A stretch of 37,856 bases of DNA, from positions 1 through 37,856 of the IMG/VR virus record IMGVR_UViG_3300020281_000007. One strand, written 5' to 3'. Every line of letters starts with the position of its first letter. The stretch's first letter is position 1. This document shows, piece by piece, positions 1 to 37,856 of this stretch. A program made the translations under genes and the position numbers. The notes under the pieces were generated by a model. That model made no database searches. It had not been told where the DNA came from and saw only the letters and a list, made by a program, of their open reading frames with translations. Origin of the DNA: a virus.

Positions 1-77
1 AAACCGAAGCACTCTGTAACGAATAAGTTACCATTTAGCATCTTTACGCAGGATATAGCTGTCTGGTCTTTTCCAGT
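1..77. repeat. Terminal duplication, left copy (contig closure overlap)
   Basis: Identical to 37780-37856. It lies inside the large terminase coding sequence, and removing one copy restores an uninterrupted frame across the join. A 77-nt exact overlap is what a circular k-mer assembly leaves behind, so I read it as an assembly overlap and not as the phage's packaged terminal repeat. Confidence 0.93.
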
Positions 78-1130
78 ACCAGAGGGGTCAACGAACATTA
101 CGCTTCCTGTGTATTCAATGTAGTCTCCGAACTCTTGTGCAGGTCTATGATACCTGTCTCCATTGAATCCAACGCAGGGCAAATCAGTAATTACATACTC
201 AGGGGAGTTCGACCATATAACTTTTTCAGGTGCGTATTCTTTATTGACCGACATAATTACTAGGTCGTTAATTTTTAAGGGGTATCTATCTTGGTCTGAG
301 AGGGTCGTATCGAGCATAAACTGTAGATTGAACCCTGATCGCCCATAAGACGCTTCACGCTCCATTAGATCAATGGCTGAGAACCTTATAGGGTCAACAG
401 GGTCTTTTGGTTCTGCAATTCCTTCTGATAAATTTTTGGCAATACGAGGAGCAAGGCGATCTCCGTAGTTATTTTTTAGTTCTGGGTATCTAGCTGTCCA
501 TATTCGTGTTTCATAGCCACGTTCTTCTAGTGTTAGGTACAAACTGTTCTCTACTTGTGGTGTACCAAGGAAGGTAATCTTTCCATTTGGTTTTAGTATG
601 GCTTCAAATTCTTTTACAGCTTCGCCTAGTTTGTCTCTCATAGGCTGCGTAAAGCTGTTATTAGGTACTTCGCAATCGTCTGCTATAACTTCATCAGCAC
701 GACTCCCTGCAAGCTGCGATAAGACCCCTTTAGAGGAACAGGAGGGTGCGTGATCGGCACTAGCAGGTCTTACATCAAAACTTACCTTACTGTTTCTCTG
801 GTCATCTCTGGGGATTAGTGGAGCTAGTATAGGCATCTCGTTTATAAGACGCATAGTAAAGGTAGTAAAATTATCAGCCCTGTCTTTACTGGCGGATACC
901 ACGAGAAACTTTAGTTGTGGGTCTATCCTTAGTCGCCAAACAACGTAAGTACTGGTAATCCAACTTTTACCTACCCCACGAAACCCCTGTATGATCTTTC
1001 TTCTAGCCCCATGTTGTAGATATTCAGCTATATCTAGTTGAACAGGTGTAGGGTCTGGTAGGTTTAGATGTCTCCAAGTAACGATTAAGAAATATCTAAA
1101 GTCAAGTAGCTTTTCAGGTAATGGCTGCAT
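1..1130 (-). CDS. Large terminase subunit (T7 gp19-like), N-terminal part; continues at 37779
   Basis: ATPase motor and nuclease that packages concatemeric DNA through the portal. Starting at the ATG at 1130, the protein begins MQPLPEKLLDFRYF. A Walker A loop GFRGVGKSW follows near residue 45, and a DExx-type segment VIADDCEVPNN lies near residue 145. The frame runs off the left edge and resumes at 37779. With one 77-nt copy removed the whole gene is 573 aa, close to the 586 aa of T7 gp19. The first nuclease aspartate (FVDPSGTGKDQTA) falls at the join. The start overlaps the preceding zinc-ribbon gene by 17 nt, which suggests translational coupling. Confidence 0.95.
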   Translation of the reverse strand, partial: MQPLPEKLLDFRYFLIVTWRHLNLPDPTPVQLDIAEYLQHGARRKIIQGFRGVGKSWITSTYVVWRLRIDPQLKFLVVSASKDRADNFTTFTMRLINEMPILAPLIPRDDQRNSKVSFDVRPASADHAPSCSSKGVLSQLAGSRADEVIADDCEVPNNSFTQPMRDKLGEAVKEFEAILKPNGKITFLGTPQVENSLYLTLEERGYETRIWTARYPELKNNYGDRLAPRIAKNLSEGIAEPKDPVDPIRFSAIDLMEREASYGRSGFNLQFMLDTTLSDQDRYPLKINDLVIMSVNKEYAPEKVIWSNSPEYVITDLPCVGFNGDRYHRPAQEFGDYIEYTGSVMFVDPSGTGKDQTAISCVKMLNGNLFVTECFG

Positions 1131-1272
1131 CTTTTGGAAGACTAACTTCTACATAAGCATTACATTTAGGGCAAGATAAATTAGTTACAACTGAATATTC
1201 GCTGTATTCATCTGCGTCATTATCTCCTCCCCAGATCAATTCTGTACCACAGTTAAAACAGTTGCATTTCAT
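1114..1272 (-). CDS. Micro zinc-ribbon protein (52 aa)
   Basis: A 52-aa protein squeezed between the terminase subunits. It begins MKCNCFNCGTELIWGG, and a second knuckle CPKCNA lies near residue 37. The two Cys pairs frame a single zinc ribbon and almost nothing else. Its ATG overlaps the small-terminase stop (ATGA at 1272-1269) and its own stop lies 17 nt inside the large terminase, so all three are probably translated together. Comparable tiny zinc ribbons occur in other marine phages as far as I recall. The function is unknown; a packaging or nucleic-acid-binding accessory role is only suggested by position. Confidence 0.82.
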   Translation of the reverse strand: MKCNCFNCGTELIWGGDNDADEYSEYSVVTNLSCPKCNAYVEVSLPKDAAIT

Positions 1273-1490
1273 AATTCACTAGGAGGGATAGTCTCTAGGT
1301 CTGGTAAGTTATTCATAAGGTCTTCCATTGGGTTATTTTCTACAGGGATACACTCGATACCATTATCTTTTAGAAACTGTCTAGCTACATTCAAGTCTCC
1401 TGCCTTTGCTTCGCCACTTCGTACTTTATCAAGCAAGTCTTTTGCTAATTCATAGTGCAAAGTCTTCATTATCTTTAAACTTTTATCCAT
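1269..1490 (-). CDS. Small terminase subunit (T7 gp18-like DNA maturase A)
   Basis: DNA-recognition subunit of the packaging terminase. The 73-aa protein has the typical small-terminase stretch KDLLDKVRSGEAKAGDLNVA followed by RQFLKDNGIECIPV, a helical core, and an acidic C-terminus (MEDLMNNLPDLETIPPSEL). It is a little shorter than T7 gp18 (about 89 aa). It sits directly upstream of the zinc-ribbon and large-terminase genes and is linked by an ATGA overlap. The position before the large subunit and the sequence pattern agree. Confidence 0.88.
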   Translation of the reverse strand: MDKSLKIMKTLHYELAKDLLDKVRSGEAKAGDLNVARQFLKDNGIECIPVENNPMEDLMNNLPDLETIPPSEL

Positions 1491-1517
1491 GATTAGTCTT
1501 GTTTTTAATTAATATAA

Positions 1518-1826
1518 TCACTTCTGATCTGTCTTGCCAGACAGAAGATACCTTATTTTACCAAAAAAACTTAACTTTCTAACTTTTTTGTATAGTCTTA
1601 CACCTTTCTCATAGCGTTGTACTTTAGTTTCTATTTCCGATATACGCATTAATGCTGAAGTTAAAAGTAAATCTTGTAATTTGGTGTATTTAACTAGGTC
1701 TAAACAGTATGCTCTTACTGCTTCGTCAGGCATTTGCTCTGTTTCACGCTGCTTAACCTCAATCTCAAACTCTATTTCTGGCGGTGGATTGCCAACGAGT
1801 ATCTTGAAAAACTCTTTATGGTTCAT
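1518..1826 (-). CDS. Unknown protein upstream of small terminase (102 aa)
   Basis: I do not recognise a family. The protein is predicted mostly helical, with a Glu-rich N-terminal half (PPEIEFEIEVKQRETEQ) and a basic C-terminal third ending LSGKTDQK. There is no signal peptide or clear membrane span. It is 1 nt downstream of the 54-aa gene at 1992 and is co-directional with the terminase genes, so it is late-transcribed. A packaging or lysis role is possible from position but is not shown by sequence. Confidence 0.7.
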   Translation of the reverse strand: MNHKEFFKILVGNPPPEIEFEIEVKQRETEQMPDEAVRAYCLDLVKYTKLQDLLLTSALMRISEIETKVQRYEKGVRLYKKVRKLSFFGKIRYLLSGKTDQK

Positions 1827-1827
1827 A

Positions 1828-1992
1828 TCAGTTTAATTTAGGAAACAACTGTTGCTCTAACATATCAACAGCACGATCATCTAGCGTGTTGGTAGTTTGT
1901 TTACAGATTGCTCTAAGTAAATCAACTACTAATCTCTTCACAGCAGTAGTAGTAAAGAATTTTAGTAGTATTGGTTTTAAGATTTTCAGCAT
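1828..1992 (-). CDS. Small hydrophobic/amphipathic protein (54 aa)
   Basis: From the ATG at 1992 the protein begins MLKILKPILLKFFTTTAV and continues KRLVVDLLRAI, ending in an acidic, soluble tail. An in-frame TTG at 2016 would add eight residues, but ATG is the more likely start. The N-terminal 20 residues form a cationic hydrophobic helix that could lie in or on a membrane. It is the first leftward gene after the divergent point with the rightward cassette at 2059. A small membrane-active (lysis-related) role is conceivable; no family can be named with confidence. Confidence 0.62.
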   Translation of the reverse strand: MLKILKPILLKFFTTTAVKRLVVDLLRAICKQTTNTLDDRAVDMLEQQLFPKLN

Positions 1993-2028
1993 AATAACTA
2001 TTGTGTTACTTTCCAAACATAGCTAACT

Positions 2029-2037
2029 TGGTAGTAT
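2029..2037 (+). promoter_or_regulatory. Possible extended -10 promoter for the rightward cassette
   Basis: TGGTAGTAT fits the extended -10 pattern TGnTAnnnT, about 22 nt before the ATG at 2059. No convincing -35 is seen at normal spacing. The rightward cassette is divergent from its neighbour and cannot be served by the leftward operons, so it needs its own promoter somewhere in 1993-2058. Confidence 0.3.
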
Positions 2038-2058
2038 TAAACAAGAGTCTTAACTTTT

Positions 2059-2298
2059 ATGGAAGATCAAGAGCCAAGTAAAGTTGAAACCATTGTCAAA
2101 GTCTGCGTACTTCTTTGGTCGGCAACGCTATTATCTCTCTCATACTACGAACCGCCATCTGGCAAAAAAATTGTAGATTTTGACCCGACATTTATTGCAA
2201 GTATTTTTTCAGCATCTACTGCGTCACTAGGCTTTTCGATAAAAAAGAAAAAAGATACTATAGTAGATAATAAGAACTCTAAAGTAGGCATCAAATGA
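2059..2298 (+). CDS. Two-helix membrane protein, holin candidate (79 aa)
   Basis: First gene of the only rightward cassette. A charged N-terminus (MEDQEPSKVET) precedes a hydrophobic segment at about residues 12-29 (IVKVCVLLWSATLLSLSYY). A short hydrophilic loop follows (EPPSGKKIVDFDP), then a second hydrophobic segment at about 43-60 (FIASIFSASTASLGFSI) and a basic tail KKKKD. Two spans with both ends cytoplasmic is the class II holin layout (as in lambdoid S21). No sequence family is recognised, so holin is an inference from topology, size and the absence of any other obvious holin. Its end overlaps the next gene by 4 nt (ATGA). Confidence 0.68.
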   Translation: MEDQEPSKVETIVKVCVLLWSATLLSLSYYEPPSGKKIVDFDPTFIASIFSASTASLGFSIKKKKDTIVDNKNSKVGIK

Positions 2299-2654
2299 AG
2301 AAACTATTACTACTAGGTTTGTTTTTAATAGCACCCTGTTATGCAAACGGAGTGCCTTCTTGGACTACTGGTTCAAGTAACAGAACTGAAAACACTACGC
2401 AAACCATAACTCGCAGTATAGTTACTGAAAAATATGGAGCAGCAGTTGAAAGTTGGGAAGCATCTAATATATCTGTAGCTGCTTCAGCAGGTATTGCAGG
2501 TGGAGATGCAGTTTTTACTGTTGCCGACACTTCAGCAGATTGGTCGCTGAGTCTAACTACAAGGGCAGCAGGTGCATTAACAGAACAAATCACACAGAAT
2601 GACACGATTACGACCACTAGCGTTATCACTTCTTTGTCTGTGTTTAGTCAGTAA
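2295..2654 (+). CDS. Secreted protein of unknown function (119 aa)
   Basis: Begins with a clear signal peptide, MKKLLLLGLFLIAPCYA, with cleavage likely after CYA. The mature part is rich in Thr, Ser and Ala with no Cys (GVPSWTTGSSNRTENTTQT; ASAGIAGGDAVFTVADTSA), suggesting a beta-rich periplasmic or surface protein. It starts in an ATGA overlap with the holin-like gene, and its last 56 nt overlap the start of the next gene. Export of a phage protein from an infected cell fits a lysis (spanin-like) or superinfection-exclusion role, but no motif decides between them. Confidence 0.72.
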   Translation: MKKLLLLGLFLIAPCYANGVPSWTTGSSNRTENTTQTITRSIVTEKYGAAVESWEASNISVAASAGIAGGDAVFTVADTSADWSLSLTTRAAGALTEQITQNDTITTTSVITSLSVFSQ

Positions 2655-3135
2655 GGCAAAGGCTGAAGGCGATACTAACGTACAGGCACAGCCAAATGCT
2701 ATAGGGAACTCATCAATAATTAATCAGAATATGAATATCAATAATGGAATGACAGGCAAGCAGCAGTTTGGAAATTTGATTTGTAGTCAACCTACTATGG
2801 CTGTAACTCCCTTTTATACAGGTAATGACGCAGAGAATACCGAGAGTGAAACCTATAGTATCAACGAAGGTTGGGGAATACAGATGAGTTTTATGATACC
2901 TCTGGGAGATAATCAAACTTGTAACGACTTAGCAAAAGTAAAGCTAGAGTTAGCCAGAGAAGAACTAGACAAGCAAGTCCATGATAAGCAATTAGTGAGA
3001 GTTTTAAAGTGTTCACAGCTTCACGCTAGTGGCTATATGATTAATCCTAAATCAGAATTTGCTTATATCTGTAATGACGTAATAAATATTAGAGCTTATG
3101 TTCGTGCTAATCCTGAAAAATTTAAAGGCGAGTAA
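2599..3135 (+). CDS. Secreted cysteine-containing protein of unknown function (178 aa)
   Basis: The signal peptide MTRLRPLALSLLCLCLVSKA ends in KAKA, with cleavage before EGDT. The mature part has an Asn/Gln-rich stretch (NSSIINQNMNINNGMTG) and a core with four cysteines (LICSQ, QTCND, LKCSQ, YICND). A charged helix runs near residues 111-133 (LAKVKLELAREELDKQV). The four Cys could form two periplasmic disulfides. It overlaps the preceding gene by 56 nt in another frame, an unusually long overlap, so the two are probably expressed together. The function is unknown; lysis or envelope modification is inferred from export and position. Confidence 0.75.
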   Translation: MTRLRPLALSLLCLCLVSKAKAEGDTNVQAQPNAIGNSSIINQNMNINNGMTGKQQFGNLICSQPTMAVTPFYTGNDAENTESETYSINEGWGIQMSFMIPLGDNQTCNDLAKVKLELAREELDKQVHDKQLVRVLKCSQLHASGYMINPKSEFAYICNDVINIRAYVRANPEKFKGE

Positions 3136-3161
3136 CGCTCTGTAGAGGAGTTACGAATTAA

Positions 3162-3215
3162 ACAAGTTCCCACTTGTGTTCGTTTCATAAATCCGTTGCT
3201 TTGCATTGACGGATT
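3162..3215. terminator. Hairpin pair in the convergent gap (weak bidirectional terminator)
   Basis: The 160-bp gap between the rightward cassette (ends 3135) and the leftward gene ending at 3296 holds two stem-loops. One is ACAAGT/ACTTGT at 3162-3177 and the other AATCCGT/ACGGATT at 3190-3215. Neither is followed by a good U-run. The convergent position argues for termination, but these are not canonical rho-independent sites. Nothing else is seen in the gap. Confidence 0.4.
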
Positions 3216-3295
3216 CTTGAGTTCATCTTAAGTAACCCTTACTAGAAGCCTTAAGAGAGATCAAGCAGGTACACTCGCCTGAATTTAAGTATATC

Positions 3296-3760
3296 TTATT
3301 TCTTTTGATCTGCAATTTCTTTCTTAAGTACCTTCTTAAATATCTTTGTCATTACTTTTTTAAGTTGATTTATAACGCTTTGCAAAATAATGCTTCCAGT
3401 TACTGCTGCTGTGGCACTAACACCAGATGCTATGACACTTGATGCAATCACTTCTGGCGAAGGTATTGGCATCTCCCCATAAAAAGGTATATTAAATGTA
3501 GCTACAGATTCAGATGATAAAGTTTCTTTGGTGTTTGGCAGGTTTGTCGGTATTGTCTCTGGTACTACTTCTAACCCTCCCTCCTTTGAAGATGATTTTT
3601 CTTCTTCAGCAGAAGATTCCTGACCTCCCAAACCCGACTCTACCTGTTCCAGACTTGGAAGAAGTAGAGGGTCTAGATAAGGTTCTTCCACTATCGGGGG
3701 ATAAAAAATTGTATTAGGGGGTATTAAATTTTCTGGTATATCAATTTGTGGATAATCCAC
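3296..3760 (-). CDS. Pro/Glu-rich protein with one C-terminal membrane span (154 aa)
   Basis: The N-terminal half is Pro-rich and acidic (IDIPENLIPPNTIFYPPIVE; SAEEEKSSSKEGG) and probably extended. A single hydrophobic segment follows at about residues 107-131 (VIASSVIASGVSATAAVTGS), then a strongly basic amphipathic tail (KKVMTKIFKKVLKKEIADQKK, about 134-154). The layout is a membrane-anchored protein with a cationic tail. It overlaps the 83-aa gene by 1 nt and is the last gene of the leftward structural run. It may be a virion, entry or lysis protein; I cannot choose, and no family is recognised. Confidence 0.72.
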   Translation of the reverse strand: MDYPQIDIPENLIPPNTIFYPPIVEEPYLDPLLLPSLEQVESGLGGQESSAEEEKSSSKEGGLEVVPETIPTNLPNTKETLSSESVATFNIPFYGEMPIPSPEVIASSVIASGVSATAAVTGSIILQSVINQLKKVMTKIFKKVLKKEIADQKK

Positions 3761-4011
3761 TAACTAATTCCAATAGCTGCCTTACAAGTTTTTAGTTCTT
3801 CTGCGTCAGTAATTTCAGTAAGAGTGCAGGTTGAATTTGTAAAATTAGCAGGGTCAAAGCCATCTACTGCTACTAAATAACCTTCTATATCAAGGCAGTT
3901 GTAAGCGACTTGAGATTTAGTAGGGTCTTTTTCTGCTAGACCTACTCCCCACGCTTCAGTTTTACCTGTTAAAGCGTACTTATAAAATTTAGTCCAAGTT
4001 GGTGCTGTCAT
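3760..4011 (-). CDS. Small protein downstream of the tail fibre (83 aa)
   Basis: A small soluble protein, MTAPTWTKFYKYALTGKTEA, with three Cys and no membrane span. It starts 2 nt after the tail-fibre stop with the same TAATTATG junction used elsewhere in the tail module. Small genes directly after receptor-binding fibres are often fibre chaperones or accessory tip proteins, so that is a reasonable guess. The sequence itself does not match a family I can name. Confidence 0.66.
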   Translation of the reverse strand: MTAPTWTKFYKYALTGKTEAWGVGLAEKDPTKSQVAYNCLDIEGYLVAVDGFDPANFTNSTCTLTEITDAEELKTCKAAIGIS

Positions 4012-4013
4012 AA

Positions 4014-7000
4014 TTAAGCGTTCCAGTTTTCATGTAGATGGAAGAAACCATTTAGGCTATTAGGCATACCTGCCTGATTCCATGAGTCACTTCCTCCTGT
4101 ATATATATAACCACTTTTACCCATTAATAGCCAAGCATTTTCACTATATGAAGTTCCGACAAAAGAGTAACCTAGAGGGCATATAGGTTCTGGTTGGTTA
4201 TATAAAGGTATGAATGAAGTTACATACTGTTGGCTATTTTCAAATGCAGAACCATTATCATCTTCTAAGTTTTCAACCATATTATAATTCCAATAACCAC
4301 AGTAGAAGATAGAACCAAACTCATCTATCATTACTACTCTTGAATATGTTTCATCTGAATAGGTATGAGCCATTATTGTAACTATCTTACCAACTTTAAA
4401 TTTAGTTTTATTAGAACCTGTCTGCAAACTATCTAACGTCATATCTGTAGTTTCGTTAGGTCTGGAGTTGTTGACATTCTTCGATAAATCTCCAAAGTCT
4501 CTAAATTTAATTTCTGCACCAAACCAGTTACCTTGAGCAGATCCACTTTGTCCAGAAGTGGTAGAAGTATTTGTTCCTTGCTGACCATAGTTATTAGAGC
4601 CTGTAGCGTATATCTTTTGTGCGTGGCCTGTAGTACCGCCATCAGTTATGAAATGCAGAACAGGATAACGACCACCACTTATAGACATATAGATAACTTT
4701 TTGGTTATTGCTATTCCATAAGGTAGAAGCATTTGTTAAACCTATAGGAGTATTTTGTGAAGTACTCGCTGTTGAATTATAAGAACCAACTCTAATACCA
4801 TGTGATTCTCTTTGACCCATGAAGTAAACAATTCCTTCAGTTGTTAATACCCAAGTTCTAGTAATGTCATTACCTCTTTGTGAACTAATAACGTGAACAA
4901 CTTTTTTGTTTTCTAATAACGAACCAGAAACACCTGTTATATGCTGTGGTGTTGTTTGTTGCGTTGTATTACCAAGACCTAGCTGACCATCAGTATTTCT
5001 ACCCCAACCCCATAGTTTGCCTGTTTCTGTAATGGCATACATACAACCATACTGATAACCTGTACCTGTTATGTAAACGATCTTTTCTCCACCGAAAAGA
5101 CTCATAGGCATTTCTCTATTGTAGTAATTAGCACTTGTAGTTCCATCTCCTAGCTGACCATAGCTGTTATAACCAAACCTATATAACTTGCCTTCTGTAC
5201 TTAAGAAGTAATTACAGTCGTTAAAGTCATTTGTTGTAGTATCCATAGTATGAGCAGACCCTATGTGCATCTGCGTAATCTTTGGATAGTTAGCACCTGT
5301 TAGCTCAGTACCAGAGTTATCGTAAAACGATAATGCTAAATGAATATACTTTGTAGATGATTGTCCATCTCCTAATATTCCATCAGCACCATGACCAGAT
5401 GCACTAACCATGCCATTTTCATATAGGAAATATTTTTTAGAACTACCTCCATGTATCTGCATAATCTTTGGAACAGCTACTTGTGGTACACCATCAGCAT
5501 CTAAATATCCAAGATCATTACCATTTAAATCTGTTAAAAACTTAGCGTATGCACTATCTCCTGCTAAAGCTTTTTTCCACCATAAAGGTGTACGGAAGTT
5601 ACTTCTATATGGATAATCAGTAGAACCACCAATAGTACTTCCTGTTCCTATTCCTGCCCCATAAAAGTAACCACTTCCATCATGGTACATATTTCCCCAT
5701 TGATGATATTGACCTGCTGTATCTATGTATCCACCTTGCCTGTAAGCATTACAAGGAGTGCCATATTTAAATCCACGACCTGATTCTTTTAGATATTGAG
5801 GTAAAGGTAAAATAGCTTCTGTGTAATTATTGACATCTTGATTTACAAAGTGATTATATGGCGTCTTCCTTCTTGTTTCCAGAGAAGGCATCTTCTTAGA
5901 ATAAGTACCTGCTGCATCTGTCCAAGCAGGTTCACTTGCAGGGTCAGTTAAGGTTAATATTAAAGCATCAGCTTGGTTAGCTTCGTTTCTTATAATGACT
6001 TGACTTAGTGTAGTTTTTGCATCTGGGGTATATGTAATTGAACCGCCATTTGTAACTGATTGTGGCTGTGCTGTTCCATCTGTTATTCTTCCTGCTGAAC
6101 CTGCCCCACTATATCCAGTAGCGTTAGGGTCTTTGATTGAGTAAGTTAATCCATCAGCAGGGAAAGTAAATGTATAAGACTTACCTTTAGATATTTTTAC
6201 ACTACCACCTGCAATTCCGTCATAATAAAGAGTCGGTGTATTGCTGCTCTTTCCATTTGTAAACTGACCTCTTGCCATACCACTATGAACACTACAGTAA
6301 TATCTCATGTTGTAGTAGGCAGTTGGGTTAACTGTCCAGACTATTGTTGCTCCTGCTTGTCCTGCTGTTCCGTTTCTTACAATTCCGTATTGTGTTTCAT
6401 TGTATATTGCTGAATAGCTAGTACCTGAATGAGCAACTTCAAAAGCAAATACATGACTTGTGTTACTTGAGTCACTAACATCAAAAGTAATTACATCTCC
6501 AATATTTGCAACTATCGTAGGTCTTTCAACTCCTCCAATATGAAACTGGTTTTGACCATTAACTGCTGCTACAGTTACAACTTCTGTTCTAGTAGAAGAT
6601 ACAGCGTTATCATCTCCAAGTAATATCTCCTGTCTAATTGTTGCTGATACATCTATAGGGTGGTAAACAAAATTATTTTCGTTTGGTAAGTCTTCGTTTG
6701 GTGCATCAATTACAGTTAATCTTGAACCTAAGTTTCCAATAGGTAATCTTTTATTTGTACTTCCATCATTATCTCTTACGAGCATATCTCCTGAAGTTGT
6801 TAAAACATCTGCACTAGGAGCATTAACAATAAGAGTCCAATTAGAAGGTACAGCAGCAGGGTTAGTTGTAACGTATGTTCCTGAATTATTACTTACAGTT
6901 AATATATACGCAGCATTTTGCCATCTAACTATATCTCCTTTGTAGTAAGTAGTTCCTGAAACCCAATCTCCTTTCCAATTTAAACCTTCTGCCATCTTAT

Positions 7001-7175
7001 CCCAAGATGTACCTAAAGCGTGTTGACTAGCAGGGTTTTGAGCAGTATTGTTATCTATTGCAGAAACGTATGAAGAACCTTGGTAATAAACTACGTCATC
7101 TTTTCCGTAGGTAGAAGAACTAATCCAGTCTCCTCTCCAATTAAACTTGAGTTTACCTAAATCAATTTGTGCCAT
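4014..7175 (-). CDS. Receptor-binding tail fibre with cupredoxin-like and RCC1-like propeller domains (1053 aa)
   Basis: Likely distal host-recognition fibre. Residues 11-48 and 65-106 are tandem aromatic repeats (FNWRGDWISSSTYGKDDVVY / LNWKGDWVSGTTYYKGDIVR) resembling CBM5/12-type carbohydrate-binding modules. Residues about 196-306 look like a cupredoxin: His241, then YYCSVHSGMARG, giving Cys294, His297 and Met300 in amicyanin spacing. Residues about 565-1045 carry seven RCC1-type blades, for example KLYRFGYNSYGQLGDGT and KLWGWGRNTDGQLGLGN, with others near 595, 785, 857, 955 and 1025. These suggest a seven-bladed beta-propeller head. The gene starts 2 nt after the gp17-like adaptor (TAACTATGG) and precedes an 83-aa possible chaperone. 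Receptor identity is not inferable. Confidence 0.85.
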   Translation of the reverse strand: MAQIDLGKLKFNWRGDWISSSTYGKDDVVYYQGSSYVSAIDNNTAQNPASQHALGTSWDKMAEGLNWKGDWVSGTTYYKGDIVRWQNAAYILTVSNNSGTYVTTNPAAVPSNWTLIVNAPSADVLTTSGDMLVRDNDGSTNKRLPIGNLGSRLTVIDAPNEDLPNENNFVYHPIDVSATIRQEILLGDDNAVSSTRTEVVTVAAVNGQNQFHIGGVERPTIVANIGDVITFDVSDSSNTSHVFAFEVAHSGTSYSAIYNETQYGIVRNGTAGQAGATIVWTVNPTAYYNMRYYCSVHSGMARGQFTNGKSSNTPTLYYDGIAGGSVKISKGKSYTFTFPADGLTYSIKDPNATGYSGAGSAGRITDGTAQPQSVTNGGSITYTPDAKTTLSQVIIRNEANQADALILTLTDPASEPAWTDAAGTYSKKMPSLETRRKTPYNHFVNQDVNNYTEAILPLPQYLKESGRGFKYGTPCNAYRQGGYIDTAGQYHQWGNMYHDGSGYFYGAGIGTGSTIGGSTDYPYRSNFRTPLWWKKALAGDSAYAKFLTDLNGNDLGYLDADGVPQVAVPKIMQIHGGSSKKYFLYENGMVSASGHGADGILGDGQSSTKYIHLALSFYDNSGTELTGANYPKITQMHIGSAHTMDTTTNDFNDCNYFLSTEGKLYRFGYNSYGQLGDGTTSANYYNREMPMSLFGGEKIVYITGTGYQYGCMYAITETGKLWGWGRNTDGQLGLGNTTQQTTPQHITGVSGSLLENKKVVHVISSQRGNDITRTWVLTTEGIVYFMGQRESHGIRVGSYNSTASTSQNTPIGLTNASTLWNSNNQKVIYMSISGGRYPVLHFITDGGTTGHAQKIYATGSNNYGQQGTNTSTTSGQSGSAQGNWFGAEIKFRDFGDLSKNVNNSRPNETTDMTLDSLQTGSNKTKFKVGKIVTIMAHTYSDETYSRVVMIDEFGSIFYCGYWNYNMVENLEDDNGSAFENSQQYVTSFIPLYNQPEPICPLGYSFVGTSYSENAWLLMGKSGYIYTGGSDSWNQAGMPNSLNGFFHLHENWNA

Positions 7176-7177
7176 AG

Positions 7178-8155
7178 TTAAATGTCGAGAACTAAATGTC
7201 CTTGTAAGTTTGCTGCAAAATTCGCAGCATTATTTGCTGCAAGTGTAAACTTAGGAGCATTTGGAGCAACACTACTAAGCACGTCTTCGCCTAAAAAATA
7301 AGCGTGACTAGCCCCATTTTGTATGAAATCATTTGCTTTGTAAACAGTTGATTGTGGGTCACTAGCCAAATTATATATCATTCGTAGCATACCGCTAGGT
7401 AATCTTTGAAAACCTACAAAGATTGATGCTCTAGCTAAGTTCTGTGCTGTAGTTGCAGAGTTAGCTGCTTGGGTGGCTGAAGCAGCAGCTTGACTTGCTG
7501 ACGTTGCAGCATTGTTTGCACTCGTCAAAGCGTTTGCAGCAGAGCTAGAAGCTTGTCCAATAGCTACGTTTGCGTTTGCTATACCTGCATCTAACTGCCC
7601 TTTGTTAACTGCATCAGTTGCATTAACACCATCTCCCAAACTTCCAATCTTATTTCCACCTGCATCTAAATCTCCTGTTAATGCTAAAGACCCATCTCGT
7701 TTTACAAAACCATCTACATACTGTTTGTTTGCAGCATCTTTTGCATCTACAGGGTCATTAATAAGTTTTATTCTTTTGTTATTAGCTGTTAGATCATTTC
7801 CGTCTGTAACAATACCTGACGCTGTTTCGTCTGCGTTTTCTTGCTGTGCAAATAATACTTGTCTTAATCCTGTATCAAGGTCAAGTTCTGTAAGAACTGA
7901 ACCATCTTGGAAGTCAACAACTGGCAAACTAATATCTGTATCTCTTTGAAACTTAATAGCAGCACCATTTGCAGGAGCAACAACAAAAGTTATTGTCTGT
8001 CCATTAACTGAGTAATGAGTGTTAATAGTTTGTAGAACATCATTTACAGTTACATCTATTCCTAAAATAGATATGTATGAAAAGCTAATAGAAAAATTAA
8101 CTTCAGTTCCGTTTCCTGTGTGATTAGTAAACGTATTGGTGTTGTTGGTAGCCAT
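7178..8155 (-). CDS. Tail fibre adaptor (T7 gp17 N-terminal-domain protein, 325 aa)
   Basis: Residues 1-105 match the Phage_T7_tail N-terminal domain that docks a fibre onto the tail tube: FSISFSYISILGIDVTVND, then FQRDTDISLPVVDFQDGSVL. Next comes a common fibre segment (KRDGSLALTGDLDAGGNKI, about 152-170). An Ala/Ser-rich trimeric coiled coil follows at about 195-240 (SAANALTSANNAATSASQAA), then a small C-terminal domain. At 325 aa it is far shorter than T7 gp17 (553 aa), so the host-binding part appears to reside in the separate 1053-aa fibre encoded next. Junctions on both sides are TAACTATGG with 2-nt spacing. Confidence 0.9.
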   Translation of the reverse strand: MATNNTNTFTNHTGNGTEVNFSISFSYISILGIDVTVNDVLQTINTHYSVNGQTITFVVAPANGAAIKFQRDTDISLPVVDFQDGSVLTELDLDTGLRQVLFAQQENADETASGIVTDGNDLTANNKRIKLINDPVDAKDAANKQYVDGFVKRDGSLALTGDLDAGGNKIGSLGDGVNATDAVNKGQLDAGIANANVAIGQASSSAANALTSANNAATSASQAAASATQAANSATTAQNLARASIFVGFQRLPSGMLRMIYNLASDPQSTVYKANDFIQNGASHAYFLGEDVLSSVAPNAPKFTLAANNAANFAANLQGHLVLDI

Positions 8156-8157
8156 AG

Positions 8158-11100
8158 TTAGCTAATAAGAGACTTGGCAGCAAATTGTTCTAATAAACTA
8201 TTTGAGCTTACTTCTACTATACCTTGGAATAATTTATTATTTCTATCTTCATCTCTAAAAAATTTATCTCTTTTTTCTTGATCTAATACTTTGCTGTTTT
8301 TTATCCACCACTCTTTAGCAGAAGTTTTGTAATCATTATGTATTTCTTGTAAGCCTTTTTTTAATATTTCTCTAGCTCTATACATTTGATTTATTCTGTC
8401 ACTATTACTAAAATCATCTTTTGTAAGTTCATTTATATCTTTACCTTCTATGTTTGCAATAACAGCTTTTATATTAATATCCATTTCATTCAAGTCCATC
8501 TTCAAAGCATTACCTCTCATTAGCTGTACGAGAATATCATTCTCTTTTATATATCTGTCCATAGCGTCATACATTCTTAATTTCAATGTACCTTTTCTAA
8601 ACTTCGCAGTATTGTAAATTAAGTCAGCAAGCTCTTCGCTATTCAATCTTAGTTCATTATCAAAGTTATCATCACTTAATAACAAATCATTAGGAGCAGC
8701 AAACTCTCCTCCTGTCTCTTGTAGTACTGACAGAACAGGGTCATTGTTAGACACAGTAGAGTATGTCCAACCATCTAATAATGGATTCCACTCGTCTTTA
8801 CCAAACCCAACAGGTATCTCTACAAACTTACCTGTTATGTGATTTTGTACTGGTCTTGCAAATCTATCTCCATGTGGAGTAAGACTTGCTATTTCGTTAA
8901 CAAGTCTAGTCGCAAATATCATAGGGTTATAATCTCCTTCAAATTGTCCTTTAGTTACTTTTTTATCAACACGAATATTGCCATCTCGATTTTGTCCAAA
9001 AGCACCTGAGTTAATAGCACCTTTAATAAATTTACCTGTACCACTAAAGGGTACTGCTATCTGAGCAATCCTTCTAGTTACAAATGCGTTCATACGAGAA
9101 GGGTCTTCAAATAAAGGTACAAGTTCTGCTATGCCAGAAAGAAATGTTTTATCTACTAAGTTGTCATACATAGCAGCTTGCATAACCTGATACAAAGTTT
9201 CTTTTTCTAACTTTTCTGCTTCTGTTAAATATGGAGCTATTCTTGCAAAGTCAGCAGACAAAGCTAGATAACTAGCCCAAGGTTCAAGTCTTTTATAACT
9301 TACATATTTATATTTAACTTTTCCATCTGCTCCTCTTACATAGGTAACTTCTGAGTTTTCTCCTTTTTGTAAAATATAATCTAAAGGATTTCTTGATCGT
9401 CTTGAACCTTTTGTATTCAATGGGTCAATTTTTCCGTACTTTTTTATTTCCTCTTCAGTTGCAAGAAATCGAAAAGAATATGGTTGAAAACCAGTTGCAA
9501 GCATCATCTCTCTTTGCTCTTTATTTTTAGGTAAACCTCCTGTAATTGCTACACCTGATTCAGGGTCATTGATTGAAAAAGCAGCAGTTATACCACCCGC
9601 CCAAGCCATACCACCTAAACGTGTTCGACCTATTGCTATAGCTCTTACACTCTTATCTTTTGATGCAACTTCTGCTAAGTGTTCTTTGACAAATCCTATT
9701 TCATTTATTCTTAGTTTTTTACCTAAAGGTGTATCTCCAAAAGCTGCAATAGGACTTGCTTTACCAAATTGCTTCATGATATTGATAGGAGTTCTTATAA
9801 AAGGAACTATCTGTCTAGCTAGCGGATATTCATTAACAGCATTTTGAAACTGTTTTAAGTAATGACCATCTGCTAAATCTTCAGTAAATGTTGATTCTGC
9901 TGCATATTTTTGTGCATCTCTATATAACTTTAAATTTTTTCTAGATAGCTTTCCTTCTACTGATTCTCTGTTTATAACTTTAATAATCTTGTTAAATTCT
10001 TTATTAACGTATGCGTTATATTCTGCTCTGTTAGCAAAAGTTCTTGTACCTTTCTCTATAGCTTTCTGTGTATTCTCCCAAATAGTTGCTCTTAAATATG
10101 ATCTAAAGTTCATTTGTTTAAAGAACTCATCTTCAGCCATTAGAAATCTACTAGGTAATCCGTATGTATCCATAATTGATCTACCTATAGCACCTCTAGT
10201 TCCTTCCCAAGATTCCATCATTATTCTTTCTGCTGATTTACTTTCAAGTATTGATTGACCTGCATCAACAATATTTCTATTAGCTCTAAAAGCAAAACCT
10301 GCCATTTTTAAAGACTCCATAGAAGTTGACATTAGGTATTGCAAATCCTTTAAAGCTCTCATTCTAGTTGCGTTATCTTCTGCACCTGCTAATTTTGCTA
10401 TAGGTCTTCCAAATGTATTTATTCCTGTAGATATTAAGTTGACTTGATGAGTTACAGGGTTTGATAAAATTGAATTAATAAATAAATGGTTAGTTATTTT
10501 CATAACGTCTGAACCATTTTGATGCTTTAGGATTATCTTCAAAGCTTTAGGATTAGTAGCTGCAAGATGTAATTTTCTTACTACTTGCTGCAAAGCCTTA
10601 GTATCTCCACTATCTGCTAGGTCTAAAATTTGTTGTATATCAAATTCTCCTAAGAAATCTTCTTCATCTACCATATCTTTAGCAGCTTGTTTTCTTGCAA
10701 GCTCTACAGCTTCGTCTTCTGATCTTAGTTTTAATATAGTCTTTAAACCTTTTTGTGGAACTCTGTCAGAAGTTACATTAGATAATGACAGACTTCTTGA
10801 TATTGGTGTAATAGTTCTTCGTTTAATATTTAAAACACTATCTAGAAATTTAAGAGTATAGGCAAAGTCTCCTTTCACAACATCATAAGCTTTACTATCA
10901 AAGCTTCCACCTTTCTTCATAGCAATCATGCTGTCCATCTTACTGGCTAGTTCTCTAACAACGATTGCACTTTCATTAACAATGTCATTCATAGCTATAA
11001 TTGCTACTTCTAAATCAATCTCTCCTCCATCTCCGTAAGTTTCTACAAAATCTGATAAAGCATTAATAGTATCTAAAGGTAGCTGAGTTCTTGCTTTTGC

Positions 11101-12606
11101 CTTCATAGACTTCCATGTTCTACTTTTTGGATTTATGCTTTGTTTAATTGCATCTCCTCTGGCAACAATAAAATCTACGATTGCTTCTTTATTTGCAAAA
11201 GCTTTATCTTTGCCTTTAATAGTTGTTTTAAAATATCTGTTTAAATCTTTAGCATTAAAGGTTCTTGTTATTTTTGACCCTTTTAATGGACTTCCGTACA
11301 ATGTAGAACCATCTCCACCTAAATAATATTTTTGTAATTTTGGATTAGTTTTTAATTTTTCCATATATAGATTTAAATTTTCAATTAAATTCTCATCTTG
11401 CAAATCCATTACTGAATCGCCTATATCTCCTCCATCTTTACTAAGAATATTTTTTAGTCTTGCTACTATACTATTTCGTTGTTTAGTATTTCCTGCTCTC
11501 ATTTCGTACATCTTATCCATAAACAAATCAACCAGTTCATTACCTTTTTTGCCTATGCTTTCTTTTGTATAGTCAGCAATACCAAAAACGACCTTACCAA
11601 ACTGCTCTGCTTTTTTATCTAGACCTGAAGTTTTAATTGTATCTTTTGCAAATTTCTGTATAGCTTTTGAATTTTTACTTATTCCTGCAACAGTACCACC
11701 AATCGCTAACTCTCCAACTATAAAATCATTTGCCATAGCTCTCATTCTGGCTGCCATACGCTCTTCAACTGGTTTTAAATTTCCTTCTTCGTCATATTCT
11801 TTTGCAGCTTGTAGAAAATCTACAATAGTTTTTGCAACGTCTGATCTTTCCCCTACCCAATTAAAAAAGTTTTCCTGATAAGGGTCATTTACTGCACTTA
11901 CTCCTGCACCTGCTATTCCATAATTTAATCTTTTAATACCTATTGATTTAGTAAATCCTCCTAACTTAGCTATAGGTATAAGGTATTGAGTTATTGTTTT
12001 AGCTGTACCATAGGAAAGACTATTTCTATCATCTTCAGTTTCAGTAAAACCTCCAACTAAATTACTAAGAGTGCTTCTATCATCTAAATTTTTTCTTAAA
12101 GGTATAAGTTCAAAATCTTCTGTTCGAGTACTGTCGTATAAGTCTCCAAGTATTAAATCAACTATGTCATCTCCTAGCTCATAAATATTATTGACGTTTT
12201 GTATAAGACCATTTACTAAACCTCTTTCAATTTTTGATGCAAAGTTTTTTCTGCTTTCATAAATGTATTCATTTATTTTTTCTTTTTTTGATTTATCTGC
12301 AAGGATAGCTTCTTGTTCTTCTATAAATTCTTTTTGTGCTGCTGCAATAAAAGCATCATCATTTAATTTATCTTTTTTAAATCTGCCTACTCTTTCTTTT
12401 TCTGTTTGAGATTCATTAACTGGACTTACTTTTTTTTCTGTTTCAATTTGGTCTTTAATTTGGTTATCTTTAATATTTTCATCTATTGATTCTGTATTTA
12501 TTACAGGCTTTGGATTAAGCTCTAGTTTCGGGTTAGCAGCAACAAGCTCTTCTTTAACTATCTCAACGTCTTTGTTAGCTTGTGCTTGTGGATTTAATTC
12601 TTCCAT
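8158..12606 (-). CDS. Internal virion (core) protein D, T7 gp16-like (1482 aa)
   Basis: Largest gene of the genome, placed exactly where T7 gene 16 lies, between the gp15-like protein and the fibre adaptor. In T7, gp16 is ejected with gp14 and gp15 to form a conduit across the cell envelope. The N-terminus is long, charged and disordered (Glu/Lys/Asn-rich, residues 1-115). The rest is mostly helical, with moderately hydrophobic stretches such as GMAWAGGITAAFSI. T7 gp16 has a transglycosylase domain at its N-terminus; none is visible here, and that domain is instead on the upstream gp15-like protein. The assignment rests mainly on position and length. Confidence 0.82.
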   Translation of the reverse strand: MEELNPQAQANKDVEIVKEELVAANPKLELNPKPVINTESIDENIKDNQIKDQIETEKKVSPVNESQTEKERVGRFKKDKLNDDAFIAAAQKEFIEEQEAILADKSKKEKINEYIYESRKNFASKIERGLVNGLIQNVNNIYELGDDIVDLILGDLYDSTRTEDFELIPLRKNLDDRSTLSNLVGGFTETEDDRNSLSYGTAKTITQYLIPIAKLGGFTKSIGIKRLNYGIAGAGVSAVNDPYQENFFNWVGERSDVAKTIVDFLQAAKEYDEEGNLKPVEERMAARMRAMANDFIVGELAIGGTVAGISKNSKAIQKFAKDTIKTSGLDKKAEQFGKVVFGIADYTKESIGKKGNELVDLFMDKMYEMRAGNTKQRNSIVARLKNILSKDGGDIGDSVMDLQDENLIENLNLYMEKLKTNPKLQKYYLGGDGSTLYGSPLKGSKITRTFNAKDLNRYFKTTIKGKDKAFANKEAIVDFIVARGDAIKQSINPKSRTWKSMKAKARTQLPLDTINALSDFVETYGDGGEIDLEVAIIAMNDIVNESAIVVRELASKMDSMIAMKKGGSFDSKAYDVVKGDFAYTLKFLDSVLNIKRRTITPISRSLSLSNVTSDRVPQKGLKTILKLRSEDEAVELARKQAAKDMVDEEDFLGEFDIQQILDLADSGDTKALQQVVRKLHLAATNPKALKIILKHQNGSDVMKITNHLFINSILSNPVTHQVNLISTGINTFGRPIAKLAGAEDNATRMRALKDLQYLMSTSMESLKMAGFAFRANRNIVDAGQSILESKSAERIMMESWEGTRGAIGRSIMDTYGLPSRFLMAEDEFFKQMNFRSYLRATIWENTQKAIEKGTRTFANRAEYNAYVNKEFNKIIKVINRESVEGKLSRKNLKLYRDAQKYAAESTFTEDLADGHYLKQFQNAVNEYPLARQIVPFIRTPINIMKQFGKASPIAAFGDTPLGKKLRINEIGFVKEHLAEVASKDKSVRAIAIGRTRLGGMAWAGGITAAFSINDPESGVAITGGLPKNKEQREMMLATGFQPYSFRFLATEEEIKKYGKIDPLNTKGSRRSRNPLDYILQKGENSEVTYVRGADGKVKYKYVSYKRLEPWASYLALSADFARIAPYLTEAEKLEKETLYQVMQAAMYDNLVDKTFLSGIAELVPLFEDPSRMNAFVTRRIAQIAVPFSGTGKFIKGAINSGAFGQNRDGNIRVDKKVTKGQFEGDYNPMIFATRLVNEIASLTPHGDRFARPVQNHITGKFVEIPVGFGKDEWNPLLDGWTYSTVSNNDPVLSVLQETGGEFAAPNDLLLSDDNFDNELRLNSEELADLIYNTAKFRKGTLKLRMYDAMDRYIKENDILVQLMRGNALKMDLNEMDINIKAVIANIEGKDINELTKDDFSNSDRINQMYRAREILKKGLQEIHNDYKTSAKEWWIKNSKVLDQEKRDKFFRDEDRNNKLFQGIVEVSSNSLLEQFAAKSLIS

Positions 12607-12608
12607 AG

Positions 12609-15600
12609 TTAGTCAGTTAAAAAATCTTTGTACTTGCCTTTGTTGTATGTTTCCCAAGCTTCAAAACCATATCTATCGTATAGACGTTTTGCAGCTATAA
12701 CATTAATGATAGGGTCATATAGTTCGTCTGGGTCTTCTATTTCAAATAATGGTAATCTTTCTGGTAAATATTCTGGCAACATATTGATTTGCATTAGACC
12801 AATAGAAAACTCGTTTTTCTTTAATGGGTCTAAACCAGACTTAACTGTATCAGCATCACTATCTCCTGCTGATTCTGCCATAGCAACAGCACTCATAATT
12901 CTAGTTTCTCTATCATCAAATCCTACAGCCGATAACATTCGTTTAATTATTTCCTGACTAAATCTTTGTCTTGTATCAACATTCTCTAAAACTTTATTTA
13001 GTCTGCCTACCAGTACTGCTTTGCTTTCTCTAGGCTTTGCTTCTGGTATGCGTATTTTCTGTCCAACGCTTAAATTGTTTGCCTGTTCTTCTGTAAAGTT
13101 ATTAAATTTAATTATCTCTGGATAGCTAATATTTTCATACTTATCTGCTATTACACTTAAATTATCTCCGCTTTGTACTGTATAAACTGCTTGTTCTTTT
13201 TGCGTTGTGTTAGCCATAGCTATAAGATCGCCTTCCTTACCACCAAGATTTTGTGGTACATCTGATACGACTTTTTGACCACTAGCTATTTGTATATCAT
13301 TAACTGGTATCTGTTCTGATTTTCTTAAATCTTTAGGATTTACAATTTCATCTTTATCATTTGCTTTTATAAACTCATCTTCATTACCAGTATCACTAGG
13401 TTTCTCATTTGTAGTCTCATCTGAAACATTTGAATTATCAACATTTTCAGGTTCTTCCTTGGGTGTTTCTTCCTTGTCAAATTCCTTATTATTACCTGCA
13501 CCTCTAAAGTCAGGGTTTGATTCCATGTTTTGACCTTCTGTCACATTTGTTGTAGTGGGTGGTATATCTGTTACGTCTGGAATAACGTCTGGCTTCTCTT
13601 TAGACGCAAGGTATTTCTCGAACTCGATTCTGTCAGGCTCAGTTACATAATCAACTAACCCATATTTTTCAATTTCCTCATTACTTATATCAACTCTTTT
13701 TAAAAACTCTTTCAGAGGTTTTATATATTCCAAATCATATTCTCCGTCTTTATTTTTGTAAGCGTTAAATATTCCGTCAATAGATATTTCATCTCCATAA
13801 TCATATTGTTCTTCAACATCTGCAAGGCTAGGTTTTATTTTTAAACCATTATCATCAATATCTGAGTTAGCATATAAGCTTCCAACTGTAAGTCTTAAAG
13901 TTCTCTGTGTTTCTTTTTGCTCTCTTTTATTCATATCCATAATCAAAGTTTCATTATCTATAAGTTCAGGGCTGCCATACTTTTGTAGTTGCCTACTACT
14001 TTGGATTTGTAATTGTGCTTGATCTTGTACTTTATCTCCGTAAGCTATAACCTCATTATCTGTTGGGTATCTTGGTACATCTATCTCGACTCCTCCTTCA
14101 GTTACTTGTAAATTATCTCCAAATAATTTTTTAGTTGTTTTGTAATCTCTAATTTTTCTAGGTATATTTAAAAGCACATTTTCAATTCTATCTAATTCGT
14201 CAGCAGTTAAATCTGATCTTTTGGTATATATTCTTTCTATATTGCTAACAATTTTGGAAGACACCCCATCAGCAAATTTTCTTTCGTTATCTAAACTTGT
14301 ATCTAAATCTTTTATTGATTTTCTTTTCCACTCTAAATCAGCATTAGTTTTAAAACTTTGCTCATAGGCAAGATTAATATATGCCAAAGCTAATTGTTTG
14401 TTATTATATTCTCCGTTATCAATCCTGTTTGTAATTAATTGTTTTTGTAATTCACTATCTATAGCAATAGTTTCTTGATTGTTTTTTACAAAAAGTCTAG
14501 TTTGTTTATCTTGACTTTGTAGTCTTCTTAATTCTATTTTATCTTCTTCTGTAGGATTTTCTTTAGAAAGAATTTCTCTAGCTTTGTTAATGTTTTCACT
14601 TACCATTATTTTATCTTTGTAATCGTAATATCTGTTTTCTGCTTTATCTATAGCAGCTAAAGCTGTATTCATTTTTTTTCTAAACTCTTTAGTATTGGTA
14701 ATTGAGTTTCTAGTATTTTCTACTTTTACTAATTTAAAACTACCTTTACCATCAGGTACTTTTTTTGTTCCTAAAGAATAAGAAGGGAATAAGCTAGTAA
14801 ATTCATTAATAAATTTTCTTGCCTGTGCAAATCTATTTATACCTGCTTCTTTATTATTAGCCATTGTTACAGCAAAGTTCATTATCTGATCTGTATAAAG
14901 ACCCATCTCTTTGGTAAATTCTTCTCCTACATATTGCGATCTAATATCTTCTACAAATCCTTTAAGCTCTGCTTGTATAAATGGTTTGTTTGGACTTTTA
15001 TCTATAAAGTACGAAGCCATGATTTGATCTAGCTGTACTGCTCCTATTTTTTTTAACTTATCTACCTTATATGCACTATTAACTTTAGCGTGTTCAGTTT
15101 GAAACGCTTTTACTCCATCATCTATTTGATCTAAGAAAAAAGTTTTAACGTAAAACTCTGGCATATCCAGTTGTTCTACTCTGATATTTCGTTTACGAGC
15201 TATATACTCTTGAACTTGTGGAGAAGAAAAAGGAAAGGCAGCTAAAGATTTTAACTCTCCGTCAACAGGGTCAATAACTCTCGTTGTTTTTAATTCTTGA
15301 AGCCAAGCATTTTTTAAATTAAGTCCTAGAGCTTTTGACTTCGCTTTATAAAAAGCAGGGGCATACCAAGGGTTTTGACCTCTAACAAATTCTGCTTCTT
15401 CTTTAAGACCTTGTTTAGTTAAGTTGTTTAATTTCTGTGCTATCTGGCCTTGTGTTGTTTCTAAATCAATTTCTTTTGGATATAACAATTTTTCTGTAGC
15501 TGTATATCCATCATTACCTGCTCTTTCCCCTTCTGATTGTGCTTGTTTTATCTCAGCAAGTTTTACTTTATCTATTTCTCTGCCAATATATTTCTGCAAG

Positions 15601-15737
15601 GCAGGTTCAATAACTGCCAACGATTGTGCAATCTGAGATAGTGTAGATGTAGTAGTTGGAAAAGCAGCAACAGTACTTTGCGGAACAAAGACATCTACAG
15701 GTCTAGTACTTGAAGTGAATCCTCTTGGTTGAACCAT
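12609..15737 (-). CDS. Internal virion protein C (gp15-like) with LysM and lytic transglycosylase domains (1042 aa)
   Basis: Position between gp14-like and gp16-like genes marks it as the gp15 equivalent, ejected to help DNA cross the envelope. Residues 1-680 are helical and charged. About 680-850 is a Pro/Glu/Asn-rich linker. LysM follows at about 850-899 (VYTVQSGDNLSVIADKY ... VGQKIRIPE), binding peptidoglycan. An SLT-type lytic transglycosylase occupies about 935-1042, with catalytic Glu955 in AVAMAESAG, the GLMQIN motif at 980-985, and a terminal AWETYNKGKY. It would locally open peptidoglycan during DNA entry. In T7 the transglycosylase is at the N-terminus of gp16, so its location here is relocated. 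Confidence 0.88.
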   Translation of the reverse strand: MVQPRGFTSSTRPVDVFVPQSTVAAFPTTTSTLSQIAQSLAVIEPALQKYIGREIDKVKLAEIKQAQSEGERAGNDGYTATEKLLYPKEIDLETTQGQIAQKLNNLTKQGLKEEAEFVRGQNPWYAPAFYKAKSKALGLNLKNAWLQELKTTRVIDPVDGELKSLAAFPFSSPQVQEYIARKRNIRVEQLDMPEFYVKTFFLDQIDDGVKAFQTEHAKVNSAYKVDKLKKIGAVQLDQIMASYFIDKSPNKPFIQAELKGFVEDIRSQYVGEEFTKEMGLYTDQIMNFAVTMANNKEAGINRFAQARKFINEFTSLFPSYSLGTKKVPDGKGSFKLVKVENTRNSITNTKEFRKKMNTALAAIDKAENRYYDYKDKIMVSENINKAREILSKENPTEEDKIELRRLQSQDKQTRLFVKNNQETIAIDSELQKQLITNRIDNGEYNNKQLALAYINLAYEQSFKTNADLEWKRKSIKDLDTSLDNERKFADGVSSKIVSNIERIYTKRSDLTADELDRIENVLLNIPRKIRDYKTTKKLFGDNLQVTEGGVEIDVPRYPTDNEVIAYGDKVQDQAQLQIQSSRQLQKYGSPELIDNETLIMDMNKREQKETQRTLRLTVGSLYANSDIDDNGLKIKPSLADVEEQYDYGDEISIDGIFNAYKNKDGEYDLEYIKPLKEFLKRVDISNEEIEKYGLVDYVTEPDRIEFEKYLASKEKPDVIPDVTDIPPTTTNVTEGQNMESNPDFRGAGNNKEFDKEETPKEEPENVDNSNVSDETTNEKPSDTGNEDEFIKANDKDEIVNPKDLRKSEQIPVNDIQIASGQKVVSDVPQNLGGKEGDLIAMANTTQKEQAVYTVQSGDNLSVIADKYENISYPEIIKFNNFTEEQANNLSVGQKIRIPEAKPRESKAVLVGRLNKVLENVDTRQRFSQEIIKRMLSAVGFDDRETRIMSAVAMAESAGDSDADTVKSGLDPLKKNEFSIGLMQINMLPEYLPERLPLFEIEDPDELYDPIINVIAAKRLYDRYGFEAWETYNKGKYKDFLTD

Positions 15738-15739
15738 AG

Positions 15740-16348
15740 TTATAAAGCGTTAATTGCTTCTGCATTAGGAGCTATATCTAGATAACTCTTTAATCCAGTA
15801 GATGCTACTCCTGCCAAAGTCGGTAATAGACCTTGGTATTGTTGTTGTGCTTGCATATATCCTCTATTAGCTATATCTAAAGCTTGATTTCTACGACCAT
15901 CTCTTTGAGCTATTATACCTTCCACATCTCTATCGTATTGAAACTCTGCTGACTCTAAAGATTGATTTAAACCTTCTCTCATAACTCCTGCCTGTCTTTC
16001 GGCATCTCCTAATAATATGCCTAGCAATCTTCCTGATTTGCCTTCAGAAGCAGAAATACTACCTTTAGCTTTTAATTCTTTAATATTTGCTTCTAGTCTT
16101 TTCTGTGCAGTTATAGCTCTGTCTTCTTGTAATCTTTCTGTTACTGCATTTTGTTGTGCGTTCATAGCAGCATCAGCAGATAAAGCAGTTCTTTCTGCTG
16201 CTTGATATGCGTAAGAAGCTGTCTGTCTTGCCTGTTCATTTTTAGCTGCTGCTCCCATTACACCTGTTACTGCACTTAAGGCCAAGGAAGCATTGAATAA
16301 ATTACCTGCTAGTCCAGTAAGACCTAAAGCTCCTGCTACAAAACACAT
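15740..16348 (-). CDS. Internal virion protein B (T7 gp14-like, 202 aa)
   Basis: Small core protein that in T7 inserts into the outer membrane during ejection. The N-terminus is hydrophobic and Gly/Ala-rich (MCFVAGALGLTGLAGNLF, residues 1-33). A long Ala/Gln/Glu-rich helical region follows (QTASYAYQAAERTALSADAA). The size (T7 gp14 is 196 aa), composition and place just before the gp15-like gene fit well. The start overlaps the end of the GNAT-like gene by 1 nt (TAATG). A Cys directly after Met also occurs in two proteins at 24622 and 24924. Confidence 0.88.
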   Translation of the reverse strand: MCFVAGALGLTGLAGNLFNASLALSAVTGVMGAAAKNEQARQTASYAYQAAERTALSADAAMNAQQNAVTERLQEDRAITAQKRLEANIKELKAKGSISASEGKSGRLLGILLGDAERQAGVMREGLNQSLESAEFQYDRDVEGIIAQRDGRRNQALDIANRGYMQAQQQYQGLLPTLAGVASTGLKSYLDIAPNAEAINAL

Positions 16349-16800
16349 TAGGCTATCCTCATGAATTGATAGAAAGGTTTTTTATGTACACCATATTCTT
16401 TATGATACTCGATAAACTTAAATCCTAGACTTTCTAACCACTTCATAGCTGCCACGTTTTCTGCATATACAACATTATATAGAATTGTATATGATTTCAT
16501 TAACTCATCAACCCATATTCTCCCTTTTCTAATTAATTGTATTCTGTATTTTTTATTGTTAAATAGTTCGTCAGTAGAAACCATGTAGATACAACCATTA
16601 GGAGTTACCCCACAAATACCAATAGGATTATCTTCATCTCCACAGATTGCCATAACTTCTTTACTAGCTAAGTATGAAACTTTTAGTGCAGTTTCAGGGT
16701 CTTGATCTGCTTGATAGAGAGCTTCTAACTTATCCATCTCTCTCATATTGTCGCTTACATAATGCAAGTCTTTAAGGGTACATTTTCTTAAATGACCCAT
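16348..16800 (-). CDS. gp13-like protein with GNAT acetyltransferase fold (150 aa)
   Basis: Positional match to T7 gene 13 (internal virion protein A), between tail tube B and the gp14-like gene. The sequence has a GNAT-like end: NPIGICGVTPNGCIYMVSTD as a central strand pair, then NVVYAENVAAMKWLESLGFK, the N...N..A..W...GF pattern common to acetyltransferases. In T7, gp13 is needed for virion assembly and no acetylation is established, so the fold need not mean enzyme activity. It is separated from tail tube B by a single base (TAATATG). Confidence 0.83.
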   Translation of the reverse strand: MGHLRKCTLKDLHYVSDNMREMDKLEALYQADQDPETALKVSYLASKEVMAICGDEDNPIGICGVTPNGCIYMVSTDELFNNKKYRIQLIRKGRIWVDELMKSYTILYNVVYAENVAAMKWLESLGFKFIEYHKEYGVHKKPFYQFMRIA

Positions 16801-16801
16801 A

Positions 16802-19249
16802 TTACATTCGCCTACTTCTCATATTGAACATAGCTTCAAATTCTGCACTAGCTAGTAGTGTAGGTAGGAAGGTAATGTTTCTGACATCTATATCAACCCT
16901 GTCTGCTCTAGTCATTATTGGAACTCTAAATGTACCTGTGGCTAAATTTATTTCTCCAATAGCTGAAGAAGCAGCACCCAATAAACGACCACTAAATTTA
17001 TGGGTGCTAGTGTCTCTGTATTCAGGAGTTACTTCTACTTTAAAAAACCCTGTCATTTCATACTTAATATAGAAGTGATGTAGTTGTAATCTTGAACTGA
17101 TAATCTCAGCAGAACTTTGTGTTGGGGATTCAGTAATTCTTTGTTTACTAAACCTGTAGTGCATATCAAAAGGTTCTCCAATAATTACCTTCGCATTTGT
17201 ATAGTCTCCATTAGCTTCTATTGTTGATGTTGTGCCATCAGTTGCATTTGTAGTTTTAACTATTGTTCCTGCTTTTAATGTTTGAGTCGTACCATTTAGA
17301 TCAATAAACGTACTGGTCTGGTTAGGTGCTGTGTATCTACCAACTACATTCATGTTGGCTCTTAACCTGTAAGGCAAAGTAAAAGTAGTTTTTTTAGTTG
17401 CTGTGTTATATGCAACTGTTATATCTGACTCAGTAACTTTATGATCTAAGTGATATTCAAAACTAGCGTATTGTTCTTTATAGTCAGATTCAAAAGGTAA
17501 TTTTTCTAAAGTTACATTACTAGCTTCTTCTATTACCATAAATAAATCAGTACCTATAAAGTCAACATTTTTTATAGACCTGTTCTCATTGATAGTAAAA
17601 GTAAACCAACTATTTAGTACCTTCTGACCTTGTGTACCAAATAGCCATCTGTTGATATACAACTTGTTAGGGTTATCAGTTCCTAAACAAACTAAAATAT
17701 CTTGGTTATTTGATACAGCAAGTTTAAATATTCCGCTTGGTATAAGTCTTGGTACATGAATAGTGATGTTACTAGCATCTTTTAGAGTTACATCTGTTTG
17801 AGTGATATATTCTCTGATACCTGCAAAAGCTCCTTTTTTAGTTAGGAAGTAAATAGAAGAACCAGAACCTACAGGTGGTGCATCATCTGAAGACTCGAAC
17901 TCAGTTGCTACAAGTACGTTAGCTGTTAATGGTGTTAAGTTGTCTGCTGAACTAGATAGTATAAACTGCGTTTGTTCTGAGAATAGAATCAACTGCTCCC
18001 CCATAGTTACAGCGTGTTTTAAGATAGCAACTTTTGTATGTGAAGCTGCAACGTCTATGGGGTGTGAGTCAACAATAGTTAAAACAGTATCAGGAAAGAA
18101 GTTGAAAAAGTCTGACACGTTAGACAGAATTACGTTGTCATCTGCCAGAAAGCCTAATCTGTTTCTAAAGAAAAATACGTTGTTTATTTTACGACCAATA
18201 AACGAAGGGTCAGGGGCAGATATTTCATCTCCTGAAGTACGTTGACCCCACTCTGGCAAAATGTAATCCGTTCCATTTAAAGTATATGTATCCCCATCAA
18301 CCCTTGCAAATCTAAAATTACCATCTGCCTGTCTAATTAAAACGTGGGGCATAGTGGAGTAATCAAACTTAAAAGGTATTCCTGCCTGTACTGTCTCCTC
18401 CCATTGTCCTTCTTCAAAAGTTCCACCATTGTTAGTGACAAATTTTACATAGTAATTATCAAAGTTAGTCTGGTCATCTCCTTTTACTTCAACAACATAA
18501 CCATTAGGAGAAACAGTAGGTAAGTCTGTGAATCTCTGTACTGAGTCTTTCACAATAGATAGCTGTGTATTACCTTGAGTGTCACTTCCATCTATAGAAA
18601 AATTACTTCCATCTGTTTTTCTAACATATATAACACTTCCGTTTCTTGTTACATCAAATCCAGTAAGGCCACTTGCTAATCCGTTAGCCAAGTCATTAGC
18701 AACTCCTGAAGTGCTAAGAGTCGAGTCACTAGCAGTATTGTCTGTGACAGTTACCCCATCTACTGTGACAGTATAGATAGTATTATTTGAGACTTGCTCT
18801 ACAAATATAATTGCTTTTGTTCCTGTACCACCTGACAAAGTAGTATCCATAGCAGTAGCTACACTTGTATTAACAACAAAAGTGAAGTCAGCAATCGTTA
18901 CAGTTTTAATTTCACTTCTTGGGTTTGTTGTGTTTAGATAATTTGTACCATCAGGAGTTACAACAGTTTTTTCATTTCCCTGTAAATCATAGACTTTTAC
19001 ATTTCCATTACTAAAGATAGCTACATACTGTTCATTAACATCTCTGTTGATAGTTTGTATATGAACATTACCTAAAGTCGTAGTACTTAAATTAGTAACG
19101 TGCTGTATGCCTGATCTTTTTATAAGACCAACAACAGGGTTACTATCTGCATTGTCTTGTATATCTGCGTGGTCAGCCTGTTTAGATGAGTCAGAAGCTT
19201 GAGAAATTCCTCTCAATAAAGTTGGAATAGCTCTTGATACAATTCCCAT
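16802..19249 (-). CDS. Tail tubular protein B (T7 gp12-like nozzle, 815 aa)
   Basis: Forms the tail nozzle below the tubular protein A ring. The N-terminus MGIVSRAIPTLLRGISQASD ... QDNADSNPVVGLIKRSGI matches the conserved opening of gp12 proteins (ring of ISQ...D and N...GL.KR). The remainder is beta-rich, as expected for a nozzle, and the length is close to T7 gp12 (794 aa). It follows tail tube A with a 2-nt gap (TAATTATGG) and precedes the gp13-like gene. Confidence 0.93.
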   Translation of the reverse strand: MGIVSRAIPTLLRGISQASDSSKQADHADIQDNADSNPVVGLIKRSGIQHVTNLSTTTLGNVHIQTINRDVNEQYVAIFSNGNVKVYDLQGNEKTVVTPDGTNYLNTTNPRSEIKTVTIADFTFVVNTSVATAMDTTLSGGTGTKAIIFVEQVSNNTIYTVTVDGVTVTDNTASDSTLSTSGVANDLANGLASGLTGFDVTRNGSVIYVRKTDGSNFSIDGSDTQGNTQLSIVKDSVQRFTDLPTVSPNGYVVEVKGDDQTNFDNYYVKFVTNNGGTFEEGQWEETVQAGIPFKFDYSTMPHVLIRQADGNFRFARVDGDTYTLNGTDYILPEWGQRTSGDEISAPDPSFIGRKINNVFFFRNRLGFLADDNVILSNVSDFFNFFPDTVLTIVDSHPIDVAASHTKVAILKHAVTMGEQLILFSEQTQFILSSSADNLTPLTANVLVATEFESSDDAPPVGSGSSIYFLTKKGAFAGIREYITQTDVTLKDASNITIHVPRLIPSGIFKLAVSNNQDILVCLGTDNPNKLYINRWLFGTQGQKVLNSWFTFTINENRSIKNVDFIGTDLFMVIEEASNVTLEKLPFESDYKEQYASFEYHLDHKVTESDITVAYNTATKKTTFTLPYRLRANMNVVGRYTAPNQTSTFIDLNGTTQTLKAGTIVKTTNATDGTTSTIEANGDYTNAKVIIGEPFDMHYRFSKQRITESPTQSSAEIISSRLQLHHFYIKYEMTGFFKVEVTPEYRDTSTHKFSGRLLGAASSAIGEINLATGTFRVPIMTRADRVDIDVRNITFLPTLLASAEFEAMFNMRSRRM

Positions 19250-19251
19250 AA

Positions 19252-19863
19252 TTACCTATTTAGAACATCAGCAGGAGTAAATGTAGATATTGGATTATTT
19301 AAATTAGGGTCGCCTGTTAAAACATTATGATCTGCATTAGACAAGTCTGTTTCCATAAGTATTGCTCTAGCTCTAGCTTCATCTTGTGCTGTATATGTTC
19401 TTAGTCCGTCATCTCCTATTAGTCTATCAACAAAAAGTCTTGCTGCTTTTACTGTCATGTAATATCTAGCAGGTTCAGGTAACTCTACAAAATCTCTAAA
19501 GTAAGTAACATGACAAGTTATATCTCCATCAAATTCAAAAGTATTATTTTTTCTATCGTATAATTTTAATCCTCTTTGTATAACGTCAGTAGTCGGGTGG
19601 TCATATACATTAGTATCTACTTTTAAAACATTATTACCAATAGTGATTTCGTTAGTAACAGAGTCTTTAGTTAATACAACATTAAACTCCATGTTGAATG
19701 ACCAACCTTCAGATTGAACTGACTTGTTAACTTCAAGCAAAGTTGATTGTGCAGTTCTTGCATCTACAGGAAGCAAGCCTGTCAATTTATTTATTGGTGC
19801 TTCGCCTATTGCAGCGAGCATAATGTTTACACACTCAAGTTCGGTGCTTGCAGCTACAGCCAT
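19252..19863 (-). CDS. Tail tubular protein A (T7 gp11-like adaptor, 203 aa)
   Basis: Ring protein joining portal to nozzle. The sequence has the conserved start ELECVNIMLAAIGEAPINKL and the core VNKSVQSEGWSFNMEFNVVL typical of T7 gp11, with TVKAARLFVDRLIGDDGLRT later. The length (T7 gp11 is 196 aa) and its place between capsid and nozzle fit. The start is 6 nt after the stop of a 42-aa basic gene. No clear Shine-Dalgarno site is seen; the upstream sequence is A-rich. Confidence 0.94.
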   Translation of the reverse strand: MAVAASTELECVNIMLAAIGEAPINKLTGLLPVDARTAQSTLLEVNKSVQSEGWSFNMEFNVVLTKDSVTNEITIGNNVLKVDTNVYDHPTTDVIQRGLKLYDRKNNTFEFDGDITCHVTYFRDFVELPEPARYYMTVKAARLFVDRLIGDDGLRTYTAQDEARARAILMETDLSNADHNVLTGDPNLNNPISTFTPADVLNR

Positions 19864-19869
19864 TTTTCT

Positions 19870-19998
19870 TTACTTTTTTTTTGACATCTTTAATGCCATG
19901 AGTTTGTTTTTAAGAGCAGACTTTTTTTTGTCGTCTTTTTTCTTTTTTGATTTAGGTCTTCCAACCTTAGAACCATACGTTCCCTTACCTTGGGGCAT
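19870..19998 (-). CDS. Basic micro-protein (42 aa) after the capsid terminator
   Basis: MPQGKGTYGSKVGRPKSKKK followed by a Lys-rich helix (KNKLMALKMSKKK). About half the residues are basic. Very similar MPQGKGTYGSK starts occur in cyanophages as I recall, which supports it as a real gene. It begins directly at the U-run of the capsid terminator and ends 6 nt before tail tube A, so it is made only from read-through transcripts. It has no Shine-Dalgarno site. A DNA- or RNA-binding or minor virion role is inferred from charge only. Confidence 0.78.
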   Translation of the reverse strand: MPQGKGTYGSKVGRPKSKKKKDDKKKSALKNKLMALKMSKKK

Positions 19999-20031
19999 AA
20001 AAAAAAGGGGTATCTAATAATAGAATACCCC
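19999..20031 (-). terminator. Rho-independent terminator after the major capsid gene (T7 T-phi position)
   Basis: On the minus strand GGGGTAT pairs with ATACCCC (20031-20025 with 20013-20007) and is followed by eight U (20006-19999). It lies 20 nt past the capsid stop. T7 has its T-phi terminator at the same place, between genes 10 and 11, which lets capsid mRNA exceed tail mRNA. The U-run touches the ATG of the 42-aa gene. Confidence 0.88.
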
Positions 20032-20051
20032 ATTTTAGGAATTTAGGTAGA

Positions 20052-21038
20052 TTATGAAGCAGACAATTTGATTGTTGCTGCACACTCTGGTCTTAGGATT
20101 CCATGTCCAAGTGCATACTTCGCTAAAAGTAGTGTTGATTGATACATGATACCATAGTCCGCACCTGAGATTTCAGTTGTCATGTCCTGTAGTTTTACAG
20201 TTCCAACTGCGGATTTATGGAACACCATACCTAGTGTCTTGCTGTCATCTCCTGCATAGCTGTTGTTTGTGCCACTTGGAGAAGAAGCCACGTTAGTTTG
20301 TGGTACGTTGTTACTCATCATCACAGGAATACCTGCAACCATTGATACACGACCTGCTGCTACTGAACCATTACCCTGTGGGTTAAAGTCAGTATCTATA
20401 ATCCTAGTCGCTGACTCAGGAATTTTATAGTATTCAGCAGGTGGCAACACACAGAATCTATCTGTAGGAGGAATGTCACGAGCGTCAAACTCTTGAGCTA
20501 TATCATATATAGCTGCGACAAGCTCATCTCCTGTAACAGCAGCAGAGTTTGTGTTACCAGTAGGTAGTGTTAGAACAAGTCCACCATTACCACCTGTCAA
20601 TGTAGTAGAAGCTCTTGAAGCGTTGCAAATAGTTTTTGCTACGTTTTGATCGTAAGCTTTTGCTAGAGCTTTTCCAAGCTCGGCAGAATAAATTGACCTC
20701 ACGTCATAGTGATTCTTCAATTCATCTAATTTGGCGACTACTGCTTGAGAGATCAACATATCATCTATGTTAATAATCTTCTCATTTGCCTTAATCTGGT
20801 TCGCCCCCACTAGAGGTTCCCCGATTACATGATAGGCAGCACTAGCCGTACCTAAAACTGGGAAGCTTGCCGATTTGCCTGAAGCTATAGTACGAACTGT
20901 GTGTAATCTCTCGTCAAAAATATTGTTTTGACCAAATGCTGTTAGCACCTCGCCAGAAAATACCTTGAGAAATAAAGCGTCAAAAGACGTACCAGTTGCG
21001 TTCACTAAGCCCAGACGAGATACAGTTGCGTTAGCCAT
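20052..21038 (-). CDS. Major capsid protein (T7 gp10-like, 328 aa)
   Basis: HK97-fold shell protein. MANATVSRLGLVNATGTSFD, then FLKVFSGEVLTAFGQNNIF, a loop with SGKSASFPVLGTASAAYHVI, and DIPPTDRFCVLPPAEYYKI are characteristic of the T7 gp10 family. The length is close to T7 gp10A (345 aa). The gene follows scaffold and micro-genes and is followed by a strong terminator. The 111-bp gap upstream (21039-21149) has no gene. Its minus strand contains GCTATTGAGA, weakly like the promoter core seen at 37183, and a small TCAG-type hairpin. No Shine-Dalgarno site precedes the start. Confidence 0.96.
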   Translation of the reverse strand: MANATVSRLGLVNATGTSFDALFLKVFSGEVLTAFGQNNIFDERLHTVRTIASGKSASFPVLGTASAAYHVIGEPLVGANQIKANEKIINIDDMLISQAVVAKLDELKNHYDVRSIYSAELGKALAKAYDQNVAKTICNASRASTTLTGGNGGLVLTLPTGNTNSAAVTGDELVAAIYDIAQEFDARDIPPTDRFCVLPPAEYYKIPESATRIIDTDFNPQGNGSVAAGRVSMVAGIPVMMSNNVPQTNVASSPSGTNNSYAGDDSKTLGMVFHKSAVGTVKLQDMTTEISGADYGIMYQSTLLLAKYALGHGILRPECAATIKLSAS

Positions 21039-21149
21039 CTGTCTGTGATTAATAAATGTTTTTGATTCGTGTTCTGTTCTTTACTATCTTTTCTCAATAG
21101 CGTTATCTGACGTATCAGGCACTTTGATATGTAGATGAAAGTTCAGAAA

Positions 21150-21416
21150 CTAGCACCGCCACTTGCGTAGTGCAAGAGCTTTTCTAGTTGGCCTACCCTT
21201 ACTGTCTTTCATAGCTCCTTTGACACCTTTCATTCTCGCACAAAAAGATTTTCTTCTACCTTTTTCACGTTTTGAAAGTCCACTTTTTTTAGTGACAGGT
21301 CGTTGCAACTTTGAACCTGTAGCAGCGTTGATTCTTCTTCTCCCACTTTCTGATAATCCTCCTGTTGGATTCTTGTCAGATTTTCTAAGAGATAAAGATT
21401 TTCTGCGTGGAGACAT
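21150..21416 (-). CDS. Arg/Lys-rich conserved phage protein, DUF6321-like (88 aa)
   Basis: Very basic protein. The stretch KSDKNPTGGLSESGRRRINA and the later RRKSFCARMKGVKGAMKDS, ending LALRKWRC, match the pattern I know as DUF6321 in marine phages (KNPTGGL...G and KSFCARM...LRKW). There are only two Cys. It lies between another basic gene and the capsid. The function is not known; capsid-neighbour position and charge suggest nucleic-acid binding or a minor head protein. The domain name is recalled, not checked. Confidence 0.78.
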   Translation of the reverse strand: MSPRRKSLSLRKSDKNPTGGLSESGRRRINAATGSKLQRPVTKKSGLSKREKGRRKSFCARMKGVKGAMKDSKGRPTRKALALRKWRC

Positions 21417-21452
21417 GAACTACGAAGGAGTAGCTTATATAAAATATAACAG

Positions 21453-21692
21453 CTATGCAGTTCTTTGTCGTCTTTTATGGTTATAATTTATTCTTTTACC
21501 GCTAGTTTTTGACCTTTTAAATTTAAGTTTTTCTCTATTAGACATTTCTTTTGTAGTCTTTGGAGTCTTACTGCTTACTCTTTTTGAAGGTCTGCAAGCA
21601 GGATAAGGTCGGCCATCTCCTTTTTTCCGACCACACTTCTTGCCTGTTTTGACATCAACCCATTTCTCTTTAAACCATCTATCAAGACTCAT
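21453..21692 (-). CDS. Basic conserved phage protein, DUF5872-like (79 aa)
   Basis: The N-terminal motif DRWFKEKWVDVKTGKKCGRK ... GRPYPACRPSKRV is a Cys-containing basic module found in many marine phages (DUF5872 as I recall). The C-terminal half is a Lys/Arg-rich tail (KLKFKRSKTSGKRINYNHKR). Its ATG overlaps the stop of the 48-aa gene by one base (TAATG), so the two are translationally coupled. The role is unknown; a head-associated or DNA-binding function is inferred from charge and place. Confidence 0.75.
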   Translation of the reverse strand: MSLDRWFKEKWVDVKTGKKCGRKKGDGRPYPACRPSKRVSSKTPKTTKEMSNREKLKFKRSKTSGKRINYNHKRRQRTA

Positions 21693-21838
21693 TAGGCTTT
21701 GGTGTATCCTCCACCTGCTGCTTTATATTCTCTAACAACTTGACCACTTGCATAAGCAGAAGGCCACTTCTTGACTCTTGCTTTAACTTTAGCTTTGATT
21801 CTTGCATAGAGTTCTGGCTTAGTTGGTTTGTTAGCCAT
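21692..21838 (-). CDS. Small basic protein (48 aa) between scaffold and capsid
   Basis: MANKPTKPELYARIKAKVKA then KKWPSAYASGQVVREYKAAG. The YARIKA...WPSAYAS..VV.EYK..GG pattern recurs in cyanophages as a short conserved protein, which supports it despite its size. It is coupled on both sides by one-base TAATG overlaps, with the scaffold gene upstream and the 79-aa basic gene downstream. The function is unknown. Confidence 0.8.
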   Translation of the reverse strand: MANKPTKPELYARIKAKVKARVKKWPSAYASGQVVREYKAAGGGYTKA

Positions 21839-22602
21839 TAGACTACTTCGGTATTTTCCATACGCTTATAAACACTTAAAGTATATGCTTCATCTTTTCC
21901 GTATCTGGGGTCGCCCATAGCAGCTTTAATTTCTGCTTGTGTTTTAAATGGACTTATTGCTTGTGGACTTCTACCATTTAGTAGTGTTGGTTCGTATCCT
22001 TCAGCAGCCCTCATCTGTGCAGCAAAACCTTGAACTGCAATCTTAATCATAGTAGGGTCTTGAGTATCTAATATCTTGTCAAATGCTGCTAGTGTTTCAT
22101 CAGGAACATTGTTCTGTGTCCACTCTCTAAGTTCGTTATATCCTTGTTCTCCACCTACAACACTTTGTATATCTTCTAGCTGAGATTGTTGTATCTCATC
22201 TGCAACTCCTACTCCACCTCTTAGGCCATCTAAATAAGTGTCAATGATTTGTTTAGAAAAACCTGCTTCAGCAAGCTTTGAGTAATCATCTTCTCTTATG
22301 TTTCCTGTATCCTCAAAAACTTTTGTTATCTCTTGAGTATCAATTCCAACTTCTTCTAATACAGAAGCAAGACCATCTCCATAAATCTCAGAAGGATTCC
22401 ACTCAGTATCAGATGCTTCTGGCTGTTCAGTTTGAGTTTCTTCTACTGCTCCTAGCTTACCTTCTAGCTCTTTATAGCTATTTACCATATCAGCAGCAGT
22501 TTTAAATTTACCTGCAATAAGACCTGATTCATCTCTAAGAGCTTCAATGTCATCTGCTGACATAGGAGGTGTCTCGTTTGCTTGTACTTGTGATGATGTC
22601 AT
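21838..22602 (-). CDS. Capsid assembly scaffold (T7 gp9-like, 254 aa)
   Basis: Acidic, helical protein directly upstream of the capsid block, as T7 gene 9 is. DESGLIAGKFKTAADMVNSYKELEGKLG is the usual scaffold N-terminal segment (a GKFK...L..Y..LE pattern). A long acidic coil follows, then a C-terminal ending with basic residues near RYGKDEAYTLSVYKRMENT, where scaffolds contact the shell. It is lost from mature heads. A CACTATAG site lies 20-27 nt upstream of the start and may be a phage promoter in the T7 phi-9 position. Confidence 0.9.
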   Translation of the reverse strand: MTSSQVQANETPPMSADDIEALRDESGLIAGKFKTAADMVNSYKELEGKLGAVEETQTEQPEASDTEWNPSEIYGDGLASVLEEVGIDTQEITKVFEDTGNIREDDYSKLAEAGFSKQIIDTYLDGLRGGVGVADEIQQSQLEDIQSVVGGEQGYNELREWTQNNVPDETLAAFDKILDTQDPTMIKIAVQGFAAQMRAAEGYEPTLLNGRSPQAISPFKTQAEIKAAMGDPRYGKDEAYTLSVYKRMENTEVV

Positions 22603-22617
22603 AGTAGTTTTTTTGTT

Positions 22618-22785
22618 TTAACTATAGTGGATAGTTGAACCATGTCTAGTAACTCTGTCTCCTGACTTCTCAGGTACAGGTTTCTCTTCGTTTACTCCAA
22701 TTCTGCTGACTACAGCTTTTTTAGGAGCAACGTATCTCCCATTTTCATCTCTAGGTTTACTAGATTTGGCCTTCTTGGTTGGCAT
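22618..22785 (-). CDS. Small basic protein (55 aa) between portal and scaffold
   Basis: MPTKKAKSSKPRDENGRYVA ... VVSRIGVNEEKPVPEKSGDR, ending RHGSTIHYS. Its ATG lies 26 nt inside the end of the portal gene in another frame, and its stop is 15 nt before the scaffold ATG. It is Lys/Arg-rich with no membrane span. The frame covers the whole gap between two recognised head genes, so I take it as real. The function is unknown. The CACTATAG possible promoter core falls over its last codons. Confidence 0.68.
   Translation of the reverse strand: MPTKKAKSSKPRDENGRYVAPKKAVVSRIGVNEEKPVPEKSGDRVTRHGSTIHYS
22622..22629 (-). promoter_or_regulatory. CACTATAG: possible phage RNA polymerase promoter core before scaffold
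   Basis: The 8-mer equals the core of the T7/SP6-type promoter and of the stronger candidate at 37172-37190. It lies in the T7 phi-9 position. Beyond the 8-mer the two sites are not alike, and one such 8-mer by chance is expected in a genome this size, so support is weak. Confidence 0.25.
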
Positions 22786-24367
22786 TTGCAGTTACCTCTT
22801 GATTAATTAATCCTGCTTCAGCTTGTTTCTTGGGGTCAAGTAACGGAGAACCTACAGCAGCACTTCCAAGACTTCTAATAAGTTCTTGTTGTTGCATTTG
22901 CTGTTGTTCAGCAGCGATTTCTTCTCCTGATTTTACCAAATTCTGAGTTTCAATGCCAATACTGGTAGCTAGACGCTTAATAGCTTCGTCAAGATTGACG
23001 TATTGTCTCATTACATCAGCCCCTAGAGCCTGTGCCATAACTGTAATAAACTCAAGTAGCTTCTCTTTATCTTGCCCTCTACCTAATCCTTGTAAACCTG
23101 TAACGATTGAGATACCAACTATGTCGTCAGGTAACTTGGGGACTTTACCTGACTTAACAAGTAGGTGCATACGTCTTCTTAGGTAAGGTAGCTGTAGTTC
23201 TGAGCTTAAAATAGAGTAGATTCCGCCAAGTGTTGACTCTAGCTCCTGTGTCAGTATCTTTAACTCTGTACTTGTTACCCTTTCAGCGTCACGTTGTACT
23301 GCTTTAGCCATAAGGAAAGCATATTGCAATCTTTGTTCTATTCTCTGTACTGCTGTAAAAGATACTTGCAAGTCTTGTCCTTTACCTACCTGCATTACTG
23401 TTACATCTTGTGCATTACCTTCTCGGATTGCTCCGTTTGGAGCTTTGCTAAGTGTGGAAGCTCTTGTTGTACCATTAGGATTTACAAGAAAAACTGTTCG
23501 GGCAGACGCAGCAGCATTTTCTATGATTGCTTTCATCAATCCTTCAAGAGAAATTAAATCTCCTCGGTACTCTTCAACGTATCCCCTTCCGTAACTTTCT
23601 CCGCTAATTCTTGTCCACCTAAGATTTAAAAAAGGAGTTACATCTTTCTTAGCTCTACCTATTGTGTTAGGGATTATTTCGTTTTTACATTCTTGATGCC
23701 AATTAAAATAATCATTTTCTCTTTTAACGTGTGTATAAATATCTAACTCTTCTTCAAGTGTTTTTTCTGAGTACTCTGCTTTCTGTTTTATATTTGCTAA
23801 GAAATCAGAGGGTAAAGCTTTAGCACTTATAGTTTCTTTGATAATAATTTCTAAAGTATTACCATTAGCATCACGTTTACAAACGTATTTTTCTAGAGGA
23901 TATACTTGCAGTCCTTGTTCTGTTAGATACAGTAAAACATTCCCTCCAACTATCAAATGTTTTAGTGCTTCAAACATAGCAACCCTATCACTAGATACTT
24001 CTATATCTCTCATCAAGGCATTTTCAACTTTCCTTAATGCCTTATCTATTTCTGTAACCGCTTCAGTACCGCCTTCTTCCTGTGCAATTTTGATTGCATC
24101 TAAGACTAATTTAAAAAATGGAATATTCGTAGGAAACAGCCCGATCAAAATTTTTGAAGCTAAAGCATTTGTACCTGCTGCTCCAATCCCTTGATATGGT
24201 GTTTTGATTCTAGTCCTTTTACCTCCTGAACCTGCGGAAGTTTCAGGTATCAGATATGGCAAAGTGTATTTACTAGACTCCTGTGCTTCTCTTAAATAAG
24301 AAGACCTCTCGGTAGCATATTGTTCATACAATGCTGCTGCCCTGCCTTCAGGAGTAGAATATTCCAT
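22760..24367 (-). CDS. Portal (head-tail connector, T7 gp8-like, 535 aa)
   Basis: Dodecameric portal through which DNA is packaged and ejected. MEYSTPEGRAAALYEQYATE ... YLREAQESSKYTLPYLIP is the conserved opening of gp8 proteins. TPYQGIGAAGTNALASKILI, ESYGRGYVEEYRGDLISLEG and RDAERVTSTELKILTQELES are further family landmarks. The length equals T7 gp8 (536 aa). It precedes scaffold and capsid as in T7. Confidence 0.96.
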   Translation of the reverse strand: MEYSTPEGRAAALYEQYATERSSYLREAQESSKYTLPYLIPETSAGSGGKRTRIKTPYQGIGAAGTNALASKILIGLFPTNIPFFKLVLDAIKIAQEEGGTEAVTEIDKALRKVENALMRDIEVSSDRVAMFEALKHLIVGGNVLLYLTEQGLQVYPLEKYVCKRDANGNTLEIIIKETISAKALPSDFLANIKQKAEYSEKTLEEELDIYTHVKRENDYFNWHQECKNEIIPNTIGRAKKDVTPFLNLRWTRISGESYGRGYVEEYRGDLISLEGLMKAIIENAAASARTVFLVNPNGTTRASTLSKAPNGAIREGNAQDVTVMQVGKGQDLQVSFTAVQRIEQRLQYAFLMAKAVQRDAERVTSTELKILTQELESTLGGIYSILSSELQLPYLRRRMHLLVKSGKVPKLPDDIVGISIVTGLQGLGRGQDKEKLLEFITVMAQALGADVMRQYVNLDEAIKRLATSIGIETQNLVKSGEEIAAEQQQMQQQELIRSLGSAAVGSPLLDPKKQAEAGLINQEVTANANQEGQI

Positions 24368-24373
24368 GTGATT

Positions 24374-24622
24374 TTAAATAGGTGTATTTAGATTACCGCT
24401 TCTGGTAGTCTCCTTTTTGCCTAGTAGAGGGATTCTTAAAGATGCTGTGCCTTTTCTACCTGCTTCTCTTGCAGCAGTTCTACCCATCTTTTGGCCTTTC
24501 TTCCTAACAGTAGTTCTTTGTTGTCCAGTAACAACCTGCTCTGCTGTCTTTTCTCCTTTAGGTGCTGTAGGCTCTGGGTCTGGTAATGGTGGGGGAGGTG
24601 GTGGGGCTGAGAAAACGCACAT
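24374..24622 (-). CDS. Pro-rich small virion-type protein, possibly T7 gp7.3-like (82 aa)
   Basis: MCVFSAPPPPPPLPDPEPTA is a polyproline head, followed by a basic middle (TTVRKKGQKMGRTAAREAGR) and the tail TASLRIPLLG ... GNLNTPI. The G(R/A)..SLRI...G.N ending resembles the C-terminus of T7 gp7.3, a tail protein needed for adsorption, encoded just before the portal, which is exactly this gene's position. The similarity is short, so the call is tentative. Its design also resembles the next gene upstream (24628-24924), suggesting tandem duplication. Confidence 0.72.
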   Translation of the reverse strand: MCVFSAPPPPPPLPDPEPTAPKGEKTAEQVVTGQQRTTVRKKGQKMGRTAAREAGRKGTASLRIPLLGKKETTRSGNLNTPI

Positions 24623-24627
24623 AGTTT

Positions 24628-24924
24628 TTAATAAATAGATTTCGTGTTATAAGGAGAAGTTGGACTACCCATACCAGATTTTTTTCTAGTATCGGGAGTA
24701 GGATTAAGACCTGCTATCCTGACGTTTGATAAATCAGGGTCGCCTTTTTTAATCTTAATACCCTTCTCTTTCTTCTTCCTTCTAAGCTTTAACTGATCTG
24801 TTATTTTTTTAGTATCAAATGGATTTTCAACATCTTCCTGTTCGCCTGTAACTACAGGAGGTGCATCTGTAAACTCAGCTTTCTTGGGTTTTGCAGGTGC
24901 TTTAGGTTTAGAGCCGAAACACAT
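24628..24924 (-). CDS. Pro/Lys-rich small protein, likely paralogue of the 82-aa neighbour (98 aa)
   Basis: MCFGSKPKAPAKPKKAEFTD resembles the neighbour's MCVFSAPPPPPP start. Its later segment NVRIAGLNPTPDTRKKSGMG lines up with SLRIPLLGKKETTRSG. A Lys-rich helix sits between (KLRRKKKEKGIKIKKGD). It is likely a minor virion or tail-assembly protein by position before the portal. No enzyme motif is seen. Confidence 0.7.
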   Translation of the reverse strand: MCFGSKPKAPAKPKKAEFTDAPPVVTGEQEDVENPFDTKKITDQLKLRRKKKEKGIKIKKGDPDLSNVRIAGLNPTPDTRKKSGMGSPTSPYNTKSIY

Positions 24925-24928
24925 AGTA

Positions 24929-25150
24929 CTAATCTAATACTTTTTCAGTTAACATAGTTTCACGTTGTCTCTTTTGTTGTTCAATTAACCAATCGACAAC
25001 AAACCTTTGCCCTGCCCGATACCAAACTTCCTTGTCAGAATATGACAGATCAGGGTGGCGGTTAGGAAAGACCTCATCTAGTCCTTGAATTAAGTCATCA
25101 GTTATTGGTGGTAACTTAACAGCCAAGAATAAGATTGAAACTATTAACAT
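24929..25150 (-). CDS. Small conserved-looking protein opening the structural operon (73 aa)
   Basis: A short hydrophobic N-terminus (MLIVSILFLAVKLPP) may be a membrane anchor. It is followed by LDEVFPNRHPDLSYSDKEVW and YRAGQRFVVDWLIEQQ. The DEVFP.R.PD...S..E.W..AGQR pattern recurs in marine podoviruses as far as I recall, but no function is known. It is the first gene after the terminator and regulatory gap at 25151-25291. Its start is preceded by AAGAGTTACT, only a weak Shine-Dalgarno. Confidence 0.72.
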   Translation of the reverse strand: MLIVSILFLAVKLPPITDDLIQGLDEVFPNRHPDLSYSDKEVWYRAGQRFVVDWLIEQQKRQRETMLTEKVLD

Positions 25151-25182
25151 AGTAACTCTTAATCTGAAAATATAAATACTTT

Positions 25183-25212
25183 TGTATAGATTTCATGCTA
25201 GAATTTAATCAA
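25183..25212 (-). promoter_or_regulatory. Possible sigma70 promoter before the structural operon
   Basis: On the minus strand TTGATT (25212-25207) and TATACA (25188-25183) are 18 nt apart, about 30 nt before the start at 25150. Both hexamers are four-sixths matches, so this is a weak candidate. It lies opposite the candidate rightward small-RNA promoter. Confidence 0.3.
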
Positions 25213-25291
25213 TGGGGGTGGTTTCCCATTGGTAAAGCAAACAAAAAAGCTCTAGGTTTTGATGTCTCCTGTCGTTTTCCTAGAGTTTTTT
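25196..25291 (+). ncRNA. Candidate rightward small RNA with anti-Shine-Dalgarno loop
   Basis: On the plus strand an extended -10, TGCTAGAAT (25196-25204), is followed by a hairpin CAATGGG/CCCATTG (25210-25231). An A-rich single-stranded linker comes next, then a terminator stem CTCTAGG/CCTAGAG (25250-25256 with 25279-25285) ended by eight U. A transcript of about 80 nt would start near 25211. The 22-nt terminator loop contains UGUCUCCU, complementary to AGGAGACA, the integrase ribosome-binding site. The gap holds no other gene. It could instead be just a two-way terminator with a chance -10. Confidence 0.42.
25243..25291. terminator. Bidirectional rho-independent terminator after the exonuclease gene
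   Basis: The stem CTCTAGG/CCTAGAG with a 22-nt loop is flanked by an A-run on the left and a T-run on the right, so both strands end in U-runs. On the minus strand it closes the replication operon immediately after the exonuclease stop and separates it from the structural genes. Confidence 0.78.
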
Positions 25292-26041
25292 TTATGGATT
25301 CCAAAGTTTTACTTCGCCAGTACTGTAGTTATAATCTCCTTCTCTAAGTATTCTTGTAAGTCTTGCGTTAAGTATAGCGTCAGCTATTGAGTAGCCTTTC
25401 TTTGTATATGTCTCAGCAACCTTAGACCATAGTGCGTCTTGTGTATCAGGAGTATCGGCAAGTAACTTGCTTGCACTTACCATACCTAAACCCTTAACTC
25501 CTATTATTCCATCTGTGCTATCTCCTGCTATAGCCATTTCAAACCATTGTCTCATAGCTTTTTTTTCTGTGATATGTTCTACTTCTTCAGCAGCTATCAA
25601 CATACAGGGAATAGTTCTCATGTCTTTATCAACTGAAACTACAACTGGATTCTCATACTGACCATTAGTAGCTAGTAATCCTAGAACGTCATCTCCTTCT
25701 AAGTTGGGATACGATACACATTCAAAGTCTTGCTTTAGTAAATCAATAGTATGTTTCATAGCAAGTGGTTTTCTTTTTCCTATCCTGTGGATTTTGTATT
25801 CAGGAAATATGTCATGCCTAAATGTTGGATACTCAGAAAAACACATGACCACATCATGCTTAACTTTAGGCTGCTGTGCTTTAGCTATAGTCTTATATAC
25901 TTCTAGTCTTGCTTCAATGATAGACAAGCAATCCTTTGCATTAGAGTGCAAGGTATGATTCCAAGTATCCCATTGTATTTCTACTTCTCCTGCACAACAG
26001 GAAGAGAAGACTAGCCAATCTGCATCAATAAGTAAAGTCAT
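25292..26041 (-). CDS. 5'-3' exonuclease (T7 gp6-like, FEN/flap superfamily, 249 aa)
   Basis: Metal-dependent exonuclease that removes RNA primers and degrades host DNA in the T7 scheme. Acidic metal ligands are visible in order: Asp6 and Asp8 in LLIDADWLVF, Glu115-Asp117-Asp118 in LEGDDVLG, Asp138 and Asp140 in VVSVDKDMR, then AGDSTDGIIGVKGLG with Asp174 and Asp177 and the helix-hairpin-helix. It overlaps the primase-helicase gene by 4 nt (ATGA). In T7-like phages the DNA polymerase gene lies between these two; here they abut. The stop is at the edge of a two-way terminator. Confidence 0.94.
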   Translation of the reverse strand: MTLLIDADWLVFSSCCAGEVEIQWDTWNHTLHSNAKDCLSIIEARLEVYKTIAKAQQPKVKHDVVMCFSEYPTFRHDIFPEYKIHRIGKRKPLAMKHTIDLLKQDFECVSYPNLEGDDVLGLLATNGQYENPVVVSVDKDMRTIPCMLIAAEEVEHITEKKAMRQWFEMAIAGDSTDGIIGVKGLGMVSASKLLADTPDTQDALWSKVAETYTKKGYSIADAILNARLTRILREGDYNYSTGEVKLWNP

Positions 26042-27666
26042 AAATCTCCGAATGTGTTTTCATAAACTATTAACCTGCCTGTCTTTTGGTCATACAATAA
26101 CTTATCTACTTCTCCTGTCATACCTGTATGTCTTGACTTAAGTATCTTTAACTGTAGTCTTTGTCTTTCACTAGCTTCGCCTACCTGATTTCTTGATGCA
26201 CCTAGTACAACATCAGAAAGTTGAAGTAGTCCAGAACTTCCCTTCAAATCTGAAGTATCTATCTCCCTGCCCGATTCATGTGATTGTCCTTGCGGTCTGC
26301 GTAGATGACTAACAAGTATCAAAGCTATGCCAGTTGATTCGCATAGACTTCTAAGCTTAGTCATTGTTACATCAATAGCACGTCTTTCATTTTCTAATTC
26401 AAGACCTGAAGTAACTATAGTTATATGATCTAGTATTACTATCTGAACCCCATCAACAGTTGCTAAGTATCTGATCTGCTCAAGCAATACATCAGGGTCA
26501 AGACTACCAAAGTGATTATATAAATATAAGTTACGAGAAGATGTCAGCCTATCGAATGAACTCTTTACTTCATCAGGGTCAATATCATCTTCGAGGTGTA
26601 GAGGTATATTCATATCAATACCAACCAATCCCTGTAAAGTTCTTTGTACTGATTCTTCTAATCCTATGTAACCAAGCTTTAGATTCTTGGTTAAGAAATG
26701 GTATGCAAGTTCTCTGCATATCGTGGACTTACCTGCTCCACTTCCACTAGCAACTGTGAACAGTTGGCTAGGAAACAAACCTCTTGTAAAGTCATTTAGT
26801 TTTGGAAATGGAAAGTCTGATATTGGTTTACTTGTTTCTTTAATAAACAAATCCCATGCGTCTGCTCCATTAATTAAACTGTCTGGTCTAACTGGTCTAG
26901 CCTTCCATAACTTTTGTCTTACTATCTCTCCTTCACTCAATACCAGATGATCGTTCACATCATTACGATCAAGCTTTGCTATTGCTACTTTCCCCTTGGG
27001 TAAAACCTCTAAGCATTTCTCTGCTGCTTTCCTTCCTGCTTCATCATTATCAAAGCATAAAACTATACGACAATAAGTATCTAACCATTTGTAGTTAGCT
27101 GCTAGATACTTGGCTGCTGATTGCACACCTGACGGAATAGATACACAGGGAAACTTATTACCCTGTATCTGACTAGCACTCATGCAATCAATCTCTCCTT
27201 CGCAAACAGTTACAAAGACAGAGCCATTACCTCCATGCTGTCGCCATAAGTGTTGACCCCATAGCTGTACATTTGATATGTCTCCTATCCAAGCAAACTT
27301 CTTATCAGGAAATCTAATATGCTGTGCTACATCATTACCCTTTTGATCTTTGTATGTAGCTACTTGAACAGGCATACCTTTAAACTCAGCCTGTCCATAT
27401 CCAAATAGTTCGCAAGTCTCTTTAGTGATTCCACGTTTCGATAATGCTATAGGTGTTACCTTCAATAGCTTTGGACTTGTTTTAAATAGTGGTGTCACTT
27501 TGTCTATCATTTTCTTTGAGTAAGCAGACGATAAATTTTTCTTGTTTGGGTAGTAAGTGTATCCGCAATCCATAGTGAAACAATGCTTATGTCCATCACT
27601 AAAGACCGCACAGTTTTTCTTGCCACACTCAGGGCAAACTTCTTTAACTTTGTATTGACTCTTCAT
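26038..27666 (-). CDS. Primase-helicase (T7 gp4-like, 542 aa)
   Basis: Primes and unwinds at the fork. From the ATG at 27666: zinc-binding primase finger with Cys11, Cys14, Cys29 and Cys34 (CPECGKKNC...HCFTMDC); TOPRIM Glu156 in VTVCEGEID and DND 206-208 in LCFDNDEAGR; RecA-like helicase with Walker A SGSGAGKST (Lys313), Walker B IVILDHIT (Asp413) and KGSSGLLQLSDVV. An ATG at 27729 would add 21 residues that merely repeat the overlap with endonuclease I, so I prefer 27666; neither has a good Shine-Dalgarno. The C-terminus ends ENTFGDL and lacks the acidic, Phe-ended tail that T7 gp4 uses to hold its DNA polymerase. Confidence 0.94.
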   Translation of the reverse strand: MKSQYKVKEVCPECGKKNCAVFSDGHKHCFTMDCGYTYYPNKKNLSSAYSKKMIDKVTPLFKTSPKLLKVTPIALSKRGITKETCELFGYGQAEFKGMPVQVATYKDQKGNDVAQHIRFPDKKFAWIGDISNVQLWGQHLWRQHGGNGSVFVTVCEGEIDCMSASQIQGNKFPCVSIPSGVQSAAKYLAANYKWLDTYCRIVLCFDNDEAGRKAAEKCLEVLPKGKVAIAKLDRNDVNDHLVLSEGEIVRQKLWKARPVRPDSLINGADAWDLFIKETSKPISDFPFPKLNDFTRGLFPSQLFTVASGSGAGKSTICRELAYHFLTKNLKLGYIGLEESVQRTLQGLVGIDMNIPLHLEDDIDPDEVKSSFDRLTSSRNLYLYNHFGSLDPDVLLEQIRYLATVDGVQIVILDHITIVTSGLELENERRAIDVTMTKLRSLCESTGIALILVSHLRRPQGQSHESGREIDTSDLKGSSGLLQLSDVVLGASRNQVGEASERQRLQLKILKSRHTGMTGEVDKLLYDQKTGRLIVYENTFGDL

Positions 27667-28045
27667 ACCAATCGTCAGGGATAAATTTCTCACAGTATTG
27701 AAACCCATGTCTCGTACACCAATCGGCATACGAGATAGAGTTCTTAGCTTTGGATAGTTTGGTCTTGCTGTTTTGAAAACAAAACCTTATATCTAGGTCG
27801 GGTCGTTTCTCCTTAATTGCAAGATGCTTTCGTCTATCTTGTTTCGAGAAATAGCCCTTCGTTTCAACAATAAAATTGTTGAGTATAAAGTCAGGCCGAT
27901 AGGTGCAAGTAATTTCATAGTCAATGCTGAGTGTTTCATAGGTAAAGATAAGTTTCTTTTTTTTTAGGTCGTCAGCAAATTGACTTTCAAATTTACTCTT
28001 GTACTTAGAAGTCTGCTGCGGTTGGGGTCGGAGTTTTCTCTTCAT
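27644..28045 (-). CDS. Endonuclease I, Holliday-junction resolvase (T7 gp3-like, 133 aa)
   Basis: Cuts branched DNA and helps break down host DNA. Catalytic residues align with T7 gp3 (Glu20, Asp55, Glu65, Lys67): here Glu20 in SKFESQ, Asp52 in YRPDFIL, and Glu61 and Lys63 in FIVETKGY. The segment DRRKHLAIKEKRPDLDIRF also matches closely. I chose the ATG at 28045 because it puts the first Glu at position 20; the frame extends to 28075. It overlaps SSB by 41 nt and primase-helicase by 23 nt. Confidence 0.94.
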   Translation of the reverse strand: MKRKLRPQPQQTSKYKSKFESQFADDLKKKKLIFTYETLSIDYEITCTYRPDFILNNFIVETKGYFSKQDRRKHLAIKEKRPDLDIRFCFQNSKTKLSKAKNSISYADWCTRHGFQYCEKFIPDDWYEESIQS

Positions 28046-28661
28046 AACTTGATGGTTCTGCTGTATCAAAATCACTTGCCCCTCCTCCTGTCCAAGGAAC
28101 TATATCCCTGAAGCAAAAAGATATGGGGAATAGTTTGATACCAACACCATTACCCTGTGCGTCATAGCCAGAAGCAAGCAGGGCTGCTTGACCTGTAGTC
28201 TCTGGACTAATCTTATCCATTGTTTTTCTTTCGTCTTCACTCATCATTAAGTTTTGTCCTGAAGCAGGGTCAAACTTGTAAAACATAATGGGTTGGTTAT
28301 TACCTTTTAATCCTTTAACATTCTTCTTTAGCTTTAAGATTAGAAAGTCATCTTCAAAAGTCCAAGGGAAAGTAGGCTCTCCTGTGTTCTTGTTCTTTGT
28401 AAGAGTAAATGTTCTTGTTGGGTAAGCAGCTTTTAGCTGTGTCTTCCAACCTTCAAGTAATTGTTCTAACTGGTTGGCTATGTATGAAGTAGCTTCATGT
28501 TCTTCTTTGCCTACCTTGACCTTCGTGCCGACAGGTATCATAGCTTCTGTCTTCCACTTCTCAACACCCATGTATTCATCAGGTGTGACGAGGTAGGAAT
28601 AACGAAAGCGAGTTCCTACAGGAGTGACTATTTTAATAGACTCCGATTTAATTGATTCCAT
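28005..28661 (-). CDS. Single-stranded DNA-binding protein (T7 gp2.5-like, 218 aa)
   Basis: Coats ssDNA and coordinates the replisome. The OB-fold core includes SIKIVTPVGTRFRYSYLVTP, EKWKTEAMIPVGTKVKVG and TGEPTFPWTFEDDFLILKLK. The C-terminus SDFDTAEPSSYEEKTPTPTA ends ADF, an acidic tail with a terminal Phe as in T7 gp2.5, which binds DNA polymerase and helicase. It is slightly shorter than T7 gp2.5 (232 aa). It is the first gene after RNA polymerase, and the 69-bp gap upstream holds a small hairpin. Confidence 0.92.
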   Translation of the reverse strand: MESIKSESIKIVTPVGTRFRYSYLVTPDEYMGVEKWKTEAMIPVGTKVKVGKEEHEATSYIANQLEQLLEGWKTQLKAAYPTRTFTLTKNKNTGEPTFPWTFEDDFLILKLKKNVKGLKGNNQPIMFYKFDPASGQNLMMSEDERKTMDKISPETTGQAALLASGYDAQGNGVGIKLFPISFCFRDIVPWTGGGASDFDTAEPSSYEEKTPTPTAADF

Positions 28662-28688
28662 GTTTACCTTGGATTTGTACTTGTGATT

Positions 28689-28704
28689 CGTCTTATAAAA
28701 GACG
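28689..28704 (-). other. Small hairpin between RNA polymerase and SSB
   Basis: CGTCTT/AAGACG with a 4-nt loop in the only gap in this part of the operon. No U-run follows, so it is not a terminator; an RNA-processing or promoter-associated structure is possible. The minus strand just upstream reads CAATTAGGGAACG, faintly T7-promoter-like. Confidence 0.45.
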
Positions 28705-28730
28705 TTCCCTAATTGTACCTTGATCTCTTG

Positions 28731-31133
28731 TTATGTAAATATATATGGTGCTGTCAACACATCTGTAATATCAAACTCCCCCATCAGTAGTGCAGGTGGT
28801 AATCCCTTGCTATTACTTAATTGATCTGCTGCTTGATGATGTAAGTTATCTAAATTATTATCACTATATATGTAGAAGAATGTCTGCTTAACACATTCAA
28901 TAAACCTATCAAGTTCAGCAGCAGGACTACCAAAGCAATCATGAATAATACAGAACTGTTCAAGACCCATCTTGCTTGCTTCAACCAAGCTTAACTGTAG
29001 GTGTGCAGCATCAAAGGAATGTATGTAATTACTTGGGAAACCTTGCAGTTGTTTTCTCTTGTTGACTAGCTTCTCGTCAGGCTCGGCAAGACTTAGATAA
29101 ACTGTTTGATTACTAAGCTTGGTCTTGATTCTTTTAGTCTGGTTTGTATAGTACTTCTGCTGTACCAGAAACCCAGAGGGAGTATGCCATGAGATAGTCT
29201 TGTTCTCTTTGTTGAAACATAGAGCTATCTTTGACAAGTAATTTAAAACCTGATAACTCTCAGGGCATATATCTTTTACAGCCTGTTCGATTATTGCAGC
29301 AAGGTAAAAGTTATTCTTAAAATTTTTTGCCATTGAAATATTTTTTGCGACAAAATATTTTTCTATGTAGTTAGCTATGCCAAAGGTCGTTGAGTTATAT
29401 GGAATCATGAGTACTGGTTTCTTTATAAACTTCCTAGTCAACAGCTTTGAAATCTTATTCCAGTTCTTGCCTTGCGTTGTTGTATCTGTCTCTAGTATTT
29501 CTATGACTCTAGCTAGAACATCTTTATATAAATCTTGTGGCTTACTTGCTCTCTGTAAATTTACTTTCTTTGCTAGTACTTCAGATGAAATCAACCCTGC
29601 GATATGTTGGTATCCATTGTTAGTACCATCAAGACAACAACAGAAACGTGAGACATATCCACCCTTCAATCCCACCTGACAAAATTCATACCACTCTCTA
29701 CACCAAGCAAGGAATTGCCAAGGGTCTTTTGCCTGACCCCATATATCTATGTTGTCTAGTGGATTGAGTGATACCTGTTCAGCAAAGTCTTGGCCTTCTA
29801 TGTAAGCCCACTCTAGCCTTTCGTCATAGCTCAACTTGTTATAACCGAAAGCATTAGCTCCTGCTATCGCCAACCAATCTGCATCTTTCTTAGTCTTGAT
29901 AACAGCCCCTTCATAGAATTGATGTAAGGCTCTGGCAATATCAGTTCCTTGTGGGTGGAAGTGTGCAGTTACAGGATAAAGTCTTGAAGTAAAATCCATT
30001 TGATAAACGTGAAAAAATTTTTCGCCAAGATAACTTTTCGCTGTGTCTATCATTGAAAGTATTTGGAATCTCTTTACTTTGTTTGCGTGGTTTGTATCAT
30101 GAATTAAACCTGCGTGGTAACTCCATTGTTTTGTTACCTCCTTATCCTCTCCAAAACCTTCAGGCTTTACTGGTAATTCAAGTGGCTCTCTATCAATCAA
30201 TCCCCCTACTTCTATTCTTTCTTCCCAACAATATACAAGAGTATCAAACACAAATTTATTTACCCCCCACGCAGTACTTGACGCAAGGTTTAGAGCCTTT
30301 AGACATACTGTTAAGTTTTCTTCTTGTAACTTTTTTAATGTCTCTTGATTAGTAGTCTTGATAGCTGAAGTCCTGAGTCTCTCTGTGTAATAACCTCCGT
30401 CAAATAAAGTTGTATATTGTTTAGGCTTATCGAAGCAAGGAAGATATAAGGGATAAGCAGCTATGCGGTTAGCTCTGTTCTTTCTTATCCACTTGTCAGC
30501 TACATCTGTGAAGACCACACATGAAGTAGTAGTCTTGCCAACCCTTTTGTTTATAAGCTTTATCATTCCAATATGATTAACAACTAAGTCAATCAGAACC
30601 ATACCAATTTTTAATTTGTTTTCTTTGCTCCATGTCTTGAACTCTATCCCCTTCTTACTCATGTGTGATCTAACCATATTCTTTTTATAACCTTGGTGGT
30701 TTGTATCTCTGGTATGATGTTGGATTGCTTTAAAATGTTTAGGGTCTTCCTCTTCAAAGATTGTGTATCGCATTTCATCTTCCAACATCTGACCTATGTT
30801 GATTGCTACTTGTGTTGTTACTTTCCCAAGTGACACGTTGTCTATGATGACCTTGAAAGTTATAAAAGAAACCACGTCAATATCAGGGAATTGATTTAGG
30901 TATAAAGCAGCTAACGATTTGACTCCGACTTGTCCACTCAAAGATTTATATATATAGTTCTGAGTCTGTCTTGTTAATTCCTCTAGCCCTGCTTCAATCA
31001 TGTTGCGAGCGTAGTATGTTTCAGACTCCCTTCCCTGCTCCCTGAGTTTATTGTTCTTACTGATCTTGTTATACCCTGAGATGCTAAAGATACTTTGCTC
31101 AAGGTCTAGTTGTTTCTTGCTTGGTTCACTCAT
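28731..31133 (-). CDS. Single-subunit DNA-directed RNA polymerase (T7 gp1-like, 800 aa)
   Basis: Transcribes middle and late phage genes. Catalytic landmarks: Asp380 and Arg384 in QMDFTSRLYP (T7 DxxGR motif); motif A Asp502 in CCLDGTNNGYQHIAGL; motif B Lys571/572 and Tyr579 in KKPVLMIPYNSTTFG; motif C Asp732 in IIHDCFGSPAAE. NYIHSFDAAHLQ follows the specificity-loop region. It is shorter than T7 RNAP (883 aa). Two departures: T7's R-G before the Arg is T-S here, and the Gly after the motif B Tyr is Asn. The ATG overlaps the preceding gene by 8 nt. Its place directly after the integrase region is typical of cyanopodoviruses. Confidence 0.95.
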   Translation of the reverse strand: MSEPSKKQLDLEQSIFSISGYNKISKNNKLREQGRESETYYARNMIEAGLEELTRQTQNYIYKSLSGQVGVKSLAALYLNQFPDIDVVSFITFKVIIDNVSLGKVTTQVAINIGQMLEDEMRYTIFEEEDPKHFKAIQHHTRDTNHQGYKKNMVRSHMSKKGIEFKTWSKENKLKIGMVLIDLVVNHIGMIKLINKRVGKTTTSCVVFTDVADKWIRKNRANRIAAYPLYLPCFDKPKQYTTLFDGGYYTERLRTSAIKTTNQETLKKLQEENLTVCLKALNLASSTAWGVNKFVFDTLVYCWEERIEVGGLIDREPLELPVKPEGFGEDKEVTKQWSYHAGLIHDTNHANKVKRFQILSMIDTAKSYLGEKFFHVYQMDFTSRLYPVTAHFHPQGTDIARALHQFYEGAVIKTKKDADWLAIAGANAFGYNKLSYDERLEWAYIEGQDFAEQVSLNPLDNIDIWGQAKDPWQFLAWCREWYEFCQVGLKGGYVSRFCCCLDGTNNGYQHIAGLISSEVLAKKVNLQRASKPQDLYKDVLARVIEILETDTTTQGKNWNKISKLLTRKFIKKPVLMIPYNSTTFGIANYIEKYFVAKNISMAKNFKNNFYLAAIIEQAVKDICPESYQVLNYLSKIALCFNKENKTISWHTPSGFLVQQKYYTNQTKRIKTKLSNQTVYLSLAEPDEKLVNKRKQLQGFPSNYIHSFDAAHLQLSLVEASKMGLEQFCIIHDCFGSPAAELDRFIECVKQTFFYIYSDNNLDNLHHQAADQLSNSKGLPPALLMGEFDITDVLTAPYIFT

Positions 31134-31332
31134 GAAGTAAACCTCTCAACGCTTCAAGTTCTTGTATCTTTTTTACACACAATTCAACAGAGTTATTGAT
31201 CTTATTTTTCTTTGCTAAATCATTTTCTTTTTGTGCTAAATCAGTTAAATATTTTAAAAATTTTTCTTGCTCGTTTAACTCTTTTCTAATTGAGTCATTG
31301 ATAAAAAAGATTTGACTATCGGTAAATTTCAT
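31126..31332 (-). CDS. Small coiled-coil protein between integrase and RNA polymerase (68 aa)
   Basis: Almost entirely helical and charged: SIRKELNEQEKFLKYLTDLA then LCVKKIQELEALRGLLHE, with heptad-like Leu spacing. There is no membrane or DNA-binding motif. The start overlaps the integrase stop by one base (TAATG) and the stop overlaps the RNA polymerase start by 8 nt, so its expression is locked between the two. The function is unknown; it could be a small partner or regulator of either neighbour. Confidence 0.72.
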   Translation of the reverse strand: MKFTDSQIFFINDSIRKELNEQEKFLKYLTDLAQKENDLAKKNKINNSVELCVKKIQELEALRGLLHE

Positions 31333-32171
31333 TAGTTCAATACCTCCACTACTGAGTGCATAGAGTTAGGGGCAAGATGAGAATACTTCTCGGTCATCTT
31401 TACATCTTCATGACCTAACCAATCTCTGACGATCAAGAGATGTACTCCACGTTGTACTAACCTTGACCCTGCTGTATCTCTAAATAGATGTATCTTATAC
31501 CACTTGTGTTTCTCATAACCTAGTTCTTTCTTGACCTTACTGAACACACTCTCAGCCCAATAATAATTATGGTCGAATACATAGTCCAAGGTATTGCACT
31601 TGTCATAATATGGCTTGATAATTTCTCTTACTTTGTTGCTCATTGGTACAGTATTTGGCCTTCCGTTTTTCCTGTATTGAAATGTAATCTGATTCTTTTC
31701 AAAGTCAATAAATCTTTTCTCAAGAGTGAGTAGCTCCATGACCCTGCACCCTAGATCAATCAAGCACTTGAATACATCTCTGTGTTCATGATGACCTAGC
31801 TCTGTGACCTTATCCAATAGCTCAATTTCCATGTCATCTGTTAGGTAATGAACCTTCTTGTTTTTCTTTACCCTCAATGGCTTGGGAAACTCAGGCATTG
31901 TTAAGTGTCCATCATCTTTGCAATCATCAAGCACTAACTTGAGATGCCCCATCTTTTTATTAACTACCTCGTTACAATTGGGTCTTGCTTTGTTGTAGTC
32001 ATTCATCTTGCTAATCATACTTGTAGTTATTTTATTTACAGGTATGTTTCCAAGAGCTTCGACATTGTGGTTCATGCTGTTGAGAAAATCTTTAGCTGAG
32101 ATGTCTCCGTTCTTTCTCCTCTTGTAGGTAATGCGAGCAGCTTCCCTTAGTGTTGGTACTTTCTTTTTCAT
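31332..32171 (-). CDS. Tyrosine-family integrase (279 aa)
   Basis: Site-specific recombinase. Core-binding domain about 1-100, catalytic domain about 105-279. The full active set is visible: Arg143 in DLGCRVMELLTL, Lys168 in QYRKNGRPNTVP, His228 and Arg231 in IHLFRDTAG, His254 in DWLGHEDVKM and nucleophile Tyr263 in TEKYSHL. The Shine-Dalgarno AAAAGGAGACAATG is strong. Similar integrases occur before RNA polymerase in marine cyanopodoviruses. No tRNA-like attP core, excisionase or repressor was recognised nearby, so lysogeny is possible but not demonstrated. Confidence 0.93.
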   Translation of the reverse strand: MKKKVPTLREAARITYKRRKNGDISAKDFLNSMNHNVEALGNIPVNKITTSMISKMNDYNKARPNCNEVVNKKMGHLKLVLDDCKDDGHLTMPEFPKPLRVKKNKKVHYLTDDMEIELLDKVTELGHHEHRDVFKCLIDLGCRVMELLTLEKRFIDFEKNQITFQYRKNGRPNTVPMSNKVREIIKPYYDKCNTLDYVFDHNYYWAESVFSKVKKELGYEKHKWYKIHLFRDTAGSRLVQRGVHLLIVRDWLGHEDVKMTEKYSHLAPNSMHSVVEVLN

Positions 32172-32184
32172 TGTCTCCTTTTGG

Positions 32185-32412
32185 TTAGTTGTTTTTAATT
32201 AGGTCGTCAATCATCTCCATGTATCCTTGCTTGCCGAAGTCAATCAAGTCCTGAATGGAATACTCTCTGGTAGCAAAGCGTTTACCACAAGACAAACAAA
32301 CCCTAGACCTGTAGGTATAGGGTTTCTTTGTTGCTCTGCTTTCCTGTCTGTGTCTTGTATCTAAATACTTTGTATTAGTACTGCGACACTCTTTGTTAGG
32401 GCAGACAGCCAT
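32185..32412 (-). CDS. NrdR-like zinc-ribbon protein, possible regulator (75 aa)
   Basis: MAVCPNKECRSTNTKYLDTR is followed by TYRSRVCLSCGKRFATREYS. Two CxxC-type knuckles (the first CPNKEC) with D-[ST]-R and R.R.C..C..RF.T.E match the zinc ribbon of the repressor NrdR, and more loosely Ogr/Delta activators. The ATP-cone of NrdR is absent; only a short helical tail follows. It has a strong Shine-Dalgarno (GGAGGACAAGTAACCT) and lies just upstream of the integrase. DNA binding is a fair inference; which promoter it controls is unknown. The palindrome in the early promoter is one candidate. Confidence 0.8.
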   Translation of the reverse strand: MAVCPNKECRSTNTKYLDTRHRQESRATKKPYTYRSRVCLSCGKRFATREYSIQDLIDFGKQGYMEMIDDLIKNN

Positions 32413-32415
32413 AGG

Positions 32416-32733
32416 TTACTTGTCCTCCTTCTCTTGCTTTATCCAACCATCAATCTTCTTATGAATTTTTCTTAGGTAACTCATAGTTTCTTCGGTTGCT
32501 CTATTGCCTTTGTCCTTTTCTCTTAACACATTGTCAAGCTCTATGAACTCAGCAAAGAATTTCACAACAGCAGGACTCTTGACGTTAGGGAGATGAACCT
32601 CATCTCCTGCTATGTCAGTTGCCGAGATAAATCCTATTGATCTATCGTCAAAGATTCCATCTTCATTACATACAAATTCTAAAGATTCATAATGATCTTC
32701 AGGAAAGACGTGCGTTGTTTTAGTGCTGTGCAT
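32416..32733 (-). CDS. Early-region protein of unknown function (105 aa)
   Basis: The start is set at the ATG at 32733, preceded by a strong AAAGGAGGAATC and beginning MHSTKTTHVFPEDHYESLEF. Upstream in-frame codons overlap the previous gene and are not needed. The N-terminal half is acidic, and the C-terminal helix is basic (TMSYLRKIHKKIDGWIKQEK). No family is recognised. It lies 3 nt before the zinc-ribbon gene in the early operon, where T7-like phages keep host-takeover genes. Confidence 0.7.
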   Translation of the reverse strand: MHSTKTTHVFPEDHYESLEFVCNEDGIFDDRSIGFISATDIAGDEVHLPNVKSPAVVKFFAEFIELDNVLREKDKGNRATEETMSYLRKIHKKIDGWIKQEKEDK

Positions 32734-32734
32734 T

Positions 32735-32932
32735 TTAAGATTCCTCCTTTGTTTTAATTTGGTTAATAGTTTTAATAATCTCTTTCTTGTAGTACTCGAT
32801 AGTGTCATCAAGTAAGAGATTGCCCTCTTCATCAGAGGGCGGAAAGATAGTAAAGTTTCTATCGGTTAGAAGTGCAGCCCTATGGAGAATGCAATCAAGC
32901 TCCATAAGGGTTGCGTGTTTTGATCTAGGCAT
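32735..32932 (-). CDS. Early-region small protein (65 aa)
   Basis: MPRSKHATLMELDCILHRAA ... FPPSDEEGNLLLDDTIEYYK, then a Lys-rich helix KKEIIKTINQIKTKEES. It is soluble, with one Cys and no known motif. The start overlaps the preceding gene's stop by one base (TAATG), and the stop is one base from the next start. The next gene's ribosome-binding site lies inside its last codons. The function is unknown. Confidence 0.68.
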   Translation of the reverse strand: MPRSKHATLMELDCILHRAALLTDRNFTIFPPSDEEGNLLLDDTIEYYKKEIIKTINQIKTKEES

Positions 32933-33504
32933 TAGACAACTCCTACTGCGTCAAGTCTTTCTCTGGTTTCGTCAGTAATAACTGCATTCTCCAAGAGAAT
33001 AAGGTACGCAAGCTCAAATCTGTTGTCACTCTTGTAGCCTTTTACCTTGTCTCTTATCCAAGGTTGCTTGATGATCTCCATGTATTCGGAATCATTACAA
33101 ACTTCCCCTCGAATAAACTGCCACTCATCTTGCATCTCAGATACAAAAATTAGATACTCTTCCATGTGGTCGAAGTCATCTCCTAACCACTCGTAGCCAT
33201 TAGTACAAACGTAGCCTTCAAGGTCGTCATAGTCCATGTCCATAAGCTCTTGTAATAGCTCTGGGTTATTGACTACAAACTCTTCTCCCTTCTGATAAAA
33301 CTCTATGCACTTATAGAATTTGTTATCTGTTTTGAACAAGTCATACTGATCTTTAGTAAGACCTGATGGAGCCATGTCCATAGTTACTAGAACGTAACGT
33401 AATCTTTGCTCTGAAGATTCATAGAAACCTTGGTTGTTGTAACCTTCAGTTTCTAATTCAACGTCAACGAATGCGTCTAAGATTTGTTGCTTTGTGAATG
33501 TCAT
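32932..33504 (-). CDS. Strongly acidic early protein (190 aa)
   Basis: The start at 33504 follows AGAGGAGAGATGTC and overlaps the previous stop (ATGA); the frame stays open to 33528. The protein is strikingly acidic, with runs such as MDMDYDDLEG, GDDFDHMEEY and MQDEWQF, and many aromatic residues. Acidic early phage proteins can mimic DNA (T7 Ocr is the classic), but no Ocr similarity is visible, so this is only a possibility. No enzyme motif or membrane span is seen. Confidence 0.75.
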   Translation of the reverse strand: MTFTKQQILDAFVDVELETEGYNNQGFYESSEQRLRYVLVTMDMAPSGLTKDQYDLFKTDNKFYKCIEFYQKGEEFVVNNPELLQELMDMDYDDLEGYVCTNGYEWLGDDFDHMEEYLIFVSEMQDEWQFIRGEVCNDSEYMEIIKQPWIRDKVKGYKSDNRFELAYLILLENAVITDETRERLDAVGVV

Positions 33505-33671
33505 GACATCTCTCCTCTGTACTTCCATACTTCCCCTTTCTTTGGGGCAGGTACAGACTTGAGAGCTTCCCAGATTTTAGAAATGTCTTTAGCATTTTCT
33601 TTGGTTATCTGAATACCAATAAGACCATCATCAATTTGTTTGATGTCATCTCTGTAATCGTGGTCAACCAT
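33501..33671 (-). CDS. Early-region small protein (56 aa)
   Basis: MVDHDYRDDIKQIDDGLIGI ... ENAKDISKIWEALKSVPAPK, ending KYRGEMS. A strong Shine-Dalgarno, CAGGAGGAAAATTTA, precedes the ATG, and the stop overlaps the 190-aa gene (ATGA). It is the first gene after the internal terminator at 33711-33740. It is small and mixed-charge. The function is unknown. Confidence 0.74.
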   Translation of the reverse strand: MVDHDYRDDIKQIDDGLIGIQITKENAKDISKIWEALKSVPAPKKGEVWKYRGEMS

Positions 33672-33710
33672 TAAATTTTCCTCCTGTATTTTGGTTGGTT
33701 GGTGGGTATG

Positions 33711-33740
33711 AAAAAGGGCATACCTGAATACAGTATGCCC
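33711..33740 (-). terminator. Rho-independent terminator inside the early operon
   Basis: On the minus strand GGGCATAC pairs with GTATGCCC (8 bp, 9-nt loop), followed by UUUUU. It lies 17 nt after the stop of the 119-aa gene, so it should attenuate transcription toward the integrase and RNA polymerase. The arms plus loop read CATAC-CTG-AATA-CAG-TATG, nearly the palindrome of the early promoter. Confidence 0.8.
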
Positions 33741-33756
33741 GAATAGAACTAAGAAG

Positions 33757-34116
33757 TCAACTCTCGTCTATTGTCTCAACTAAGAAGTACCAATAGTCGT
33801 AGTCGTATCCTGCTCCTATGATTAGCCCTCGCTTATTCTTATGCTTGGTCTGTCTAGCCATCAACTGATAGCAAACAAGTTTAGCATTTTCAAAGTCAGA
33901 TAAAGACTCATCATTTTTCTTCTTGCTTACTATAGGTTCTGAACCATAGTTAACAAAGGTAGCTGTCCATCTTTTACTTGTTAAAGCTTGATGAACTTTG
34001 ATGCAAGGGTAGAAATAAAACGTCTTGTCATCTTTCGGAATCTTATCCGACTTGTGACCCAAGGTCACAGTTGAATTTAAGAAGGGAACTTTATTCCCCA
34101 TTCTTCCGTAGTACAT
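33757..34116 (-). CDS. Early-region protein of unknown function (119 aa)
   Basis: MYYGRMGNKVPFLNSTVTLG ... FYFYPCIKVHQALTSKRWTA ... RGLIIGAGYDYDYWYFLVET. The sequence alternates like a mixed beta protein rich in Tyr and Lys. ATAGGAGATTTAGTACT precedes the ATG. A twin-hairpin element (34150-34192) lies in the leader between this gene and the coiled-coil gene upstream, and a terminator follows. No family is recognised. Confidence 0.73.
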   Translation of the reverse strand: MYYGRMGNKVPFLNSTVTLGHKSDKIPKDDKTFYFYPCIKVHQALTSKRWTATFVNYGSEPIVSKKKNDESLSDFENAKLVCYQLMARQTKHKNKRGLIIGAGYDYDYWYFLVETIDES

Positions 34117-34149
34117 AGTACTAAATCTCCTATCGTTTAAGGTTAAAAG

Positions 34150-34192
34150 TGAGTGAGTAATGAGTCACTCAGGCAAGCTCCGAAGAGCTTGC
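34150..34192 (-). repeat. Twin-hairpin element D
   Basis: Minus-strand RNA: first hairpin GCAAGCTC-TTCG-GAGCTTGC (8 bp closed by the very stable UUCG tetraloop, 34192-34173), then TGAGTGA/TCACTCA (34171-34150). It has the same two-hairpin layout before an A-rich leader and ATG as elements A-C, but an unrelated sequence. Confidence 0.7.
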
Positions 34193-34205
34193 AAGCGTGC
34201 TTCAA

Positions 34206-34634
34206 TTAGTCAACTGGAAAGAACTCTGGATACTCTTCGGAGAGTCTCTTCTCTATGGTCTTGTAGTCCATATCAAAGTCTAAGATCATCTTCTCCCTTT
34301 CGGTTTTAAGATTCTCTTTTTTCTCCTTGGTTCTTTTGATTTTATCTTTGAGATTTTTGATCTCATCTTGATAATATTTAACCCGATCATCACAGCCTTG
34401 GATTGATTCATCTTTCCGTTGTAGCTGTAAGAAGTATCCGTTGCGGTCATAACCTTGGCGGTCATAGTTGTCATCATCTAAAGCTCTTTCAAGATCATGA
34501 TGCCTACAGTTAAGGTCATCATCAAAGTGTTGAGTCTCATCTGAAGCTTCCCATAGTTCATACATTCTTGAGTGAAACTTATCAAGAATCTTGAAAGACT
34601 TTTCAGCCCACTTGAGATAATGTCCTGCCTTCAT
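34206..34634 (-). CDS. Early-region coiled-coil protein (142 aa)
   Basis: The N-terminal half is helical with an Asp-rich middle (HFDDDLNCRHHDLERALDDD). About residues 78-118 form a dense Lys/Glu coiled coil (DEIKNLKDKIKRTKEKKENL). A textbook ribosome-binding site AGGAGGTTAATC precedes the ATG. Element D follows the stop. There is no catalytic motif, and the function is unknown; it could be a structural or host-protein-binding factor. Confidence 0.74.
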   Translation of the reverse strand: MKAGHYLKWAEKSFKILDKFHSRMYELWEASDETQHFDDDLNCRHHDLERALDDDNYDRQGYDRNGYFLQLQRKDESIQGCDDRVKYYQDEIKNLKDKIKRTKEKKENLKTEREKMILDFDMDYKTIEKRLSEEYPEFFPVD

Positions 34635-34636
34635 GA

Positions 34637-34816
34637 TTAACCTCCTATGTAAATGTGAGTGAAGTTGTCATAGATAAAATCTAAATCTTTAACAGAAATT
34701 TCTATGAGCTTTGGATTATCTGTAGTGAGATATTCAATGCCGATACTTGCTATGTCATCAGCATATTGAGAGTCAACAAGAATGCCTGTTGAAGTCTTGC
34801 AATCTGGTACTCTCAT
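34637..34816 (-). CDS. Early-region small protein (59 aa)
   Basis: MRVPDCKTSTGILVDSQYAD ... DDIASIGIEYLTTDNPKLIE ... DFIYDNFTHIYIGG. A very strong ribosome-binding site (GGGAGGGAGGT) lies 1-2 nt before the ATG, and an ATGA overlap couples it to the preceding gene. It is acidic and soluble, with no recognised family. The coding call rests on the start signal, coupling and full use of the gap. Confidence 0.72.
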   Translation of the reverse strand: MRVPDCKTSTGILVDSQYADDIASIGIEYLTTDNPKLIEISVKDLDFIYDNFTHIYIGG

Positions 34817-35007
34817 ACCTCCCTCCCTTGGTAGTTTAGGAAGTAGCTCTTTCTTGTTAGAGCGTGCTTAAAACAAAGCACAGTTTCAGTTCCGTATTGG
34901 AACATAATCTCGTGACCTGATCGCATCATTTGACCAACTCTATTGTTGGTAGAAAGAGCTATTGCGAAAGCTCTTTGATGATCGAACATTGTAGGATTGA
35001 ATCCCAT
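34813..35007 (-). CDS. Early-region small protein (64 aa)
   Basis: MGFNPTMFDHQRAFAIALST ... NNRVGQMMRSGHEIMFQYGT ... CFKHALTRKSYFLNYQGREV. It is mixed charge with no motif. AAAGGAGAAAAAAATT precedes the ATG, and twin-hairpin element C lies in the leader just upstream. The function is unknown. Confidence 0.72.
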   Translation of the reverse strand: MGFNPTMFDHQRAFAIALSTNNRVGQMMRSGHEIMFQYGTETVLCFKHALTRKSYFLNYQGREV

Positions 35008-35029
35008 AATTTTTTTCTCCTTTTGTAGT

Positions 35030-35087
35030 TTTTAAATGAAGTCATAGAGGACTTCATAGAAGGTGGTTAACCCTCTAAGAAATCTTC
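35030..35087 (-). repeat. Twin-hairpin element C
   Basis: Minus-strand RNA: hairpin 1 TAGAGGGT/CACCTTCTA-type stem with one G-U pair (35077-35057, spanning the stop of the 73-aa gene), then hairpin 2 ATGAAGTC/GACTTCAT (35057-35036). Closely related in sequence to elements A and B. Confidence 0.75.
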
Positions 35088-35288
35088 TAACTGTTTAGAA
35101 GTGTGAAAGGTTGAAGGATAAATCCTTCTTAACTTGTCATAAAGACCTATCAAACAATATTGGTCGGCAGTTCCTAACCGATTCATTTTTGTATGAAGGA
35201 TTTGATTTAAGCAAACGAAGAGCATATCTCTTTCGTCTTTGGTTAAAAATTCATGAGAATACTCAATGAAATTTGCGTTGATGTCCAT
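35067..35288 (-). CDS. Early-region small protein (73 aa)
   Basis: MDINANFIEYSHEFLTKDER ... DMLFVCLNQILHTKMNRLGT ... DKLRRIYPSTFHTSKQLEDF. Likely all-helical and soluble. No Shine-Dalgarno is evident (AAAAAACT before the ATG), unlike its neighbours. It lies between twin-hairpin elements B (upstream) and C, the latter running over its last codons. The function is unknown. Confidence 0.7.
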   Translation of the reverse strand: MDINANFIEYSHEFLTKDERDMLFVCLNQILHTKMNRLGTADQYCLIGLYDKLRRIYPSTFHTSKQLEDFLEG

Positions 35289-35300
35289 AGTTTTTTAAGC

Positions 35301-35361
35301 GATAAAGTACGAAGTCATAGAGGACTTCAAGGAAGGCTTTGCAGCCCTCCTAGAAACCTTC
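35301..35361 (-). repeat. Twin-hairpin element B
   Basis: Minus-strand RNA: AGGAGGGCT-GCAA-AGCCTTCCT (GNRA-type loop, one G-U pair, 35351-35330), then GAAGTC/GACTTC (35328-35311), inside the shared frame GAAGGTTTCTAGGA ... CTTTATC. It fills the gap between the ArdC-like gene and the 73-aa gene. Confidence 0.8.
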
Positions 35362-35365
35362 TTGA

Positions 35366-36328
35366 TTAAGCTTCCCCAAGAATTGTATTAGCAGCCTTGG
35401 AAGAGTAAGCGAAGACCTTGAATAACTCTTGAGCAGGGTTCTTTGAATCTTTGATTCTAGATGCCCAACCTCCGAGGTATGAAGCATGGTTCTGAGTATC
35501 GCAAGTGATTTGTAATCTGTTAGCGATCAAAACAGCTGAGAACTCCGCAACCAACTCTTCTTGTGGTCTGTATTTTGAGTACTCATTGAGCCATTTACGA
35601 TTGAGTCTATCTTTGTGACCTGTAGCATGAGCGAACTCATGAGCTAGGGTTGAAAGATAGGCTTCATCATTCTTGAAGTCTTCTCTGTTTGGCATGGTTA
35701 CTGAGTCAATATCGTCACGATAGTAAGCACTATCTGAGCCATGATTGAGAGAACCTTTTAGCTCATCTTTGAAGATCATTAAACGATCGTGAGCAGCCTT
35801 GCATCTTTCAGCAAGTGGCCTTGCATTCTCAACACATTTAGTCTTGAAGCTTGCAATTTTTTGGTCTAGTTTTTCTTGAGCTTTGTCATCAAGTCCGACT
35901 AGGTCGGCAATATTGAAAACAGTTGCACCCTTGAAAGTCATCTTCATGTAAAATTCAGGGTTGCCCTCTTTGTCAAGAATAGGGTTTCCGTTGTCATCTT
36001 TAGCATCTATCCGTATTGGATTAGGTCGCACTATGCGAGCAGCCTTAGAGCCTTTTCTAGGTACACAATTAAACTCTTTTTTAGCCTGTTGGTAGCCAAT
36101 CCAACAAGGCAATTCGTAACCTTTTGAGAATTGATACATCTCAAGAATAATTACGTTCATGCCCTGATAACGATTACCAGTAAGGAAATTAATGTGACCT
36201 TCGGAAGAGCTAGGTGTCCAAGGTTTAGACCAAGGATTTCTAGAATCTTTGTTCTCTTCAAGAATCCTCATGAAATCATTAAGGATTTCTTCTTCAACTT
36301 TTACTCTTGGTTTTGATGAAATAGTCAT
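35366..36328 (-). CDS. ArdC-like antirestriction protein with zincin metallopeptidase domain (320 aa)
   Basis: First gene of the early operon. Numbering is from the ATG at 36328 (MTISSKPRVKVEEEILNDFM). The N-terminal domain (about 10-150) fits the ArdC ssDNA-binding module: NPWSKPW, then FLTGNRYQGMNVIILEMYQF, LPCWIGYQQAKKEF and KGSKAARIV. The C-terminal domain has the zincin motif LAHEFAHATGHKDRL, His230-Glu231-x-x-His234 with TGH, and a downstream RPQEELVAEFSA glutamate. ArdC proteins protect incoming DNA from restriction. An upstream ATG at 36355 falls in twin-hairpin element A and is less likely. The position matches T7 gene 0.3 (Ocr), suggesting a shared early anti-restriction job by an unrelated protein. 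Confidence 0.88.
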   Translation of the reverse strand: MTISSKPRVKVEEEILNDFMRILEENKDSRNPWSKPWTPSSSEGHINFLTGNRYQGMNVIILEMYQFSKGYELPCWIGYQQAKKEFNCVPRKGSKAARIVRPNPIRIDAKDDNGNPILDKEGNPEFYMKMTFKGATVFNIADLVGLDDKAQEKLDQKIASFKTKCVENARPLAERCKAAHDRLMIFKDELKGSLNHGSDSAYYRDDIDSVTMPNREDFKNDEAYLSTLAHEFAHATGHKDRLNRKWLNEYSKYRPQEELVAEFSAVLIANRLQITCDTQNHASYLGGWASRIKDSKNPAQELFKVFAYSSKAANTILGEA

Positions 36329-36338
36329 GGTTTTTTTT

Positions 36339-36398
36339 GATAAAGAATGAAGCATGAGTGCTTCAAGGAAGGGTCATAAATCCTTCCTAGAAACCTTC
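36339..36398 (-). repeat. Twin-hairpin element A in the early leader
   Basis: Minus-strand RNA: AGGAAGG/CCTTCCT (36388-36366), then TGAAGCA-CTCA-TGCTTCA (36365-36348), within the same flanking frame as element B (GAAGGTTTCTAGGA ... CTTTATC). It ends 10 nt before the ArdC-like ATG at 36328. Confidence 0.8.
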
Positions 36399-36406
36399 AG
36401 GTTTTG

Positions 36407-36446
36407 ACTACTAGCAAGTGAGCCTTGCCAATTTGCTGCTAGTAGT
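36407..36446 (-). repeat. 10-bp inverted repeat in the early leader
   Basis: ACTACTAGCA pairs perfectly with TGCTAGTAGT around a 20-nt loop. It would form a strong hairpin in the early mRNA leader just before element A. No U-run follows, so it is not a terminator; RNA stability or processing is likely. Confidence 0.7.
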
Positions 36447-36586
36447 TATGAAATACTCTTTTTGTGGAGCGTGACCTCAGTTCCTACCCGACCTTAATTC
36501 GTATCGGTATAAGAGCGTGCCTGACGCAAGTGACAGCCCAATAGCTCCGCCAATCCAAGTATTTATTTTTCAAGGTACATTCATAG

Positions 36587-36614
36587 ATTACACATACTGC
36601 ATTCAGTATGTCAA
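36587..36614 (-). promoter_or_regulatory. Early sigma70 promoter with an operator-like palindrome in its spacer
   Basis: On the minus strand a perfect -35 TTGACA (36614-36609) is 16 nt from TGTAAT (36592-36587), a five-sixths match. Transcription would start near 36580 and give a leader of about 250 nt before the ArdC-like gene. The spacer holds the palindrome ACATACTG-CATT-CAGTATGT (36592-36611, plus-strand reading), touching both hexamers, so a dimeric repressor there would block polymerase. Confidence 0.75.
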
Positions 36615-36656
36615 GTATTTATATATAGATTCATTTAGAACTGCTTAACATTTTGT

Positions 36657-36707
36657 TGTAATTGATAATCCCATTTCTTCTAATCCCTTGCACTACAATC
36701 AATTACA
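36657..36707. repeat. 10-bp inverted repeat upstream of the early promoter
   Basis: TGTAATTGAT (36657-36666) and ATCAATTACA (36698-36707) are perfect inverted copies 31 nt apart. The spacer has two TAATCCC direct repeats. It may be a protein-binding site or replication/packaging signal; its role is not decidable from sequence. Confidence 0.6.
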
Positions 36708-36802
36708 GGATTTGTAGTACATTTGTACCTATCTCTCTGGTAAGCGGTTTTTTGGTTTTTACTAGCTTCTCTTTTGGTTTATTTTTTGTCTTCTTTTGGA
36801 AT

Positions 36803-36854
36803 CCCTATATATATATTTTTATTCCCTATGACCCATATATATTTTTTGACCCTA
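36803..36854. repeat. AT-rich imperfect tandem repeat in the left end
   Basis: Two imperfect units of CCC-(T)ATATATAT-ATTTTT-N-CCCTA lie head to tail. The tract would melt easily. In T7 the primary origin is a promoter followed by an AT-rich stretch, so an origin role is possible but not shown. Confidence 0.5.
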
Positions 36855-37171
36855 GCCCCTAACCGATTAAAAAGAAAAATGAATGCAAGCTAGAAATTTT
36901 GGCCGACAAAGAGCCTCAAGAATAGTAGTAATATTCTCAAATCCTAGTGATAGCAGCACTTTTGACTAATTGATACTTAAATTGTCAAGAAATTCAAAGA
37001 AAAAAAAATTTTCGATACGGGGTAACTAAGTTTCCGAGAGAGTGTAAAGGGCTTCAGATTTTTTCGCCAAATTTTTTTCTGGATAAGATCACACAGGAAA
37101 ATCTTTGTACGGAATGGATAGACGCCACCCAGAAAATCCTAGTGTAATCTTAATGTGAGAACTGCGAGGTA

Positions 37172-37190
37172 TCTCCTATAGTGCAACCTA
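37172..37190 (-). promoter_or_regulatory. T7-promoter-like site at the end of terminase (phi-OR/phi-OL position)
   Basis: The minus strand reads TATTAGGTTG then CACTATAGGAGA (core 37183-37172). The T7 consensus is TAATACGACT then CACTATAGGGAGA, so the core matches except for one missing G, and five of the ten upstream bases match. It begins at the terminase stop codon and reads into the gene-free left end, where T7 has its replication promoters. Confidence 0.6.
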
Positions 37191-37856
37191 ATAAGCTCCG
37201 CTTATGAAACCATCATCAGATACATTAGAATTTCTTATTTGTTGGGGAGTCATACCCATAGCGGATTGGGATACTGTGTTATTTAGTAAATGCCCCCAAT
37301 TTTCTAGGTGTGTACTAATTAATTCATCATGTCTTTTAGCAATATTCATGTCTTCTGTCTGAGCCATATAGTCTGTCCAGTATGCAACTGCCCCTGCAAG
37401 TGAGTCACAAAGGTCATCATGAACCAAAGAACCTTTGTTTCTAGAGATACGACTAAGTTGATAGGCAAGTTGTAATTTTAATCTACGTTCAGGAGTCTCA
37501 TCAGGGTTTGATCTAAAGTCATTTTCTATAACTTTGCGGTCAATAATAAGTCTATGAGAGTTCATTACAGGTTCTAGGGTGTCGATTATGCGTAATTCTT
37601 TAGTTTTGGTATTTCGCACGTCTTTTACCTCACAAGGGTGGTAAGTCATTAGAAAAGGTTTTAGTAATTGTGAGAACATACCACCACCAAAGTTCTGTTC
37701 TACGATTATTGTGTTGATTTTATTGACTTTTGCGGTTCTTGCTATGCGTTCTAGGACTCTATCGGAGTAACCTCCCGACAAACCGAAGCACTCTGTAACG
37801 AATAAGTTACCATTTAGCATCTTTACGCAGGATATAGCTGTCTGGTCTTTTCCAGT
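37188..37856 (-). CDS. Large terminase subunit, C-terminal part (continues from position 1)
   Basis: C-terminal nuclease domain of the terminase that starts at 1130. The unique part is 37188-37779; the last 77 bases repeat 1-77. Visible landmarks are NTIIVEQNFGGGMFSQLLKP and KGSLVHDDLCDSLAGAVAYW, the acidic metal-binding positions of RNase H-like terminase nucleases, which cut concatemers at genome ends. An ATG near 37820 could suggest a separate 210-aa gene, but that start is internal to the terminase. The stop codon overlaps the T7-like promoter region. Confidence 0.94.
   Translation of the reverse strand, partial: TGKDQTAISCVKMLNGNLFVTECFGLSGGYSDRVLERIARTAKVNKINTIIVEQNFGGGMFSQLLKPFLMTYHPCEVKDVRNTKTKELRIIDTLEPVMNSHRLIIDRKVIENDFRSNPDETPERRLKLQLAYQLSRISRNKGSLVHDDLCDSLAGAVAYWTDYMAQTEDMNIAKRHDELISTHLENWGHLLNNTVSQSAMGMTPQQIRNSNVSDDGFISGAY
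37780..37856. repeat. Terminal duplication, right copy (contig closure overlap)
   Basis: Exact copy of 1-77. See the left copy: it is best read as a circular-assembly overlap and should be trimmed to give the roughly 37,779-bp genome. Confidence 0.93.

Follow-up and report, generated by a model that had tools for sequence, protein, structure and literature searches.

Bistable RNA elements before the early genes of a marine T7-like cyanophage and its relatives: candidate intercistronic processing sites

The closest described counterparts of the RNA elements considered here are the RNase III sites of phage T7 (R0.3, R0.5, R1, R1.1, R1.3, and others), which are hairpins composed of an upper stem, an internal loop, and a lower stem, and which stand before the leader anti-restriction gene and between the early genes. 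The R1.1 site, 60 nt long as an RNA, has a 4/5 internal loop and is cut into pieces of 47 and 13 nt (PMC6121014). Another related group comprises the 5'-terminal stem-loops of the ompA/papA type, which stabilise mRNA, a base-paired 5' end blocking RNase E. A base-paired 5' monophosphate slows RNase E, for which such an end is a poor substrate (PMC3997798). In Prochlorococcus MED4, an RNase III transcript is present (PMC5082946) and RNase E is up upon infection with the podovirus P-SSP7 (PMC9692554); given this rise, base-paired 5' ends would be useful in infected cells. The MPP-C cyanopodoviruses, which include P-SCSP2 and lack a DNA polymerase gene, have been reported to account for almost half of the cyanopodovirus reads in surface oceans (PMC9860041). 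Early-mRNA processing in these phages is, as far as found, undescribed in the literature searched, and no published account of elements such as those presented below was found in that search, which covered few subscription journals.

In the window, i.e., the whole 37,856-base virus record analysed here, there are genes for an RNA polymerase of the T7 type, an integrase, the large subunit of a terminase, and an anti-restriction protein resembling ArdC. Its nearest isolate is P-SCSP2 (OM416780), whose host is Prochlorococcus MED4, with 64% identity in the RNA polymerase and 60% in ArdC. The early block lies on the minus strand, which is the strand of the early transcript, and comprises ArdC, small ORFs, the integrase (31332..32171, minus), and, at its end, the RNA polymerase (28731..31133, minus; Pfam RNA_pol, 5e-84). 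The first early gene, ArdC (35366..36328, minus; Pfam ArdcN, 6e-19, and MPTase-PolyVal, 1e-28; PHROG 7245), has a homologue in P-SCSP2 and starts at 36328 rather than at 36355 as in the ORF list, the ATG at 36355 lying inside the leader element described below.

The elements of this block follow a plan of five segments, a-b-b'-c-c', in which b and b' are the arms of a first hairpin and c and c' those of a second. The original prediction had described two consecutive hairpins; both fold as described, and the description was incomplete, since c also pairs with the ten bases preceding hairpin 1 (segment a), a complementarity that had been missed, so that each element has two states of a three-strand competition. 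Pairing of c with upstream a yields a hairpin of ~20 bp (P1+P2), in which hairpin 1 forms just the upper half, and pairing of c with downstream c' yields hairpin P3, the two being mutually exclusive. In element B, for instance, AGAAGGTTTC pairs with GAAGTCCTCT (a with c) at 9/10 positions. As a separate observation, c' repeats a imperfectly in direct orientation, and c is an inverted copy of the two.

Elements A, B, and C lie on the minus strand at the places originally assigned to them and fold as described, with z-scores against dinucleotide shuffles of -3.0, -3.9, and -3.5, respectively (-2.7 for D), and they match one another in a DNA search at 77-79% identity (E about 1e-7 to 1e-6). Element A (36348..36399; covariance model E = 1e-12), the leader of the ArdC gene, has segment a at 36399-36390, P2 arms at 36388-36382 and 36372-36366, and a junction at 36365/36364 with c starting from 36364 and c' at 36354-36348. 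Element B (35310..35362, minus; E = 4e-13) is located between ArdC and a small ORF (35067..35288, minus), with its junction at 35329/35328 and c' at 35316-35310. Element C (35036..35088, minus; E = 8e-11) precedes the ORF at 34813..35007 (minus), with its junction at 35056/35055 and c' at 35043-35036, and overlaps coding sequence, the stop codon of the small ORF (35069-35067) falling in its P2 loop. The paired change in hairpin 2 between GAAGCA/TGCTTC and GAAGTC/GACTTC is genuine. Element D (about 34148..34217, minus), before the ORF at 33757..34116 (minus), has a junction at about 34171/34170, c' at 34156-34150, an irregular long outer stem, and a P2 of GCAAGCTC-TTCG-GAGCTTGC. It has the same layout as A-C, as had been claimed, but its sequence is not unrelated throughout, because its c/c' pair, GAGTGA/TCACTC, is common to elements of four other contigs (L023, L024, L012, and L013). 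In the early region of the window, the structural scan returned 4 full-architecture hits compared with 0.35 in shuffles.

Related contigs were collected from IMG/VR by ArdC, RNA polymerase, and integrase searches, and the isolate P-SCSP2 was added. About 50 elements belonging to at least four sequence classes were found at early-gene boundaries in this set by sequence profiles and a structural scanner, most early regions containing 2-4 elements compared with 0-0.4 in the dinucleotide shuffles that served as the scanner background; a few scanner matches inside coding sequence or at terminators were left out of these counts. In class 1, which includes A-C of the window, P-SCSP2, and others, c/c' reads GAAGTC/GACTTC, GAAGCA/TGCTTC, GAAGCACT/AGTGTTTC, GAAGGACT/AGTACTTC, or GAAAGG/CCTTTC. 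In the D-type elements, c/c' is GAGTGA/TCACTC, and the sequence of P2 takes three different forms. Class 2 (L026, L029, L032, L033, L035, L037, L046, and L061) has GATTCC as segment a and GAGTC/GACTC or GAATC/GATTC as c/c', and class 3 has GAGTGGCTC/GAGTCACTC. The c/c' pair differs even at the orthologous site below ArdC, where GAAGTC/GACTTC, GAAGC/GCTTC, GAAGCACT/AGTGTTTC, GAAGGACT/AGTACTTC, and GAAAGG/CCTTTC occur.

Across the approximately 50 elements, P2 has 7-12 bp and P1 has 8-9 of 10 possible pairs, and the junction mismatch between them is usually 1x1, sometimes 2x2 or 3x3. All 50 junctions read ^GA (^ marking the junction), and 12/50 read UAU^GA, five elements having needed a one-base shift. 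In P-SCSP2, the element ahead of the gene that starts at 36337 reads TCT^GAAAGG, the G after its junction being record position 36288. The predicted energy gap between the two states is -1.4 +/- 1.4 kcal/mol in 34 elements, with the long hairpin being better in 31/34. That these elements constitute a structured-RNA family, and that they are bistable, is well supported, and we hold both with high confidence.

A covariance model, R1, was built from P1+P2 only of 26 elements, with D and its orthologues kept outside the training set. It matched A-C with E values from 1e-10 to 4e-13, D at 34152-34204 with E = 1e-4, the D orthologues in L017, L020, L021, and L022 with E values of 1e-4 to 3e-4, and class 3 with about 2e-3 to 6e-3. 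R1 gave nothing significant in P-SSP7, P-SCSP1a, or T7, and no convincing element was detected at gene boundaries in the early regions of P-SSP7, P-SCSP1a, Syn5, SS120-1, HTVC011P, HTVC120P, and CRP-125. As P-SSP7 infects the same host, MED4, the elements are not needed by every MED4 podovirus. In S38-C3 (AP013548), a marine T7-like phage that bears ArdC, two boundary hairpins have matching geometry and unrelated sequence, one of them upstream of ArdC and the other at the 6772/6697 boundary in locus L173; they are a lead only, because the shuffled background there is higher (0.8).

The claim that structure is kept by compensatory change is supported by the 26 distinct elements, in which P1+P2 pairs are formed in 94.2% of cells and 11/18 pairs are changed on both sides, with a covariation score of 0.41 compared with 0.17 when shuffled and at most 0.13 when slid; since the rows are related, cells cannot be counted as independent events. 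Independent evidence comes from the existence of several unrelated classes and from a test in which arms were swapped between elements, where P1 was paired at 83% versus 72% and P3 at 85% versus 67%, neither value being reached in 5000 swaps; P3 was counted by script in this test because MAFFT had placed c' one base off in some rows. To avoid circularity, P1+P2 hairpins were also gathered without requiring P3, and a score of 5 or more was taken as the criterion for P3. Among the 46 P1+P2 hairpins located 30-75 nt before an ORF start, P3 was present in 93%, compared with 24% in shuffled and 34% in swapped downstream sequence, and 14 P1+P2 hairpins elsewhere showed no excess of P3 (21% versus 18%). 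The P3 signal could arise in part from the constraint on c and a together with a resemblance of c' to a by duplication, although the swap test argues against this. A simple duplication artefact was considered and rejected, as the arms remain complementary in at least four unrelated sequence classes and at orthologous sites with different sequence.

The suggestion that the elements are RNase III sites fits their anatomy, in which upper stem, junction, and lower stem stand in the register of the T7 R sites, the T7 cut coinciding with the junction. Like those sites, they are hairpins of ~20 bp with a mismatch between upper and lower stem, and they are placed in the leader and between the genes of an early operon. 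In the folded T7 sites, the cut lies 33-41 nt from the start of the lower stem (33-37 in most of those where the scan found the layout), with the cuts other than that of R1.1 taken as the known sites (Dunn and Studier). The distance between the start of P1 and the element junction is 33-39 nt in A-C and most tabulated relatives, D with its irregular outer stem being different. The 13-nt 3' piece of R1.1 fits UAU^GAUUGACCUUCUU, and UAU^GA is common to R1.1, to R0.3 and R0.5, and to the 12/50 elements mentioned above. When T7 was scanned blind for the structure, R0.5 and R18.5 were among the hits, of which the background gives about five on each strand.

There are also differences from T7. The T7 internal loops are larger and asymmetric, whereas the element junction is usually 1x1, so that RNase III may cut twice; the asymmetric 4/5-nt loop of R1.1 was not found in the elements. 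T7 sites have a common core, AAGGTC/GGCCTT, whereas the elements fall into at least four unrelated classes, and no ancestry or sequence common to both was detected, the best T7 match of R1 having E = 1.8 and lying in the wrong place. Nor do T7 sites have a systematic P3, although R1.1, and perhaps R0.5, R3.8, and R18.5, show one. Regarding the enzyme, RNase III was found in 9/10 picocyanobacterial genomes as full-length matches, most of them just below the curated cut-off, and no phage-encoded RNase III was found in the window.

The best single mechanism, which we put forward with moderate confidence, is that the elements are T7-type intercistronic processing sites with 5' capping by strand exchange; we infer that cleavage takes place, which enzyme performs it and at which base, and that the products are stabilised. 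During transcription of the early polycistronic RNA, a-b-b'-c would fold first into the long P1+P2 hairpin, because c' would not yet have been transcribed. Host RNase III would cut on the 3' side of the junction, immediately 5' of the GA with which segment c invariably starts, and c, freed from the cut duplex, would leave a and re-pair with c' as P3. The upstream mRNA would then end in the P2 hairpin, which may protect it from 3' exonucleases, and the downstream mRNA would start at the first pair of P3, with a base-paired 5' end protected against 5'-end-dependent RNase E; about 28 nt without structure would separate this hairpin from the start codon. P3 is thus proposed to resemble the ompA/papA-type stem-loops in its position at the extreme 5' end and in its paired first G, but unlike them its stem would not be pre-formed, the 5' arm being held in the processing hairpin until cleavage or strand exchange. 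More tentatively, we suggest a bistable three-strand module before nearly every early gene of an abundant marine phage group, in which processing and capping hairpins share one strand and one cut would finish both mRNA ends. Its scheme of pairing would have arisen anew, or been recast, in sequences unrelated to one another, and other marine T7-like phages (S38-C3) may have it as well.

Alternatively, the mRNA may stay uncut and the twin hairpins, either P2+P3 or P1+P2, may act as insulators that block the spread of decay or keep the ribosome-binding region unstructured. The near-equal stability of P2+P3 and P1+P2 in most elements and the A-rich, open leader between c' and the ATG would suit this reading, which we nevertheless regard as rather unlikely because it leaves unexplained the a-c complementarity with its covariation, the T7-like register, and the invariant junction GA.

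The position of the elements relative to genes bears on a role in translation. The ATG mostly lies 19-36 nt after c' (median 28), and no Shine-Dalgarno sequence or start codon is sequestered by the element folds; the translation switch that the original prediction had also proposed is therefore not favoured. A translation-coupled variant is conceivable, in which a ribosome stopping upstream covers a and leaves c to P3, whereas in untranslated RNA P1+P2 would form and either be cut or leave the RNA open to decay. The upstream stop codon does lie mostly within -6 to +15 nt of where P1 begins, and the two states are near-equal in energy, but the leader element A has no upstream gene and yet keeps both helices, and in C the stop codon falls in the P2 loop, making such a switch improbable. 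Genes for early proteins of at least eight unrelated groups have an element before them, and homologues of the ORFs after C and D have a preceding element in seven and five contigs, respectively.

Mutually exclusive hairpins are also the usual anatomy of a transcription attenuator, in which P3 would serve as terminator and P1 as anti-terminator, or the reverse, and the P3 hairpins of A and B come up in a terminator scan. Those two have only weak T-rich tails in the scan, and the GC-rich stem with U-run of an intrinsic terminator was not found; most elements carry no U-run after P3 or P2 (tails, e.g., CTAACCAC, ACAAACCA, and CTTGTAAA), which excludes a terminator role for most of them. Moreover, the stems are weak, having 6-7 bp of which about 3 are G-C, and the operon would be choked by attenuators placed ahead of almost all its early genes, so that this explanation appears extremely improbable.

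No Rfam family matched at its gathering threshold. Freshwater-2 RNA (RF02980), a cis-regulatory candidate, resembles the elements in having tandem hairpins directly before a AAAGGAGAAAA-AUG start region, and gave a full-length, sub-threshold match to element C (31.5 bits, E = 0.006-0.034; gathering score 49.9). It differs from the elements in sequence and in an extra 5' hairpin, and neither the other window elements nor five relatives matched it. Membership in freshwater-2 was rejected on the basis of the score, 31.5 versus 49.9 bits, obtained for element C only.

If the proposed processing and capping is correct, T7-style early-mRNA processing would operate in cyanophages in a new design where the cut itself builds a protective 5' cap. 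This would bear on how phage mRNAs survive in a host with RNase E rising during infection (a rise known for P-SSP7), base-exact predictions follow for P-SCSP2 in MED4, and the element could serve as a small insulator between the genes of synthetic operons.

Comparison of the region between B and the next gene revealed a gene with its own element (ORF 35067..35288 with C in the window) that is present in the window and L017 and missing from L020-L022. Such a gene-plus-element cassette, together with the repeats formed by a, c', and c, could point to DNA-level elements, namely protein-binding sites, phage promoters, or cassette recombination junctions. This is very improbable, given that elements within a single genome keep their pairing in wholly different sequences, that the elements precede ORFs on the coding strand, and that folding is better on the transcribed strand (73 G-U pairs versus 41; Wilcoxon p = 0.014), a strand bias that lends modest support to an RNA role. 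Recombination at the elements may be a by-product. The inserted genes are mutually unrelated by BLAST, and the unit is one gene, one element.

Element C, a minus-strand two-hairpin RNA element preceding an early gene, was matched over its full length, at a sub-threshold score, to the Rfam family freshwater-2 (RF02980) when taken together with its ribosome-binding region (window 35005-35101, minus strand). This family, a cis-regulatory candidate, likewise has tandem hairpins, and it may be worth re-examining for a competing pairing. Hairpins with the same stop-to-start geometry as the window elements are also present in a different marine T7-like phage, S38-C3 (AP013548), at 7838-7926 and 6697-6772, one of them immediately upstream of the anti-restriction gene ArdC. 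In the window, the ArdC start given by the longest ORF, 36355, lies within hairpin 2 of element A (minus strand); the actual start codon is likely 36328 on the same strand.

Comparison of window 35036-35362 with loci L017 and L020-L022 showed that cassettes of one gene plus its own element have been gained or lost between element B and the next gene, which suggests that the elements may double as recombination joints.

A strong intrinsic terminator within the early block (33716-33740, minus strand; GGGCATAC...GTATGCCC followed by TTTTT) separates ORF 33757-34116 from ORF 33501-33671. The early block of the group around P-SCSP2, the closest isolate, carries a 12-16-bp hairpin, AAGTCAACC...GGTTGACATTTTTTT, followed by T7-8 (L082 36845-36900; L052 5828-5906; L054; equivalents in L049 and L053) and then a promoter-like AT-rich stretch (TAATAATAGATATGG / TATACTAAATATAG), together forming a possible terminator-plus-promoter pair. 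The terminase-to-ArdC interval of the window (36400-37180), approximately 780 AT-rich bases without a clear gene, is presumably a host-promoter region or the genome end.
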